Shown: in pieces, positions 1 through 64,000 of the stretch
Position numbering within the stretch: position 1 is the stretch's first letter
Layout: each line of letters starts with the position of its first letter
From: Sutcliffiella sp. FSL R7-0096
GTDB taxonomy: Bacteria; Bacillota; Bacilli; Bacillales; Bacillaceae_I
Assembly (NCBI RefSeq): GCF_038595065.1
Contig: NZ_CP152003.1
Span: 2,956,001-3,020,000, forward strand
Reading direction: 5' to 3'
Length of the DNA stretch: 64,000 nt
Program-made: the position numbers and the translations under genes
The notes under the pieces: model-generated
Told to the model about the DNA's origin: nothing
What the model saw: only the letters and a program-made list of their open reading frames with translations
The model's database searches: none

Positions 1-67
1 GGCTCCCCAAACGCCCCTAGGAAAGCGAAGCTTAGTGCTGAAATCAACAGTGGTGTCTAACAGAGCC
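1..67 (-). repeat. Dispersed GC-rich repeat, copy 1 (partial, runs off the left edge)
   Basis: Read on the minus strand this begins GGCTCTGTTAGACACC and continues with CTGTTGATTTC and a GC-rich stretch, matching the copy at 13712-13853 closely (GGCTCTGTTAAACACC, CTGTTGATTTCC). It lies just beyond the dctM terminator. It is the only copy here oriented on the minus strand. The rest lies outside the window. Confidence 0.7.
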
Positions 68-74
68 TTCTAAT

Positions 75-100
75 TAAAAAACCGAACCAATATGGTCCGG
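75..100 (-). terminator. Intrinsic terminator of the TRAP transporter genes
   Basis: On the minus strand an 8 bp stem (CCGGACCA pairing with TGGTTCGG, one G-T pair, loop of 3) is followed by a run of six T. It sits immediately after the dctM reading frame and probably ends the long catabolic transcript. Confidence 0.7.
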
Positions 101-106
101 CTAACA

Positions 107-1376
107 TTAGAAACCTAGCATTCTTGGAATAAATAAAACAGCGTCCGCCCAATACGTGATAATCATCAGTATGAGAATACCCATTATCAGAAATGGGGTT
201 GTGGCCTTTATCAGCTTTTCGATTTTCACTTCCGCAATAGAAGAGACAACAAACAATCCAGTTCCAACAGGGGGTGTCAATAGTCCAATGGTCAATGATG
301 ACACCGAAGTGAATAGGATCTATCCCAAATGCAACAACAAGCGGCATTAATACAGGAATCAAAATAATTAATGCTGCAATACCGTCTAAAACCGCTCCAA
401 GCAATAGAAGCATCAAATTAACCATCAATAAGAAAACAAGCGGGTTTTCTGAAATGCTTAGCATGCCATCGGCTACAAGTTGAGGTATTTGTTCAAAGGC
501 AATCATCCAGCCAAAGATGTTTGCCATCGCAATAAGAAACGTTACGGTGGCTGTACTTATCACCGTATTCATCAATAGCTTTGGAATGTTCTTCAGTTTC
601 AATTCCTTGTAGAGGAACATACCAACTATCAGCGCAACGAAACATGCGACCGCAGCCGATTCCGTCGGGGTAAAAGCACCGCTTAAAATACCGAAGATAA
701 TGATAAATGGAACACTTAATGCAGGTATGACATACAACCCATGCCGTACAATTTCTCTAATCGACGCTCGTTCACTTTTGGGAAAATTGTACTTATAACC
801 CATAAAGGCAATGAGACCAATAAACCCTAATCCATAAATGATTCCGGGAATTATCCCTGCCATAAATAATCCACCTATGGAGGTGCCAGAGAGAGTTCCA
901 TAAATAATGAATATCATACTTGGAGGAATGATGGGGGCGACAATGGAGGAAGCAAGGGTGAGCGCGGAGGAAAACTCTCTTTTGTACCCTTCTCTTTCCA
1001 TTTCCGGGACCATGACTTTACTCATCATCGCAGCTTGAGCATTTGCTGAACCTAATATGGATGCAATAAACATATTAGATATGATCGTCACATATGCTAG
1101 GCCGCCTCTCACGTGACCAATTAATGTTTTAGAGAACTTCACAAGTCTTGTCGTGATTCCACCGCTATTCATCAATTCCCCTGCGAGCATGAAGAGTGGA
1201 ATCGCCAATAGACCGAAATTTTCGAGTCCAGAATATAAACGCATAGGTGTGGATTGAAGCAGCACCGGACTTCCTACAAGTAAGAAGTACAAAACAGTTG
1301 TCATTCCAAGGACGAGAGAGATCGGGATACCGATAAGTAAAAATATAAAAAACAAGACAATTACCAGTATCGTCAA
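107..1376 (-). pseudogene. dctM: TRAP transporter large membrane subunit DctM, frameshifted near the 3' end
   Basis: The product is the large (about 12 membrane helix) subunit of a TRAP-type secondary transporter, which uses an ion gradient and a periplasmic-type binding protein to import organic acids. The first ~350 residues are a normal DctM protein, starting at a TTG that overlaps the dctQ stop with GGGGGAA upstream. After the FGV residues near position 305 the frame becomes nonsense, while the expected C-terminal motif TIGLLTPPVG continues in another frame down to a TAA at 107. By family spacing about 11 bases seem to be missing. Either the gene is broken or this is a sequence error. By position the substrate would be anthranilate or a related aromatic acid; this is inference. 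Confidence 0.8.
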
Positions 1377-1852
1377 TTAACTTCCCCCTCTCTTAAAACA
1401 ACTAGAAAATTAGTCAAAATATGAAACGCTGCACAAGTAAGACCAATTGGGACTGCGCTATATGGTATCCACATGGGTAAAAGAATACCACTAGATCTCT
1501 GCAAAGCTACATTGGATGATAGTATCCAAGTGTAGGTATAATATAAAATGATCAGAAGAAATAACAACATACATAGATGGCCAATCAGGATTAATGCCTT
1601 CTTTATATTTATCGGCACATACTCCAAGAATATCGAAACAGAAGCTTGGGACTTATATTTCAGTCCCAAGCTACCTCCAATAAAGCTGATCCAGATTAAT
1701 AGAAAGATAGATACTTCCCCGGCCCATGACAGGGGGGAGTTCAGGAAGTATCGGAAGGCAACTGATAATGTAATGATAACCGCCATGCACAACATTAAGA
1801 ATGCACCGAGAAATTTCTCGACTTTGGCTATTCCGTCACTGATTCTCATCAT
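1373..1852 (-). CDS. dctQ: TRAP transporter small membrane subunit DctQ
   Basis: The product is the four-helix small subunit of a TRAP transporter, which sits in the membrane beside DctM. About 159 residues with hydrophobic segments near 15-35, 48-68, 85-108 and 125-150 and the family motif WAGEVSIFLLIW. I chose the ATG at 1852 because GGGGGAA lies about nine bases before it; an upstream TTG at 1873 would overlap that ribosome binding site. It lies between dctP (24 bp gap) and dctM (4 bp overlap), so all three are co-transcribed. If dctM is really broken, this subunit has no working partner here. Confidence 0.85.
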   Translation of the reverse strand: MMRISDGIAKVEKFLGAFLMLCMAVIITLSVAFRYFLNSPLSWAGEVSIFLLIWISFIGGSLGLKYKSQASVSIFLEYVPINIKKALILIGHLCMLLFLLIILYYTYTWILSSNVALQRSSGILLPMWIPYSAVPIGLTCAAFHILTNFLVVLREGEVN

Positions 1853-1876
1853 TCTCGTGACTTCCCCCTTCAAATC

Positions 1877-2884
1877 CTATTTTCTATACGTTTCAATAAA
1901 CTCTTTAATTAGAGGGTCTGCTTCTTTGTATTTCGCATCAAACTCTGCAATCTGGTCTGCAAATGCATCCGCAGGTATATCATAGATTTTCATACCGTTG
2001 TCACTTAACGTTTGCCTGAACTCCTCCTCTTGGCCAGAGCGGGTGTTTACTGCAAAGTCGGTGGCCACTGTCAATGCATCACGAATTAACTTTTGGTCAG
2101 CTTCAGACATTCCCTCAAATGTGGCTTTATTCACTATGGCAACGGATGGCCAAACCATATGGTTGGTAACAGCTCCATATTCTACGACTTCAAAGTATTT
2201 ATTGGTGATTGCAGCATCCAAATCCATGTCCATACCATCGATTACACCTGTTTGAACGGCTGCATAAACTTCTGGAAGTGGCAATCCTTCAGGTGACGCT
2301 CCTGCTGAACGATAAAAGTCTTGCATCGGCGGACTCGGTGTCACACGTAATTTCAATCCTGCCATGTCTTGCGGGGAAGTCACTTCCTTGTCTTTAAATA
2401 GCATGACACGTTGACCGGCAAACAGATATTCCAGTCCAACTAGACCTTGCTCATCCAATGTAGCCAAAATCTTTTTAGAAACATCAGAGGTTCTAGCTTC
2501 ATGTGCGGCATTGATGTCTTCAAAGGCATATGGCATAAACCATGCGGCAAAAGAAGGAGAGCGGGAACTCATATAAGCTGCGGTGATTAATCCAAAGTCT
2601 ACGGATCCTGCCTCAATTTGTTGAACCATATCTGCTTCTGTACCAAGCTGGCTTGCTGGATAGATTTCCACTTTCATTCTTCCATCGGATTTGCTTTCCA
2701 GTTCTTCTGCAAATTTCTCAGCAGCCTGATGCCACATATGGTTGGTTGGGGTAATATGTGCTAATTTAAATGAATAAGTCTTCCCTGATTCATTACCGCT
2801 AGCTTCGTTTCCTCCACATGCTGCCAGTAACAATACCAATGACATGGCCATGATCATGACTATATTTCTTTTCACCTTTTCCAT
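1877..2884 (-). CDS. dctP: TRAP transporter solute-binding lipoprotein DctP
   Basis: Extracytoplasmic binding protein of the DctP family, 335 residues, anchored as a lipoprotein: residues 1-23 form a signal peptide ending in the lipobox LLAAC. The conserved DctP features are visible, including the arginine in LRVTPSPPMQ that in the family holds the substrate carboxylate, and the VYAAVQTGVIDGMD motif. It follows the FMN adenylyltransferase gene by 33 bp and precedes dctQ, so it belongs to the aromatic catabolic cluster. That suggests a carboxylated aromatic substrate such as anthranilate, but the family also carries C4-dicarboxylates and sugar acids. Confidence 0.9.
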   Translation of the reverse strand: MEKVKRNIVMIMAMSLVLLLAACGGNEASGNESGKTYSFKLAHITPTNHMWHQAAEKFAEELESKSDGRMKVEIYPASQLGTEADMVQQIEAGSVDFGLITAAYMSSRSPSFAAWFMPYAFEDINAAHEARTSDVSKKILATLDEQGLVGLEYLFAGQRVMLFKDKEVTSPQDMAGLKLRVTPSPPMQDFYRSAGASPEGLPLPEVYAAVQTGVIDGMDMDLDAAITNKYFEVVEYGAVTNHMVWPSVAIVNKATFEGMSEADQKLIRDALTVATDFAVNTRSGQEEEFRQTLSDNGMKIYDIPADAFADQIAEFDAKYKEADPLIKEFIETYRK

Positions 2885-2917
2885 CGTTCTCCCCCTTTAT
2901 TTTCCTTTAGACTTAAA

Positions 2918-3448
2918 CTAAACGGGCCAACCCAGTAAGGAGAAAGCTTGTTTGTTTTCTCCTCTGCTGACCAACTCTCTTATCCTTGTGGATGAAATGA
3001 CTTTTCCATTTGAACAGAATACAGGCTCGATAACTTTTACTTTAAAAAATTGCTTTAATAGGGATATGTCCCCAGTACGATTTTTTCCGAAACGAAAATC
3101 TTTACCTACCACAATTTCTACAGGATTTAATTGTTGAAGTTCATACATGAATTGAAACGCAGTTTGTTGCAAATATTTTTGATCGAATGTAGCAACAATA
3201 CAATGATCCAACCCTAGTTCTTGCATCCTCCTTATCTTTTCGTGTATAGGAGAAAGCGTTCGGGCACTTTGTAAGAATGTTCGAGGCGGCGGATCAAATG
3301 TGTAAACGACACTTGGTACCTTTAGCCTGCGCCCCTTTTGAGCAATTTCCTTGATAAGTGTTTGATGCCCTCTATGTACACCATCAAAGGCCCCAATCGT
3401 CACAATGGATCTTGGTAAGCTGACTTTTCCTGCCCCATGAATCAACAA
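2918..3448 (-). CDS. Stand-alone FMN adenylyltransferase (FAD synthetase domain only)
   Basis: Converts FMN and ATP to FAD. The 176 residues correspond only to the N-terminal nucleotidyltransferase half of bacterial RibC/RibF: GAFDGVHRGHQ near residue 19, VGKDFRFGKNRTGD near 115 and ISSTRIR near 153. The C-terminal riboflavin kinase domain (about 130 residues) is absent, and the protein ends naturally just after the first domain. In Geobacillus thermodenitrificans NG80-2 an FAD-synthesising protein was described, as I recall, with the FADH2-dependent anthranilate 3-monooxygenase; this copy probably boosts FAD supply for the monooxygenase at 12029-13504. The housekeeping ribC is presumably elsewhere. 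Confidence 0.85.
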   Translation of the reverse strand: MLIHGAGKVSLPRSIVTIGAFDGVHRGHQTLIKEIAQKGRRLKVPSVVYTFDPPPRTFLQSARTLSPIHEKIRRMQELGLDHCIVATFDQKYLQQTAFQFMYELQQLNPVEIVVGKDFRFGKNRTGDISLLKQFFKVKVIEPVFCSNGKVISSTRIRELVSRGENKQAFSLLGWPV

Positions 3449-3473
3449 TTTGCTTCCCTCTTTCTAAGTTGCT

Positions 3474-3665
3474 CTACCTTTCACTTTGTGCCTTTGTAGT
3501 ACCGCCGGTTCCCCAATTTTCTTTAGGTATCTCCATGAGCAACACCCTAACTTGTTCCGGAGTGGTTCCGAGAGTTTGGGTGATGGCTTGAGTGACATTT
3601 TGAATCAATTCTTGTTTTTGTTCGACGCTTCTACCTTCCAACAAATGGATGTGAGTAATTGGCAT
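3474..3665 (-). CDS. 4-oxalocrotonate tautomerase
   Basis: 63 residues, the usual size of this small family. The mature protein starts with the catalytic proline (MPITHIHLLEGR), and the conserved arginine lies in VRVLLMEIP. It interconverts the enol (2-hydroxymuconate) and keto (4-oxalocrotonate) forms so that the next enzyme can decarboxylate. It lies 12 bp after the decarboxylase gene and 25 bp before the FAD synthetase gene. In the 2-aminomuconate route, deamination gives the product that this enzyme handles. Confidence 0.88.
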   Translation of the reverse strand: MPITHIHLLEGRSVEQKQELIQNVTQAITQTLGTTPEQVRVLLMEIPKENWGTGGTTKAQSER

Positions 3666-3677
3666 ATAGCTTCTCCT

Positions 3678-4451
3678 CTACAACTCGACGTTCAACTTCA
3701 TTGTTCCTAAATGATCGTAGTGAACCTCTATTACATCCCCGTTGTAGACATTGATTGCTTCTGTAATTCCACCAGCAAGAACCACCATTCCCGGATGGAC
3801 GGAAAGCCCTTCCCGATGTAGCATTTTCACCAATTCCACAATAGACTTCACAGGATGATCCAATACTGCCGCTCCCACTCCGGATTGTACCGTCTCACCA
3901 TTTCTAGTCATGGTCACCCCGACCTTATCCCAAGAGGTGAAATAAGGGGAAAAAGCTTGATTTCCTAAAATGAACTTGCATGATGATGCATTGTCAGCCA
4001 CAACATCCTCCAAAGTGAAGGAGAAGTTACGATACCTGCTATCAATGACCTCTAATGCAGGGAAGATGCATTCAGTTGCCATCCATACATCACGAACTGT
4101 AATTTGCTCTCCTTTAAGTTCTTTGTTGAGGATAAACGCAAACTCAGGCTCCACTCTCGGATGAATGAGATTGCCAATTTGCAAGGTAGGTTCCGTCAAT
4201 TCCATGGAGGAAGTTAATCTACCATAAATGGCCTCCTCCACCCCCACCGACAATTGTTTTGCCTTACTGGTCAATCCCATTTTCCAGCCGATTAATCTGT
4301 CTCCACTTTTTATTGCATGATCCATGCTCAGTTTTTGAATTTCATAAGCATGCTCCACATTCATTTCCGGATGAGTGAGAGTGATTTTATCCATCTCTTG
4401 TCCATTTTTTTGGTGATCTGCCACATGTTTTGCAATTTGAAGTAAGTCCAA
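3678..4451 (-). CDS. 4-oxalocrotonate decarboxylase
   Basis: 257 residues of the 2-keto-4-pentenoate hydratase / 4-oxalocrotonate decarboxylase fold, with GWKMGLTSKAKQ near residue 56, RVEPEFAFIL near 99 (metal-binding glutamates), and EVIDSRYRNFSFT near 137. It removes CO2 from 4-oxalocrotonate to give 2-oxopent-4-enoate. I assign it as decarboxylase rather than hydratase because it sits beside the tautomerase and a second paralogue at 6580-7359 is available for the hydration step. The two assignments could be swapped, since the families are close. It follows the aldolase gene with a 14 bp gap. Confidence 0.78.
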   Translation of the reverse strand: MDLLQIAKHVADHQKNGQEMDKITLTHPEMNVEHAYEIQKLSMDHAIKSGDRLIGWKMGLTSKAKQLSVGVEEAIYGRLTSSMELTEPTLQIGNLIHPRVEPEFAFILNKELKGEQITVRDVWMATECIFPALEVIDSRYRNFSFTLEDVVADNASSCKFILGNQAFSPYFTSWDKVGVTMTRNGETVQSGVGAAVLDHPVKSIVELVKMLHREGLSVHPGMVVLAGGITEAINVYNGDVIEVHYDHLGTMKLNVEL

Positions 4452-4465
4452 TATAGATCCTCCTC

Positions 4466-5479
4466 TTAAACCTTTACGGTCTTTTTGGCCATCTCAGCAG
4501 CAATATCGACAATCATATCTTCTTGTCCACCAACTACTTTTCGTCTTCCTAATTCTATTAATATATCTTTTGCATCTACCTTAAACTGGGTTGCCGCTTT
4601 GTTGGCATGAACCAAGAAACTAGAGTAAACGCCTGCATATCCAAGTAGCAGGCCTTCCCTCGTAATTTCTTGGGGTTTCTGCAGAATAGGGGCTACAACC
4701 TCCTCCGCCACATCCATCATTTTATATACATCAATACCAGTTTGAATATTTAGCCTGTCAAGCACAGATACCAACACTTCTGTCTGTGTATTTCCAGCTC
4801 CTGCCCCAAGGCATCGGATGCTACCATCTATTCTGGTTGCCCCTTGTTCTATTGCAACTAAGGAATTGGCAACAGCTAATGAGAGGTTGTTGTGGGCATG
4901 GAACCCAATTGGTATATCCAAGCTGTTGCGCAAACAATGAACTCTTTCTTTAACTTGATGTGGTAAAAGAGCCCCCGCAGAATCAACTACATAAACCACA
5001 TCCGCTCCATAGCTTTCCATCAAGCTTGCCTGCTCGAGCAATTTCTCTGTTGGTGCCATATGGGACATCATCAGAAAACCAACGGCTTCTAAACCAAGCT
5101 CCTTTGCAAAAGAAATATGTTGCTTTGACACATCCGCTTCTGTTACATGGGTAGCAATTCGGGCTATTTTTGCACCACGGCTTGCCGCTTCTTTTAAATG
5201 CTGAACTGTCCCTATGCCAGGAAGCAACAAAACGGCTATTTTTGCTTTGGTAACAACTTCCGTTGCGGCGCTGATCAGTTCCATTTCATTGGTATGTGAC
5301 AATCCATATTGAAGGGAAGATCCTCCAAGTCCATCTCCATGGGACACTTCAATAACAGGGACATCCGCCTCATCCAAGGCTTTGGCGACATTTTTCACTT
5401 GATCAATGGTAAATTGATGACTGATGGCATGACTCCCATCCCTTAGGGCAACCTCTGTAATCCATACATCACGTCTCAA
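4466..5479 (-). CDS. 4-hydroxy-2-oxovalerate aldolase
   Basis: Cleaves 4-hydroxy-2-oxovalerate to pyruvate and acetaldehyde. 337 residues of the HMG-CoA-lyase-like TIM barrel family (DmpG/MhpE): the catalytic and Mn-binding motif LRDGSHA is near residue 13, HAHNNLSLAVAN near 195, and a C-terminal communication domain follows. The start is a TTG with GGGGAGGG upstream. In the family this enzyme forms a complex with the acylating acetaldehyde dehydrogenase, whose gene lies 19 bp upstream, so that acetaldehyde is channelled between them. Confidence 0.9.
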   Translation of the reverse strand: MRRDVWITEVALRDGSHAISHQFTIDQVKNVAKALDEADVPVIEVSHGDGLGGSSLQYGLSHTNEMELISAATEVVTKAKIAVLLLPGIGTVQHLKEAASRGAKIARIATHVTEADVSKQHISFAKELGLEAVGFLMMSHMAPTEKLLEQASLMESYGADVVYVVDSAGALLPHQVKERVHCLRNSLDIPIGFHAHNNLSLAVANSLVAIEQGATRIDGSIRCLGAGAGNTQTEVLVSVLDRLNIQTGIDVYKMMDVAEEVVAPILQKPQEITREGLLLGYAGVYSSFLVHANKAATQFKVDAKDILIELGRRKVVGGQEDMIVDIAAEMAKKTVKV

Positions 5480-5498
5480 CCTTTTGCCCTCCCCTCTC

Positions 5499-6398
5499 TT
5501 ATGTAGCTTTAACTGTTTTTGTTCTTTTTCCTACCAATCTACTTGCTTTTTCTTCTCCTACTTTAACTGCAGCTGCAGTCATGATATCCAGATTACCTGA
5601 GTAATCTGGTAGGTAATCCCCCGCTCCCTTCACTTCTATGAAAATACTGACCTTATCTCCATCGAATATCGGTTCAGTGCGAAGTTTATATCCAGGTACA
5701 TAACCTTGAATTTCTTCTACACGTCTAGCTATGGCCGAACTTATTTGTTCTTCTTTTCCTTTCAAGTTTCGCACTTGGCAGTAAACAGTATCTCTCATTA
5801 GTATTGGTGGTTCTGCAGGATTAAGAATGATGATGGCCTTTCCATTCTTAGCACCGCCTATTTTTTCAATCGCACGCGCTGTAGTGGTAGTAAATTCATC
5901 AATATTCATACGTGTCCCGGGACCAGCACTTTTGCTTGCAATGGTTGCAACGATTTCCGCATACTCCAGTTGACATACCTTACTGACAGCATGAATAATT
6001 GGTATGGTTGCCTGTCCACCACAAGTAACCATGTTCACAACAGGTTCATTTATATGCTCCATCAGGTTTACTGTCGGAACGACAAATGGACCGATAGCTG
6101 CCGGAGTTAGGTCGATTAGATGTTTTCCCGTTTTTTTCAATGCCTCTGCATGCCTGTAATGTGCTTTGGCAGAAGTTGCATCAAAAAGTATGTCTGCAAG
6201 TTCCGGCTTTTCTAGAAAACCATCCACTCCATTCATGATGATGGTATGTCCATATGCCTTTGCACGTCTGAGGCCATCTGAATGAGGATCTATACCAATC
6301 ATCGCAGTCAGTTCAAGTGACTTGGAACGGTGAAGTTTAAGCATTAGATCTGTACCGATGTTTCCTGAACCTATTATCGCTACTTTTACTTTTTCCAT
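5499..6398 (-). CDS. Acetaldehyde dehydrogenase (acylating)
   Basis: Oxidises acetaldehyde with NAD+ and CoA to acetyl-CoA, the last step of the pathway. 299 residues: an N-terminal Rossmann motif ([13 protein letters not shown] at residues 6-18), the active-site cysteine in [10 protein letters not shown] near residue 127, and a C-terminal dimerisation part. This is the DmpF/MhpF type that works as a complex with the aldolase encoded next. A 181 bp gap separates it from the hydratase gene upstream and holds a copy of the dispersed repeat. Confidence 0.9.
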
Positions 6399-6421
6399 TC
6401 TTACTCCTCCTTTCTTTTTTC

Positions 6422-6570
6422 GGCTCTGATATAAGCAGCTGTTGCATTGCGCAAAAGGCTATGCTTATCCAGAGGGCGACCTTGAGCCTCCTCACAACGC
6501 TTGCGGGTCTCAAGATTGTCGCTACTCTCCCGCTGGAGTCTACGCCTTTAGTTCCGATCAACAGCTAGAA
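6422..6570 (+). repeat. Dispersed GC-rich repeat, copy 3 (inside the anthranilate operon)
   Basis: Starts GGCTCTGATATAAGC. The body is bounded by inverted arms AGCTGTTG (6437-6444) and CAACAGCT (6559-6566), with an inner pair around CTTGAGCCTCC and GGGTCTCAAG. It shares the series GGGCGACCTTGAGCCTCC, GGGTCTCAAGATTGTC and CTCCCGC with the copy at 46165-46292. It lies between two genes of a minus-strand operon, so the operon mRNA contains its complement. Confidence 0.8.
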
Positions 6571-6579
6571 ATCTTAATA

Positions 6580-7359
6580 TTATTTAAAACTGACTTTCAC
6601 TTCTCCGAGTGTTTGAAATTTGGCCAAGAATTCATCGCCCTCTTCTGCGTTTGCTGCCGCGGATAAAGCACCTGAGAGGATTACTTCATTAGCTTTTAGT
6701 GTAATTCCAAACTCGGATAGTTTATTAGCAAGCCAAGCGACACAATAGGCGGGATCTCCTAAAGCCGCTTTACCGATCCCTTCATTGATTGGTTGTTCAT
6801 TCTTATAAAAGGACATCTTCTCTTCCTTAAGATCTAGTTGATGTGGAGACAATTTTTTTTCACCTAGTACGTAAAGACCCGAAGAAGCATTATCCGCTAT
6901 CGTGTCACAAAGTTTAATTTTCCAACCTGCTACCCGACTGTCAACAATCTCCAATGCAGCAACTACATATTCTGTAGCATCCATTACATCCTCAACCGTC
7001 ACATTGGGTCCAGTCAGATCCTTTTTTAAAAAGAATGCTATTTCTCCTTCCACTTTCGGTTCGAGAAGCTGCTGGCGAGAAATAACCCCACCATTACCCA
7101 CTTCCATCGATTGAAGGAGATGACCATAGTCAGGTTCGTTTACCCCTAGAAGCTGTTGCATGGCCAGTGAAGTAAGTCCGATTTTCTTTCCACTGATTTT
7201 TTCCCCGTTTTGTAGCTTAATCTGTATATTATCCAATTGAATATTGTATGCTTCTTTCACTGTTAAGTCAGGGTTCATGTCGGTCAAAGGAGAGACACCT
7301 ATTCTTGATTTTTCAGCGTTCATCAGCAGGTCTGATAACTTTCTCGTTTGAATGGTCAT
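6580..7359 (-). CDS. 2-oxopent-4-enoate hydratase
   Basis: Adds water to 2-oxopent-4-enoate to give 4-hydroxy-2-oxovalerate. 259 residues of the MhpD/DmpE fold, with KKIGLTSLAMQQLLGV near residue 58, the metal-site glutamates in EPKVEGEIAFFL near 101, and a C-terminal LSGALSAA motif. It is a paralogue of the protein at 3678-4451, and of the two it is the better candidate for the hydratase because the other sits beside the tautomerase. It lies 22 bp downstream of the dehydrogenase gene. Confidence 0.78.
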   Translation of the reverse strand: MTIQTRKLSDLLMNAEKSRIGVSPLTDMNPDLTVKEAYNIQLDNIQIKLQNGEKISGKKIGLTSLAMQQLLGVNEPDYGHLLQSMEVGNGGVISRQQLLEPKVEGEIAFFLKKDLTGPNVTVEDVMDATEYVVAALEIVDSRVAGWKIKLCDTIADNASSGLYVLGEKKLSPHQLDLKEEKMSFYKNEQPINEGIGKAALGDPAYCVAWLANKLSEFGITLKANEVILSGALSAAANAEEGDEFLAKFQTLGEVKVSFK

Positions 7360-7381
7360 TTTCAGGAACTCCTTTCTGGCA

Positions 7382-8857
7382 TTAAAGTTTTACCGTAACA
7401 TTCGACAATTCACTATAAAAGTCAAAGCTATGCATGCCGCCTTCCCTGCCAATTCCGCTTTGCTTCATCCCACCGAATGGAGTCCTTAAGTCTCTTAAAT
7501 ACCAAGTGTTGATCCAGATGATTCCCGCTTCGATCTCCCTTGCAACACGATGTGCGCGGCGAAGGTCATTTGTCCAAATCGTCGCACCTAGCCCATAATG
7601 TGTATCATTTGCCTGCTCCAAAACCTCTTCTTCTGTTTCAAACGGGATAACAGTGACGACAGGCCCGAAAATTTCTTCTTTGACACACCTTGCATGTCGA
7701 TCTAGACCAACGACAATAGTCGGTTCAATGAAATACCCTTTATCAACAGACTCCGGTCGGCCTCCACCTGTTAAAATGGTCCCACCTTCTTCTTTTGCTA
7801 TTTCAATATAGGTGAGGACTCGTTCATAGTGTTCTTTACTGATAACCGCACCTACTTTTGTTGCAGGATTAAAAGGATCCCCGGTTTGTAGTTCTTTGGT
7901 TCTGGCAGTGAACTTTTCAAGAAACGACTCATAAATAGAACTCTCCACATAAATTCTTGAACCGCAAAGACATACTTCCCCTTGGTTCATGAAACTCGAT
8001 TTGAGCGTTGTATCAATGACCTCATCCAGGTTGGAGTCTGCAAAAATGATATTCGGGTTTTTCCCCCCGAGCTCATAGGATAACTTTTTAAGCGTAGGAG
8101 CTGCCGCTTTCATGATGGCGGAACCTGTTTTTGTTTCTCCTGTAAAAGTTATCGCATCCACACCAGGATGCTCGGTTAACGCAGACCCTGCTGAATCGGC
8201 TCCAAAACCATGAACGAGATTGATTACCCCATCCGGCACTCCTGCATTCTTGCAAATTTCCACCAGAACAGTGGCTGTCATTGGAGACCATTCAGCAGGT
8301 TTCATGACCGCAGTATTCCCTGCCGCTAGACATGGAGCCAATTTCCAAGTCAATAAGAGTAAAGGGAGATTCCAAGGATTGATCATCCCAACGACTCCCA
8401 CAGGTCTTCTAATAGAATAATGGAGCGCAACATTATCTTGTTGGTAGGACTCCCCGCCCATTGATGTTAAAAAATCAGCAAAAAAGTAAAAATTGTAGGC
8501 AGATCTGGTTATGTCCATTTCTAGAGCCAATTCGTAAGGCTTACCTGTATCCATGGACTCCAAGACAGCCAATTCTTCTTTTCTTTGTAATATTCCATCT
8601 CCAATTCTTCGTAATAAATCAGATCGCTCCTTGGTCGTATACTTTTTCCATGGACCCTTTAACGCTTTTCTTGCGGCCTTAACAGCCCTATCAATTTCCT
8701 CTTTCCCACCTTCTGCAACATTTCCGATCACTTCTTCTGTTGCAGGATTTATATTATGAAAGGTTTTCAAATTAATAGAATCGATGTAATCGCCGTCGAT
8801 AAAGTGGCGACAATCTATCGGCTTGATTTTTTTAGCAACACTTTCTTTTACTTGCAT
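7382..8857 (-). CDS. nbaE: 2-aminomuconate 6-semialdehyde dehydrogenase
   Basis: NAD-dependent aldehyde dehydrogenase of 491 residues that oxidises 2-aminomuconate semialdehyde to 2-aminomuconate. Visible family motifs are NPWNLPLLLLTWKLAP (cofactor side), FTGETKTG, ELGGKNPNI with the general-base glutamate, and the catalytic cysteine in NQGEVCLCGSR. I chose the ATG at 8857 (MQVKES), which has AAAGGGTGGG upstream; the frame stays open further upstream, but there it runs into a tandem repeat. The closest relatives include hydroxymuconate semialdehyde dehydrogenases. The 2-aminomuconate assignment rests on the neighbours. Confidence 0.85.
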   Translation of the reverse strand: MQVKESVAKKIKPIDCRHFIDGDYIDSINLKTFHNINPATEEVIGNVAEGGKEEIDRAVKAARKALKGPWKKYTTKERSDLLRRIGDGILQRKEELAVLESMDTGKPYELALEMDITRSAYNFYFFADFLTSMGGESYQQDNVALHYSIRRPVGVVGMINPWNLPLLLLTWKLAPCLAAGNTAVMKPAEWSPMTATVLVEICKNAGVPDGVINLVHGFGADSAGSALTEHPGVDAITFTGETKTGSAIMKAAAPTLKKLSYELGGKNPNIIFADSNLDEVIDTTLKSSFMNQGEVCLCGSRIYVESSIYESFLEKFTARTKELQTGDPFNPATKVGAVISKEHYERVLTYIEIAKEEGGTILTGGGRPESVDKGYFIEPTIVVGLDRHARCVKEEIFGPVVTVIPFETEEEVLEQANDTHYGLGATIWTNDLRRAHRVAREIEAGIIWINTWYLRDLRTPFGGMKQSGIGREGGMHSFDFYSELSNVTVKL

Positions 8858-9009
8858 CAGACAACCCACCCTTTCCAAAAGACTTTTTTCGTAAACTTTG
8901 TTGCTGCTTCGCATACTCAAACTAGCCGTTATTTTACTTGCTGTCGTGCTCTTTTCTCTGATTACAAAGAATACCCCTTGTGATCTCCAGAGTATGTAAG
9001 CAGTGAAAA

Positions 9010-9085
9010 GTCCAATTGCCGACTTTTCTCGTGCAAAGTCCAATTACCGACTTTTCTCGTGCAAAGTCCAATTGCCGACTTTTTA
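9010..9085. repeat. Three tandem copies of a 28 bp unit in the ridA-nbaE gap
   Basis: GTCCAATTGCCGACTTTTCT begins at 9010, 9038 and 9066, exactly 28 bp apart, with a single G-to-A change in the second unit; the third is incomplete. The gap 8858-9164 has no gene. The array lies about 150 bp upstream of the nbaE start, inside the operon, and so would be present in the mRNA. I see no strong hairpin within a unit and no promoter. Confidence 0.85.
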
Positions 9086-9164
9086 CAAGTGAATAGTAAC
9101 AACCTTTGAGAAAAGAGCTTTCCAAAATGAAGACTCCCCCTCATCCAAGAGAGAGAAGGAGTCG

Positions 9165-9626
9165 TTACTCTGCAATCTCAACAATCAGTTCTATTTCGAT
9201 AGCCGTATTGTTTGGCAGCTGTGCCATGCCTACTGCAGAACGGGCATGTCTTCCTCTATCACCGAATACCTCAACAAGCAGGTCAGACGCACCGTTCATC
9301 ACTTTGGGCTGATCCGTAAAGTCTTCTGTACTATTGACGAACCCTAGCATTTTGACCACCTTTACCACTCTACTCAATTCGCCTAATTCATGCTTCAGGA
9401 CACTTAGCAAATTAAGCATCGACTGGCGGGATGCAAGATACCCTTCTTCAATGGTAAAATCCCTGCCCAATTTTCCATGATATTGGTCCACCCCCTGGCC
9501 AGCGGTGAAAATCAGGTTGCCCACTCTTACATGACTGACATAGTTACCGACTGAAGGACGGACATCTCTTAACTCAAGACCTAATTGTTTCAGCTTTTCC
9601 TCTGGAGTCATCAGCTTTTGTTCCAT
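9165..9626 (-). CDS. nbaF: RidA-family 2-aminomuconate deaminase
   Basis: 153 residues of the YjgF/YER057c/UK114 (RidA) fold with the family features NLIFTAGQGVDQ near residue 37 and a C-terminal GMAQLPNNTAIEIELIVEI. Related proteins in Pseudomonas nitrobenzoate and aminophenol pathways remove the amino group of 2-aminomuconate to give 4-oxalocrotonate plus ammonia. The start overlaps the upstream decarboxylase gene by 53 bp, implying translational coupling. Because RidA proteins also act on other imines and enamines, the assignment depends on this context. Confidence 0.82.
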   Translation of the reverse strand: MEQKLMTPEEKLKQLGLELRDVRPSVGNYVSHVRVGNLIFTAGQGVDQYHGKLGRDFTIEEGYLASRQSMLNLLSVLKHELGELSRVVKVVKMLGFVNSTEDFTDQPKVMNGASDLLVEVFGDRGRHARSAVGMAQLPNNTAIEIELIVEIAE

Positions 9627-10623
9627 AGTCGGTCTCCTTTATATTCAAAAATTCCAAAGCATTCTTCCCTAACAACAGATTTTTGTCCGATTCAGACAAG
9701 CCCTCCATCTGATCTATCACTTTTCCCGGTGCAATTTCCCGTAAAAGGAATGGATAATCAGACCCCATAATCACTTTATCGATACCGAATCGTTCAATCA
9801 GATATTTCATGGTTAGTGAATCATAGTTTAAAGAGTCGAAATAAAACTTTTTGGCATAATGACTAGGAGGATGTGTAGTAAGCCTGAGATGTGGCCATAC
9901 CTCCCACCCTTTATCCAAGCGCGGTAGTATATATGGGAAAGAACCTCCGCCATGAGCAAAACAGATTCTAAGGTTTGGGAACTTCTCCATTACCCCGCTC
10001 CAAATCAAACTTGCGGCAGCAAGAGCTGTCTCACTTGGCATTCCGATTGTGTACATAAAATTATGTCTTGGGGTACGGTCTTTCGCCATCGTTTCCCAAG
10101 GGTGAATAAAGAGAGGCACCTTCCACTCTTCTGCCATTTTAAAGAACTCTGTCAAATGCGGGGAATCCAGATTCTCTCCATTTACATTTGTTCCAATTTC
10201 TATACCCGCAAGTTTAAGGTCATGCATACACCTATCCATTTCCTGAATGGCAACCACCGTATCTTGAAGCGGTACAGTACCAAGACCAATGAATCTGTTA
10301 GGATATTCTTTTACTGTATCCGCGATAAAATCATTTTGAAGTTGTGCCATTTCAAGCGCCGCCTCTTTGTCAGCCCAATAAGAAAATGTCACGGGAATGG
10401 GAGAGAGTACTTGGATATCCACACCCTCTCTATCCATGTCCTGAATTCGTTTATGCGGACACCATACTTGATCGGTCACTTCACGAAAGACCTTTCCTGC
10501 AACCATGATGTTTGCTCCACATGTACAAGTCTGATGCAGTGTCGGCCAACGGTCACCACCATGTTTTTCTGCAAAATCAGGAAACTCCTTTGGAATGATG
10601 TGAGTATGGAAATCTATTCGCAT
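9574..10623 (-). CDS. nbaD: 2-amino-3-carboxymuconate 6-semialdehyde decarboxylase (ACMSD)
   Basis: Zinc-dependent amidohydrolase-fold decarboxylase that removes CO2 from 2-amino-3-carboxymuconate semialdehyde and so diverts it from spontaneous cyclisation to quinolinate. About 349 residues from the ATG at 10623. Metal-site motifs are DFHTHIIP at the N-terminus, LFIHPWE near residue 174, FAHGGGSFP near 225, and GSDYPF near 290. The start lies inside the last codons of the 3-hydroxyanthranilate dioxygenase gene, and the end overlaps nbaF by 53 bp, so these three genes form a tightly coupled block. Confidence 0.9.
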   Translation of the reverse strand: MRIDFHTHIIPKEFPDFAEKHGGDRWPTLHQTCTCGANIMVAGKVFREVTDQVWCPHKRIQDMDREGVDIQVLSPIPVTFSYWADKEAALEMAQLQNDFIADTVKEYPNRFIGLGTVPLQDTVVAIQEMDRCMHDLKLAGIEIGTNVNGENLDSPHLTEFFKMAEEWKVPLFIHPWETMAKDRTPRHNFMYTIGMPSETALAAASLIWSGVMEKFPNLRICFAHGGGSFPYILPRLDKGWEVWPHLRLTTHPPSHYAKKFYFDSLNYDSLTMKYLIERFGIDKVIMGSDYPFLLREIAPGKVIDQMEGLSESDKNLLLGKNALEFLNIKETDYGTKADDSRGKAETIRS

Positions 10624-11153
10624 TTCCACACATCTACTTCCTCTGGCATTACATGGCCGCAATGGTCACATGTGCGCAGTTCTTCGCTTCCATTGAACTC
10701 CTCTATCGCTCCCTTTACCTGTGTTTCAATATTGGTCAATTGAACCGTCACCCGGTGCATTTCCTCATTACAGTTATCACAGAACCAAACAAAGTCCTCT
10801 AGTTCCCCTTTGTCCCGTTTTCTTTCTAAAACAATTCCGTACGTATCCGCCACACGGTGCGGGGAATGGGGAACATTTGCCGGTAGCATAAACATTTCCC
10901 CTTCCTTGACCGTTACCACTTCACGTTCTCCATTATCATTGATGCATTCTACGTAGCAGTCCCCCTTAACCTGATAAAAGAATTCGTCCGATGGATCAAC
11001 ATGGAAATCCCTTCTTCTATTTGGTCCGCCAAGTAGCATCGCAATAAATTCAGAATCCTCCCAAAGAACTTTGTTATTAACCGGCGGCTTTAATAGATGT
11101 TTATTGTCCTCTATCACTTTCATAATGTTCATGGATCTCGTTTTCAATGCCAT
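10614..11153 (-). CDS. nbaC: 3-hydroxyanthranilate 3,4-dioxygenase
   Basis: Cupin-fold Fe(II) extradiol dioxygenase that opens the ring of 3-hydroxyanthranilate to 2-amino-3-carboxymuconate semialdehyde. 179 residues. The substrate and iron-binding motif RRRDFHVDPSDEFFYQ is near residue 46 and the second histidine lies in NVPHSPHR near 92. The bacterial-type C-terminal rubredoxin-like iron site is present as two CxxC pairs (CDNC near 125 and CDHC near 162). GAGGAGG precedes the ATG. A perfect cre site lies 23 bp upstream of the start. Confidence 0.93.
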   Translation of the reverse strand: MALKTRSMNIMKVIEDNKHLLKPPVNNKVLWEDSEFIAMLLGGPNRRRDFHVDPSDEFFYQVKGDCYVECINDNGEREVVTVKEGEMFMLPANVPHSPHRVADTYGIVLERKRDKGELEDFVWFCDNCNEEMHRVTVQLTNIETQVKGAIEEFNGSEELRTCDHCGHVMPEEVDVWKCE

Positions 11154-11175
11154 AGCTAATTCCTCCTCATTATTT

Positions 11176-11189
11176 TGTAAGCGCTGTCA
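11176..11189 (-). promoter_or_regulatory. cre site (CcpA) in front of nbaC
   Basis: TGTAAGCGCTGTCA matches the catabolite-responsive consensus TGWAANCGNTNWCA at every position. It overlaps the last codon of the IclR gene and precedes nbaC by 23 bp, where bound CcpA would block either initiation or elongation. This is inferred from the motif only. Confidence 0.6.
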
Positions 11190-11936
11190 AATTGCGCTAA
11201 TATAACCAAGCTCTTTTGATATTTGCCTGGATGTCCGCAAAACACTTTGAATGATGGCCTGCTTTTGCTGCCCCTGCATATAGGAAATGGGACCGACCAT
11301 ATTCAGTGCGGCCACAGTTTGCCCTGTATAAGAATGAATCGGAGCAGCAATTCCGTATAACCCCAATTCATTTTCATTATTACTGATGGCATACCCCTGT
11401 TCTCTTATTTCTTCAAGCTCTTTTTTTAACTTCTTCACACATGTAATAGTATTTGGCGCTCTTTGCAACAGGCCTTTGGAAATAGTAGGCTGGATGAATG
11501 ATGGATTGAAAGACAATAATATCTTTCCTGTACTTGTACAATATGCAGGCTTTCTGGCACCGACAAAAGTAGGAACAGGTACTGAATTTTTGGCTGAAAC
11601 CTTCAGGACAAACCTTACTTCTCCAGCATCAAACATACCGATATGGACCGTTCCATTGTATTGTCGGACAAGGTCCTCCACAATGGGAATCGCTTCGCTG
11701 TAAATTTCCTGCTGGTACATGACATGATTGCTCCACTCAAGCAACTTCCAGCCGAGCCGATACTTTTTTCTGCTGTCCTGTATTAGAATTCCTTCATGGC
11801 ATAGTGTACTGACAATATGATGCACCGTACTTACATTCATCCCCAATTTCTCTGCAATCTCCTGGTTACCCAAAACCGGCTCATTCCCTGTAAAACAGTC
11901 CAATATCTTTGCAACTTTCAGCACAGAGGATATCAT
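11187..11936 (-). CDS. IclR-family transcriptional regulator of the anthranilate cluster
   Basis: 249 residues: an N-terminal winged helix-turn-helix (residues 1-65, with NQEIAEKLGMNVSTVHHIV) and a C-terminal IclR effector-binding domain (about 75-245, with CTSTGKILLSF). IclR proteins often control aromatic catabolism and sense a pathway acid. It lies between the monooxygenase gene and nbaC on the same strand, so it is probably co-transcribed and controls the cluster. The effector (anthranilate, 3-hydroxyanthranilate or another) cannot be read from the sequence. Start at the ATG at 11936, with AAGGGGCGAAG upstream. Confidence 0.88.
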   Translation of the reverse strand: MISSVLKVAKILDCFTGNEPVLGNQEIAEKLGMNVSTVHHIVSTLCHEGILIQDSRKKYRLGWKLLEWSNHVMYQQEIYSEAIPIVEDLVRQYNGTVHIGMFDAGEVRFVLKVSAKNSVPVPTFVGARKPAYCTSTGKILLSFNPSFIQPTISKGLLQRAPNTITCVKKLKKELEEIREQGYAISNNENELGLYGIAAPIHSYTGQTVAALNMVGPISYMQGQQKQAIIQSVLRTSRQISKELGYISAI

Positions 11937-12028
11937 GTCTTCGCCCCTTTTTCATCAAAGTTCCACAATAAGTGTCAGAATATATGTAATATTCTAATAT
12001 TTATACAAAGAACGCCAATTTCCTCTAA

Positions 12029-13504
12029 TTATATGAGATTTATTTCTGTTTTTTCTGTATTCTTAAGAGCTTGTTCAGCCATGTCGAATTTATTTTTCCG
12101 TTTATATTGATTGTAAAAAATCGCTCTTTTTCTGATTGGATCTCCCGTATAGTAGCGCTCATATTGTAGCAGTCGTTGTCCGAATGCTTCTCCGCAAAGG
12201 TCCCACGCCAACTTAAATATTCGAACACGTTCTTCTGCTGAAACCCCTTCCCTTCCACCAAAATACTTGTCCAGATCAGGACGCAATTCCGAATTTTCGA
12301 AGTCGGCACCAGTAGGGGACATTAACAGGCCACCAGCCCCAATAATTTGCATCACTTCAATTGCCCGAGGATACATTTTCGGTAAGAGACCTCTGATTGT
12401 TTCAAGAGGTGCCGGCGCCGGACGATATTCTCCATCCTTTGTCACTTCATACTCATATTCAGACACACGTAATAATGCTCGTATTGTTTCCACTGCCTGA
12501 ACCAGCTCGCCAAGATCATTTTGCACATTCAAAAATCCGTCTACTCCGATGGAATCAGCCACTTTACACGCGACCTCCGTTGCAAAGGCCAGCTTCACAT
12601 ACCCTCTGACACCAGATTGATGGGCTGGTTGCTGAGCAATTCCTGTCATTGGATATAAGGAATTGGCCGCTTCCACATTGTTATACATGAACACCCTGTC
12701 CCACGGCACCAATACATCATCAAACGCAAGGATGGCATCCATTTCTTCGTACCTCGAGGCCAATGGATGATCAAATACGGACCGCTTTCCATCTTGCATA
12801 GGTTCCCTGCAGATAATCCGTAAACCAGGTGTATCGATAGGAATCGCGAAGGCCAATGCATAACGCTCATCTCCAGCTTGAAAGCCCGGGAAGGAGTAGA
12901 TGATTACTTCGTCTGTAATAGGAGCCAATGTTGCCAACATTTTAGCACCTCTGACAACTAACCCACCCTTTGATTCTTTTACAGTCCCTAAGTGGGTAAA
13001 CAAATCCTTTTGTTCATAGGAAGCTTTACTTCTATCATTTTGTGGATTTATAATGGCGTGTGTTAAGAACAGATCATTATCCCTGATATGGCGGTAATAG
13101 TTTCTTATATTTACGGACCAATCCGGGTTATATTTATCCAAGAACCAGGAGTTGCTTGCCATGGAGGTGACCACTACATTCAAGAAATCAGGGGTTCTTC
13201 CCATCAGGCCGAATGTAGCTCTTGCATATGCTTCAAATAGTCTGCTGCGGGCCATAAGATCTTCCTGCGACCTTGGAACAAGGAACGCATTGTTTACCCG
13301 CTCCCCTGTCTCTTCACAAACATGCGTAATTTTGTCCTGGTACTCTGGATCAAACTGGAGATCATAAAGTTTGGCAATTTCATGAATCGGCTGTTTGAAT
13401 ACATCTTCATTATACAAATCCTCCACTTTTCTTCCCCCAAGCCACACTTCGGGCTTTCTGGATTTCAAAGCGTTAATGTATTGCTCACCTGTCCTAATTC
13501 CCAT
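12029..13504 (-). CDS. geoA: FADH2-dependent anthranilate 3-monooxygenase, oxygenase component (HpaB family)
   Basis: Flavin-dependent aromatic hydroxylase of the 4-hydroxyphenylacetate 3-monooxygenase (HpaB) family, about 491 residues, the usual length. Family stretches include [17 protein letters not shown] at the N-terminus, NPQNDRSK near residue 157, [13 protein letters not shown] near 187, and [13 protein letters not shown] near 278. The context of 3-hydroxyanthranilate genes fits the anthranilate 3-monooxygenase described in Geobacillus thermodenitrificans (GeoA, EC 1.14.14.8) better than 4-hydroxyphenylacetate. A GTG/ATG pair lies at the start; ATG 13504 has GGGGG eight bases upstream. 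No flavin reductase gene is visible in the window, although the enzyme needs reduced FAD. Confidence 0.8.
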
Positions 13505-13538
13505 CACGTTTCCCCCTTTTATGTATAAGTCAATTATT

Positions 13539-13552
13539 TGTAATCGCTTTCA
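13539..13552 (-). promoter_or_regulatory. cre site (CcpA) in the geoA leader
   Basis: On the minus strand the sequence is TGAAAGCGATTACA, a perfect match to TGWAANCGNTNWCA. It lies 35 bp upstream of the geoA start and about 50 bp downstream of the predicted promoter -10 box, a position typical of repression by road-block. Confidence 0.7.
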
Positions 13553-13603
13553 AAAATAGTTATGTTACTTTCCGATGAAGTTCTCACCTCCAGTGAAACT
13601 TTC

Positions 13604-13632
13604 TTTTTATACTATAGGTCTTATGATTTATC
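13604..13632 (-). promoter_or_regulatory. SigA-type promoter of the anthranilate cluster
   Basis: Minus-strand -35 TTGATA (13632-13627) and -10 TATAAA (13609-13604) with a 17 bp spacer, about 100 bp before geoA. It is the best promoter candidate for the cluster. Confidence 0.5.
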
Positions 13633-13711
13633 AAAACAATCTAAAAATTTCAAATAGTGAAATTTAATTACTTTTTTTGACGAAAACTGTTTTCAGACTT
13701 TTTAATATAAA

Positions 13712-13853
13712 GGCTCTGTTAAACACCGCTGTTGATTTCCGCACCGGGCTTCGCGTTCCGCGGGGCTTTTGTGGAGCGGCTTTGCCTGCGGGGTCTCCGC
13801 TAACCGCTACCTCCCGCCGGAGTCTGCGCCTTTTGCTTTAATTTACAGTTAAA
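13712..13853 (+). repeat. Dispersed GC-rich repeat, copy 2
   Basis: GGCTCTGTTAAACACCGCTGT followed by a GC-rich body containing GGGGCTTTTGTGGAGC and CTCCCGCCGGAGTCTGCGCC. It lies in the 462 bp gap 13505-13966, between the geoA promoter and the L,D-transpeptidase terminator. The terminal arm is less well preserved on the right (TTTACAGTTAAA) than in other copies. The rest of the gap holds only the promoter, cre site and terminator listed separately. Confidence 0.75.
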
Positions 13854-13890
13854 TATCTCACTGAAATCAAAAAAACCTTTAAGCCAATTT

Positions 13891-13935
13891 AAAAAGACCC
13901 AGCCCTCTTCCATCTAGAAAGAACTGGATCTTTAT
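13891..13935 (-). terminator. Intrinsic terminator after the L,D-transpeptidase gene
   Basis: Minus-strand stem AAAGATCCAG pairing with CTGGGTCTTT (one G-T pair), with a loop of about 21 bases, followed by TTTTT. It lies 30 bp beyond the stop codon. Confidence 0.6.
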
Positions 13936-13966
13936 ATACAAGTAGTTATGATTCTTTTGTTACGCC

Positions 13967-14473
13967 TTACCTCAACACACCCTTTTCCATCCCTAGATCT
14001 TCAAAAGATCTCCCTGTCTTGACAATCCATATTTTCGTCCCGATCGGCACTCTGTCGAACAATGCTTCTACATTTTTATTTTCCAGTCGTATGCAACCTT
14101 GGGTGACATATCCTCCTATGGAATATGGATTATTTGTGCCGTGAACACCATAGGTACGTCCGTCGGTATCCTCTGCATCAAATCCGATCCATCTTGTACC
14201 AAGGGGATTTTTCGGATCGCCTCCAGCGATGTCTTTTTTACGATAATAAGGATTGATTGCCTTTACGGTGATAGTGAATTCGCCTTCCGGAGTAAGTTCT
14301 TTAGATTTTCCTGTGGCCACTGTATGGACCTCTTTCAGTTCTTCTCCTTGAAAATAGGCAAGTTGATTTGTCTGTTTGTTAACGATAATATAAGGATCGC
14401 CTGGAAGAGGGTTTGGTCCAAGCGGCCAGAGCGGTGATGTCACCAATGCAAAGATCAAAGTAAAAATGAACAT
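13967..14473 (-). CDS. L,D-transpeptidase (YkuD family), secreted
   Basis: 168 residues: a short signal peptide (residues 1-18) and a YkuD catalytic domain. The active-site block is HGTNNPYSIGGYVTQGCIRL, with the nucleophile cysteine near residue 136 and the conserved histidine near 119. The family forms 3-3 cross-links in peptidoglycan or attaches proteins, and several Bacillus members are spore-associated. The LysM domain found in B. subtilis YkuD is missing, so binding to the wall would rely on the catalytic domain. It has its own terminator and seems to be a single-gene unit. Confidence 0.88.
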   Translation of the reverse strand: MFIFTLIFALVTSPLWPLGPNPLPGDPYIIVNKQTNQLAYFQGEELKEVHTVATGKSKELTPEGEFTITVKAINPYYRKKDIAGGDPKNPLGTRWIGFDAEDTDGRTYGVHGTNNPYSIGGYVTQGCIRLENKNVEALFDRVPIGTKIWIVKTGRSFEDLGMEKGVLR

Positions 14474-14530
14474 CTTTCTACCACCTGCCTTTTAAGTATA
14501 GTGTGGTTGAAAGCTGTACATTCCATTCGT

Positions 14531-15496
14531 TTACTCAGAATTTTCCAATCCGATGAAATCACTTTTAAGTATTAAATATTGCTCAAATTCTTTTAGAAGA
14601 TGACGAAGTGCCGCTCTCGTCTCAAACTCTTCACGGGATTGTGGCAGTGACATATCCTGAAATGTTTTGTGCATGTCACGCAAGCGCTGTAAAAATAGGT
14701 AAGCTGTATTGCCAGCATGGATGGCATGCTCGAGATCCTCAATAAAATCAGCCACAATATGTGCCTGCTCTACATCGTGTTCAATGGTTGCAACAATGGG
14801 GAGCATCCTTTCCATGACATCTAACTGCTTCTCCCTCATTTTAAAATAAAAATAGTGATGATTTTCTTCCCGCTTGAAGTGATTTTCTACATCGCGGAAG
14901 GCCAAGCTCTTCGCTTCCTTCAATATTTTATTCGTTTCCGGAATCTCATGCCCATCCCACCCGCGATCTCCGTGTCGAAGAAAATGGGCTATTTCTGTAA
15001 ACACCTTATGGAAATTCTCTTCTATTTTCAGTTGATAGCTCTTCAATTCCTTTTCCACACTTGGCATGTATGTATTTAGAATTAGCGCAACCCCAATTCC
15101 AATGGAAATGATGCTTAATTCGTTAATAACCAGTCCTATTGAAAAGGCCTCCACCGAATATACATGAAGTAGAATAACCGAACTGGTAGCTATCCCTTCT
15201 GTAATTTTCAGCATTACTGTAACAGGTATAAAAAATAACAATAGCAATGCAATGGAAGCCGGATTGTACCCCAACAGTTCAAAGAATACATAGCCAAATA
15301 ACAGACTTAAAGAACATGCGAAGAAACGAGCAGTCGCCACTTTCCATGACTTCCGTACTGTATTTTGAATACAGAGGATCGCAATGATCCCGGCTGATGC
15401 ATAAAAGTCCAAACTCAACAGCTGGGCAATACTAATTGCAATCCCTGTCCCCAAAGCAGTTTTGGCTGTCCGATAGCCAATCTTAAATTTTCTCAT
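14531..15496 (-). CDS. yqjA: Aromatic acid exporter-family membrane protein, YqjA-like
   Basis: 321 residues: an N-terminal membrane half (about six short helices in residues 10-145) and a soluble, mainly helical C-terminal half rich in charged residues. This matches the ArAE (DUF939) family and B. subtilis YqjA in length and in the opening RTAKTALGTGIAISIAQLL. Position also fits: in B. subtilis yqjA follows the artPQR (yqiXYZ) genes, whose homologues are just upstream here. Its substrate is unknown. A link to export of aromatic acids from the neighbouring catabolic cluster is only a thought. Confidence 0.8.
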   Translation of the reverse strand: MRKFKIGYRTAKTALGTGIAISIAQLLSLDFYASAGIIAILCIQNTVRKSWKVATARFFACSLSLLFGYVFFELLGYNPASIALLLLFFIPVTVMLKITEGIATSSVILLHVYSVEAFSIGLVINELSIISIGIGVALILNTYMPSVEKELKSYQLKIEENFHKVFTEIAHFLRHGDRGWDGHEIPETNKILKEAKSLAFRDVENHFKREENHHYFYFKMREKQLDVMERMLPIVATIEHDVEQAHIVADFIEDLEHAIHAGNTAYLFLQRLRDMHKTFQDMSLPQSREEFETRAALRHLLKEFEQYLILKSDFIGLENSE

Positions 15497-15576
15497 ACTT
15501 CAAACTCTCCCGACTTTCGTTTGTTCAATGTATCACATAGTCCTACTATACAGGAAAATTGGAGGGAGGTGTTTAA

Positions 15577-17451
15577 TTAACCGTTATTTAATAGCTCCTC
15601 AAATTCATCAACGAGCTCCTCATACCTTTTCAGCGACTCCTCAATCGGCTCTTTTTTACTCATATCTACTCCTGCTCGCTTTAATATTTCAATTGGTGGT
15701 AGGCTGCCACCTGAAGAGAATAGTTCTTTGAGTATTTTATTTTGCGCATCAGCCCCGCCAGCCTCAAGTTGCTCCGCAAGTGCAGCCGAAGCGGCAAAGC
15801 TTGTTGCATACTGATAAGTATAGAAGCTTGAATGGAAGAAGTGTGGAACTCTGGCCCATTCCATGGCAATTTCCTTGTCCACTTCTATGCTTTTCCCATA
15901 ATACTTCTTATTCAAATCAAAATAGACTGATTTGATGGCATCAGCATGCAAAGATTCTTCCTTTTGTCCCATTTCATGCATGATCTTTTCAAACTCAGCA
16001 AATTGAGTTTGACGGAAAAGTGTGACACGGAAATCTTCTAAGTATTGATAAAGAGCATGAAGCTTTTCCTCCTTGGTTTTCGCCTCGTCCATCAATTGCT
16101 TATGAAGTAGATGCTCTTGCAACGTAGATGAAACTTCTGCCGTAAATGTCACATACCTTGCATCCTGGTAGCGTTGATTCTTATTGGAGAAATAAGAATG
16201 CATCGCATGCCCCATTTCATGAGCAAGGGTCAATACATCACTTGGCAGCCCTTGATAATTCAATAATACAAATGGATGGGAGTCATATGAACCGATTTGA
16301 TAGGCGCCCGTTGCTTTACCTGGTGTGTTATAGACATCCACCCAATTGGAGGAAAGGCCTTTTGTTAGTGTTTTTAAGTAAGTTTCCCCTATCGGCGACA
16401 GTCCTTTTATGACAATATCCTTTGCATCTTCATAAGGTATCTTTTCATCGGGTGTATAAGGAGATGGTGCAGATAAATCGTACATATGCATCGCATCTAT
16501 CCCAACATATTTCTCTTTTAACTTAAGGTACCTATGCAATAGTGGAAGGCCACCTTCCACCGTCTCAATGAGCTGTGTGTATACTTTCGGATCAATATCG
16601 TTTCCTTCCAAATGTGCTTCAAGTGAGGAAGGATAATTTCTCGTTGACGCAAAGAAGTTGTTCGCTTTCACAATATTAGCAAGCATCGAAGCAAAAGTAT
16701 CTTGATAATTTTCAAGTGTGTGATAATACGTCTGGAAAGCAGCCTTCCTCACTTCCCTATCATTGCTGGACATATAGACTGAATATAAAGGTGCTGACAT
16801 TTCATAGACTTTGTCCCTTATTGTAAAGTTTGGCAAGACAAGATCTTTTGACATCATTTTAAAAAGCTCACTCGGTGCATTTACAAATGGCATCGTCTTT
16901 ATCAGCATCTTCTCCATTTCGGGAGGCAAGGAATGAATCTTTTCATCATAAGTGTCTTTCAGATGATTGTAATATTGCTTTAGTTTGGGACTTTCCATGA
17001 GGCTATCCCATTTGTCCTTGTCTATTGCTTGCAATTCATTGGAGAACCATGCCGTCCGCTCCACCACATACATCATCATATTTTGTCCCTCATCCGATAA
17101 CGCTTGTGCAGATGTGTTACTAATATCCACATCAAGATTGATGCGTGAATAGACAAAGATTTTCTCCATCAACCGGAACAGCTCAAAGTAATCCTCCAAT
17201 AAGTGTAGGATTTGCTTGTCGCTATCAAGTTTTTCTTCCTTTTTGGCAAAACGATCTGCCAGTTTTTTGGCCTTGTAGACATCCTGCTTCCATTGCGTTT
17301 CATTTTTATAAAGGGTCTGAAGATTCCATTTGTATTCAGATGGGATTTCAGAGCGTGATTTGTAGGCCGGGCTTTCTGCGTAGGTGAATGTTGAAGTGAA
17401 GCCGAGCATGATAGTCATGAAGATGGTCGTGATGATCCGTGTCGTTTTCAT
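15577..17451 (-). CDS. Oligoendopeptidase F-type M3 peptidase with a signal peptide
   Basis: Zinc metallopeptidase of the M3B family (PepF), 624 residues. The zinc motif LAHEMGHAMHSYFS lies near residue 411, with the third ligand glutamate about 25-30 residues later (FTAEVSSTLQEHLL). Unlike ordinary cytoplasmic PepF, the first ~26 residues form a clear Sec signal peptide (MKTTRIITTIFMTIM..., likely cleaved after TYA), so this version should act outside the membrane on extracellular oligopeptides. It is flanked by yqjA downstream (80 bp) and by a 407 bp gap with a tandem repeat upstream. Confidence 0.88.
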   Translation of the reverse strand: MKTTRIITTIFMTIMLGFTSTFTYAESPAYKSRSEIPSEYKWNLQTLYKNETQWKQDVYKAKKLADRFAKKEEKLDSDKQILHLLEDYFELFRLMEKIFVYSRINLDVDISNTSAQALSDEGQNMMMYVVERTAWFSNELQAIDKDKWDSLMESPKLKQYYNHLKDTYDEKIHSLPPEMEKMLIKTMPFVNAPSELFKMMSKDLVLPNFTIRDKVYEMSAPLYSVYMSSNDREVRKAAFQTYYHTLENYQDTFASMLANIVKANNFFASTRNYPSSLEAHLEGNDIDPKVYTQLIETVEGGLPLLHRYLKLKEKYVGIDAMHMYDLSAPSPYTPDEKIPYEDAKDIVIKGLSPIGETYLKTLTKGLSSNWVDVYNTPGKATGAYQIGSYDSHPFVLLNYQGLPSDVLTLAHEMGHAMHSYFSNKNQRYQDARYVTFTAEVSSTLQEHLLHKQLMDEAKTKEEKLHALYQYLEDFRVTLFRQTQFAEFEKIMHEMGQKEESLHADAIKSVYFDLNKKYYGKSIEVDKEIAMEWARVPHFFHSSFYTYQYATSFAASAALAEQLEAGGADAQNKILKELFSSGGSLPPIEILKRAGVDMSKKEPIEESLKRYEELVDEFEELLNNG

Positions 17452-17564
17452 CGTGGTCCTCCCTTAGTTTTCTGCTAAGGGTTAGTGTTTGTTTTCCAGC
17501 TTTTTCTATACATTTCGTTTTGGTGGGTTGTGAGTCTTGGGAAAAAGTAGATTTCGGGTGGAGG

Positions 17565-17816
17565 ATGAAGACACTATTGGAATGGATTTTGTGATGAAAG
17601 TGTCTTCATAAGGTGCATGAAGACACTATTGGTGTGGATTTCACGGTGAAATTGTCATCATAAGCTGCATGAAGACACTATTGGTGTGGATTTCACGGTG
17701 AAAGTGTCTTCATAAGCTGCATGAAGACACTCTCGGGATGAATTTCCACATGAAAGTGTCTTCATAAGCTACATGAAGACACTCTCGGGATAAATTTCCT
17801 CATAAAAGTGTCTTCA
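17565..17816. repeat. Five tandem 52 bp units of hairpin-forming sequence
   Basis: Units start with ATGAAGACAC at 17565, 17617, 17669, 17721 and 17773, exactly 52 bp apart. Most units end in GTGTCTTCAT, complementary to their start, so each can fold into a hairpin. The short linker AAGCTGC between units also lets GTGTCTTCAT pair with the next unit's ATGAAGACAC (10 bp arms, 7 base loop). The middle of the unit varies between two types (ATTGGTGTGGATTTC and CTCGGGATGAATTTC). The array fills most of the gap between the PepF-like gene and msrA, and I see no gene in it. Confidence 0.9.
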
Positions 17817-17858
17817 AGTTTATGCTAAAGATAACGATAAAGCAGCGTGCAAATCCCG

Positions 17859-18488
17859 CTACCATTTCAATTGATTCACTAATGATACTAGTTTCTCAGC
17901 TTCTTCTCCCGGCCATTGCATGATCTCTTTTTTTAAAGCAGAAAGGGTACCATATCCTTTTACAAAGCTGTTTAACCTCGCTACTATAGTTGCGTTGTTA
18001 AATGCCTCCTCAGTAAGGAAGTAATCTCTTAGCTTTTGGGTCGCATTTGAATATCTTTTCAGGTAATATTTCTGGTGTCTTTCTTCTGCAAGTGTGAAAT
18101 GAGCAAGTGGACCCATTTCTGTTCCTATTGAATGAGAAATTGTTACTTGTATTTCTTGCTTTATTTTCTCTAGGACTTCTTTTTGAAATTCATCATGATA
18201 TAAAAATATGGATAGATATTGCCTGCCCTTATAATTTATGCGACTGGAATTGTGTGAGCTCCAAAAGTGACGGACAATTTCATCAAATGATATTTGGGTA
18301 GGATCAAAGTCTATTTGTAGACATTCGGTGTGATCTGCCATTTGTTTATAGGTAGGTGTAGGGGTGGTGCCACCTGCGTATCCCACTCTTGTGCGGATGA
18401 CTCCTTTTATATACCCGAACCGGGCATCTGTGCCCCAGAATCAGCCCATGCCAAGAGTGGCGGTTTGGAGGTTGTGGTGGTTAGTCAT
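17859..18488 (-). CDS. msrA: Peptide methionine-S-sulfoxide reductase MsrA with in-frame UGA at the catalytic cysteine
   Basis: Reduces methionine-S-sulfoxide in proteins. Translation from the ATG at 18488 (AAAGGAG eight bases upstream) gives MTNHHNLQTATLGMG, then UGA (18443-18441), then FWGTDARFGYIKG and a continuous MsrA sequence to 17859. The family motif is GCFWG, so UGA replaces exactly the catalytic Cys (residue 16 of about 209). Everything else is intact, including RVGYAGGTTPTPTY and HTECLQIDFDP. Just after the UGA the RNA can form ATGCCCG/CGGGTAT with a GGU-containing tip 20 bases downstream, resembling a bacterial SECIS. It is therefore either a selenocysteine MsrA or a point-mutated pseudogene; without readthrough only an inactive fragment from GTG 18386 could be made. 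Confidence 0.75.
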
Positions 18489-18594
18489 TGTTTGGGCTCC
18501 TTTCTTTTCCGTTATTTTGTTAGTTTTAAGTTAGCATGAATTATTATGTATGGAAAGCAGATGGATGAGTTGGTTGATCTAAGTTTGGTGTTAG

Positions 18595-18700
18595 ATGAGG
18601 CCAGTATTTTGCTTTCACAGCTTCCTTTATCCATATACGAGCTTGATGAGGACCATGGTACTATTTTCCCTACTTAAACTGTCCTCATACGAACTTGTTT
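18595..18700. repeat. Two degenerate ~51 bp units related to the downstream 52 bp array
   Basis: ATGAGG begins at 18595 and 18646, 51 bp apart, and each unit ends in a version of ATACGAGCTTG. The second unit has complementary ends ATGAGGAC (18646-18653) and GTCCTCAT (18681-18688). The layout (ATGARGAC at the start, GTCYTCAT at the end) parallels the 17565 array on the other side of msrA. I see no gene in 18489-18774. Confidence 0.5.
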
Positions 18701-18729
18701 CTGCTTCTTCCACATACATCTTTCTGTTA

Positions 18730-18768
18730 CATAAAAAACAAAACCAGCTCCTATACAAAGAGCTGGTT
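18730..18768 (-). terminator. Intrinsic terminator of the artPQR genes
   Basis: Minus-strand 9 bp stem AACCAGCTC / GAGCTGGTT with a 9 base loop, followed by TTTGTTTTTT. It lies just beyond the artR stop. Confidence 0.85.
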
Positions 18769-18774
18769 CCACTT

Positions 18775-19497
18775 TTACAACATCTTCTCCAAAAACACCT
18801 TAGCACGATCGGACTTTGGTGCTGTAAAAAACTCAGCAGGGGGAGCGTCCTCCACTAGAATTCCATCATCCAGGAACAATACGCGGTCCGCCACCTCACG
18901 GGCAAAGCCCATTTCATGTGTGACTATAGCCATCGTCATTCCCGTATGCGCTAGTGCCTTCATTACTTCAAGCACCTCTTTTACCATCTCTGGATCTAAT
19001 GCAGAAGTTGGTTCATCAAACAACATTACTTCCGGGTCCATCGCAAGAGCACGGGCAATTGCTACACGTTGCTTCTGACCACCCGACAGGCGATTTGGAT
19101 ATTCTTTCGCTTTCTCAGCTAGTCCCACTTTAGCAAGCAGGTCCATTCCTTTCGATTCGGCTTCTTTTTTCCCCAAACCTTTTACAGAAATAGGGGCATA
19201 CGTTAAGTTTTCAAGAACAGTCTTGTGAGGAAACAGGTGAAAATGCTGGAACACCATTCCCAAATTCTGACGCACTTTATTGATGTTGGTTTTTTTATTT
19301 GCAACATCCTGGTCTTTAATCCAAATGTGACCAGAAGTAGGTTCCTCTAATAGATTCATACAGCGAAGCAGCGTAGATTTTCCAGACCCCGAAGGCCCGA
19401 TGATCGCCACTACTTCTCCTTCTTTAATTTGTGTAGAAATTCCCTTCAGCACCTCTAGCTTGCCAAAGGATTTATGCAAATCTTCTATTTTAATCAC
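18775..19497 (-). CDS. artR: Amino acid ABC transporter ATPase (ArtR-like)
   Basis: Cytoplasmic ATPase of a polar amino acid importer, 240 residues. It has a Walker A motif GPSGSGKST near residue 34, signature [15 protein letters not shown] near 138, Walker [15 protein letters not shown] near 158 and the H-loop histidine in VTHEMGFA near 193. It overlaps the permease gene by 8 bp. The order and neighbours match B. subtilis artPQR (yqiXYZ), a high-affinity arginine system. Glutamine or cystine cannot be excluded by sequence. Confidence 0.88.
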
Positions 19498-20158
19498 TGC
19501 GTCTCATTCTCCTTTCGATGAGCTTGCCAATGAATGTCAGGATCATTACTAACACGTAATAGATAAGTCCGGCAAACATGAATGCTTCTAGATAGGCATA
19601 AGTATTCGAAGCTGTCATGAAGGAACGTCTCATTACATCCATTACCCCGATAACTGTCACAATTGCCGATTCTTTTGTAAGAGTAATATATTCATTCATA
19701 AGTGCAGGTAAAATATTTTTCAATGCTTGCGGTAAAATGATGTCTTTCATCATTTGGCGATATGGCACACCAAGGGCCATTGCAGCTTCACGCTGCCCTT
19801 TATCAACAGCCATGATTCCGGCTCGGATAACTTCCGATATATATGCCCCGGAGTTCAAACCGAAAGCTAGGATTGCGGCAGTAACTGGTTCAAACGTTAT
19901 TCCAGTCGCTTGGGGCAAACCGAAGAAAATTAACATCAATTGAAGAACAAGCGGTGTTCCTCGGAAAATAGATGTATACACATCCGCAAAAATTTTAAGT
20001 AATTTAATTCTGCCGATTTTACATAAAGCCAATAGTGTTCCAATGATAAATCCGATAATACCTGCAAGTGATACCACTTGCAGCGTTACCTTCACACCGG
20101 CAAGGATATAATCCATGGAACCCGTGATGGCACTGAAATCTAAGAAGTCGATTGTCAA
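19490..20158 (-). CDS. artQ: Amino acid ABC transporter permease (ArtQ-like)
   Basis: Membrane permease of the HisMQ type, 222 residues, with about five hydrophobic helices and the EAA loop [21 protein letters not shown] near residues 133-153, which docks on the ATPase. It follows the binding protein gene after an 80 bp gap holding a strong hairpin, and overlaps artR by 8 bp. Confidence 0.88.
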
Positions 20159-20191
20159 CTGCTACCATTCCTTTCTATCGTACTAACAAGA

Positions 20192-20226
20192 AAATCAAAA
20201 GGGCACCAGGCGCACCCTTTTGATTT
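20192..20226 (-). terminator. Intercistronic hairpin between artP and artQ
   Basis: A perfect 12 bp inverted repeat, AAATCAAAAGGG and CCCTTTTGATTT, with an 11 base loop. The run TTTTCTT follows on the minus strand. It lies after the binding protein gene, so it probably terminates or stabilises part of the transcripts and raises artP output over artQR. Confidence 0.75.
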
Positions 20227-20238
20227 CGCATAGACTTA

Positions 20239-21027
20239 TTATTCTTCTCCACCAAACCACTTTTTGATAAGCTCTTCCATCTTACCGTTCTCTTCCATTT
20301 CTTTTAGAACACGGTTGAACTCCTCTGTCAATTCGCTGCCCTTAGGAAGAGCGATTGCAGAACCTTCTTCGTCAGACTCAAGCGTAAATCCAGTGAGGTT
20401 TTCGTCCTTTTCCATGAAGCCTTTCATAACTGTATCTTCGATGATTGCTGCATCAAAGCGACCCGTCTTTAAGTCTTGTACAATTTGTGGGACACGGTCA
20501 CGATTCTCAATAGTAATATTAACCTCTTCTGCAATCTCTTCCGCTTTATCATATTGGATAGATCCCATCTGAACTCCAACCGTTTTGCCTTCCAAATCTT
20601 CAAGACTCGTAATATTGCTATCTTTCAACGATACAATCATATGGTTAGCAGTATAGTAAATATCTGTAAAGTCAACCTGTTTAGCACGATCCTCTGTAGG
20701 AGTCATACCTGCTAAGATCAGGTCAATGTTTCCTGCTTTCATCGCTGTAATCAAACTTCCGAAGTCCATATCGCGTATTTCTAATTCATAGCCAAGCTCT
20801 TCTGTGATTGCATTTGCAAGGTCAACGTCAAAGCCGATGATATCTTCCCCTACTTCTGTATCAATATACTCAAATGGAGGATAGTCAGCTGAAGTTCCCA
20901 TAACTAATTTCTTTTTACCTTCCCCATCTCCACCAGTTGCATCATCCCCATTACCGGATGTTCCGCAAGCGGACAACAAGCCTACTACTAAAATACTAAT
21001 TAATGAATACACAAACCACTTTTTCAC
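20239..21027 (-). CDS. artP: Amino acid ABC transporter binding lipoprotein (ArtP-like)
   Basis: Solute-binding protein of family 3, 262 residues. The signal peptide ends in the lipobox GLLSAC (Cys near residue 21). The family signature GFDVDLANAITEELGYE is near residue 64, and the ligand-contact pattern GTSADYPPFEY near 43 follows the polar amino acid binders. The C-terminal half closes with GKMEELIKKWFGGEE. As first gene of the artPQR operon it gives substrate specificity. Arginine is the best guess because of synteny with B. subtilis and a possible ARG box upstream. Confidence 0.88.
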   Translation of the reverse strand: MKKWFVYSLISILVVGLLSACGTSGNGDDATGGDGEGKKKLVMGTSADYPPFEYIDTEVGEDIIGFDVDLANAITEELGYELEIRDMDFGSLITAMKAGNIDLILAGMTPTEDRAKQVDFTDIYYTANHMIVSLKDSNITSLEDLEGKTVGVQMGSIQYDKAEEIAEEVNITIENRDRVPQIVQDLKTGRFDAAIIEDTVMKGFMEKDENLTGFTLESDEEGSAIALPKGSELTEEFNRVLKEMEENGKMEELIKKWFGGEE

Positions 21028-21116
21028 AATAATTTCCCCCTACTCTTTTTTCAGAAAAGTTAAAAATTTAATATAATTATGAAACAAACCTACATTTAAA
21101 TCAAGTATTATTATGA

Positions 21117-21130
21117 TGTATGTTTATTCG
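21117..21130. promoter_or_regulatory. Possible ARG box upstream of artP
   Basis: On the minus strand CGAATAAACATACA resembles an ArgR/AhrC half-box (TGAATAAAAATTCA; 11 of 14 positions). It lies 90 bp upstream of artP in the AT-rich gap 21028-21339, where I see no gene. A single half-site in AT-rich DNA is weak evidence. Confidence 0.3.
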
Positions 21131-21295
21131 GTTAAATGTATTTTAACACACACTTATATTTATGCAATACAGTTAATAAAGATAAATAAAGTTTTTATAT
21201 TTTTATTATTCTGAAATACACTCCCGAAGTTATAGCTGAATAATCCTTTGGTCCAGCCATAATTAAAATGAACTAGACTATGACCAATAAAAAAA

Positions 21296-21329
21296 GTGCA
21301 AAGAGCACATTGTAACGTGTTCTTTGCAC
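21296..21329 (-). terminator. Intrinsic terminator after the sigma factor gene
   Basis: Stem of 13 positions, GTGCAAAGAACAC against GTGCTCTTTGCAC on the minus strand (one mismatch), loop of 8, followed by TTTTTTT. Confidence 0.85.
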
Positions 21330-21339
21330 CAATATACAC

Positions 21340-21846
21340 TTAAGCACTTAATTCTACAGCCATCCGTTCTCTTAACTTCCTTCTAGCTCTATGGATCTTA
21401 GACTTTACGGTAGCAGGATTCATTTGCAATGCTTTAGCAATTTCCAGCTCTTTATAACCTCTTTCCATTTTAAGAACAAGAAGATTCTTGTCTTCTTGTG
21501 TGAAGTCTTCCATCTTTTCGCTTATGAGTTCCTTTAATAGGTTTACTCCCACTTCGGCTTCGACATCCTGGGTTGCTTCTATTCCAAGACAATCCAAAAT
21601 ATTTAATTCCATCGGACATCCTTTATTCTTTCTCTCTCGTCTGACAAAATCTATAGCTGTTCTGGTTGCAATCACGCAAAGCCAGGCACCTACTTTTTCA
21701 ATTTCCTCCAGGCTATCCAACTTCTTATACGCCTTTATGAAGGTTTCCTGCACATTGTCTTCAGCCAACTGGCGGTCGCGGATAATGGCGAAACTTACGT
21801 GAAGCACTCTCTCATAATGCACATTATATATTGTTGTGAAATTCAC
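21340..21846 (-). CDS. ECF-type RNA polymerase sigma factor
   Basis: 168 residues with region 2 (residues 5-70, containing DNVQETFIKAYKKLD and the DNA-melting part) and region 4 (about 110-165, with a helix-turn-helix GYKELEIAKALQMNPATVKSKIHRAR). The start is a GTG directly after the TAA of the histidine kinase gene, with GGTGG five bases upstream inside that gene, so translation is coupled. No anti-sigma gene is visible beside it, which is unusual: ECF factors in Bacillus normally sit next to one. It may instead be controlled through the two-component system encoded upstream. Confidence 0.85.
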   Translation of the reverse strand: MNFTTIYNVHYERVLHVSFAIIRDRQLAEDNVQETFIKAYKKLDSLEEIEKVGAWLCVIATRTAIDFVRRERKNKGCPMELNILDCLGIEATQDVEAEVGVNLLKELISEKMEDFTQEDKNLLVLKMERGYKELEIAKALQMNPATVKSKIHRARRKLRERMAVELSA

Positions 21847-24084
21847 TTATTCCACCACTCTCAAACAGATATTCACTTTGAACAGGTCTCCGTCTGTTTC
21901 GATATCGAGACTGCCCTCATGAAGATCAATGATAGATTTTGCAATCGCAAGGCCCAGACCTGATCCTTCCGTATTACGTGAAGTATCTCCTCTTTTAAAG
22001 CGCTCGTAGAGTTCCTCACTATGATCATTCAATTCATATTTAGAAACATTTTTAAACGTTATTTTCGCTTTGTCTTCAAACTGTTGTACGTGTATATATA
22101 CTCGTGAATTTTCCAAGGAGTATTTCACGATATTTCCTATTAAGTTATCAAATACACGCCACATTTTTTGCCCATCGACCATGGCATATAAAGGTTTATC
22201 AGTATTTGTAAAACGAAATTGCAGATTGGATTCCTTCAATGGATTATCATATTCAGCCAGTGCCTGCTGAAGAAGCTGATTCAGATCGACTCGCTCCTTT
22301 ACAAGCTCGATATTCCCACTTGCCATTTTTGATACTTCAAAAAGATCCTCAATTAATCCCTTCAATCGCTGTGACTTCCTATCGATAATTACAAGGTATG
22401 CCGACCGGTCCTCATCAGTAAGGTCGTTTTTCTTCAGAAGCTCCGTGTAAGTGATGATAGATGTTAACGGTGTTCTTAGATCATGGCTGACATTTGTAAT
22501 CAGTTCCGTTTTCAAACGCTCGCTTTTTGCCTGCTCGTTTAAGGACACCTTTACCCCTTGATTTAATACATTGAGGTTTGCTGCCATTTTAGAAAGGATG
22601 GAATCTCCTTTCACTTCTAGTGGTTCCCCTAGTTTACCTAATGCCATCTCTTCTGTTTTAATGGATATCTTATTAAAATAACCGACACTCTTTACTAACA
22701 GAATAAGCGTTGGCCCTCCTATGAAAATGACAAAAAGGAAATATAATAGGAAAAATACTATATCAATAAAAATCATAAAGACACCAAACCCTAATCCAAA
22801 TACTACCCCTAGAAGAAGGAAAACTTGGATTCCAGTTGTTGTATTAAGGAAAGCTTCCTTAATAAGATCAAAGATGCGTTGAGAGGCATTTTTACATTTA
22901 CTTAGAACGATGAATAATAAGCTACTTTTCCATAGTTGTTTGAAGTCAGTAAAACGTTTCATACTAGCTGCCAAATATCGAAATTGCACGTAGGCTAATA
23001 AACTTAATACCGTTGTGATTAAGATACTAACTACCAATTCTGTGGTGTAGATAGAAGCGCCGTATGTGAGTTGATTAATACTGTCCTGGACCCAGAATAA
23101 ACTTAATATCAGTACAATAGCTGAAATTCCCAGCGCTACAACCTTAAGATCTATTGGAATTTTGTCATAGGGAGTATGCCATTTCTTTTGTTCCTGGGGT
23201 AACGAAATTACTTTTAACATTGTAACAAGCCAAATCATTAATGCGATTAGTGATCCTATCCCGAGTCTCCAGAACCACAATCTATTTTCCTCATAACCAG
23301 CTTTTGCAATCCTCAATTCACTGTCCGAAGCAAGCTCTAATGGCACACCTATCATCCCTACGAAGTTCCCTCTTACATCCGCTATTGTTTGGTACATCCA
23401 GTCTTCATAAGGCCAATTGCTTGCATGGAAATAGTTTTCCCCACTTATGGTATATTTGGTTACATATTGCATATTGTTTTCACTGAACAGTTGATTTATA
23501 GATGCTTTATCAACACCTGTATTGGTGAAACTTTCTCCTTCCTGTTCAAAAAAGTACTGGAAATCTTCGTGAAATTTTGGCGGATTCGTATAGAAGTTAG
23601 AATCCTTTGCAAAATACTCATCGACTGTTTTTTCTTTTTCGGCTCTTATTTTCTGTTCTACATGCTCATCACTAGAGAAATTCTTTCGGATATCATCTAA
23701 TTTCCTGTCTCTTTCCGCTCGCAATTCTTCTGGTTGCTCGCTTGATTCGCCATCCTCAGCAAGTTGGATTCTTTCTTCATATTGATAACGGATGTTATCT
23801 AGCTGCTCATCCAAATGGCCATATTCATATCGATGTTCTTCAATTTCCTGCATGGAAACTGTTATGTGTTCTTTTACACTATCTGCTGATACCCTTCCCA
23901 ACTCACTAGTAATTAAATAGTTTGCATAATCCTCCAGCTCATATTGAAATTCTTTCGATTCAAAATAACTTTCTTCGCCAAACCGATCTAAGTTATTGAT
24001 AAAATAAAAGCTTCCACTTAACGCACAAACAAATATCAGTGCCATTAAAAAAGCTATTATTCTATTTCTCCATCTTGTACCCAA
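21847..24084 (-). CDS. Large multi-pass sensor histidine kinase
   Basis: 745 residues, TTG start overlapping the response regulator gene by 23 bp. An N-terminal helix (10-30) is followed by a ~230 residue extracytoplasmic domain, partly coiled and charged, and then a group of about six membrane helices (270-480). A HisKA domain follows with the phospho-acceptor in NVSHDLRTPL (His near 534), then a HATPase domain with N-box NLIGNIVKYS near 648 and G-box EGSGLGLAIAK near 706. The kinase core resembles VanS-like enzymes. The signal it detects is unknown; the large outer domain suggests an envelope or extracellular cue. Confidence 0.85.
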   Translation of the reverse strand: MGTRWRNRIIAFLMALIFVCALSGSFYFINNLDRFGEESYFESKEFQYELEDYANYLITSELGRVSADSVKEHITVSMQEIEEHRYEYGHLDEQLDNIRYQYEERIQLAEDGESSEQPEELRAERDRKLDDIRKNFSSDEHVEQKIRAEKEKTVDEYFAKDSNFYTNPPKFHEDFQYFFEQEGESFTNTGVDKASINQLFSENNMQYVTKYTISGENYFHASNWPYEDWMYQTIADVRGNFVGMIGVPLELASDSELRIAKAGYEENRLWFWRLGIGSLIALMIWLVTMLKVISLPQEQKKWHTPYDKIPIDLKVVALGISAIVLILSLFWVQDSINQLTYGASIYTTELVVSILITTVLSLLAYVQFRYLAASMKRFTDFKQLWKSSLLFIVLSKCKNASQRIFDLIKEAFLNTTTGIQVFLLLGVVFGLGFGVFMIFIDIVFFLLYFLFVIFIGGPTLILLVKSVGYFNKISIKTEEMALGKLGEPLEVKGDSILSKMAANLNVLNQGVKVSLNEQAKSERLKTELITNVSHDLRTPLTSIITYTELLKKNDLTDEDRSAYLVIIDRKSQRLKGLIEDLFEVSKMASGNIELVKERVDLNQLLQQALAEYDNPLKESNLQFRFTNTDKPLYAMVDGQKMWRVFDNLIGNIVKYSLENSRVYIHVQQFEDKAKITFKNVSKYELNDHSEELYERFKRGDTSRNTEGSGLGLAIAKSIIDLHEGSLDIETDGDLFKVNICLRVVE

Positions 24085-24754
24085 TCCCCCATACCACCTT
24101 TAAATATCTTGGATTTTTCGGATCTATCTCTATCTTTTCTCTAATCTTTCGAATATGTACCGCCACTGTATTTTCCGCATTGTATCCAGGCTCTTTCCAT
24201 ACCCGCTCGTAAATATCATTGATGGAAAACACACGTCCGGCATTGGTCATCAGCAGCTCCACTATTTTGTATTCTATCGGAGTCAGCTTGACTGGATCTC
24301 CCTGAACCGTAACTTCTTTCGATTCCTTATCAATGGTCAGTCCATTCAAGTCAATGATTTTCTTGATTCCTTCAAATGTTCCAAGTGTGACATACCTTCT
24401 TAGCTGAGATTTCACTCTCGCGACAAGCTCCATCGGATTGAAAGGCTTTGTTACATAATCATCCGCTCCCACTTGCAGTCCGAGGATTTTATCCGTATCT
24501 TCACTTTTAGCACTCAGGATGATAATGGGAATGTTCTTCTCCTCACGAATCCTGTGCGTCGCAGATATCCCGTCGAGCCTCGGCATCATCACATCTAGTA
24601 AAATGAGATGCACCTCATTTTCATGAAGCATTTCTAACGCTTCCACCCCATCCTTTGCTTTTAGGACCTTCACACCTTCATTTTTCAAATAGATCTCAAT
24701 TGCATCTCTTATTTCTTTCTCATCATCCACTACCAACACCGTATAGTTAGCCAT
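24062..24754 (-). CDS. OmpR/PhoB-family response regulator
   Basis: 230 residues: a receiver domain with acidic pair DDE near 10, phospho-acceptor Asp 54 in LLDVMMPRLDG, and Lys near 103 in YVTKPFNP, then a winged-helix DNA-binding domain ending in HIRKIREKIE and VWGIGYKMEK. It heads an operon with the kinase and the sigma factor. Direct repeats about 11 bp apart upstream of its start suggest that it regulates its own promoter. Confidence 0.9.
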   Translation of the reverse strand: MANYTVLVVDDEKEIRDAIEIYLKNEGVKVLKAKDGVEALEMLHENEVHLILLDVMMPRLDGISATHRIREEKNIPIIILSAKSEDTDKILGLQVGADDYVTKPFNPMELVARVKSQLRRYVTLGTFEGIKKIIDLNGLTIDKESKEVTVQGDPVKLTPIEYKIVELLMTNAGRVFSINDIYERVWKEPGYNAENTVAVHIRKIREKIEIDPKNPRYLKVVWGIGYKMEK

Positions 24755-24796
24755 CTCTCACCCTTCTCCCACATACCATTCTTCCTCTATGTACAC

Positions 24797-24852
24797 ATCA
24801 TATATGGTAAATCTTAAGTATTATTGAAGTATTTTCTTAAGAATTTCTTAAG
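24797..24852 (-). promoter_or_regulatory. Direct-repeat operator and promoter of the two-component operon
   Basis: CTTAAG occurs at 24813, 24836 and 24847, with TTGAAG at 24824, giving four half-sites 11-12 bp apart. This is the spacing used by OmpR-type regulators that bind as head-to-tail dimers. A -10-like TATGAT (24802-24797, minus) lies just downstream. The rest of the gap 24755-25132 shows nothing I can name. Confidence 0.5.
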
Positions 24853-25132
24853 TTACTAACCTATTATATAATTGTACGGAAGTGGGAAACGATTTTCTCC
24901 TAAAAATTTGATAAAATGTATGATTAACATTTGTTTATTGGGGTATTTTTACAATCAGCAGGACTTTCTACCATGAAAAACAGCAATATCCATTTAATCT
25001 AATGGCTCGTTCCTGCTACCAATCTCCCATTTTACATTATTTAGGTAACTTTTAACCATCCTGTATTTTATTAAAGAACACTATCAGTTAGAATTAGGTG
25101 AATGTATAACATCCACTTGGGAGGACAATAAC

Positions 25133-26074
25133 GTGAAATTAAACAATAGATTATTAATTGGAAGTATAGGTCTATCACTAATGTTAGGTGGGTGCGGAAA
25201 TATGAATCAAACAAACGCAAATGAAGGAAAAGAACAAAACGAAACAACAAACGCCGAAAATCAAAATTCTGATGACAGATTAGTCCGAGTTCAGGATTAC
25301 ACAGGTGAAGGTTACACCCTTAGAAATGGAGAAAAAACCGATAAAATAGCCCAGGAAAATAAAGAAGAAATCACAGAGGCTGTGGAGAAATTCTTTCTAG
25401 AAAAGTACAAGACAGAAGTGATTGTACATAATATGGTGGGTGCTGTTGATGGCGCTACAGTTTTCGTAGAATCGGTTGGAGAACCCCATTTTTATACGTA
25501 TGCCATTGTTCCAATTGATGTAGACCAGAGAAAAGTTCTCAGTGATAATGTATGGTCTCAAGAGGGGCAAGTGGAAGATGCTATTATAACAGGTATTTTT
25601 GCTATGATTTTTCAAGAAGAGTTAACAGTGTACGAAGATTTTGTTAATAAAATAGTTGAAAAACACCCAGTCACAGGTATAACAGAAGATGCCTTAAAAA
25701 ATGTTAGAGCAGGAGGTCATGGTAACACTTATTACTATACAAACACTTATGATCCGGCATTTGACAAATTGGTGACTAAGTATCTTGAAAATCCTGATAC
25801 AAGTCAAGAAGAATGGAAGTCTTATTTTGGAATAGAAGAATATTCCTCTAGAGGAATTACACTCACCCTTTACTTATACATGGAAGAACCAAATGCTGAG
25901 CCTGATAAAGATGTATTTAATGATATCGTTAATGAATTAGAGGAACTTGAAGGTGTACCGAAAGCTTATTACTCTGTTGTATTAAACGATAATTTCATAG
26001 ATAAAACTAATGCACTAGGTCTAAAGGAAAATACTCTAAGACGCTCTAGTCCAGATTATATTATTAAAGAATAA
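25133..26074 (+). CDS. DUF1672 lipoprotein (TilA-like putative immunity protein)
   Basis: 313 residues, GTG start with GGGAGGAC upstream. A signal peptide ends in the lipobox MLGGC (Cys near residue 22), followed by a charged linker and a DUF1672 domain recognisable from VRVQDYTGEGYTLRNGEKTD, VFVESVGEPHFYTYAIVPID and the C-terminal SSRGITLTLYLYMEE. DUF1672 lipoproteins are common in Staphylococcus. As I recall, TilA, the immunity lipoprotein against the type VII-secreted phospholipase TslA, belongs to this family. The following gene starts 11 bp later and shares its ribosome binding region, which supports an immunity role; this is inferred. Confidence 0.75.
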   Translation: MKLNNRLLIGSIGLSLMLGGCGNMNQTNANEGKEQNETTNAENQNSDDRLVRVQDYTGEGYTLRNGEKTDKIAQENKEEITEAVEKFFLEKYKTEVIVHNMVGAVDGATVFVESVGEPHFYTYAIVPIDVDQRKVLSDNVWSQEGQVEDAIITGIFAMIFQEELTVYEDFVNKIVEKHPVTGITEDALKNVRAGGHGNTYYYTNTYDPAFDKLVTKYLENPDTSQEEWKSYFGIEEYSSRGITLTLYLYMEEPNAEPDKDVFNDIVNELEELEGVPKAYYSVVLNDNFIDKTNALGLKENTLRRSSPDYIIKE

Positions 26075-26085
26075 GGAGGTACAAT

Positions 26086-27048
26086 GTGACAAACTCTTCT
26101 CCCAAAATTGAGACTGTAAACAAAAATATAGCTCATGATAAAGACTTGGTTGAACTGGCAGGTTATCATGCATATAGAGGGTTTGGGTTAGATGAAAATA
26201 TTAAAGTAAATGGTAATCAATACAAAGTAGTGGATACACTCTATAACCAAGATAGTGGACTAGACGCACTTACAGTTGAGAATTTTGAAACCGGTGAAAT
26301 CATTATTGTATATGTTGGGACTGATGCCTCACAATTCAACGATATAAAGACTGATGCACAACTTTTAATAGGACAAGCGATCCGTAATAACGGTGGTGCT
26401 ATACTCGGAATTGACGGTGTGCAACATACCAATACTTACACCCTTGAACAATCCCCTTATCTCCTGATGAAAATGAAACTAAAGGAAGCCCATGTAGAAC
26501 TCGCTTTTTCAAGATTTTCTACTTTAAGTCACGGCATGTTGATTCCACTTCTGAGCAAATTACATGTACTCACCTTTGCCATCGAAGGTTCACTTGATAC
26601 AATTAGTACCTCTATTAAGGGAGCAACCCACTTTGCTTTTAATGGCACGTTGACTGGGAAACTTATTGGTTTATTTTCTGATTTCGATGATCAAGTAAAA
26701 AGCAAAATGTACTCTTCTTTGGAACCCATTGATGAACTGGCTTCCACCATTAGAGGAATACGTAAAGCCCTAAATCAATTGATTCTTGGCTATCCTAACC
26801 TTTTGACAAACTTTAAACCTTATTTGGATAGCGCGATATTCAGTAACAACAATTTTTTTAACGTCCATCTCTATAATCTTGCTTCTATTAATATTCTTAA
26901 AGAGATGGAAATCCTCTTTGCAGATATCATACATCAGCTTTCATCTCAGCAGGCAGTCAGTATTGATGTACTTGTTGATGTTTCAAAAAAGGTAAAACAA
27001 AACATGGGGATACTTCAAGAGCAAGTGGAACGAGGTACAATCTCGTAA
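26086..27048 (+). CDS. Possible truncated TslA-like (reverse LXG) lipase toxin
   Basis: 320 residues, GTG start five bases after AAGGAGGT. Residues 20-105 (LAGYHAYRGFGLDENIKV, YNQDSGLDALTVENFETGE, IIIVYVGTDASQF) look like the start of a lipase-3/TslA-type alpha/beta domain. From about residue 130 the protein is all helical (LDTISTSIKGATHFAFNG, PIDELASTIRGIRKALNQ, VDVSKKVKQNMGILQEQVE), as in an LXG-like secretion domain placed at the C-terminus. No GxSxG or other hydrolase centre is seen, so the catalytic core seems to be missing, probably by in-frame deletion. It is paired with a TilA-like lipoprotein gene. It could also be an undescribed family of its own. Confidence 0.5.
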   Translation: MTNSSPKIETVNKNIAHDKDLVELAGYHAYRGFGLDENIKVNGNQYKVVDTLYNQDSGLDALTVENFETGEIIIVYVGTDASQFNDIKTDAQLLIGQAIRNNGGAILGIDGVQHTNTYTLEQSPYLLMKMKLKEAHVELAFSRFSTLSHGMLIPLLSKLHVLTFAIEGSLDTISTSIKGATHFAFNGTLTGKLIGLFSDFDDQVKSKMYSSLEPIDELASTIRGIRKALNQLILGYPNLLTNFKPYLDSAIFSNNNFFNVHLYNLASINILKEMEILFADIIHQLSSQQAVSIDVLVDVSKKVKQNMGILQEQVERGTIS

Positions 27049-27090
27049 ACTAAAATACACGTATATGGAAATACGTGTATTTTAGTTTTG
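27049..27090 (+). terminator. Intrinsic terminator after the DUF1672 operon
   Basis: Perfect 16 bp inverted repeat (ACTAAAATACACGTAT and its complement, loop ATGGAA) followed by TTTTG. It begins right at the stop codon of the upstream gene. Confidence 0.85.
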
Positions 27091-27167
27091 TAGAGATTAC
27101 TACAGAGTTAATATGAATAGCAAGAACCGTAACAACCACCGATTTCTTGACCACTAATAACAACATT

Positions 27168-27812
27168 CTACATTGGACGAGGAACTTGATCCCATAGCTT
27201 ATAATAGCGAAGAAAGTTATCGTCTCTGAAAGAAGTATTGCATTCCAATAGTTCAACATAGAAGAACCAGTCTTGGGTTAAGCTTTCCTCCTTAAGAACA
27301 ATACTGTATTCCCAAATCTCATTTTTACTATATGGGATATATTCTTTAAATGTAGCTTCCGTCAAAGTGGATTGATTTCCATTAAAGCAAACAAACCGAA
27401 CGTTTTTCTTGTTGGACGAAGGCTTAACTAAAATCGTTCCGGTAAGATTGTCATGATGTAGGTATAATTGTTGATGCTTAATTTTTGTATTTTCCATGAT
27501 AGTTTCTCCATGTCTCCCCCCAATATAATAAGCATCCGTCATATAGGAAGAAGAAAAGCTAAATCGAAAAGAAAAACCTTCTGAGGCCAATCCAGACTGT
27601 TTTACTATAAAGTCCACAAACTTAACGACTTCAAAATTATCCATTACTATTTCTTTTGTACAAGGAATGGATCTATCATCCCCACCTAAAGAGTAGTTTA
27701 TCATCAGTTGCTCGTAATCCATTGTGCTATGCATCCTCACATAGCCCTCTAATTTACACAGGGTATATGAATGATCCATAAGGTCTGCATGGAGCAGCGT
27801 AATGTTCACCAT
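27168..27812 (-). CDS. Unrecognised protein
   Basis: 214 residues with no family that I recognise. It has no signal peptide or membrane segment, is rich in aromatic residues (FSFRFSFSSSYMTDAYYIGG near residue 79), and looks like a beta-rich soluble protein. It lies 28 bp downstream of the alpha-amylase gene on the same strand and may be co-transcribed with it, although I see no clear terminator either way. The AT-rich coding sequence resembles the neighbouring DUF1672 genes more than the amylase. I give no function. Confidence 0.6.
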   Translation of the reverse strand: MVNITLLHADLMDHSYTLCKLEGYVRMHSTMDYEQLMINYSLGGDDRSIPCTKEIVMDNFEVVKFVDFIVKQSGLASEGFSFRFSFSSSYMTDAYYIGGRHGETIMENTKIKHQQLYLHHDNLTGTILVKPSSNKKNVRFVCFNGNQSTLTEATFKEYIPYSKNEIWEYSIVLKEESLTQDWFFYVELLECNTSFRDDNFLRYYKLWDQVPRPM

Positions 27813-27840
27813 ATAGAACCCCTTCCCTCTTATCCAACCT

Positions 27841-29394
<1,554 letters not shown>

Positions 29395-29415
29395 TTACCC
29401 CTCTCCCCTTTTTGT

Positions 29416-29568
29416 GCAAACGCTTTCATATTAAACCAAAAAAATATGTTTCTGTTACTATCACTTCCTAACTCTCTCTTTTTCATTGAGCAAGCGTTAG
29501 CATTTTCCCATAGGTGATAATTCCAAATTTATATTAACACGATGATTTTTAACTGCGCAACCGTTTTC
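29416..29568 (-). promoter_or_regulatory. Three LacI/CcpA-type operators upstream of the amylase gene
   Basis: Read on the minus strand: GAAAGCGTTTGC (29427-29416), GCTAACGCTTGC (29501-29490) and GAAAACGGTTGC (29568-29557), 74 and 67 bp apart. All share the central CG and the TTGC right half. The nearest one is cre-like (TGAAAGCGTTTGCA). They could bind CcpA or a MalR-like repressor. The rest of the gap 29392-29726 contains only the terminator listed next. Confidence 0.5.
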
Positions 29569-29654
29569 TTTTTATTCTGAAAATAATAAACCTTTTTTCC
29601 TATCAGTTTTACTTACAAGAAATCAGTAAATGTATAACCACGATTTCTTGTACA

Positions 29655-29686
29655 ATAAAAAAAACGCCCCTTTGGAGCGTTTTTTG
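29655..29686 (-). terminator. Intrinsic terminator of the GH18 gene
   Basis: Minus-strand stem AAAACGCTCC / GGGGCGTTTT (one mismatch) with a short AAA loop and a following T-run. It lies 41 bp after the GH18 stop. Confidence 0.75.
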
Positions 29687-29726
29687 TGTAAAAACTTAAA
29701 GCATTAATTTCTGCAGCTATTCTTTT

Positions 29727-31241
29727 TTATCTACTCAATTCTGTATATATTCGTTCCAATAATACTCTATCAGGATCTTGACTTAATTCCCACATCATCG
29801 CTCCACCAAGTCCATTAGTTTTCAGAAATTCGGTTTTTTTTACTATCGATTCTTCATCATCATAACTGATGAACGTATTGCCATCATAAAGAATCGGTAC
29901 CTCTGTATCTTCTAACCAGTAACGTTCAAAGCCGTTCTTATTGATGTAATCCGAATAAAGCTTGGAATAGCTAAACGATGTACCTCCATTGAACGACTGA
30001 TACAAGCCGTTGTTAGCAGCATCTGCATCATGGAACACCCTACCGTAAAAAGGCAATCCCATAACAAGCTTATCTGCCGGCACACCACTTTCCATATAGG
30101 TTTCTATGCCGTCTTGCACACTCCATTGCCAACTGAACGCACTATTAGGATCTGGATACAATGGCGCATTCAAACCGGTTAATTCATCCCATTCCCCATT
30201 GATGTCATAGGTCATCAACTGAATATAATCGACATATCGATGAAGTTCCGATAGCTCCATGTTTGCTGCGTGAGACTTACTCGCCCCTGCAGCAATTGTT
30301 AACAAATACTCTTTACCATCCTTCTTTTCTTGCTCGTTCAAGGTTTCCCTAATCTTTTTAAGTAAAAGTGTATAATTACGCTTATCCTCAGGCCGGTTCA
30401 CATTATCAGGATGTCCCCCACTTACCGGGTACTCCCAGTCCAAATCGACTCCATCAAAACCATGTTCTAACATAAATAGTCGAACACTTTCTGCAAACCT
30501 GGCTCTAGACTCTTCTGAAGCTGCAGCGTCGGAGAAATTCTTCGACCAAGTCCATCCGCCAACAGAAATCATCGTTTTTAAATGGGGGTGCTGCTTCTTT
30601 AGCTGTTGTAGTTGCTTGAAGTTTTCATGATCGGTTGCTGGGTCGCCCACTACTATTTTTCCATCTTCTGATATATTAGCAAATGCGTAGTTGATATGTG
30701 TTAATTTGCTTGCATCAATGTCGGTGACGTGGAATCCGGAATAACTGGCCCATCCGGCATAATAGCCGACCATTTTATATTCTGCGTCCATTTCTTCTTG
30801 ATTTTCCACAGTGACTTTTTTCGTTGCTTCCGCCTTTTGTCCAGCGCTATCATATACAACGACTTTAAGTATCTGCTCCCCGTTTTCTACCCAGGGATCG
30901 GTTGCCCAATTGATAGTGTAAGGCGCTTCTGTCTTTTCGCCGATTAAGTAATCTCCATTACTAGAATAAAATTCAACCTTACTTATTTCGTTGTCATCCT
31001 TTGCTTCTACAAGAAGCTCCACATCACCACTGACAACCGAATCTTCCTTCTCTTCAGGAGAATGGCTGAAGCTAGTAATCTCGGGTGGGTTGTCTACCAC
31101 TTTCTCCACTGCTTCTGATTCCTTTTCTGTAGGTAAATTAGTAGTTACTGTTTTAGTAGAAGTTGTCCAATATATAGCTATTGTACTTACTATAACAAGG
31201 AGAACCAAAATATATAATATACGCTTCCGTCTAAGTTGCAT
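29727..31241 (-). CDS. Membrane-anchored or secreted GH18 glycosidase (chitinase family)
   Basis: About 504 residues from the ATG at 31241 (AGGAGG 12 bases upstream). A basic N-terminus and one hydrophobic segment (residues 6-28) act as a signal or anchor. An Ig-like domain follows (about 50-150, with SGDVELLVEAKDDNEISKVEFY), then a GH18 barrel starting at KMVGYYAGW. The barrel shows SVGGWTWS and the catalytic motif DGVDLDWEYP, with the acid Glu as the last acidic residue. Members degrade chitin or other GlcNAc polymers, and some Bacillus relatives act on spore cortex. No chitin-binding domain is visible, so the substrate is open. Confidence 0.88.
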   Translation of the reverse strand: MQLRRKRILYILVLLVIVSTIAIYWTTSTKTVTTNLPTEKESEAVEKVVDNPPEITSFSHSPEEKEDSVVSGDVELLVEAKDDNEISKVEFYSSNGDYLIGEKTEAPYTINWATDPWVENGEQILKVVVYDSAGQKAEATKKVTVENQEEMDAEYKMVGYYAGWASYSGFHVTDIDASKLTHINYAFANISEDGKIVVGDPATDHENFKQLQQLKKQHPHLKTMISVGGWTWSKNFSDAAASEESRARFAESVRLFMLEHGFDGVDLDWEYPVSGGHPDNVNRPEDKRNYTLLLKKIRETLNEQEKKDGKEYLLTIAAGASKSHAANMELSELHRYVDYIQLMTYDINGEWDELTGLNAPLYPDPNSAFSWQWSVQDGIETYMESGVPADKLVMGLPFYGRVFHDADAANNGLYQSFNGGTSFSYSKLYSDYINKNGFERYWLEDTEVPILYDGNTFISYDDEESIVKKTEFLKTNGLGGAMMWELSQDPDRVLLERIYTELSR

Positions 31242-31384
31242 GTTCTTTAACTTCCTCCTATTACACTGCCTACCTATTATTGTAATATGCATGAGATGGA
31301 GGATGTAGCGGTAAATATTAGTGAAGGATTTCCCATAAAGTGGTATGATAAGATTGATTTCAGAATATGGAGGTAGGTGGATTT

Positions 31385-31732
31385 ATGGGGAAAGCTAAGT
31401 GGATCACCATCATTATTTTTTCATTCTTACTATCTGCCTGTACACCCAACGAGTCTATTTCATTAGAAGGAAGCTTGCCACCTCTCCCAACAGTGTCTAT
31501 TGATGGGAATGAAGTAAATATATACCGTGGCGATTATTGTTGGTTTGTATGCACTGATGATGAATCCATTGTTGAAAAAGTCAAAACCAAAAAACATTCC
31601 CAAGTCGCTAAGAATTCCCCCATATCCATTGGGTTTGCTTCTGAACTAAAACAGGATAGAATAATACTATTGAGCAAGGGACAAGATGAATTAGCACTAA
31701 GTGAACATCCACTTGTCCTGGAAGTAAAATAA
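31385..31732 (+). CDS. Small putative lipoprotein
   Basis: 115 residues from the ATG at 31385, preceded by GGAGG. The signal peptide ends in LLSAC (Cys near residue 19). The mature part contains YRGDYCWFVCTDD, with two cysteines three residues apart, and no domain that I recognise. It stands alone on the plus strand between two minus-strand genes and shares a bidirectional terminator with brxB. Function unknown. Confidence 0.75.
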   Translation: MGKAKWITIIIFSFLLSACTPNESISLEGSLPPLPTVSIDGNEVNIYRGDYCWFVCTDDESIVEKVKTKKHSQVAKNSPISIGFASELKQDRIILLSKGQDELALSEHPLVLEVK

Positions 31733-31772
31733 AAAGAGTGCCGGTTCCATCAATGGGACCGGCACTCTTCTA
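31732..31772. terminator. Bidirectional intrinsic terminator
   Basis: A long stem (AGAGTGCCGGT pairing with ACCGGCACTCT and beyond) flanked by A-rich and T-rich runs. It serves the small lipoprotein gene (plus) and brxB (minus). Confidence 0.85.
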
Positions 31773-31780
31773 ATTAACTC

Positions 31781-32218
31781 TTAAAGCTCTTCACAATGAT
31801 CTTCAAAATACCCTTGTAGCTTTGTGATAACTGACATTGGCGCATGGCCTTCGATTTCGTGTCTTTCTACCATCGTTACAATTTCACCATCTTTTAATAA
31901 GGCAAAAGAAGGAGAGGATGGTGGGTAACCTTCGAAATATTCACGTGCTTTCTCCGTCGCTTCTTTATCTTGCCCAGCGAACACAGTAACCAAGTGTGTT
32001 GGACGCTTGTCATAATGCACCGCATGCGTTGCAGCTGGACGAGCGATGCCGCCTGCACAACCGCAAACAGAGTTCACCATTACAAGTGTCGTCCCTTTAC
32101 GCGCAAATGCTTCTTCTACATCTTCAACCGTTCTAAGTTGCTCATATCCAGCGTTATCCATCTCTTCTCTGGCAGTTCGAACAACATCATTCATAAACAT
32201 ATTAAAATCGATATTCAT
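31781..32218 (-). CDS. brxB: Bacilliredoxin (BrxA/BrxB family, YqiW-like)
   Basis: 145 residues of the DUF1094 thioredoxin-like family, with the active site CGC in [16 protein letters not shown] near residue 51. In Bacillus these proteins remove bacillithiol from S-bacillithiolated proteins in the cytoplasm. B. subtilis has two, YphP (BrxA) and YqiW (BrxB). Proximity to yqiXYZ and yqjA homologues favours YqiW. Monocistronic, with its own terminator. Confidence 0.88.
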
Positions 32219-32358
32219 GTTGTATCACCTCAAGTTTTAAACTACTCTTATCATACCAATTTTTTTCAAATAAAAAAACAAAAAAGGTTTATTTTCTATA
32301 CGGGCGGGTATTATATCACTAACATCTAGATATCCATACCCCTATACTCCCTAGATGA

Positions 32359-32390
32359 AGGAAAGTGATATGCTCACTTTCCTTTTTTTG
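32359..32390 (+). terminator. Orphan intrinsic terminator, possible end of a small RNA
   Basis: Perfect 10 bp stem AGGAAAGTGA / TCACTTTCCT with a 5 base loop and seven T after it, on the plus strand. No plus-strand gene precedes it (brxB is on the other strand), so it may end a short RNA starting in 32240-32330, or insulate the metE leader. Confidence 0.55.
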
Positions 32391-32482
32391 TTTCAATCCA
32401 TTACTTCTTAAAATTATCTTTGACAGTGTGGATTTGTCATGCTAGTATGATTATTAATTCTAAATTAATCAAATATTTAACA

Positions 32483-32594
32483 CTCTTATTAAGAGAGGCG
32501 GAGGGACTGGCCCATTGATGCCCAGCAACCATTCAATACTTTGATTGAAAAGGTGCTAAATCCTGCATAGCTATTTGCTGTGAGTGATAAGAGA
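32483..32594 (+). ncRNA. SAM-I (S-box) riboswitch of metE
   Basis: Typical S-box order: closing helix CTCTTAT / ATAAGAG, the core GCGGAGGGACTGGCCC, GATGCCCAGCAACC, and then AAGGTGCTAAATCC. High S-adenosylmethionine stabilises the aptamer and lets the terminator at 32610-32637 form; without it the AGAGAGG segment pairs with CCTCTCT as an antiterminator. It is the first of two riboswitches in the leader. Confidence 0.95.
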
Positions 32595-32609
32595 GGATTT
32601 TATTACACA

Positions 32610-32637
32610 GCCTCTCTATTTATTAGAGAGGCTTTTT
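32610..32637 (+). terminator. Terminator of the SAM riboswitch
   Basis: GCCTCTCT / AGAGAGGC stem with a 7 base loop, then TTTTT, directly after the S-box. Confidence 0.9.
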
Positions 32638-32669
32638 AAATTATTTGATGATTATACTAAAACTTCATA

Positions 32670-32850
32670 TCAAATGCATTAGGTGCTGAGCAAGTGATTC
32701 GCTCGGCTAAAAGGGAAGCCCGGTGTAATTCCGGCACGGTCCCGCCACTGTGATGGGGAGCGACTTATCAAAAATCCACTGTTTCATTTTGAAATGGGAA
32801 GGGATAAGAAGCAATGAACCTAAGTCAGGATACCTGCCTATTGTATGCGC
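32670..32850 (+). ncRNA. Cobalamin (AdoCbl) riboswitch of metE
   Basis: The aptamer shows the expected series AGGTGCTGAG, AAAAGGGAAGCCCGGTG, the B12 box GCCACTGTGATGGGGAGC, and the 3' part AAGTCAGGATACCTGCC. It is followed by a second terminator (32936-32969). With adenosylcobalamin bound, transcription of the B12-independent methionine synthase would stop. A SAM-I plus AdoCbl pair in front of metE has been described in Bacillus clausii. Confidence 0.95.
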
Positions 32851-32935
32851 TTGTACTCTACGAGGTTATAGAGGGGAGTGAGGAATACGTGTTGAGGATA
32901 CCAGAATGTCTCAACTCTAGTTAAGTGTGCGTATG

Positions 32936-32969
32936 AATCTCCCTTTTTTTAAAAAAGGGAGATTTTTTA
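32936..32969 (+). terminator. Terminator of the cobalamin riboswitch
   Basis: AATCTCCCTTTTTT / AAAAAAGGGAGATT with almost no loop sequence beyond the A/T run, then TTTTTT. It lies 37 bp before metE. Confidence 0.9.
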
Positions 32970-33006
32970 GTTGTAGACAAAATCACAATAAACAAGGAGA
33001 GATAAA

Positions 33007-35304
33007 ATGACTAACACTTTAAGTTCAAATCTTGGATATCCACGAATTGGGGAAAAACGCGAATGGAAAAAGTCTCTTGAACAATTTTGGGCAGGTAATT
33101 TAGATAAAGATGTGTTTGTGAGACAAATGAAGGAATTACGCCTTCAATTTCTGAAAAAGCAAAAGGATCTAGGCATCGATTTAATCCCCACCGGTGACTT
33201 CAGTCTATATGACCATGTACTTGACACAGCAGTGATGTTTGGCCTTGTGCCCAAGCGATTTGAATACCAAGGTGGTACGGTGCCCCTGCAGACCTATTTC
33301 GCTATAGCCAGAGGTGCAGAAAATGCGGTTGCATCTGAAATGACTAAATGGTTTAACACAAATTATCACTATATTGTTCCTGAGTTGGAGGATGCTCTTC
33401 CCTGCTTAGTGGAAAACCGCCCCCTTCAATATTATAAGGAAGCTAAACAAAAGCTCGGAATTAAAGGAAAGCCCGTGATCTTAGGCCCTATCTCCTTTGT
33501 AAAATTGGCCAAAGGCTATGATAAAAGTCAGTTTCAAGCAGTTGTTGAGCGATTTATTCCTTTATATGCAGAGATTTTAAGAGAATTGCAGGAGGAAGAT
33601 GTAGAATGGGTGCAAATCGATGAACCGATTCTATCTACAACCATCTCTACAGAAGAAATTGCATTATTTCACGATGTCTATCAAAAACTGTATGAAGCAG
33701 CACCATCTCTAAATGTGATACTACAAACCTACTTTGAAGGAGTAGATCACTATAAAGAAATAATTTCTCTTCCTGTAAAAGGAATAGGTCTGGATTTTGT
33801 ACATGATCAAGGTCAAAATCTTGCTGCACTAAAGAGGGACGGGTTTCCAAAAGATAAAGTCCTTGCAGCGGGTATCATTGATGGTCGTAATATTTGGCGT
33901 ACAGACCTTGAAGATACTTTTTCCATTCTGGAAGAGATTTCAAAGGTAGTAACGGAAAGCAATCTTATTGTGCAACCTTCTTCAAGCTTATTACACGTGC
34001 CTGTCACGGTGCAAAATGAAGAAACAATTGATGATTCATTAAAAGGTGCACTCTCATTTGCTGATGAAAAATTAAAAGAAGTAGCAGTGCTTGCAAAAGG
34101 TTTTCAAGATGGAAAAGAAACCATCCAGGATGAAATTGCATCATCCGCCAGGGCGATTCAAACATTAAAAAGTTATTCCAGCCGTAATAATATCGAGGTC
34201 CAAAAAAAGATTCGTAATTTAAATGATTATAAAGCTGAACGCAGATCTACATATGGTGTTCGCCAAAAATTGCAAGAAGATGCTTTTCAGTTACCGCTTT
34301 TACCGACTACGACGATTGGCAGCTTCCCTCAAACACAGGAAGTAATAAAACAAAGGCAAAAATGGAGAAAATCTAATTTAACTGACTTTGAATATGGAGA
34401 ATTCATAGAGTCTGAAATAAAAAAGTGGATTCACATCCAAGAGGAAATCGACCTTGATGTTTTAGTGCACGGAGAGTTCGAACGAACCGATATGGTGGAA
34501 TATTTCGGAGAAAAATTAGCTGGTTTTCAGTTTACGAAATTTGGTTGGGTTCAGTCGTATGGATCAAGATGCGTAAAACCGCCAATCATTTTTGGTGATG
34601 TCTCATTCCAAGCCCCAATGACCATAAAAGAAACTTTATTTGCCCAATCATTGACTGACAAGCCAGTAAAAGGAATGCTGACCGGACCTATTACCATATT
34701 AAACTGGTCTTTTGTTCGAAATGATATTCCACGGGATGATGTGGCAAACCAAATAGCACTTTCTCTTCGGAAAGAGGTAGAGTTCCTTGAAGGAAATGGT
34801 ATTAGGATGATTCAAGTGGATGAACCAGCTCTTCGTGAAGGTCTTCCATTGAAAAAGGAAAAATGGGATGCCTATTTAAATGCAGCGGTTTATTCGTTCA
34901 AACTTGCAACATCTTCAGTCCAGGATGAAACACAAATCCATACTCATATGTGTTATTCGGATTTTGAAGATATTATCGATGCGATAAAAGCACTCGATGC
35001 CGATGTTATCTCCATAGAAACCTCCAGAAGTCATGGCTCACTCATCCATTCTTTTGAGGAAAATACGTATGACAATGGCATAGGACTTGGGGTATATGAC
35101 ATTCATAGTCCAAGGGTCCCTCATCTAGATGAGATAAGGAGCAACATTGACCGAGCCCTTCAAGTGCTTGACCCAAAGCAGTTCTGGATCAATCCGGATT
35201 GTGGTTTAAAGACTCGCGGTTTGGAAGAGACGGTCGCTTCCCTTAAAGTGATGGTTCAAGCTGCCAAACAAACTAGAGAAAGTCTGTTGGTTAAAGAGCG
35301 ATAA
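33007..35304 (+). CDS. metE: Cobalamin-independent methionine synthase MetE
   Basis: Transfers a methyl group from 5-methyltetrahydropteroyltriglutamate to homocysteine, giving methionine, in the cytoplasm and without B12. 765 residues, the normal length for the two-barrel enzyme: the N-terminal barrel starts [16 protein letters not shown], and the catalytic C-terminal barrel starts at [11 protein letters not shown]. The zinc ligands are in HTHMCYSDF and [10 protein letters not shown], and the homocysteine/folate site in [17 protein letters not shown] precedes the ATG. Expression is controlled by the tandem riboswitches upstream, so it should be on only when both SAM and adenosylcobalamin are low. 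Confidence 0.97.
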
Positions 35305-35318
35305 CCGAATAAAAGAAA

Positions 35319-35358
35319 AGGAATGCGAGAGTTATTTTGCAATCTCGCATTCCTATTT
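35319..35358. terminator. Bidirectional terminator between metE and meaB
   Basis: Perfect 12 bp stem AGGAATGCGAGA / TCTCGCATTCCT with a 12 base loop between the convergent genes; an A-rich side and a T-containing side serve both directions. Confidence 0.8.
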
Positions 35359-35364
35359 GAATAA

Positions 35365-36399
35365 TCATCTTCCCTTTTCATTTCTCTTATAAATTTGCAT
35401 CAGTCTATTCACACCTGCTGAGACAGAGAGCTCGTCCGTACTTATCTGCTTTTCTATCAGAGGTAAATTTGATGTGATATCTTCATCCCCAAAGAAAAGC
35501 ATTTCTAGCTGGTCCTTTAAAGAAGTGTAGAACCAGCTCCGTTTTTGTTCTTTTCTCCTATATTCGAACTGCTCTGAAGCTTTGGTCACCTCAACAAATT
35601 TGTTAATCAGTTTCCATGTATGATCAATTCCCTGATTATGCAGCGCCGAACATGTAAATGCCTTCGTTTCCCATCCTTCTGTTGCAGGCTGAAGGAAATG
35701 AAGGATTTGTCTATATTCATGTGCGGTCCTCTCGGCTCTTGCTTTATTATCTCCATCCGCTTTGTTCACCACAATCGAATCAACAAGCTCCATAATGCCC
35801 TTTTTCATTCCTTGCAGCTCATCGCCTGCACCTGTTAGAACAAGCAGTAAAAAGAAATCTACCATATCTCGCACAATGGCTTCGCTCTGTCCGACTCCAA
35901 CAGTCTCCACTAAAATCACATCATACCCTGCTGCTTCACATAAAAGAATGCTTTCCCTTGTCTTTCGATGAACTCCACCTAATGTGCCACTTGAAGGGGA
36001 GGGACGGATGAACGCCTGCGGATGCCTTGCGAGTTGTTCCATCCTCGTTTTGTCCCCTAGGATACTACCACCTGTCTTGGAACTGCTCGGATCAACTGCA
36101 AGCACGGCCACTTTATGGCCCTGCTCGCACAAATACAACCCGAATGCTTCAATAAAGGTGCTCTTTCCTGCACCTGGTACACCGCTTATTCCTATTCGAA
36201 CAGAGTGCCCAGTGGATGGCATAATCTCCTGAATGATTTCCTGACTTTTATGAAAATGTCGTGTTGCATTGCTTTCCACAAGCGTGATGGCTTGAGCAAG
36301 GTCAGAACGGACTCCTTTATGGATACCTGAAATGATATCCGCTGTACTCCGCTCTTCCTTTTTAAGCACCTTTTTTCGAGGTTTGCGCTCTTTACTCAT
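35365..36399 (-). CDS. meaB: MeaB/ArgK-type GTPase, chaperone of methylmalonyl-CoA mutase
   Basis: G3E-family GTPase of about 344 residues that protects and reloads adenosylcobalamin in methylmalonyl-CoA mutase. P-loop [10 protein letters not shown] near residue 69, Walker B-like [14 protein letters not shown] near 160 and NKAD for guanine near 210. I chose the ATG at 36399, which overlaps the mutB stop (ATGAGTAA), because an earlier in-frame start would lie inside mutB. The overlap implies coupled translation with the mutase subunits. Confidence 0.9.
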
Positions 36400-38572
36400 G
36401 CGTCTCTTCCACTTCCTCATAACCAAGGCGTTCGTAGATTTCCTCCAGGACCTTTTCGGCCGCCCTCGGGATGACCGTTCCAGGTCCGAAAATAGCCGAA
36501 GCGCCTTTACTATATAGGAATTCATAATCCTGTGCTGGAATTACCCCCCCAATTACAACGATGATGTCTTCGCGGTTCAACTTCTTTAACTCCTCTACGA
36601 GTTGTGGAAGAAGTGTTTTATGCCCGGCAGCAAGGGAACTGATACCGATAACGTGCACGTCATTTTCCACTGCTTGCAGCGCTGTTTCTGCTGGTGTTTG
36701 AAAAAGAGGCCCGATATCCACATCAAATCCAAGGTCGGCGAACGCGGTGGAAATGACTTTTGCCCCTCTGTCATGACCATCCTGACCCATTTTAGCGATC
36801 ATGATCCTTGGTCTTCTTCCTTCGAGCTCTAGGAATTCCTCAATCTTATCCTTCACGGCCTTCATCTCCTCCTCATTGGAGAATTCACTGCTGTACACGC
36901 CGCTGATAGAACGGATGACAGCACGATGGCGATTGGCTACCTTTTCAATGGCATCAGATATTTCTCCCAGACTTGCACGCACGCGGGCAGCATCCACGGC
37001 TAGCTCCAGCAGATTGCCTTTCCCTGTTCTAGCCGCATCTGAAAGTGCTTCAAGAGCTGATACCACTTCCATTTCATCTCTGTTTTCACGGAGCTCTTGC
37101 AAACGTAGGATCTGCTTTTTACGAACCTCGGCATTATCAATATCAAGGACATCAATTGCCATATCCTCTTTATCGAGGCGATACTTGTTCACACCAATGA
37201 TAGATTCTTTTCCTGAATCAATTTTTGCTTGGCGACGTGCTGAAGCTTCTTCAATTCTCATCTTCGGCAAGCCTGTTTCGATCGCTTTTGCCATGCCACC
37301 AAGCTCTTCAATTTCCTCAATATGTGCCCAAGCTTTATCAATCAGTTCTTTCGTCAATGTTTCCACATAATACGAACCGGCCCAAGGATCAATGACTTTT
37401 GTAATTTCCGTTTCCTCTTGCAAATACAATTGTGTATTACGGGCAATACGGGCGGAAAAGTCCGTTGGTAACGCAATCGCTTCATCCAATGCGTTGGTAT
37501 GCAAGGACTGCGTATGACCATTGGCAGCAGCTAGTGCCTCAATGCAAGTACGTGTCACATTATTAAATGGATCCTGTTCAGTCAAGCTCCATCCAGATGT
37601 TTGAGAATGGGTCCTTAATGCCATGGACTTCGGATTCTGTGGTAAGAATTCCTTCATCATCTTGGCCCAGATAAATCTAGCGGCCCGCATTTTCGCTACT
37701 TCCATGAAGAAGTTCATGCCGATTGCCCAGAAAAAAGAAAGTCTCGGTGCAAATTTATCAATATCAATGCCTGCTTCAAGACCTGTTCTTACATATTCGA
37801 TACCATCTGCAAGCGTATAGGCAAGCTCAATATCCGCCGGTGCCCCTGCTTCTTGCATATGGTATCCTGAAATACTGATACTATTGAACTTCGGCATATA
37901 TCGGGACGTGTAAGCAAAAATATCTCCAATGATTCTCATGGACATCTCAGGAGGATAGATGTACGTATTACGCACCATATACTCTTTTAAAATATCATTT
38001 TGTATCGTCCCGGAAAGCTTCTCTGGACTAACCCCTTGTTCCTCAGCTGTAACGATGTAAAAGGCCATAATCGGTAAAACCGCCCCATTCATCGTCATCG
38101 ATACGGACATCTTATCCAAAGGAATACCATCAAAAAGAACCTTCATATCGAGAATGGAATCAATGGCCACACCAGCTTTCCCAACATCCCCTTCAACACG
38201 GGGGTGATCGGAATCATAGCCACGATGTGTCGCAAGGTCAAAGGCAACCGACAACCCCTTTTGCCCCATTTCCAGGTTTCTTCTATAAAAAGCATTGCTC
38301 TCTTCCGCTGTCGAGAAACCAGCATACTGACGTATCGTCCAAGGTCTATTAACATACATCGTCGGGTAAGGTCCACGCAAATACGGGGCGATTCCTGGAA
38401 GAGTTCCCAGGTGGTCGGCACCACACAAATCTTCCTGCGTGTAATGGGACTTTAATTTGATCTGTTCATTTGTTTCATAAAATAATTCTTCCACCGCTTC
38501 ATTGGACAGTGGCACGGTTTGGGTAATCGCAGCTTGTTTGTTCAGTGTTCTCGTTGAAAAATCAGGCTTCAT
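36392..38572 (-). CDS. mutB: Methylmalonyl-CoA mutase, large (catalytic) subunit
   Basis: Adenosylcobalamin-dependent isomerisation of methylmalonyl-CoA and succinyl-CoA. 726 residues: a TIM-barrel substrate domain ([18 protein letters not shown] near residue 75, with the active-site Tyr) and a C-terminal B12-binding domain near 595-725, with the base-off motif DGHDRGAKV and the nucleotide-loop glycines GGVIPAQD. It overlaps mutA by 11 bp and meaB by 8 bp. In this setting it may feed propionyl-CoA derived from branched-chain or odd-chain degradation into the TCA cycle. Confidence 0.95.
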
Positions 38573-40427
38573 TGTCGGTCAACCCCATTTCTTGGTGTAT
38601 CTTTACTAATTGCTCATAACAATTGGAGCGCATATGAATAAAATCACTAATCCCTATTTCCTGCAGCTCTTTTTGACGTGCTTCTTCAGGCAAGCCAGCA
38701 ACCAACACTTTGCGGTTAGGAGAATTGACAGCCATAACCGCTGCATGTAACAACTCTTCGTAAGTTTCATCACTTCCACAAATGCATACATACCCAGTTA
38801 TGTTTCGATCGGATACCCACTCCACAATTGCTTTAGCTTCTTCAAAACTTGGACTGACGACAGGTTGAAGGCCCCCTACCTGGAAAAAACCTGATGCAAA
38901 GTCAGTCCGAGGCTTGTGTGTTGCTAATGAGCCAAGGTTGATCAAGGTAACTTTTGGCGATGTCGCCTTTTTTTCCTGATACACCTGAGCTTGATAACGT
39001 AAGCTTTCAAATGCTTCAGATAATCTTAAAGGTTGAATTGCATGTACTTTTACTTGAGCATGTTCATTTCCATTTACATGTTCGGTGATTATTTGCCATT
39101 TCAGTTCTTCTTGTAGATTTGCATACATATTGGTACCGACCAACACTTTTTTCCTGCTTTGAACATCCTTTAATCGCTTTTCTTTCACTTCGGCAATTCG
39201 GTCCTGTAGAAAATTCGTTCGCAGGGCTTCCACGATGCCGCCAAGCTTGTCCAACTCCTGGAACAGCTCCCATGCTTCTTCAGCCAACTGATTTGTGAGG
39301 TTTTCCACGTAATAAGAGCCAGCGGCTGGATCGACGACTTTAGAAAGGAAGCTTTCCTCTTTCAAAATGTAATGCGTATTACGTGCTATTCTTCTGGAAA
39401 AAGCGTCATCACCTTGCTGATAGCTGTCCACATTGATACTATCTGCTCCCCCTATGGCTGCGGAGAATGCCTCAGTTGTCGTACGTAACATATTGACAAA
39501 CGGATCAAGGTTGGATTTTGTGAACATCGACGTTGTCGCATGCACCATCATCTTCTGTGCCTTTTCATCTCCCCCAAAAGCTTCCACGATATTTGCCCAT
39601 ATCATTCTTGCGGCCCTCAGCTTGCTAAGCTCCATGAAGAAATCACTTCCTACCGGAAAGGAGAAAGCTATTTCTTGGGAAGCTTCCTCTATGGACAGCC
39701 CTCTATTCATTAGCCCCTGCAAATATTCAACGGCTGTCGCCATAGCAGCCGCGAGTTCTTGCACTGCATTGCACCCCCCGTTGTGATAGGGGTAGGACTG
39801 TACCCACACTGTTTTGAGGTATGGGGCATTGTTTACTTTCCACTCGATATTTGATTTCATTTCGTCAAAATACTTCTCCAATGGCTGATTTAGTGTGCCT
39901 GTTGCTGCAAGCTCACCAACAGGATCAGCTCCAATGATTCCATGTAGTTTTTTTGTTTCCTTCCCGCTATCGATCAACGCATTGATGAATGTTGTTGCGC
40001 TGGGTCCCGCATGTATTTGGATAGCTATGTCATTCAATGGGATATCACTAAATAATGTTATGAGGTCTGTTTGATCTTTTATAATTAAAGCATTGGACTC
40101 CTTTGATGGATACGTTGCAAAATGAATGGATTGCAAACCTCTTTCTACTTCCTGTTTCAATTGAACATTTAATTCCTCAAATGAAGTAGAAGCATATAGT
40201 TGTTGGCTGACTGTCCAATCAGACTTTTTTATTAATTGTTTGGATGCATGGTCAGTTCTATCCTCTTCTATATATACCGGTTTCCGTACAATGCCTTCAT
40301 ATGTATGGGTATGGAGCTTGGAAACAGGTTTCCCCTTCAACGCCTTCTCCGCCTGTTCAACCCATTCTTCCATTGTCACTTTTGGGAAACTATTGTTCTT
40401 CATCTCTTTCAATTTACTCATCTTCAT
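38562..40427 (-). CDS. mutA: Methylmalonyl-CoA mutase, small subunit
   Basis: 621 residues, homologous to MutB over its barrel ([34 protein letters not shown]) but with a C-terminal domain lacking the DxHxxG cobalamin motif, as usual for the non-catalytic subunit of the heterodimer. The first gene of a mutA-mutB-meaB operon, with overlapping coding regions. The start at 40427 (MKMSKLKE) has GAGGG upstream; a second ATG two codons later is also possible. A cre-like site lies 20 bp upstream. Confidence 0.92.
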
Positions 40428-40446
40428 CCCCTCGTTCCCTCAATTA

Positions 40447-40460
40447 CGTAATCGCTTACA
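40447..40460 (-). promoter_or_regulatory. cre-like site upstream of mutA
   Basis: Minus-strand TGTAAGCGATTACG matches TGWAANCGNTNWCA at all but the last base. It suggests carbon catabolite repression of the mutase operon. Confidence 0.5.
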
Positions 40461-40625
40461 AATTTAATTTTTTCAAAAGTTCATATATTTATTTTAATAT
40501 AGTTATGGGGGCACGGCAAATAAAGAAAGCATTGGAATTACTTATTTTCGGTGGTATTCCTTCAAGAGAAAAACTATACTTACTATATAAATGATAGTTT
40601 CTTAAAAAGGTAGTGATTTGTAGCG

Positions 40626-41054
40626 ATGTTATACATATGGAATATTGAAAACATAATTAAAGAGACATTAGAAGGACTTGGCCTAGATATTAATTTTGAA
40701 TTCGACAATAAGTTAAAATCACCAATGAGCTTTAACATATCGACCAACACGATCAAATTCAACTATTTGCAGATTAACGGATACAAAGCCAAGATAAACA
40801 ATAAAATTAGAGAATCCGATGAAAACTTTGTGAAACTCATACTCTTTCATGAGGTCGGCTATTACCTGGATTTTAAAAAGAACAAGCATGATTTGAGGAT
40901 CTTAATGTATGGAGGGGAAGATGAAAAAAGTATCCTTATGCGTCAAATCGAAAAGAATGCTTGGGTGTTTGGAAGGACGGTTGTACCTGAACATCTGTTG
41001 GATGCATATGATAAAATGCGGGAGCTGGATGAGATGTTTTCGAGCGGTAAATAA
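40626..41054 (+). CDS. Metallopeptidase-like protein with a degenerate zinc motif
   Basis: 142 residues. The region FHEVGYYLDFKKNKHD near residue 77 resembles an ImmA/IrrE-type or related zincin motif HEVGHYLDF, but the second histidine is a tyrosine (codon TAT, one base from CAT). The C-terminal helix IEKNAWVFGRTVVPEHLLDAYDKM also fits that family, where such helices contribute the third ligand. Weak ribosome binding site (AAAAAGGTAGTG). It may be an inactive sensor, a decaying gene or a sequence error. It is alone on the plus strand and ends in a strong terminator. Function unknown. Confidence 0.6.
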   Translation: MLYIWNIENIIKETLEGLGLDINFEFDNKLKSPMSFNISTNTIKFNYLQINGYKAKINNKIRESDENFVKLILFHEVGYYLDFKKNKHDLRILMYGGEDEKSILMRQIEKNAWVFGRTVVPEHLLDAYDKMRELDEMFSSGK

Positions 41055-41076
41055 TCTAACTCTTCATGCAGGAAGG

Positions 41077-41115
41077 GCAGGATAAGAAGAAATGCTTCTT
41101 ATCCTGCTCTATTTT
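41077..41115. terminator. Intrinsic terminator between convergent genes
   Basis: Perfect 13 bp stem GCAGGATAAGAAG / CTTCTTATCCTGC with a 5 base loop and a T-rich tail (TCTATTTTTT) on the plus strand. It lies directly before the end of the P1 peptidase gene. Confidence 0.85.
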
Positions 41116-42173
41116 TTCAGATCAATATTAAGTTCTTCCAACAAATCTTTCAAAGCAGGTCTTTCATTCCCATTCCTGCCTCTGATTTTTGATGCAGTAA
41201 TCAATGAGTTTAACACAGCTTCTTCTGTCGCCTCACCAATTGCCCGAAAGGCGATATCAATATCTTCCTCATGTATGATGGGAACAGTTATGCAATCGAC
41301 TGTTTTGTCATGAGGAATTTTTGTAGCTGTCGAAAAACCAATCACGACTTCTCCACTCCCCGTGGTAATGACGGAACCTGTACGGGACAGTCCGGTGACC
41401 GTTCTTTTTATAATCCTGTTTAGTTGTCGCTCCGATACTGGAAGATCTGTTCCGACAATGATAATGATCGAACCTTTGTCCTTTTCCTCAACAGTTTCAC
41501 GTAATGCTTCTATTTCTTTTCCTATATACTTACCACCTATGGTTAAGTCACCCAAACTACCGAAGTTGGTTAACACCAATACCCCCAGCGTATATGTCCC
41601 ATGCTGCAGTTCCATTTCTCTCGACGATGTTCCAATCCCACCTTTCAAAGAGTAGCAAAGCATTCCTCTTCCAGCTCCTACTGAGCCTTCTTCCACTTTA
41701 GTCGATGTATTATGTAGTGCTTCAAGAATATGCTCCCTTGTAACGAATCTAGCTCGGATATCATTCAACATCATGTCATTACATTCACATACAATCGGGT
41801 TGACGGTACCTGTTGTCCGCCCAATTTCTGGATTCCGTTCCAGCATATAGTCAAATACTGCATCTACTGCCGTCCCAATACTGAGCGTGTTAGTCAGAAC
41901 GATTGGAGTTTCTAATGTACCAAGCTCCGTAATTTGAATGGTCCCCACTGATTTACCAAAACCATTAATGATATAACTTGATGCAATCAGCTTTTCTTTG
42001 AAGGTATTTCCTTGATGTGGCAGAATTGCAGTGACACCGGTTTGTTTATCGCCATCACTAAGTGTAACATGTCCAACAGTAACTCCCTTTACATCCGTGA
42101 TGGCGTTATTTGGGCCAGTTTTCATCTTTCCCACTTTCACTCCATAATCTCTAATTCGCTTTGGGTGTGACAT
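41109..42173 (-). CDS. P1-family (DmpA/BapA-like, S58) aminopeptidase
   Basis: About 354 residues from the ATG at 42173 (AAAGGAG eight bases upstream). N-terminal nucleophile hydrolase fold that self-cleaves between a Gly/Ser pair; the processing site fits GGIGTSSREM near residue 200, with TDVKGVTVGHVT near 27 and VNPIVCECNDMMLNDIR near 122. Family members release N-terminal D- or beta-amino acids from peptides. The true substrate cannot be told. Single gene between a metallopeptidase-like gene and the bkd operon. Confidence 0.85.
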   Translation of the reverse strand: MSHPKRIRDYGVKVGKMKTGPNNAITDVKGVTVGHVTLSDGDKQTGVTAILPHQGNTFKEKLIASSYIINGFGKSVGTIQITELGTLETPIVLTNTLSIGTAVDAVFDYMLERNPEIGRTTGTVNPIVCECNDMMLNDIRARFVTREHILEALHNTSTKVEEGSVGAGRGMLCYSLKGGIGTSSREMELQHGTYTLGVLVLTNFGSLGDLTIGGKYIGKEIEALRETVEEKDKGSIIIIVGTDLPVSERQLNRIIKRTVTGLSRTGSVITTGSGEVVIGFSTATKIPHDKTVDCITVPIIHEEDIDIAFRAIGEATEEAVLNSLITASKIRGRNGNERPALKDLLEELNIDLKK

Positions 42174-42252
42174 GGTGAAGTCTCCTTTCAAGTACCTTCC
42201 TGATTATTCTCATATTACCACATTAATCCAATTGGTGGTTGGTTAGTTCAAA

Positions 42253-42302
42253 TGTCCGAAAATTTTTGGTTTTTGTCCGAAAGAAGAAGAAAATTGTCCG
42301 AA
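42253..42302. repeat. Three TGTCCGAA motifs with 21 bp spacing
   Basis: TGTCCGAA begins at 42253, 42274 and 42295, exactly 21 bp apart, with A/T-rich spacers. The same motif and spacing recur in the longer array at 57434-57642. It lies between the bkd terminator and the P1 peptidase gene, and no gene is seen in 42192-42484. Confidence 0.8.
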
Positions 42303-42439
42303 TCACATTTCCACTACAAAATTATAGGCAATATCCATTAAAAACAGCACCTCTTCATCATCAGAAATATTCCAAACCAGCAAAGCCAATTTCCCTCCAG
42401 ACATCTCAATGGGCCTGTTATATATTCTTCCTAATCAAA

Positions 42440-42478
42440 AAACCGATAAAACCCCTATATCGGGATCTTATCGGTTTC
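42440..42478 (-). terminator. Intrinsic terminator of the bkd operon
   Basis: 10 bp stem AAACCGATAA / TTATCGGTTT, loop of 18, followed by TTTTTT on the minus strand, 7 bp after the bkdB stop. Confidence 0.85.
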
Positions 42479-42484
42479 TAAATA

Positions 42485-43822
42485 TTAATAAATTGATGTA
42501 TTCTCTTTAGACATTTTTTCGATGATTTCCTTTACGCGCGCCAGGAAGCGTCCGCATACAAGGCCATCAAGAACTCGGTGGTCAAGGGACATACATAGGT
42601 TCACCATATCACGGACAGCGATCATGCCGTGGTCCATGACAACAGGACGTTTCACGATGGATTCGACTTGCAGGATGGCCGCCTGTGGGTAGTTGATGAT
42701 ACCTTGTGATTGAACGGAACCGAAAGAACCAGTGTTGTTGACAGTAAATGTTCCACCTTGCATCTCTGCAGATGTTAATTTACCAGCGCGAACTTTGTTT
42801 GCAAGCTCTGTAATTTCACGAGCGATACCTTTGATTGTTTTTTCATCAGCATTGCGGATAACCGGCACATAAAGCGCGTCGTCTGTTGCAACGGCGATGG
42901 AGATGTTGATGTCTTTCTTTTGGACGATTTTATCCCCAGCCCACATGGAATTGATTTGTGGGAATTCTTTCAATGCTTGCGCAACAGCTTTTACAAAGAA
43001 TGCGAAGAAAGTTAGGTTGTAGCCTTCTTTTTTCTTGAATTCTCCCTTTAAGGAGTTGCGGTATTCTACAAGGTTTGTTGCGTCCACTTCAATCATTGTC
43101 CATGCATGTGGCGCTTCATGCTTGCTGCGCAGCATGTTTGCAGCGATTGCTTTACGTACGCCTGTTACAGGGATTTCGATGTCGCCTGCTTCCACTGGTA
43201 CGTTCACTGGTTGAGCAGCTTTTGGTGCACTTGCTGCTGCCGGTGCAGATGGAGCCGCTGGTGCTGCTTTTTCTGCTTTTGGAGCTTCTTGTGCTGGTGC
43301 TTGAGTCGCTGCCGGCTTGGAATCTGCAGTTGGAATGTTACCGGAATCGATCACCGCTTGGATGTCTTTTCTTGTAATACGTCCGCCTGCGCCACTTCCT
43401 TTAACTTGCTCAAGATCTACATTGTTATCTTGTGCAAGACGAAGAACTGCTGGAGAGTAGCGACGTTTGTTTGGTGCGTCTGTGTCCTCTTGAGCAGCTG
43501 GTGCTGATGGAGCTTCAGTCTTCTGTGCTGGTGCACTTTCTTCTTTCGGTGCGTCAGCAGTTGCTTCTGCTTCTCCGCCACCTTCTGTTTCGATATAGCA
43601 GATGATTTCTCCTACTGCCAGTGTGTCACCGTCTTCTGCTACAAGTTCTTTGATCGTTCCTGTAAAAGAAGATGGGATTTCTGCGTTAACTTTATCAGTC
43701 ATGACCTCTGCGAGAGGGTCATACTTGTTTACTTTGTCGCCTACGCTTACGATCCAGCGGCTGATTGTTCCTTCAGTTACACTTTCTCCAAGCTGTGGCA
43801 TGGTAATTTTTTCTACTGCCAT
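42485..43822 (-). CDS. bkdB: Branched-chain keto acid dehydrogenase E2 (dihydrolipoyl acyltransferase)
   Basis: Core of the complex that converts branched-chain 2-oxo acids to acyl-CoA, precursors of iso and anteiso fatty acids. About 445 residues from the ATG at 43822 (AAAGGAGG upstream). Lipoyl domain with the lipoylated Lys in EVMTDKVNAEI near 43, an Ala/Pro-rich linker, a small subunit-binding domain (SPAVLRLAQDNNVDLEQV near 120), and another Ala/Pro linker. The catalytic domain follows, with the histidine in SLDHRVLDG. It is the last gene of the operon, separated from bkdAB by a 275 bp gap holding a dispersed repeat. Confidence 0.95.
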   Translation of the reverse strand: MAVEKITMPQLGESVTEGTISRWIVSVGDKVNKYDPLAEVMTDKVNAEIPSSFTGTIKELVAEDGDTLAVGEIICYIETEGGGEAEATADAPKEESAPAQKTEAPSAPAAQEDTDAPNKRRYSPAVLRLAQDNNVDLEQVKGSGAGGRITRKDIQAVIDSGNIPTADSKPAATQAPAQEAPKAEKAAPAAPSAPAAASAPKAAQPVNVPVEAGDIEIPVTGVRKAIAANMLRSKHEAPHAWTMIEVDATNLVEYRNSLKGEFKKKEGYNLTFFAFFVKAVAQALKEFPQINSMWAGDKIVQKKDINISIAVATDDALYVPVIRNADEKTIKGIAREITELANKVRAGKLTSAEMQGGTFTVNNTGSFGSVQSQGIINYPQAAILQVESIVKRPVVMDHGMIAVRDMVNLCMSLDHRVLDGLVCGRFLARVKEIIEKMSKENTSIY

Positions 43823-43846
43823 GATGAGAACCTCCTTTAATCGGTG

Positions 43847-44050
43847 GGCTCTGTTGAACTCTGCAGTTGATCTCCGTTCCAGGAGCTTGCTTTCCACGGG
43901 CGGTCCGGGAGCCTCCTCAGGCTACGCCTTGCGGGGTCCCATGTCCCTTCCTCCCGCAGGACAAGGAAAGCTTCGACAGCTTTACATCGCACGAAGAAAA
44001 TGTATAGCATTTCGAGGAGTCAAGCTCCTTCCACTACAATCAACTGCAGG
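43847..44050 (+). repeat. Dispersed GC-rich repeat, copy 4 (inside the bkd operon)
   Basis: Starts GGCTCTGTTGAACTCTGCAG. The body is bounded by an exact 11 bp inverted repeat CTGCAGTTGAT (43861-43871) and ATCAACTGCAG (44039-44049). The inner part contains CTTGCTTTCCACGGGCGG, GGGAGCCTCCTC and TTGCGGGGTCCC. This is the longest copy, about 200 bp, and fills most of the gap between bkdAB and bkdB. Confidence 0.85.
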
Positions 44051-44097
44051 AAACTCAACATTACCATTCGTTCACTATTCCACTTAAATATCAGGTT

Positions 44098-45081
44098 TTA
44101 GTATTGTGCTAGCTCACGCATTGCTTTTTCTACCTTGTCCGGGTTAACCATGAAGTATTTTTCCATAGTTGGCGCATAAGGCATTGCAGGTACGTCAGGG
44201 CCAGCAAGGCGCATGATTGGTGCGTCAAGGTCGAATAAGCAGTTTTCTGCGATGATTGCAGAAACTTCACTCATGATGCTTCCTTCTTTTGTATCCTCTG
44301 TAAGTAGAAGTACTTTACCTGTTTTAGATGCCGCTTCCATGATTGCTTCTTTATCAAGCGGATACACCGTACGTAAATCTAGAATGTGAGCGGAAATTCC
44401 GTCTTGTGCAAGACGCTCTGCCGCTTGCAGTGCAAAGTGTACGCAAAGACCGTAAGTGATGACTGTGATGTCTTCTCCTTCGCGTTTTACGTCCGCTTTA
44501 CCGATAGGAAGTACATAGTCGTCTGTTGGTACTTCGCCTTTGATCAAGCGGTATGCACGTTTGTGCTCGAAGAATAGAACGGGATCTTCGTCCCGGATCG
44601 CTGCTTTCAGTAATCCTTTTACATCATAAGGAGTAGAAGGCATAACAATTTTTAAACCAGGTTGGTTAGCGAATACTGCTTCAACTGATTGGGAGTGGTA
44701 AAGTGCACCGTGAACTCCCCCACCGTATGGAGCACGTACAACAAGTGGACAAGTCCAGTCGTTGTTTGAGCGGTAACGAATTTTAGCCGCTTCTGAAATG
44801 ATTTGGTTAACAGCAGGCATGATAAAGTCTGCGAACTGCATTTCAGCGATTGGGCGCATGCCGTACATTGCTGCACCGATTGCCACACCAGCGATTGCGG
44901 ATTCAGCAAGAGGTGTGTCGATAACTTTGTCTTCCCCGAATTGATCGTATAGGCCAGTAGTGGCTTTAAATACTCCACCTTTTCTCCCTACGTCTTCTCC
45001 AAGAACAAATACTTTAGAATCACGTTCCATTTCTTCACGGATTGCCATTGTTACTGCATCTATATAAGAAATAACTGCCAT
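44098..45081 (-). CDS. bkdAB: Branched-chain keto acid dehydrogenase E1 beta
   Basis: 327 residues of the transketolase central and C-terminal fold. VFVLGEDVGRKGGVFKATTGL near residue 24 contains the Glu that activates thiamine diphosphate in the partner subunit; EMQFADFIMPAVNQI near 80 and LTEDTKEGSIMSEV near 265 are also typical. It forms the alpha2-beta2 decarboxylase with the product of the adjacent gene (12 bp upstream). Confidence 0.95.
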   Translation of the reverse strand: MAVISYIDAVTMAIREEMERDSKVFVLGEDVGRKGGVFKATTGLYDQFGEDKVIDTPLAESAIAGVAIGAAMYGMRPIAEMQFADFIMPAVNQIISEAAKIRYRSNNDWTCPLVVRAPYGGGVHGALYHSQSVEAVFANQPGLKIVMPSTPYDVKGLLKAAIRDEDPVLFFEHKRAYRLIKGEVPTDDYVLPIGKADVKREGEDITVITYGLCVHFALQAAERLAQDGISAHILDLRTVYPLDKEAIMEAASKTGKVLLLTEDTKEGSIMSEVSAIIAENCLFDLDAPIMRLAGPDVPAMPYAPTMEKYFMVNPDKVEKAMRELAQY

Positions 45082-45093
45082 GATGGTTCCCCC

Positions 45094-46086
45094 TTACTCT
45101 GCGTAGACATGCTTCATTGCGGATTCAGCATCTGCATATGGAGCATTTTCTGCGTATTCTGTTGCATCGTTTACTTCTTTTGCAATTTTGTCATTGATTT
45201 CTTTCTCTTTTTCATCAGTTAGAACGCCAACTTCTTTTAAGTAAGCTGCAAAGCTGATGATTGGATCTTTAGCTTTTGCTGCATCCACTTCGTCACGCTC
45301 ACGGTATGCACGGTCATCGTCGTCACTGGAATGAGGAGTCAAACGGTAGGATATTGCTTCTACAAGTGTAGGACCATCCCCACGTCGTCCGCGATCTGCC
45401 GCTTCTTTCACAGCTGCATAAACTTCAAGCGGGTCGTTTCCATCAACAGTGATCCCTGGCATTCCATATCCGATTGCACGGTCAGAGATTTTCTCACATG
45501 CCACTTGCTTTTCGTAAGGAACAGAAATTGCATATTTGTTGTTTTCGCACATGAAGATAACTGGGAGCTTGTGAACTGCTGCATAGTTAGCGCCTTCATG
45601 GAAGTCCCCTTGGTTGGAAGAACCTTCACCAAAGGTTACAAACGTACAAAGGTCTTTTCCTTCTAGTCGGCCAGCAAGTGCCACTCCTACTGCGTGTGGA
45701 ACTTGTGTTGTAACAGGTGAAGAACCGGTTACGATTCTATTTTTCTTTTGACCGAAGTGACCAGGCATTTGACGTCCGCCTGAGTTTGGATCTTCCGCTT
45801 TTGCGAAACCTGAAAGCATCAATTCTGTCGCTGTCATGCCGAATGTAAGTACGACACCCATGTCACGGTAGTATGGTAATACATAGTCTTTTTCACGGTC
45901 TAAAGCGAAAGCCGCTCCTACTTGAGCTGCTTCTTGACCTTGGCAAGAGATTACGAATGGGATTTTCCCTGCGCGGTTAAGTAACCACATGCGCTCGTCA
46001 ATACGGCGCGCCATTAACATTGTTTCAAACATTTCTAATACGTTTTCATCTGTAAGCCCAAGAGCTTCGTGACGATTTTCTGCCAT
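45094..46086 (-). CDS. bkdAA: Branched-chain keto acid dehydrogenase E1 alpha
   Basis: 330 residues of thiamine-diphosphate-dependent E1 alpha. The cofactor-binding region reads FGEGSSNQGDFHEGANYAA near residue 150, ending in CENNKYAIS. The phosphorylation-loop region of the family appears as YRLTPHSSDDDDRAYR near 265. It performs the first decarboxylation of 2-oxo acids derived from Leu, Ile and Val. A 214 bp gap with a dispersed repeat separates it from the E3 gene. Confidence 0.95.
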   Translation of the reverse strand: MAENRHEALGLTDENVLEMFETMLMARRIDERMWLLNRAGKIPFVISCQGQEAAQVGAAFALDREKDYVLPYYRDMGVVLTFGMTATELMLSGFAKAEDPNSGGRQMPGHFGQKKNRIVTGSSPVTTQVPHAVGVALAGRLEGKDLCTFVTFGEGSSNQGDFHEGANYAAVHKLPVIFMCENNKYAISVPYEKQVACEKISDRAIGYGMPGITVDGNDPLEVYAAVKEAADRGRRGDGPTLVEAISYRLTPHSSDDDDRAYRERDEVDAAKAKDPIISFAAYLKEVGVLTDEKEKEINDKIAKEVNDATEYAENAPYADAESAMKHVYAE

Positions 46087-46164
46087 TTAAGTTTACCTCC
46101 TATATGTAGAGAGTTGGGAGCAGCTTCATCTGCCCCTCTTCCTTTAAGAACTTTATTAATATTT

Positions 46165-46292
46165 GCTGTTGATATCCGCTGCAGTCGCTTGCTTTCCGCG
46201 GGGCGACCTTGAGCCTCCTCGGTTCCGCCTGTGGGGTCTCAAGATTGTCACTTCTCTCCCGCCGGAATCAAGCTCCTTCCGCTTTTATCAAC
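46165..46292 (+). repeat. Dispersed GC-rich repeat, copy 5 (inside the bkd operon)
   Basis: CTGTTGATATCC at the left, with arms GTTGATA (46168-46174) and TATCAAC (46286-46292). The inner block (CTTGCTTTCCGCGGGGCGAC, CTTGAGCCTCCTC, GGGTCTCAAGATTGTC, CTCCCGCCGGA) is shared with copies 3 and 4. It fills most of the gap between lpdV and bkdAA. Confidence 0.85.
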
Positions 46293-46300
46293 GTCCTTTC

Positions 46301-47725
46301 TTACGAATGTATCGCTTTCCCATCTACCGCAAGTGCCGCTTCGCCGATTGCTTCGGAAAGGGACGGGTGTGGGTGGATGGTGTGTCCGATTTCCCAAGGC
46401 GTTGCGTCAAGTACTCTTGCAAGACCCGCTTCAGAAATCATATCGGTAACATGTGGCCCGATCATGTGAACACCAAGGATATCGTCGGTTTCTTTGTTTA
46501 CTACCAGTTTCACAAAGCCATCAGACTCGCCGTATACAAGTGCTTTTCCGATTGCGCGAAAAGAGAACTTACCTGTTTTTACTTCGAAGCCTTTTTCCTT
46601 TGCTTCTTCTTCAGTGAAACCAACGGACGCCACTTCAGGACTAGAGTATACGCATTTTGAGATCATGGAGTAGTCGATTGGTGCAGGATTTTCGTTGGCC
46701 ATATGCTCTACTGCCACAATTCCTTCATGGGAAGCAACATGTGCGAGTTGTAGACCACCGATAACATCTCCGATAGCATAAATGTGAGATTCTTTCGTTT
46801 GGAAACGATCATTCGTCTTGATGAATCCTTTTTCCACTTGGATGTCTGTGTTTTCAAGGCCAATGCCTTCTACGTTAGCTTGTCGGCCAACGGATACCAG
46901 CATCTTTTCTGCACTGAAGGATTTCTCCTCTCCTTTATGTTCGGCTTTGATAGTTACAGACCCTTCTTCTTTTTCCAGTGTTTCTGGAAGAACCTTCGCA
47001 CTTGTCACCACTTTGATGCCGCGCTTTTTCAATAGACGCTGCATTTCTTTGGAAACTTCTTTGTCTTCCGTTGGCAACACGCGATCAGCATACTCAAGTA
47101 CTGTCACTTCTACTCCGAAATCATCCAACATGGATGCCCATTCGATACCGATTACTCCTCCACCAACGATGATGATGGATTTTGGAAGTTCTTCTAACGA
47201 TAATGCTTCATCAGAAGTCATTACCTGATTGCCATCGATTTCAAGTCCAGGTAGGGAACGAGGACGGGAACCTGTTGCTACAATCACGTTTTTGGGGATT
47301 AACATTTCGTTTTCATCCCCATTTTCGAACTCAACGGAGATTGTACCAGGCATTGGTGAGAAAATGGAAGGTCCTAGGATACGGCCTGTTCCGTAAAATA
47401 CATCAATTTTCCCTTGCTTCATCAAATGCTGTACGCCACCATGAAGCTGATCGATGATCTTTTGTTTACGTTCTTGTACTTTGAAGAAATCTAATTTCAC
47501 TTCACCAGAGACAACACCGAACTCTTCACTATTCTTCGTTTGCGCAAATACCTCTGCACTGCGAAGTAATGCTTTACTTGGAATACACCCTGCATGCAGG
47601 CATGTTCCACCGATTTTTTTCTTTTCTACTACTGCTGTTTTCAAGCCAAGTTGAGATGCACGAATAGCCGCTACATACCCGCCTGTTCCTCCACCTAGGA
47701 TGACTAAATCATATTCTTGTGCCAT
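46301..47725 (-). CDS. lpdV: Dihydrolipoamide dehydrogenase (E3) of the branched-chain complex
   Basis: 474 residues, FAD-dependent disulfide oxidoreductase. FAD-binding LGGGTGGYVAAIRASQ near residue 10, redox cysteines in GGTCLHAGCIPSKALL near 39, NAD-binding VGGGVIGIEWAS near 182, second FAD motif HIYAIGDV near 312, and the C-terminal His-Glu pair in HTIHPHPSLSE near 450. It reoxidises the lipoyl groups of E2. By position it is the bkd-specific paralogue (B. subtilis LpdV/BfmBC), not pdhD. Confidence 0.95.
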   Translation of the reverse strand: MAQEYDLVILGGGTGGYVAAIRASQLGLKTAVVEKKKIGGTCLHAGCIPSKALLRSAEVFAQTKNSEEFGVVSGEVKLDFFKVQERKQKIIDQLHGGVQHLMKQGKIDVFYGTGRILGPSIFSPMPGTISVEFENGDENEMLIPKNVIVATGSRPRSLPGLEIDGNQVMTSDEALSLEELPKSIIIVGGGVIGIEWASMLDDFGVEVTVLEYADRVLPTEDKEVSKEMQRLLKKRGIKVVTSAKVLPETLEKEEGSVTIKAEHKGEEKSFSAEKMLVSVGRQANVEGIGLENTDIQVEKGFIKTNDRFQTKESHIYAIGDVIGGLQLAHVASHEGIVAVEHMANENPAPIDYSMISKCVYSSPEVASVGFTEEEAKEKGFEVKTGKFSFRAIGKALVYGESDGFVKLVVNKETDDILGVHMIGPHVTDMISEAGLARVLDATPWEIGHTIHPHPSLSEAIGEAALAVDGKAIHS

Positions 47726-47741
47726 TATTCCTTGCTCCCTT

Positions 47742-48854
47742 CTAGCTCTGTACTACTTTTGTGTCCACAACCGTACCTGGATATTCTTTTGCTTGTTCTT
47801 CACCACGCAATACGCGTAGTGCACCTTCTGTTAGAGCCTGTAATTCGTTTTCGCCAGGTTGTACGATAACATCTGCAATCCAGCTGATACGCTCGGAGAT
47901 CTGTTTAACAAATCCTTTTCCATAAGCAAGACCACCAGTCAAAATGATTGCATCCACTTTACCTGCAAGCACTGCACTTGCCGAACCGATTTCTTTGGCA
48001 ACCTGATAGGCCATCGCATCATATACTAGAGCGGCATTCTCATCGCCCGCTTCTATCATCTGTTCCACTTTTACGGCATCGTTTGTTCCAAGGTATCCTA
48101 CAAGTCCACCCTGCCCCACTAGTTTTTTCATAACCTCATCACGGTAAAAATCGCCGGAGAAGCAAAGTGATACAAGATCACCGGCCGGTACCGTTCCAGC
48201 GCGCTCTGGACTGAACGGGCCGTCTCCATGAAGTCCATTGTTCACATCGACAACTCTTCCGCCAACATGTGTACCGACGGTGATTCCCCCGCCCATATGG
48301 GTTACGATCAGATTTAATTCTTCATACTTTCTCCCAAGGTCTTTGGCTACTCTGCGCGCCACTGCTTTTTGGTTCAATGCATGAAAGATACTTTTACGCT
48401 CAATCAAGGAGAAACCTGTAATACGGGCAATGTCGGAAAGCTCGTCCACTACAACAGGATCGACGATAAAGGATGGAATATTTAATCCTGTCGCAATTTC
48501 GTAAGCGATGATTCCACCAAGGTTGGATGCATGTTGTCCTGCGTATCCAATCTTTAAGTCATGTAACATTTCTTTATTGACGGAGTATGTCCCACCTTCG
48601 ATTGGACGTAGAAGCCCACCGCGCCCACATACTGCGCTAAGCTTTGATATATTGATACCTTCTTGGTCCAATGTCTCAAGAATGGTCGTTTTTCTAAATT
48701 CATATTGATCATAAATACTTGCAAAGGAATTAATCGTTTCGCTATCGTGACGTAATGTTTTCTCAAAAACAGAGCGTTCATTATCAAATACGCCGATTTT
48801 CGTTGATGTGGATCCTGGATTGATGACAAGTATGCGATATTCCTTTTCTAACAC
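47742..48854 (-). CDS. buk: Butyrate kinase
   Basis: About 370 residues of the acetate/butyrate kinase family with [15 protein letters not shown] at the N-terminus, [19 protein letters not shown] near 190 and [11 protein letters not shown] near 310. It converts acyl phosphate and ADP to the acid and ATP, so together with Ptb branched acyl-CoA can be turned into branched fatty acid plus ATP. I place the start at the GTG at 48854 because GGAGG ends eight bases before it; an ATG at 48869 would overlap that Shine-Dalgarno sequence. Confidence 0.92.
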
Positions 48855-48943
48855 TGTTGAAACCTCCATTTCAGACGGACGGCAAACGAGCGAATTATAG
48901 GTTCATCACGTTTGCCCCTTCTGAGATACTTATATTTTCTATA

Positions 48944-50047
48944 TTAGCGTCCGTTACGACGGCTTAAAATATGATGTCCGTTTTGTAAAAATTGACTACG
49001 GGAATTTTTCATTCGTTCAATGCGCTCTTCAGCTAAGCGATCTGCTGCACGGTAAGTAGGTATACCGTCACGCTTCGCAATTTCAATAACTCGCTCGATG
49101 TTGTCGTAGATTCCTTCTACTTTTTTCATTGCACGCTCACGGTTATATCCGTATAGCTCATCTGCAACGTTGATAACTCCACCAGCATTGATTACATAGT
49201 CAGGTGCGTACACGATGCCCATTTCATGAATGATATCTCCGTGTTTCGTATCAAGCAACTGGTTGTTTGCTGCACCAGCGATTACCCTTGCTTTTAATTG
49301 TGGAATTGTTTCGTCGTTGATCGTTGCACCAAGTGCACATGGTGCATAAATGTCACAATCAACACTGTAGATGTCGTTGATGTCTACAGCTTTAGCACCG
49401 AACTCTTCTACTGCTCGGTTAACCGCTTCTTTATTGATATCCGTTACGATTAGTTTTGCACCTTCTTCGTGCAGATGACGGCAGAGGTTGAATGCCACGT
49501 TACCTACACCTTGGACGGCCACCACTTTACCTTCTAATGAATCTGTTCCGAATGCTTCTTTCGCTGCGGCTTTCATTCCACGGTACACTCCAAAAGCCGT
49601 TACTGGTGATGGGTTACCGGAAGATCCGAATGCAGGTGAAACACCTGTAACATAGTCTGTTTCTTCATAAATTAGATCCATGTCTGCAACAGTTGTTCCA
49701 ACATCTTCTGCAGTGATATAACGTCCGTTCAATCCTTGGATGTAACGTCCGAAAGCGCGGAACATTTCTTCGTTTTTGTCTGTGCGTGGGTCACCGATGA
49801 TAACCGTTTTACCGCCACCAAGGTTCAAACCAGCAGCTGCGTTTTTGTAAGTCATCCCTTTTGCAAGGCGTAATGCATCTTCAATTGCTGCATCTTCATT
49901 GGCATAGGTCCACATGCGTGTCCCGCCAAGGGCTGGACCAAGCGTTGTATCGTGAATAGCAATGATAGCTTTAAGTCCGGATTGTTTGTCCTGGCAGATC
50001 ACAAGTTGCTCGTAGTCGTAAGTCTCCATATATTTGAAAATTTCCAT
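48944..50047 (-). CDS. bcd: Leucine (branched-chain amino acid) dehydrogenase
   Basis: 367 residues from the ATG at 50047, which has GGGGAGG upstream. Glu/Leu/Phe/Val dehydrogenase family: substrate-domain lysines in [18 protein letters not shown] near 70-80 and the NAD-binding [14 protein letters not shown] near 175. It removes the amino group from Leu, Ile and Val, producing the 2-oxo acids used by the Bkd complex. Confidence 0.95.
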
Positions 50048-50090
50048 GATAAAATTCCTCCCCAAGATAGTAAATAATTTAAATGTAATG

Positions 50091-50175
50091 GTCTCTGTTG
50101 TACACCGCTGGTGATTTTCGCACTTGGCTTCGCCTTCAACTGGAGTCTACGCCCTATGCCCAATCACCAGCTAAA
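50091..50175 (+). repeat. Dispersed GC-rich repeat, copy 6 (short form, inside the bkd operon)
   Basis: GTCTCTGTTGTACACC, then arms GCTGGTGATT (50107-50116) and AATCACCAGC (50162-50171), a perfect 10 bp inverted repeat. The inner part is shortened to about 45 bp. It lies between ptb and bcd. The arm sequence differs from other copies (GGTG for GTTG), yet both sides changed together. Confidence 0.8.
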
Positions 50176-50208
50176 AGATTTAATGAATTTCAGCTACTGA
50201 CAGAGTAT

Positions 50209-51108
50209 TTATTTAACAGAGCAGACCGCTAATGCCAAGGAGTTTAGTTTACTCTCAGCGGAGTCGGCTCTGGATGTTAATACAATTGGTGCTTTAGCGC
50301 CGGCAATGATTGCGCCGACTTTTGCTTTTGCAAAATAAATCAATGATTTATATAGGACATTCCCAACTTCAATCGTCGGTACAAACAAGATGTCCGCTTG
50401 TCCAGCCACTTCACTTTTGATTCCTTTATGCTCAGCAGCAAGTGCTGAAATGGCATTATCCAGCGCTAATGGGCCATCGACGATACAATTTTTGATTTGT
50501 CCTCTACTATTCATTTGTGTAAGTAGGGCTGCATCGACGGTTGCTTGCATTGCAGGGTTTACTACTTCTACTGCTGCTAAAGGTGCAACTTTCGGCTGAT
50601 CAATACCTAATGCTCTTGCCACCTGAACAGAATTTTGTACGATTTGAACCTTTTGATTGAGATCCGGCTCCACATTCATTGCTGCATCGGTTACAAAAAT
50701 AAGCTGATCGAAGCCTGGCACCTCAAATGCCGCCACATGGGAAAGAACGTTTCCGGTACGTAAACCGTATTCCTTGTTCAATACCTCTTTCAGTATCGAT
50801 GCTGTCGGTACATTTCCTTTCATCAAGACGTCTGCTTTCCCGCTTGATACAGCTTTCACCGCAAGCTCTGAAGCTTTCTTAGCACTTTCCGCAGCTATTA
50901 TTTCCAACGCTTGATGTGATGGATCGATACGGTGTTCATTCAGTAATGCTCTTATTTTGTCCTCATTCCCAAACAATATAAATGAAGCCAACTGTTTGTT
51001 TAAGGCGTGAGAAACTGCTTCGATTACTTCTTCATCTTCCGCAGCTGCAATCGCTACCACCTTTGAGGTGAGCTGGGTTGCTTTGGTGATAAGTTCCTCT
51101 AGTTTCAT
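50209..51108 (-). CDS. ptb: Phosphate butyryltransferase
   Basis: 299 residues of the phosphate acyltransferase family (VLMKGNVPTASILKEVLN near 90, FEVPGFDQLIFVTDAAMNV near 128, ILFVPTIEVGNVLYKSL near 235). It exchanges CoA for phosphate on butyryl-CoA and branched acyl-CoAs. First structural gene of the operon, directly downstream of the sigma-54 promoter, as in B. subtilis. Confidence 0.93.
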   Translation of the reverse strand: MKLEELITKATQLTSKVVAIAAAEDEEVIEAVSHALNKQLASFILFGNEDKIRALLNEHRIDPSHQALEIIAAESAKKASELAVKAVSSGKADVLMKGNVPTASILKEVLNKEYGLRTGNVLSHVAAFEVPGFDQLIFVTDAAMNVEPDLNQKVQIVQNSVQVARALGIDQPKVAPLAAVEVVNPAMQATVDAALLTQMNSRGQIKNCIVDGPLALDNAISALAAEHKGIKSEVAGQADILFVPTIEVGNVLYKSLIYFAKAKVGAIIAGAKAPIVLTSRADSAESKLNSLALAVCSVK

Positions 51109-51143
51109 ATTCTCAACCCTTCCTTTCTACTCCAATCTTACTT

Positions 51144-51162
51144 ATGCAAGAATCGTGCCAAC
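51144..51162 (-). promoter_or_regulatory. Sigma-54 (SigL) promoter of the bkd operon
   Basis: Minus-strand TTGGCACGATTCTTGCAT has the invariant GG of the -24 element and GC of the -12 element at the correct spacing, close to the consensus TGGCACN5TTGCW. It is 36 bp upstream of ptb and just downstream of bkdR, which encodes a sigma-54 activator. Confidence 0.92.
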
Positions 51163-51222
51163 TTTAATTTATTGAAAACGCTTTATTTATAAATGAATTC
51201 ATCTGCAATTTCTTTCTTACTA

Positions 51223-51236
51223 TGCAATAAATTGCA
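51223..51236 (-). promoter_or_regulatory. Possible BkdR upstream activating sequence
   Basis: TGCAATAAATTGCA is a near-perfect palindrome about 70 bp upstream of the -24 box, where activator sites usually lie, and right after the bkdR stop. A related TGCAATTT is at 51204. It is suggested only by position and symmetry. Confidence 0.4.
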
Positions 51237-51243
51237 GGCAATA

Positions 51244-53295
51244 TCATTCAATCGAAAACTTCTCCATTTTATAGTAAAGATTTCTAATAGAGACCCCGAG
51301 CTCTTTGGCAGTTCTTGTTTTGTTCCCTTTATTCTTCTTCAAGGTCTTCTGAATTATTTTCGCCTCATAACCTTCAAGCATTTCTGCGAGGGTATAATCA
51401 CTTGAAACAGCTTCTGTGGAGTCTTGGGAAACTTTATCCCCACTTGTCGCAACCGTTGGGATATGTTCTGTATCAATAAACACTTCATTAAATTTCATGA
51501 AGATGATTGCCCGTCCAAGGACATTCTCGAGCTCCCTCACATTCCCAGGCCAATCATATGCCGCAAGATGATTGATGGCTCTTGGCGTCAATCCTTCTAC
51601 ATTTCTTCCGTAATCTTGATTTATTTTCCGGATGAGATGTTCACTCAACGCTTCGATATCTTCTTTTCTTCTCCGAAGCGGGGGAATATGGATCGGCATC
51701 CTATTCAACCTGTAATAAAGATCCTCACGAAACGAACCATTCGCTATTCCCTTTTCAAGGTTGACATTCGTTGCTGCGATCACTCGGACATTTATCGAAA
51801 TCGACTTAGTGCCACCTACACGGATAATCTCATTTTCTTGCAATACCCTTAATAGTTTTGCTTGTGTGTTGGCTGACAATTCCCCTATTTCATCAAGGAA
51901 AATACTTCCATTGTCCGCTTCTTCAAAAAGCCCCTTCTTACCGCCACGCTTTGCACCGGAAAACGCACCTTCCTCATATCCGAACAACTCACTTTCCAGT
52001 AACGACTCAGATAAAGCAGCACAATTCACACGAATGAACTTGTTATATTTACGATTACTCGCATTATGAATGGCATGAGCAAATAGCTCTTTCCCTGTTC
52101 CCGATTCCCCTCGCAAAAGAACTGTCGCCGGAGTCTTTGCCCCAAGCTTGGCCTGCTCGATTGCAAGCCCCATCTCTTCAGAAGACCCAATGATATCTTC
52201 AAACGAATATTTCGCCTCAAGCGTTCTTATAATTTGTCTTGCCCTGTCAAGTTCTGTTGTCAGCGTTTGAATTTCAGAGACATCATGGATGACTCCTACA
52301 CTCCCCTTAAGCTTTCCATCCACTATGATCGGGGCTACATTGACGATTACTTCTTTCTTGGAAGGGCCAACCTTTAGGTTCACCCCTCGGACGGCACGCC
52401 TTGTTTCAAGCACCTTCATATGCATACTTTCCCCTTCGGATATATCGGCCGTCGCAGGTTTTCCGATGACCTGCCCTTCCTCAAGTCCAGTCAGTCTAGA
52501 GTAAGCAGGATTTATCATTAACCCTCGACCGAATTCATCCACCACAGATATAGCTTCATCCGAAGACTGTATGATCGCTTCTAGCATCGTTTGAATGCCT
52601 TTCAGGTTGGTAACTTCCTCTGCAAGATTCATGACTTCTGTTATATCCTTAAAAACCGCAAAAGCTCCGATTACCATTCCATCCTCATCAATCAAGGGAG
52701 ATCTGGTGGTAATGATTTTCCTTCCGTTTTCAAGCAGCATTTCTTTATTTTTCTCTACCTTTTGTGTATGTATAACTTCTTGCAAACGGCTAGTCGGAAT
52801 ATTTTCAAGAATATGCTGACCCAGCATATATGCCTTTTTTATTCCCACAATTTTCTCTGCACTTTTGTTATAGATGATTACCTTCCCTGTTTGATCAACA
52901 ACCATCAAACCATCATTCAATAGATTAAAGATGAGATCTCTCTTATGGGATTCATATTTCATTTTTGCAATCAATTCTTCTTTTTCTTCCACCAATGTAG
53001 CGGTGATATGAGCTACCGTTCCCGGTACAAGAACCGTTTTCTTATTCTTCGCATCCCGAATTTCTCGAAAGACTTCATCGGAACCTGTAGCTTCAATGAT
53101 GATATCGATCTTCTCTGAAAGGAATTCCTTCCAGTCGGACCCTATCTTAATCCCCATTTCTTTTGCCAACGCCAACCCAGGTGCAGCCTGATTTACATCG
53201 ACCACAGCAAGCAGATTAAACATTCCTGAATGCGTTAACATTTTTAAAATCGCAGAGCCACCTTTGCCAGCGCCAACTACTAATACCGTCTGCAT
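51244..53295 (-). CDS. bkdR: Sigma-54-dependent activator BkdR
   Basis: 683 residues. An N-terminal Rossmann-like domain ([14 protein letters not shown] at 4-17, to about 110), two PAS domains (about 115-225 and 240-350), an AAA+ domain with Walker A GESGTGKE and the sigma-54 contact loop GAFSGA, and a C-terminal Fis-type helix-turn-helix ([19 protein letters not shown]). It activates the SigL promoter in front of ptb. GAFSGA instead of the usual GAFTGA is a conservative change. The Rossmann domain may sense a nucleotide or amino acid state. Confidence 0.92.
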
Positions 53296-53485
53296 ATAAA
53301 ACCCCTCTACACCGGATACATTTATTTCTCTTACTAGTAATTAAATTGAAAGAAAATTCACAGTGTTCTATAAAAGGTGTGAAATATCTTGCACAGTTTT
53401 ATCATAATTCTTTTTCCTCCTCTGTGCAAGATATTTTCTGCTATAATATAAGTCGAAAGCTTTGAAAGTGAGGCCAACATTTGAT

Positions 53486-53728
53486 ATGCAACGAATAGTC
53501 GCTCTAATAATTTTATTAATTCCAGGTATCATTGCCGTATATGGAATTAAACTTATGCGTGATATGGTTTTCAATATCGCCCATCCCCTTATTCCGTCCC
53601 TGACATTGCAATTCATTATCGGGTTCCTTTTTTTCCTGATAGGATTGTGGTTTGTGGCTGGGTTTATCTTTTATCGAGATAGGAAGCGCAACAATGTACA
53701 GAAGAGGTTTCAAAAGAAAGGGAATTGA
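53486..53728 (+). CDS. yqzF: DUF2627 small membrane protein (YqzF-like)
   Basis: 80 residues with two hydrophobic helices (about 4-24 and 38-60) and a basic C-terminal tail (YRDRKRNNVQKRFQKKGN). The size, the opening MQRIVALIILLIPG and the position between bkdR and the glycerophosphodiesterase gene match B. subtilis yqzF. Start at the ATG at 53486, with AGTGAGG upstream. Function unknown. Confidence 0.8.
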   Translation: MQRIVALIILLIPGIIAVYGIKLMRDMVFNIAHPLIPSLTLQFIIGFLFFLIGLWFVAGFIFYRDRKRNNVQKRFQKKGN

Positions 53729-53735
53729 AAATAAA

Positions 53736-53759
53736 AAACCGCTGAACACTCAGCGGTTT
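53736..53759. terminator. Bidirectional terminator
   Basis: Perfect 10 bp stem AAACCGCTGA / TCAGCGGTTT with a 4 base loop, between yqzF and the convergent phosphodiesterase gene, whose stop codon it touches. Confidence 0.85.
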
Positions 53760-54483
53760 AATTTTGGTATTTTAATTGTACAGCTATCTTTGGATAATCC
53801 GTAAAAAAACCTGCACATCCCTCTTCAAATAATCTTTTCATAATTTTTTCATCATTGACTGTAAATGGACGGACAGGAACGCCCGCATCTTGTGCCCGTT
53901 GAATAATACTTGGCGTAGCCGCTTTAATATGCGGATGAATACCATTTCCTCCGACCCATTTCGTATACTCCCACGGTTTGTAAATTCCTTCCATATACAA
54001 CACTGCTTTTTCCATTTCCGGGGCGAGTGTGTGTAATCGCGCTAAGCTATAGTGATTAAAGCTTGAAAAAATAATCAGATGCTCCACATTATATTTATTA
54101 ATCAGATCCAACACTTTCTCTTCCATACCAGCATATGGGACAATACTATTTTTCAGCTCGATATTTACGATCGTTTGCTTTTTATTTGCCCATTCCAGAA
54201 CCTCTTCTAAAGTTGGTATTTCTGCTTGTTTGTATTGTTTTTTAAATTTATGGACTGCATTTAGTTGTTTCAATTCCCACAAGGACAAGTCTTTGACCAA
54301 TCCTTTTCCATCAGTCGTCCTGTTTACTTTTTCATCATGAATGACAACCGGAATGCCATCTTTACTAAGTTGCACATCAAGCTCTATTCCATCGGCTCCA
54401 TCTTTGTATGCTTGCTCGAAGCTGATCATGGTATTTTCCGGATGGGTACCAGCTGAACCTCTATGCCCAAAAATTTTCGTCAT
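53758..54483 (-). CDS. Glycerophosphodiester phosphodiesterase (YqiK-like)
   Basis: 241 residues, GDPD TIM barrel without a signal peptide, so cytoplasmic. Catalytic and metal residues are in GHRGSAGTHPENTMISFEQA (His near residue 7), DGIELDVQLSKDGIPVVIHDE (Glu, Asp and His near 35-49) and VNIELK near 113. It hydrolyses glycerophosphodiesters to glycerol-3-phosphate and an alcohol. B. subtilis has yqiK at the same place. Confidence 0.9.
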   Translation of the reverse strand: MTKIFGHRGSAGTHPENTMISFEQAYKDGADGIELDVQLSKDGIPVVIHDEKVNRTTDGKGLVKDLSLWELKQLNAVHKFKKQYKQAEIPTLEEVLEWANKKQTIVNIELKNSIVPYAGMEEKVLDLINKYNVEHLIIFSSFNHYSLARLHTLAPEMEKAVLYMEGIYKPWEYTKWVGGNGIHPHIKAATPSIIQRAQDAGVPVRPFTVNDEKIMKRLFEEGCAGFFTDYPKIAVQLKYQN

Positions 54484-54575
54484 AATTCATCACCTTTCTT
54501 TTTCACACGCCAGAAAAAATTGTAAACATACGTATCATTTAGTAAAATCTTAGATGGAAGAGAGGTGAACCCGAC

Positions 54576-54725
54576 ATGCGCCCACTACAAATATCCGCCG
54601 AAACCGCTCAAAAGCTTGCTAAAGCCTTGGATGTTCCCATTGAACAAGTAATGCATCTACCACAACATATTCTCATTCAGAAGCTTGTGGAATTGGAGCG
54701 AAGTGAAGCTGAAGAAAAAGAATAA
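54576..54725 (+). CDS. YycC-like small protein
   Basis: 49 residues: MRPLQISAETAQKLAKALDV, then PIEQVMHLPQHILIQKLVEL and a charged tail. AGAGGTG precedes the ATG. The pattern matches the short YycC family of Bacillus as I recall it. It looks like a small helical, perhaps DNA- or protein-binding, protein. It has its own terminator and lies between glpQ-like and spo0A. Function unknown. Confidence 0.7.
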   Translation: MRPLQISAETAQKLAKALDVPIEQVMHLPQHILIQKLVELERSEAEEKE

Positions 54726-54767
54726 TTGTCCTTATATACCCTTATGAATATATATGTAACAATAACA

Positions 54768-54801
54768 AACCCAACATACAAGTTCGCATGTTGGGTTTTT
54801 C
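54768..54801. terminator. Terminator between the yycC-like gene and spo0A
   Basis: 10 bp stem AACCCAACAT / ATGTTGGGTT with a 10 base loop and TTTTT on the plus strand. It may also stop spo0A transcripts. Confidence 0.8.
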
Positions 54802-54828
54802 CTTTACCTAATTAGATTCCTTACCCTC

Positions 54829-55620
54829 TCAAGAAGCTCTATGCTCCAATCGGAGTTTGTCTGCAACCATTGCAATGAACTCACTGTTGGTAGGCTTCGC
54901 CTTGGACATGGAAACAGTATAACCGAAAAGGGAAGAGATGCTGTCGATATTCCCGCGGGACCACGCAACTTCGATTGCATGTCGAATCGCACGTTCTACT
55001 CGGCTAGCTGTGGTATTGTATTTTTTGGCGATATCAGGATATAGAACCTTTGTGATGGATCCCAATAATTCGATATCGTTATATACCATAGAAATTGCTT
55101 CACGTAAGTATAGGTAACCTTTAATGTGGGCGGGAACGCCAATCTCATGGATAATACTTGTGATATTCGCATCAAGATTTCTACCTTTGTTTTCCGGGCT
55201 GGAGGAACGGACAGAAGACGAACTGGATCTCTTAAGGATAGGTGATGCTTTACCGCTCACTTGACGGATGTTACTAACAAGGTTCTCCATATCAAATGGT
55301 TTTAAAATAAAGTATGATGCACCTAAATCGACTGCCTTTTTCGTTACGTCTTCCTGGCCGAAAGCTGTCAACATAATGACATTGGGCGACTTTTCTAAAT
55401 TTAACGAACGCATTTTTTCAAGAACACCCAAACCATCTAGGTGAGGCATGATTATATCGAGAACTAAAACATCAGGATTTTTATCTTGAAGCAACTGAAG
55501 ACATTCTTGACCATTGTGAGCTACCCCAACAACTTCCATGTCCTCTTGCGCTGAAATGTACTCTTCCAATAGACCTACTAATTCACGATTGTCATCAACG
55601 ACACATACTTTAATTTTCAT
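54829..55620 (-). CDS. spo0A: Sporulation master regulator Spo0A
   Basis: 263 residues: a receiver domain with acidic pair VVDDNRELV and phospho-acceptor Asp 55 in [11 protein letters not shown], a short Ser-rich linker, and the Spo0A-specific C-terminal DNA-binding domain ([40 protein letters not shown]). It is phosphorylated through the phosphorelay and then switches on entry into sporulation. It follows spoIVB with a 274 bp promoter region. Confidence 0.98.
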
Positions 55621-55687
55621 ATAACTAGTTTCCTCCTCAGTCCCTGTACTTTCTTGAAAGCAATTAAGCCTTTATTTTTATTCTAAA

Positions 55688-55830
55688 TGTTAAATTCGAC
55701 AATGCAACCTCTTTTCCTTTAAAAAAATTAAAAAACCTTAAAAATTATATAAATTCTTAATTTTTCTCCAGAATACTCTTAAATTCGACGCAATACGCAA
55801 AATATTACATTTAATGGTAGTTTTGTCGAA
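55688..55830 (-). promoter_or_regulatory. spo0A promoter region with SigH-like promoter and Spo0A boxes
   Basis: On the minus strand AAAGGAAAA (55721-55713) followed by GTCGAATTT (55700-55692) fits a SigH promoter with a spacer of about 12-13. A Spo0A box TTGTCGAA (55702-55695) overlaps the -10, as in the B. subtilis Ps promoter. A partial box CGTCGAA lies at 55790-55784, and a plus-strand box TTTGTCGAA at 55822-55830. Confidence 0.6.
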
Positions 55831-55867
55831 TAATCTTTATTATTTTTCATCATAACGTAATTTCCAT

Positions 55868-55900
55868 CATAATAAAAGAAAAAAGCGAGCTTTTTCAGCC
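55868..55900 (-). terminator. Possible terminator after spoIVB
   Basis: Minus-strand GGGCT / AGCTC stem followed by CGCTTTTTTC, overlapping the end of spoIVB. The stem is short, so this is tentative. Confidence 0.4.
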
Positions 55901-57190
55901 CACTTTCTTCTCTTTATCTTTTTGATAAATGTCAATTCCGGCTTCGTTCAGCATCCATTCTATATGAACGCCATACCCGCTTGTCGGATCATTTACAAAT
56001 ACGTGAGTGACAGCACCAATCACCTTGCCATTTTGAATAATTGGACTTCCACTCATCCCCTGCACAATTCCTCCCGTCTTTTCCAAGAGGACCGGATCTG
56101 TAATTTTTATGACCATCCCTTTAGTGGCGGGGAATTTTTGTGGAATGCTACTGACTACTTCAACATCAAATTCTTCCACTTTATCTCCATCCACGACGGT
56201 CAGTATTTTAGCAGGTCCTTCTTTCACTTCTGCCGACAAGGCGATTGGCAGTGCTTTGTCCATGATGCCATTCTCTATATCTTTGTTAAGCGTTCCGAAG
56301 ATCCCGAACGGGCTGTTTCTTGAGATATCACCAATTGCCGATCTATCGTTGGAAAACCTTGCAAGCTTTTCACCCGGTACTCCATTGCTTCCCTTATCAA
56401 TGGACGTAACGGTCGATCGAACAATTTGGCCGTCTTGAACAACAATCGGCTTTTTTGTATCCATATCTGAAATCACATGGCCTAACGCTCCATACTTCAT
56501 GGTGATCGGATCATAGAAGGTCATGGTTCCAATTCCCGCAGCCGAATCTCTAATATATAGTCCAATTCTGAATGAACTGTCCTGTTTGTCTTTTAAAGGA
56601 ATAAGCTTTGTTTCAATGGTTTCTTTTTCTCGTGTGATGACAACATCAAGGGGATTACCGGTCTTGCCGGACTCTTGTACAAATGGAGCAACATCACTCA
56701 TCTGCTCGATGGTTTTGCCGTTGATTTTTGTAATAATGTCGCCTACTTGGATACCCGCAATTTCTCCAGGTGATTGTTTACCTTCTTCCGTATCGACCTG
56801 GTGGTGGCCGACTACCAGAACACCCAAAGTGTTTAATTTCACTCCAATGGATTGACCGCCCGGATACACTTTATATTCCGGTATGACATCTACATTCACC
56901 TGTTTGACAGGGATACCGGCAAGCTGCAACACAACCTGACCTTCTCCTGCTTGTTTTCCGTTTAGTGCTATCGTTTTATGGTCTGTCTCGATCCCGAGAG
57001 AGGAGGAAGAATTTTCATTTGCCTTGGCAGTCACCGGTACGGACGACTGGAAATGTAATCCTTGTCCTTCAAACATCGTTATTTTATTCGGGATTTGGAC
57101 ATACTCTTTAAATGGTTGACTTACACATAATACCATGACTGAAACAAGGAGAAATACACCAACAAATTTTCTAATTATATCTTCTCTCAA
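55895..57190 (-). CDS. spoIVB: SpoIVB serine peptidase
   Basis: 431 residues, made in the forespore and exported to the intermembrane space, where it triggers SigK activation by cleaving SpoIVFA. It has an N-terminal membrane anchor (residues 10-30), a PDZ domain (about 110-200, with [20 protein letters not shown]) and an S55 peptidase domain with catalytic His in [10 protein letters not shown] near 235 and Ser in [12 protein letters not shown] near 380. Directly upstream of spo0A as in B. subtilis. Confidence 0.95.
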
Positions 57191-57433
57191 ACATTTTCAC
57201 TCTCCTCGGTCCTATCCCACACCATTCATGGCTACATTATTTAATTTTGCCTTGTCAGGCCACATTTATAACAACGATATTAATTTAAATGCTACCCATT
57301 ATGGATAGTTATGTTATATGAGGTGAGCAAGGATAATTATTGGGGATGTGAGAACGTAAAATTATGTAACAGATCTGTTCAAGAGTACTGTGGATGAGCA
57401 ATGTGTCGCTCTCTTTCGCTGATTCAGAGGAAA

Positions 57434-57642
57434 TGTCCAAAGTTTTTCGATTGTTGTCCGAAGTTTTTGTATCCTTGTCCAAAGATTTTCAAAAGTTGTC
57501 CGAAGTTTTTTCATTCTTGTCCGAACCTCAAATTGGAATGTCCAAACCTTGCTTCATCTTGTCCAAACCACAGTAATTCTTGTCCGAACCAGACCAATAG
57601 TGAACCTTTAATTGTCCGAAGAGCTTCGTAATTTGTCCGAAC
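57434..57642. repeat. Array of TGTCC(G/A)AA motifs with 21 bp period
   Basis: The motif begins at 57434, 57455, 57476, 57497, 57518, 57539, 57560 and 57581, each exactly 21 bp apart, and again at 57613 and 57634 (21 bp apart, after a 32 bp step). The spacers are A/T-rich and differ from each other. 21 bp is two helical turns, so all motifs face the same side of the DNA. The array fills much of the 596 bp gap between recN and spoIVB, in which I see no gene. Confidence 0.92.
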
Positions 57643-57729
57643 CGTTTTTTCACACTAAAATTACTCGCAAAATCACAGCAATATAGGTGATTTTCTTTAC
57701 TATATATGGCCTTGTGTTCAAATTCAAAC

Positions 57730-57772
57730 CAAAAAAGGCCGTCCACATCATCAAATGCGAACGGCTTGGTCT
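57730..57772 (-). terminator. Intrinsic terminator after recN
   Basis: Minus-strand imperfect stem AAGCCGT...ACGGCCTT with inner ATTTGATGAT loop region, followed by TTTTTGG, just after the recN stop. Confidence 0.6.
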
Positions 57773-57786
57773 AAATCTATATATTC

Positions 57787-59493
57787 CTACCCTTGCTTAA
57801 TACTCCCTGCTATCTCCAGAAGTTCACGTGCATGTTCTTTCGTCAACGAAGTTATCTCCACACCGGAAATCATTCGCCCTATTTCCCGAATCTTTTCATC
57901 TTGATCCAGGCCACGCACCTTGGTTTTAGTACGTTCACCGGAAACTTCCTTGCTGATGAATAGATGTGTGTCGGACATTGCTGCAACTTGCGGCAAGTGG
58001 GAAATGCATAGGACTTGTGACCCCACAGAAACCTGATAAATTTTCTCTGCTATGGCCTGCGCCACCCTGCCGCTGACACCTGTATCAACTTCATCAAAAA
58101 TGATGGATGTGATCCCTTGATGCCTAGAGAATATACTCTTCAATGCAAGCATGATTCGGGAAAGCTCTCCACCTGAGGCGACCTTTGCCATCGGCTTCAA
58201 CGGCTCACCCGGGTTAGTCGTAAGATAGAACTCCACGTCATCCACGCCGTTTTTCCCGAACAACACATCGCCTGATGACTTTTCCTTTTTCACTTCCATG
58301 TTCACGTCAAAGATCGCTTTTTCCAGATAAAGATCTTTAAGCTCTTTATGGATGCTCTTCATTAGCTTTTCAGAGGATTTCCTACGTGCGTCTGTTAGGG
58401 ATTTGGCTTCTAGCGCTAGGTCCTGCTTTAGCGATTCCAAAGATTCTTGAAGCTGGTGAATATGCGAATCACGGTTTTGCAGGGTCTCGAGCTCCTCTTC
58501 TATCTTTGAGGCATATTCCAAAACTTCAGCAACCGTGCTTCCATATTTACGTTTCAGCTGCTTAATTTCGTTCAATCTGCCTTCTATAAAATCCAAACGA
58601 TTCGGGTCGAACTCGAGCTGATCTATTTCATCCCTGATACGATAAGATAGTTCCTCTAATTGGTAATAGGAATTTGATATGATTTCGTGAACATCTTTGA
58701 GGTTTTTATCGATTTCCTCGAGACCTTCCGACTCCGACATCGCCTGGCCAACCCAGTCAAGTCCCTTCTGTTCACCATGCATTGCATAATAACAGTTATT
58801 TAGGGACTGATAAAGGCGTTCATAATTGCTGATTTTATTTCTTTCTTCAAGGAGATCGTCCTCTTCATTCACGCTTAATTCCGCATTGCTGATTTCCTCT
58901 GCCTGGAATTGAAGCAAATCGAGGCGGTGTGCAACCTTTTGCTCATTATCGGTAAGTTCAAGCAGCCTTTTTTCTACGTCCTTGTAGGATCTGTAAACTT
59001 CGCTGTACGACTGAAGTTCTTTTTGAATAGATGTGCCCCCAAACTGATCTAATAACAATAGATGAAGATCCGGATCCATCAACTCTTGGTGTTCATGTTG
59101 TCCATGAATGTCCACTAATGTTTGTCCCACTTCTCTTAAAAGTGCAATGGTGACCAGCTTGCCATTCACACGGCAGACACTTTTTCCGGTTGCATGGATT
59201 TCCCTTCGTAAAACGACCATTTCATCTTCAATTTCAATGCCCAATTCCTTGCAGACCCTATAGGCAGGATGACTATCATTTTCAAGCAGGAACAAACCTT
59301 CTAGCTCCGCTCTTTTTTCACCGAAACGCACAAACTCATGAGATCCCCTCCCACCTGCCAGCAAGTGGATGGCATCAATGATAATGGATTTACCGGCGCC
59401 GGTCTCCCCTGTCAATACCGTGAGCCCTTTTTCAAATGAGATGGAAAGGGATTCAATAATAGCAAAGTTTTTGATTGTCAATTCAGCAATCAT
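57787..59493 (-). CDS. recN: DNA repair ATPase RecN
   Basis: About 568 residues from the ATG at 59493 (AAGGAAG upstream; the frame extends further but into argR). SMC-like protein with Walker A GETGAGKSIIIDAI near residue 30, long coiled-coil arms (about 150-370), signature ASGGELSRIMLALK near 440 and Walker B TSIIFDEVDTGVSG near 465. It acts early at DNA double-strand breaks. The order recN-argR-tlyA-dxs is as in other Bacillus. Confidence 0.96.
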   Translation of the reverse strand: MIAELTIKNFAIIESLSISFEKGLTVLTGETGAGKSIIIDAIHLLAGGRGSHEFVRFGEKRAELEGLFLLENDSHPAYRVCKELGIEIEDEMVVLRREIHATGKSVCRVNGKLVTIALLREVGQTLVDIHGQHEHQELMDPDLHLLLLDQFGGTSIQKELQSYSEVYRSYKDVEKRLLELTDNEQKVAHRLDLLQFQAEEISNAELSVNEEDDLLEERNKISNYERLYQSLNNCYYAMHGEQKGLDWVGQAMSESEGLEEIDKNLKDVHEIISNSYYQLEELSYRIRDEIDQLEFDPNRLDFIEGRLNEIKQLKRKYGSTVAEVLEYASKIEEELETLQNRDSHIHQLQESLESLKQDLALEAKSLTDARRKSSEKLMKSIHKELKDLYLEKAIFDVNMEVKKEKSSGDVLFGKNGVDDVEFYLTTNPGEPLKPMAKVASGGELSRIMLALKSIFSRHQGITSIIFDEVDTGVSGRVAQAIAEKIYQVSVGSQVLCISHLPQVAAMSDTHLFISKEVSGERTKTKVRGLDQDEKIREIGRMISGVEITSLTKEHARELLEIAGSIKQG

Positions 59494-59515
59494 ACCATCA
59501 CTTCCTTCAGTGATT

Positions 59516-59965
59516 TTATAGCATATTAATAAATCGGTCGGATAATTCTTTTGCATCCTCCGGTGTACGGCAAATAATCAAACATGTGTCGTCCCCACAT
59601 ATAGTCCCGAGAATCTCCGACCAATCAAGATTATCAATAAGTACACCAATGGCATTGGCATTACCAGGCATCGTCTTCATTACAATCATGTGACCGGCTA
59701 TATCTATTTTGACAAACGCATCCATAAGGGAGCGCTTTAATTTTTGCAGTGGATTGAAACGCTGGTCCGCAGGCAGGCTGTATTTATATCTGCCATCCAA
59801 AAGCGGAACCTTTACAAGATGCAACTCTTTTATGTCTCTTGAAACCGTGGCTTGGGTCACATTGAATCCTAAGCTTTTCAAGCGGTCGACAAGCTCGTCT
59901 TGGGTTTCGATTTCACTGTTTGTAATCAACTCTCTGATTTTTATATGTCTTTGGCCCTTTGTCAT
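59516..59965 (-). CDS. argR: Arginine repressor/activator ArgR (AhrC)
   Basis: 149 residues: an N-terminal winged helix ([39 protein letters not shown]) and a C-terminal hexamerisation and arginine-binding domain with [14 protein letters not shown] near 120. It represses arginine biosynthesis and activates catabolism when arginine binds. The artPQR genes at 18.8-21 kb are a plausible target. Confidence 0.95.
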
Positions 59966-60075
59966 GTTGGCACCCCTTATTGTCTATGTAACCTTTATTA
60001 CCTAGCTCTATGTTAATTCAAACATTATTCTATGTAAAACAGTAAGCCAAGAAAAAAGGAACAACCATATAACAG

Positions 60076-60912
60076 TTATTCCCCTTTTTCGACCTTCAAT
60101 TGTTGGTGAGCATCTGCGACCAGATCAGATATGGCTACCTGAAGATTGTTCTGTGAGCTTTCTTCAGTATGCCCATTCCATTGCAGGTGAAGGAGGAATT
60201 CAATATTCCCCTCACCTCCCGTTATAGGAGAGAAGGAAGCATTCATCACATCATAGCCTTCCTTTAAACTAAAGTCTATAATCTTCTGCATGACCGCCTG
60301 ATGGGTCTTGGGATCTCTGACAATTCCTTTTTTCCCAACCTGTTCTCTTCCAGCTTCAAACTGAGGTTTCACTAATGCAACCACGTCACTTCCAGGTACT
60401 AGTAACGTTTTTAATACAGGAAAGATCAATTTTAAGGAGATGAAGGAAACGTCAATGCTCGCAAATTCAGGCATTCCTTCGTTCAGATCAACAGGTGTCA
60501 CATAACGGAAATTGGTCCGTTCCATCACGACAACCCGTTCATCCTGTCGTAGTTTCCACGCCAGCTGGTTGTAGCCGACATCAAGCGCATAACTCAATTT
60601 CGCGCCATTTTGTAGCGCACAATCGGTAAAACCGCCTGTGGATGCACCAATATCAAGGAGAATCTTATCCTTCACGTTCAAGCTAAAGACTTTCAGCGCT
60701 TTCTCGAGTTTCAACCCACCACGGCTTACATAGGGCATCAGATTCCCTTTCACACTAAGCGGTGCATCTGTTGCCACTTTTTCACCAGGCTTGTCCAGCC
60801 TTTGTTCATTTGAATATACAAGTCCCGCCATTATGGAGCGTTTTGCTTTCTCCCGCGTTTCCACAAGCCCACGCTCCACAAGGAGTACATCTACTCTTTC
60901 TTTTTTCGCCAT
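60076..60912 (-). CDS. tlyA: TlyA-family rRNA 2'-O-methyltransferase
   Basis: 278 residues: an N-terminal S4 RNA-binding domain (RVDVLLVERGLVETREKAKR) and a FtsJ-like methyltransferase domain with SAM motif LDIGASTGGFTDCAL near residue 88 and catalytic KPQFEAGREQVGKKG near 182. TlyA methylates ribosomal RNA in actinobacteria; in Bacillus the homologue is YqxC. Seven bp downstream of dxs, in the same operon. Confidence 0.92.
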   Translation of the reverse strand: MAKKERVDVLLVERGLVETREKAKRSIMAGLVYSNEQRLDKPGEKVATDAPLSVKGNLMPYVSRGGLKLEKALKVFSLNVKDKILLDIGASTGGFTDCALQNGAKLSYALDVGYNQLAWKLRQDERVVVMERTNFRYVTPVDLNEGMPEFASIDVSFISLKLIFPVLKTLLVPGSDVVALVKPQFEAGREQVGKKGIVRDPKTHQAVMQKIIDFSLKEGYDVMNASFSPITGGEGNIEFLLHLQWNGHTEESSQNNLQVAISDLVADAHQQLKVEKGE

Positions 60913-60918
60913 ATATGT

Positions 60919-62811
60919 TTAAGCCCTTTTTTGTTTTCTTCTAGCTGCAATCAATTTAACATTTTCCACGACTTTTTCCGTTGTTAAATCTATTTCCTGT
61001 AGCAGCTCCTTCACACTTCCATGTTCAATGAAGCGATCTGGAATTCCCATTCTTACTATACGGTTCGTGTATCCATTATCGCTTGCAAATTCAACTACCG
61101 CACTACCAAATCCACCTTGCAGGACTGCCTCTTCTATGGTTACAAAAGGTATGCCTGATTTGAATAGGTCATGTAATAATGCTTCATCCATCGGTTTGAT
61201 GAATCGTGCATTGACCACTTTAACGGAAAGATTTTCTTTCTTCAAGTAGTCAGCCGCTTCGAGTGCCATTCCAATGGTGGTTCCGAAAGTAAGGATTACC
61301 GCATCCGTTCCTTCTCTTAGTACTTCCCAGGAACCAATCGGCAGTTCCTTCAACTCTTCATCCATCTTCACACCCAACCCGTTTCCACGCGGATAGCGAA
61401 GCGCAATTGGACCTTCGTCATATTTGTTTGCTGTGTACACCATGTGCTGGCCTTCATTTTCGTCTTTTGGCATCATTAGCACCATATTGGGAAGGTGACG
61501 CAGGAATGCAATATCAAATACACCTTGGTGCGTCTCTCCGTCCTCTCCAACCAACCCGGAACGGTCGATTCCGAAGAAAACGTTCAAGTTTTGACGGCAA
61601 ACATCATGAACAACCTGGTCATAGCCTCTTTGCAAGAATGTCGAATAGATAGCCAAGAATGGCTTCATCCCTTGCGTTGCCAATCCAGCAGCCATTGTTA
61701 CAGCATGCTGTTCAGCAATTCCAACATCGAACATCCTATCAGGGAATTCTTTTGCAAAAGTCTCAAGTTTTGATCCGACCGGCATTGCCGGCGTCAGCGC
61801 AACAATACGTTCATCTTCACGTGCAAGCTTTCTGACTGTTTCACTGACAACACTGCTCCATGCTGGAGGTGCACCAACAGGTTTAAGGAAATCTCCTGTT
61901 TCGATTTTATACGGGCCAGTTCCATGCCACGTTCCGATCGTATCGAGTTCTGCAGGTTCATATCCTTTCCCTTTTTTAGTGACCACATGAATGAGGACAG
62001 GGCCTTCGGTTTTTTTCGCATATTTAAGATTATCAATTAAATCGTTATAATTATGTCCATCAATCGGACCTAAGTACGTAAAGCCCAATTCTTCAAAGAA
62101 CATACCACTAACAACAAGGTACTTCAAACTGTCTTTGATGCGCTCCGCCGTTGACGCCAGTTTCCCGCCAACTGCAGGTATTTTCTTAAGAAGCACTTCC
62201 AATTCGTCTTTTACCCAGTTGTATTTACCCGCTGTTCTCATTCTTCCAAGTGCACTGTGCAGGGCTCCTACATTTGGTGCGATGGACATTTCATTATCAT
62301 TCAAAATGACAATCATGTCTTTCTTTTCATGCCCGATATGATTTAATGCTTCCAGTGCCATCCCACCGGTCAATGCCCCATCCCCGATGATTGGAATGAC
62401 ATATTCGTCTGTTCTCTTTATATCCCTTGCAGCAGCCATTCCCATTGCTCCGGAAAGAGAGGTGGAGGAGTGTCCTGTCTCCCATACATCGTGCTCGCTT
62501 TCATTCCTTTTCGGAAATCCACATAGCCCTTTGTATTTTCTTAAGGTGTCAAATTCACAGGCTCTTCCTGTCAGGATCTTATGGACGTAAGCCTGATGGC
62601 CCACATCCCAAAGGAATTTATCTTTAGGGCTTTCAAAAACCTTATGAAGTGCTATCGTCAGTTCCACCACCCCAAGGTTAGGACCGATATGCCCTCCAGA
62701 AGTGGAAAGCTGCTCAATCAGAAAGCGTCTGACGTCTTCACTCAGGCTCTCCAATTCTGCTATAGACATTTTCTTTAAAAACTGCGGATTTTCAATCTTT
62801 GTAAGATCCAA
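60919..62811 (-). CDS. dxs: 1-deoxy-D-xylulose-5-phosphate synthase
   Basis: 630 residues, thiamine diphosphate enzyme that joins pyruvate and glyceraldehyde-3-phosphate in the first step of the MEP isoprenoid pathway. ThDP-binding [15 protein letters not shown] near 150, active-site GHNYNDL near 257, catalytic Glu region [16 protein letters not shown] near 365 and [15 protein letters not shown] near 415. It lies 19 bp after oapA, in the order OLE-oapA-dxs. Confidence 0.97.
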
Positions 62812-62830
62812 AAGGGATCACTCTCTTTCC

Positions 62831-63436
62831 TTACTGATTTCTCTTATTCTTACGTTTATTTTTGTTTTCCTTCATCACAACTATCTTGAATCTGTCTTCC
62901 AGGATATAAAAAAGTTTGCCCACTTGAAAAAGAATGGGGGTTGAATAGCGGATGGCCATCGATTTTCCGAAAGCCTTTCCTCCGACTGTCACTGCAGCAA
63001 CTACGCTTGTAAATACCACTGCCACAATATAATGGAACAACGAATCCTCACGTTGGCCAATGGAAATGGTAAATGAAATCACCACAATCGCAGAGGCTGT
63101 TCCACTGATAATTCCAGATATATCCCCGATAACATCATTACAGAAACTTGCAAAACGATCGGCACTTCTGACAATCAGTATGCTCTGTTTGGAACCGTTT
63201 ACCCTTTCGGCTGCCATGGCATGAAATGGTGTTTCATCTGCAGCTGTAGCAGCAATACCGAGCATATCGAAAAATATCCCAATGAACACAATGATGAAAA
63301 CGATGACCATTCCTATCGCCCAAGTGACACCTGAAAGCAGATAAGTGGAAACGATTGAAAAAATAGCCGCTAACACGAGTGTGATAACGGCGATAGCTAA
63401 ACTCCAATTTATTGCATCTTTCCATTTATTTAACAT
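62831..63436 (-). CDS. oapA: OLE-associated protein OapA
   Basis: 201 residues with about four membrane helices (roughly 10-32, 38-62, 105-128 and 133-155) and a strongly basic C-terminal tail (KENKNKRKNKRNQ). A DxxxD motif occurs in NDVIGDISG near residue 97. Size, topology and position between OLE RNA and dxs match B. halodurans OapA (BH2780), a membrane protein that binds OLE RNA. AGTTAGGA precedes the ATG. The protein may anchor OLE RNA to the membrane; the work I recall links the complex to cold, ethanol and magnesium stress. Confidence 0.9.
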   Translation of the reverse strand: MLNKWKDAINWSLAIAVITLVLAAIFSIVSTYLLSGVTWAIGMVIVFIIVFIGIFFDMLGIAATAADETPFHAMAAERVNGSKQSILIVRSADRFASFCNDVIGDISGIISGTASAIVVISFTISIGQREDSLFHYIVAVVFTSVVAAVTVGGKAFGKSMAIRYSTPILFQVGKLFYILEDRFKIVVMKENKNKRKNKRNQ

Positions 63437-63540
63437 GGTATAATTTCCTAACTCTATATAAGTAAGCTTTTGTAGTTATCCTACATTTTATTATAGACAT
63501 TTTTAACTTAATCCACCAAATTTAAATATGTAAAGGTGGT

Positions 63541-64000
63541 CATGCATTGGGTAAAGACTGCGGCTTAGGTCCAGTAGGTTTTCCCAAGCAAGTACCAGAT
63601 GTCGCCATACTGGCGGTTTCCCATTAAACCTGCCTTAGCTGTGTCGCCATCAGCTAGACTGGATTACCACTTAGTCCGCACTATAATCCCCAATGCATGT
63701 CTTAGAAACAGAACAGTCTAGGAGTTTTCCTCTACAGCCTTTAACCAATTCTTAGCCTCTTTTGCAGAGCGGATTTCATATGGAATACAAAGATAGTTTC
63801 ACTGGCCTAGTGAAAACATCCCATACCATAATCCCCTCCAACTCCACTCAAGGCAGGCTACGCTGTATATGACCAACCCAGTTAGGCATATATCAGGTTT
63901 ATCACCATTCCATCTCATGCTTCCCTAGGGGATAAACATGGATGAGAATGGGCCTCCACGGAAGTAGGGTCTTCGCCCACATGCCATTGTGGATCGCCCT
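63541..64000 (-). ncRNA. OLE RNA (ornate large extremophilic RNA), 5' part beyond the window
   Basis: A 460 bp stretch without a gene, directly upstream of oapA-dxs, where OLE RNA (about 600 nt) lies in extremophilic Bacillota. The 3' domain is closed by a perfect 11 bp helix (63541-63551 with 63699-63709, CATGCATTGGG). Inside are hairpins at 63595-63613, 63612-63634 and 63636-63656. Two of them carry the same loop sequence ATGGCGACA (minus strand). Assignment rests on synteny, size and structure; the remaining ~150 nt at the 5' end should lie to the right of the window. Confidence 0.88.

Follow-up and report, generated by a model that had tools for sequence, protein, structure and literature searches.

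Selenocysteine (Sec)-containing MsrA is a known selenoprotein family (PMC9312934, PMC13188914), and an MsrA selenoprotein is also listed for Syntrophobacter (PMC1794560). The closest described system for the gene reported here is CoMsrA (PMC4333827, PMC4479559). For the Bacillales, three selenoproteins in three families were on record in 2006 (PMC1794560). According to a 2026 review, selenoproteins are rarely retained by aerobic bacteria, and the substitution of Cys for Sec is rare and documented mainly for FdhA and SelD (PMC13188914); in a survey of 2016, Sec use was not biased in this way with respect to oxygen (PMC5029168). Our literature search found no paper describing a Sec-MsrA in relatives of Bacillus, and the accessible part of PMC12013277 holds nothing on MsrA beyond a reference.

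We analysed a 64,000-nucleotide stretch of the genome of Sutcliffiella sp. FSL R7-0096 (NZ_CP152003.1, positions 2,956,001 to 3,020,000; hereafter the window), which carries an msrA gene with one in-frame UGA. Comparison with related genomes indicates, with a probability that we put at about 96%, that this UGA is read as Sec and that the gene encodes a CoMsrA-type selenocysteine methionine-S-sulfoxide reductase.

An msrA gene with UGA at the catalytic codon

The msrA frame comprises 209 codons followed by TAG, and the TGA at codon 16 is its sole internal stop (Table 1). Two observations of the initial annotation hold: the frame is intact apart from one UGA, and the UGA sits exactly at the codon of the catalytic Cys (GMG-U-FWG). 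The ATG follows a Shine–Dalgarno-like motif. Were the UGA taken for a stop, the gene would be truncated, and the longest open reading frame left in the same frame would be a fragment of 175 codons that starts with GTG at 18386. Translated with Sec at codon 16, the protein matches Pfam PMSR (E = 1.7e-39) and the NCBIfam msrA model TIGR00401 (112.3 bits, cut-off of 108.1), and its closest named relative is a Sutcliffiella horikoshii record (91% identity). It also partly matches NF041383, the VPGUxxT thioredoxin-like (seleno)protein, type 2 (E = 3.1e-10; 40.2 bits, cut-off of 275). Immediately downstream of msrA lies a tandem array, at least three units of which are inverted repeats whose arms match exactly (ATGAAGACACT...GTGTCTTCAT).

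Table 1. Positions of msrA, its parts and other features of the window and source genome
Feature	Position	Strand	Basis
msrA coding sequence with putative Sec codon	17859..18488 (ATG at 18488, TAG at 17861-17859)	-	Translation with TGA as U; Pfam PMSR and NCBIfam msrA; family orthologues
UGA codon 16, predicted Sec at the catalytic position, GMG-U-FWG	18441..18443	-	TGA in 14/14 family and 47/56 order-level orthologues
MsrA catalytic domain, residues 9-147	18048..18464	-	Pfam PF01625
Putative C-terminal domain region	17862..18056	-	phmmer match to 4lwj and kin, residues 4-208; boundary from PMC4333827
Shine–Dalgarno-like AAAGGAG, 8 nt ahead of the start codon	18497..18503	-	Sequence; present in 11/13 genus copies
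SECIS-like hairpin with a 7-bp stem (18427-18421 paired to 18417-18411) and the loop GUU (18420-18418)	18411..18427	-	Fold, covariation, not retained in Cys copies, codon null
Tandem repeat, 52-bp unit, 4.8 copies	17565..17816		
selD and SelT/W/H-family gene with in-frame TGA	L001:3390-4454 and L009:12229-12468; genome C1, about 2.293-2.295 Mb	- and +	
msrA-msrB fusion	L023:1191-1944; genome C1, about 1.225 Mb	-	GGCFWC intact; apparent frameshift after the MsrA part

Sec machinery and other msr genes in the genome

The initial annotation had left it to a search of the genome whether a Sec system exists, and selA, selB, selC (tRNA-Sec) and selD are all present in the source genome, a complete single contig of 4.9 Mb. 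Profile searches recovered selB (354.7 bits, cut-off of 242.25), selA (554.5 bits, cut-off of 267.9) and selD (TIGR00476, 414.7 bits), clustered within 5 kb, as well as a tRNA-Sec (58.9 bits, cut-off of 47) to which ARAGORN assigns the anticodon TCA. The selD gene has an in-frame TGA of its own (STKAG-U-GCKLGP), as does a SelT/W/H-family (SelW-like Rdx) gene that adjoins selA (FCMQ-U-NY), and in both genes the TGA recurs in 14/14 of the family sel loci read. UGA thereby appears to stand for Sec in no fewer than three of the genome's genes. We found neither a Sec formate dehydrogenase, the single Fdh-alpha match in the genome being under the cut-off and without a stop, nor a selenoprotein glutaredoxin, as 0/5 of the glutaredoxin-family (PF00462) matches in the genome have an in-frame TGA.

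Two intact genes for Cys MsrA (L020 and L021) occur elsewhere in the genome, neither with an internal stop. These canonical MsrA/MsrAB proteins share the PMSR catalytic domain with the window MsrA, but have the motif GGCFWC in place of GMG-U-FWG and are only 32–33% identical to it, over a match limited to window residues 7–145 or 7–151. The genome also encodes an msrA-msrB fusion (L023; Table 1). A TGA in this fusion was considered as a sign of a second Sec-MsrA and rejected: its catalytic codon specifies Cys, and the TGA lies beyond the apparent frameshift.

Conservation of the UGA codon

In a sample of 18 genomes of the family, an orthologue was found in 14 (source included), each with one TGA at the same codon; the 13 others are 58–91% identical to the window gene, and their frames are otherwise open, in place of the random frameshifts that a decaying gene might have shown on the initial annotation's view. 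selA exceeds its cut-off in exactly the same 14 genomes, and tRNA-Sec follows suit. Two of the four family genomes that lack the gene (G002, G004, G005 and G012) show just weak selA matches, of 21–22 bits.

The order sample is larger (397 genomes) and contains both states. At E <= 1e-45 we identified 56 orthologues, in all of which the codon at the catalytic place could be read: 47 have TGA and 9 have Cys. All but one of the TGA copies (46/47) are free of any other stop. The exception (L088, in genome G319) has a second in-frame stop, TAA, and seems to be decaying despite the presence of selA. Because the same TGA recurs in 47/56 of these orthologues, a sequencing error at this codon would be very unlikely. 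In the phylum sample (398 genomes), 19 matches besides the window's own comprise 16 with TGA and 3 without.

TGA at the catalytic codon goes together with selA, which was found in 47/47 of the TGA genomes and 0/9 of the Cys genomes of the order (48/48 Sec genomes if G003, from the family search, is added). Fisher's test returns p = 1.3e-10 for this association but wrongly assumes that the genomes are independent of one another; independent Sec/Cys contrasts number two, both of which agree, too few for significance (sign test, p = 0.5). selA itself is far commoner in the order than Sec-MsrA accounts for: it occurs in 180/397 genomes, 133 of which have no MsrA match at E <= 1e-45.

In each of the 10 non-UGA copies that we read, the catalytic codon is TGC or TGT. 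They represent a Cys version of this two-domain subfamily, exemplified by Domibacillus aminovorans (L056; 49% identity to the window protein); the selA survey covered the other nine. Further genomes with this form are G346, G327, G175, G247, G235, G029 and G393, along with G217 and G308, in which the copies are more distant or cut short. Unlike the window gene, the Cys-form copies mostly do not retain the hairpin described below.

A SECIS-like hairpin downstream of the UGA

The initial annotation had proposed a 7-bp hairpin, ATGCCCG/CGGGTAT, with GGU at its tip. The stem is present as described (AUGCCCG-GUU-CGGGUAU), starting 13 nt past the UGA, but the tip needs correction: the loop is GUU, at +21 to +23 (a spacing of 20 nt), and the G at +20 is paired. 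An eighth pair (18428/18410), common in relatives, is absent from the window copy. The bacterial SECIS model calls for a loop of 3–9 nt, an upper stem of 4–16 bp, a spacing of 16–37 nt, a G among the two leading loop nucleotides and an energy of at most -7.5 kcal/mol (PMC13188914). In loop (3 nt, G first), stem (7 bp), spacing (20 nt) and energy (-8.8 kcal/mol for the hairpin alone), the window hairpin fits this model (PMC13188914), as had been suggested from the letters. The folding energy of the surrounding 40-nt stretch is unexceptional when taken alone (-11.3 kcal/mol; z = -1.59; 15/200 shuffles as good), and seven uninterrupted pairs have a probability of 0.0062 given the protein and the codon use of the genus.

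Covariation was assessed on an 8-pair helix over 48 Sec copies (47 distinct), with 500 shuffles. Standard pairs fill 93.4% of helix cells, 24 cells are double changes, with three pairs changed on both sides, and the covariation score is 0.357; for each of these three measures, 0/500 shuffles scored as high, whereas the other two of the five measures fell within the shuffles (235/500 and 255/500). Control helices slid by 1–3 columns are 28–48% paired. In the same columns of the 10 Cys copies, 48.8% of cells are paired, with zero double changes. When synonymous codons were redrawn (2,000 draws), at least seven of the eight pairs formed in a mean of 5.9 of the 48 copies (maximum, 15), against 46 observed, and the Cys copies, with a mean of 3.90 pairs against 3.99 in this null, show no excess. 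On these comparative data, the hairpin is beyond chance. Three independent Sec/Cys contrasts are available for the hairpin, again too few for significance; an average of 2.8 of them agree (median p = 0.25). Among the distant TGA copies of the phylum, 4/15 reach seven pairs in the 8-pair register and the others 4–6; inner stems persist in most of the folds.

The hairpin overlaps the codons for the conserved DARFG motif, which had been raised as a caveat. The overlap is real, but it turns out to favour the hairpin, as these codons are either fixed or covarying in UGA copies but unconstrained in Cys copies. The codons GCC CGG TTC GGG are invariant in 13/13 genus copies, although elsewhere in the genus msrA genes CGG makes up 7/109 of Arg codons and GCC 15/127 of Ala codons; 5/27 of the other conserved-residue codons among the first 60 after the UGA are also invariant in the genus. 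Of the 48 Sec copies, 29 have G-C as their innermost pair, 14 have A-U and 5 have A.C. The G-C type arises from CGG (Arg23) followed by TTC (TAC in one copy) and the A-U type from CAG (Gln23) followed by TTT. Residue 23 is accordingly Arg (CGG, 29 copies) or Gln (CAG, 18 copies) in 47/48 copies, and in 14/19 of the copies without Arg23 the next codon has changed from TTC to TTT, preserving the base pair.

Alternative and preferred readings of the UGA

One rival reading is that the gene is a pseudogene in which a nonsense mutation happened to strike the catalytic codon. The two intact Cys MsrA genes could render a Sec-type copy dispensable, and the frameshifted third msrAB indicates that msr copies can decay in this genome. 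Yet the 209-codon frame is otherwise intact, the same TGA is shared across the family and most of the order, with 46 of the order-level copies free of any other stop, and the hairpin covaries; we regard the probability of a pseudogene as negligible. Stop codons are read through by ordinary tRNAs in some bacterial contexts, and near-cognate suppression might place Trp or another ordinary residue at codon 16 instead of Sec. Against this, UGA copies in the order sample occur solely where selA was found, the residue replaced is the catalytic Cys and each of the 10 non-UGA copies read has a Cys codon in its place, which makes ordinary read-through very improbable.

A further proposal would add to the Sec reading rather than replace it: the UGA would terminate translation when selenium is scarce, so that this MsrA would be switched on or off by selenium supply, with the two Cys enzymes as backup. 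Their presence makes a dispensable, selenium-gated enzyme plausible, but selenoprotein genes in general terminate at their UGA when selenium runs low, without any special regulation, and a dedicated switch seems unlikely.

Under the preferred reading of codon 16 as Sec, SelD and SelA would make Sec on tRNA-Sec(UCA), and SelB would carry it to the UGA in the ribosome, directed by the GUU-loop hairpin within the DARFG codons. At the active site, the Sec16 selenolate would attack oxidised methionine at its sulfoxide. Lacking a conserved resolving Cys, the enzyme would depend on an external thiol (a glutaredoxin-like protein, for example) or on dimerisation to recycle the oxidised selenium, in the manner reported for CoMsrA.

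Evolution of the Sec and Cys forms

The Cys copies are nested inside the Sec copies in a 71-row tree. Two Cys clades are required if Sec is ancestral and never regained, versus 15 gains of Sec if Cys is ancestral and never lost. The order-level Cys groups (f13 and f40) possibly form one clade (support 77/54), the other Cys clade (f113) being outside the order, and because of this, one Sec-to-Cys reversion within the order would be enough for the rows kept in the 71-row tree. A quick tree of 75 rows, in which long-branch rows are kept, calls for at least five Sec/Cys changes, at least three of them among order-level rows. Both trees exclude L088 and L124, which are too short, and L145, with the motif GLG-U-FW; the 71-row tree also excludes L148, L119 and L141, which have very long branches and two of which are Cys copies, and may therefore understate the number of Sec/Cys changes. 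One Cys copy (L082) still forms seven of the eight pairs, with a loop of AUU, and another (L089) retains CCCG-GUU-CGGG; these traces fit descent from a Sec form but are only suggestive.

On balance, we favour a history in which Sec-MsrA was ancestral in the two-domain subfamily of the order and gave way to Cys at least once, and maybe repeatedly, where the Sec machinery was missing, with hairpin decay to follow; while it is kept, the hairpin would constrain the protein. Less expected than the existence of the family are the frequency of Sec-MsrA among relatives of Bacillus and the apparent reversion, at least one, with hairpin decay and no selA. With 47/397 Sec genomes and 9/397 Cys genomes, the order allows the two forms to be compared directly for their dependence on selenium, the decay of the hairpin and the identity of residue 23, in relatives of Bacillus that should be easy to grow.

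Comparison with CoMsrA and other known systems

In a phmmer search of solved structures, the window protein is most similar to 4lwj (2.1e-45), with homology over its full length (residues 4–208), and also matches 4u66, 4lwm, 4lwl and 4lwk. We take these five chains to be MsrA of Clostridium (Alkaliphilus) oremlandii (CoMsrA); the length of 4u66 (209 residues) and the change of Glu55 to Asp in 4lwm fit this identity. The catalytic motif of the window protein, GMG-U-FWG, corresponds to ALG-C-FWG in the solved chains. The two proteins differ in their hosts, a relative of Bacillus and a strict anaerobe, respectively. The source organism is presumably not a strict anaerobe.

CoMsrA and the window protein both have 209 residues, the catalytic residue at position 16 and Glu55 (PMC4333827, PMC4479559), and both appear to combine a catalytic with a C-terminal helical domain, on the evidence of the alignment in the case of the window protein. 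The absence of a conserved resolving Cys, a feature of the CoMsrA type (PMC4333827, PMC4479559), extends to the Sec subfamily of the window protein. No Cys column is conserved in the Sec copies, and 17/48 of the Sec copies of the order show no further Cys (counted from eight residues before Sec; the truncated L088 is among them). These two observations make a 1-Sec mechanism, in which the reductant is external, the most likely one for the window protein. The most frequent Cys column is residue 56 (window 18321–18323), which is Cys in 22/62 aligned Sec copies and otherwise mostly Thr, Ser, Ala or Val. The window protein has this one extra Cys, beside Glu55, relative to CoMsrA, and Cys56 might serve as a private resolving residue of the window copy or modify its recycling. 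The title of a paper cited in the literature pairs CoMsrA with a selenoprotein glutaredoxin, whereas the five glutaredoxin-family matches in the source genome are without an in-frame TGA.

If the history favoured here is correct, the order holds a natural Sec-to-Cys experiment beyond the documented cases of FdhA and SelD, in bacteria usually thought to avoid selenoproteins.
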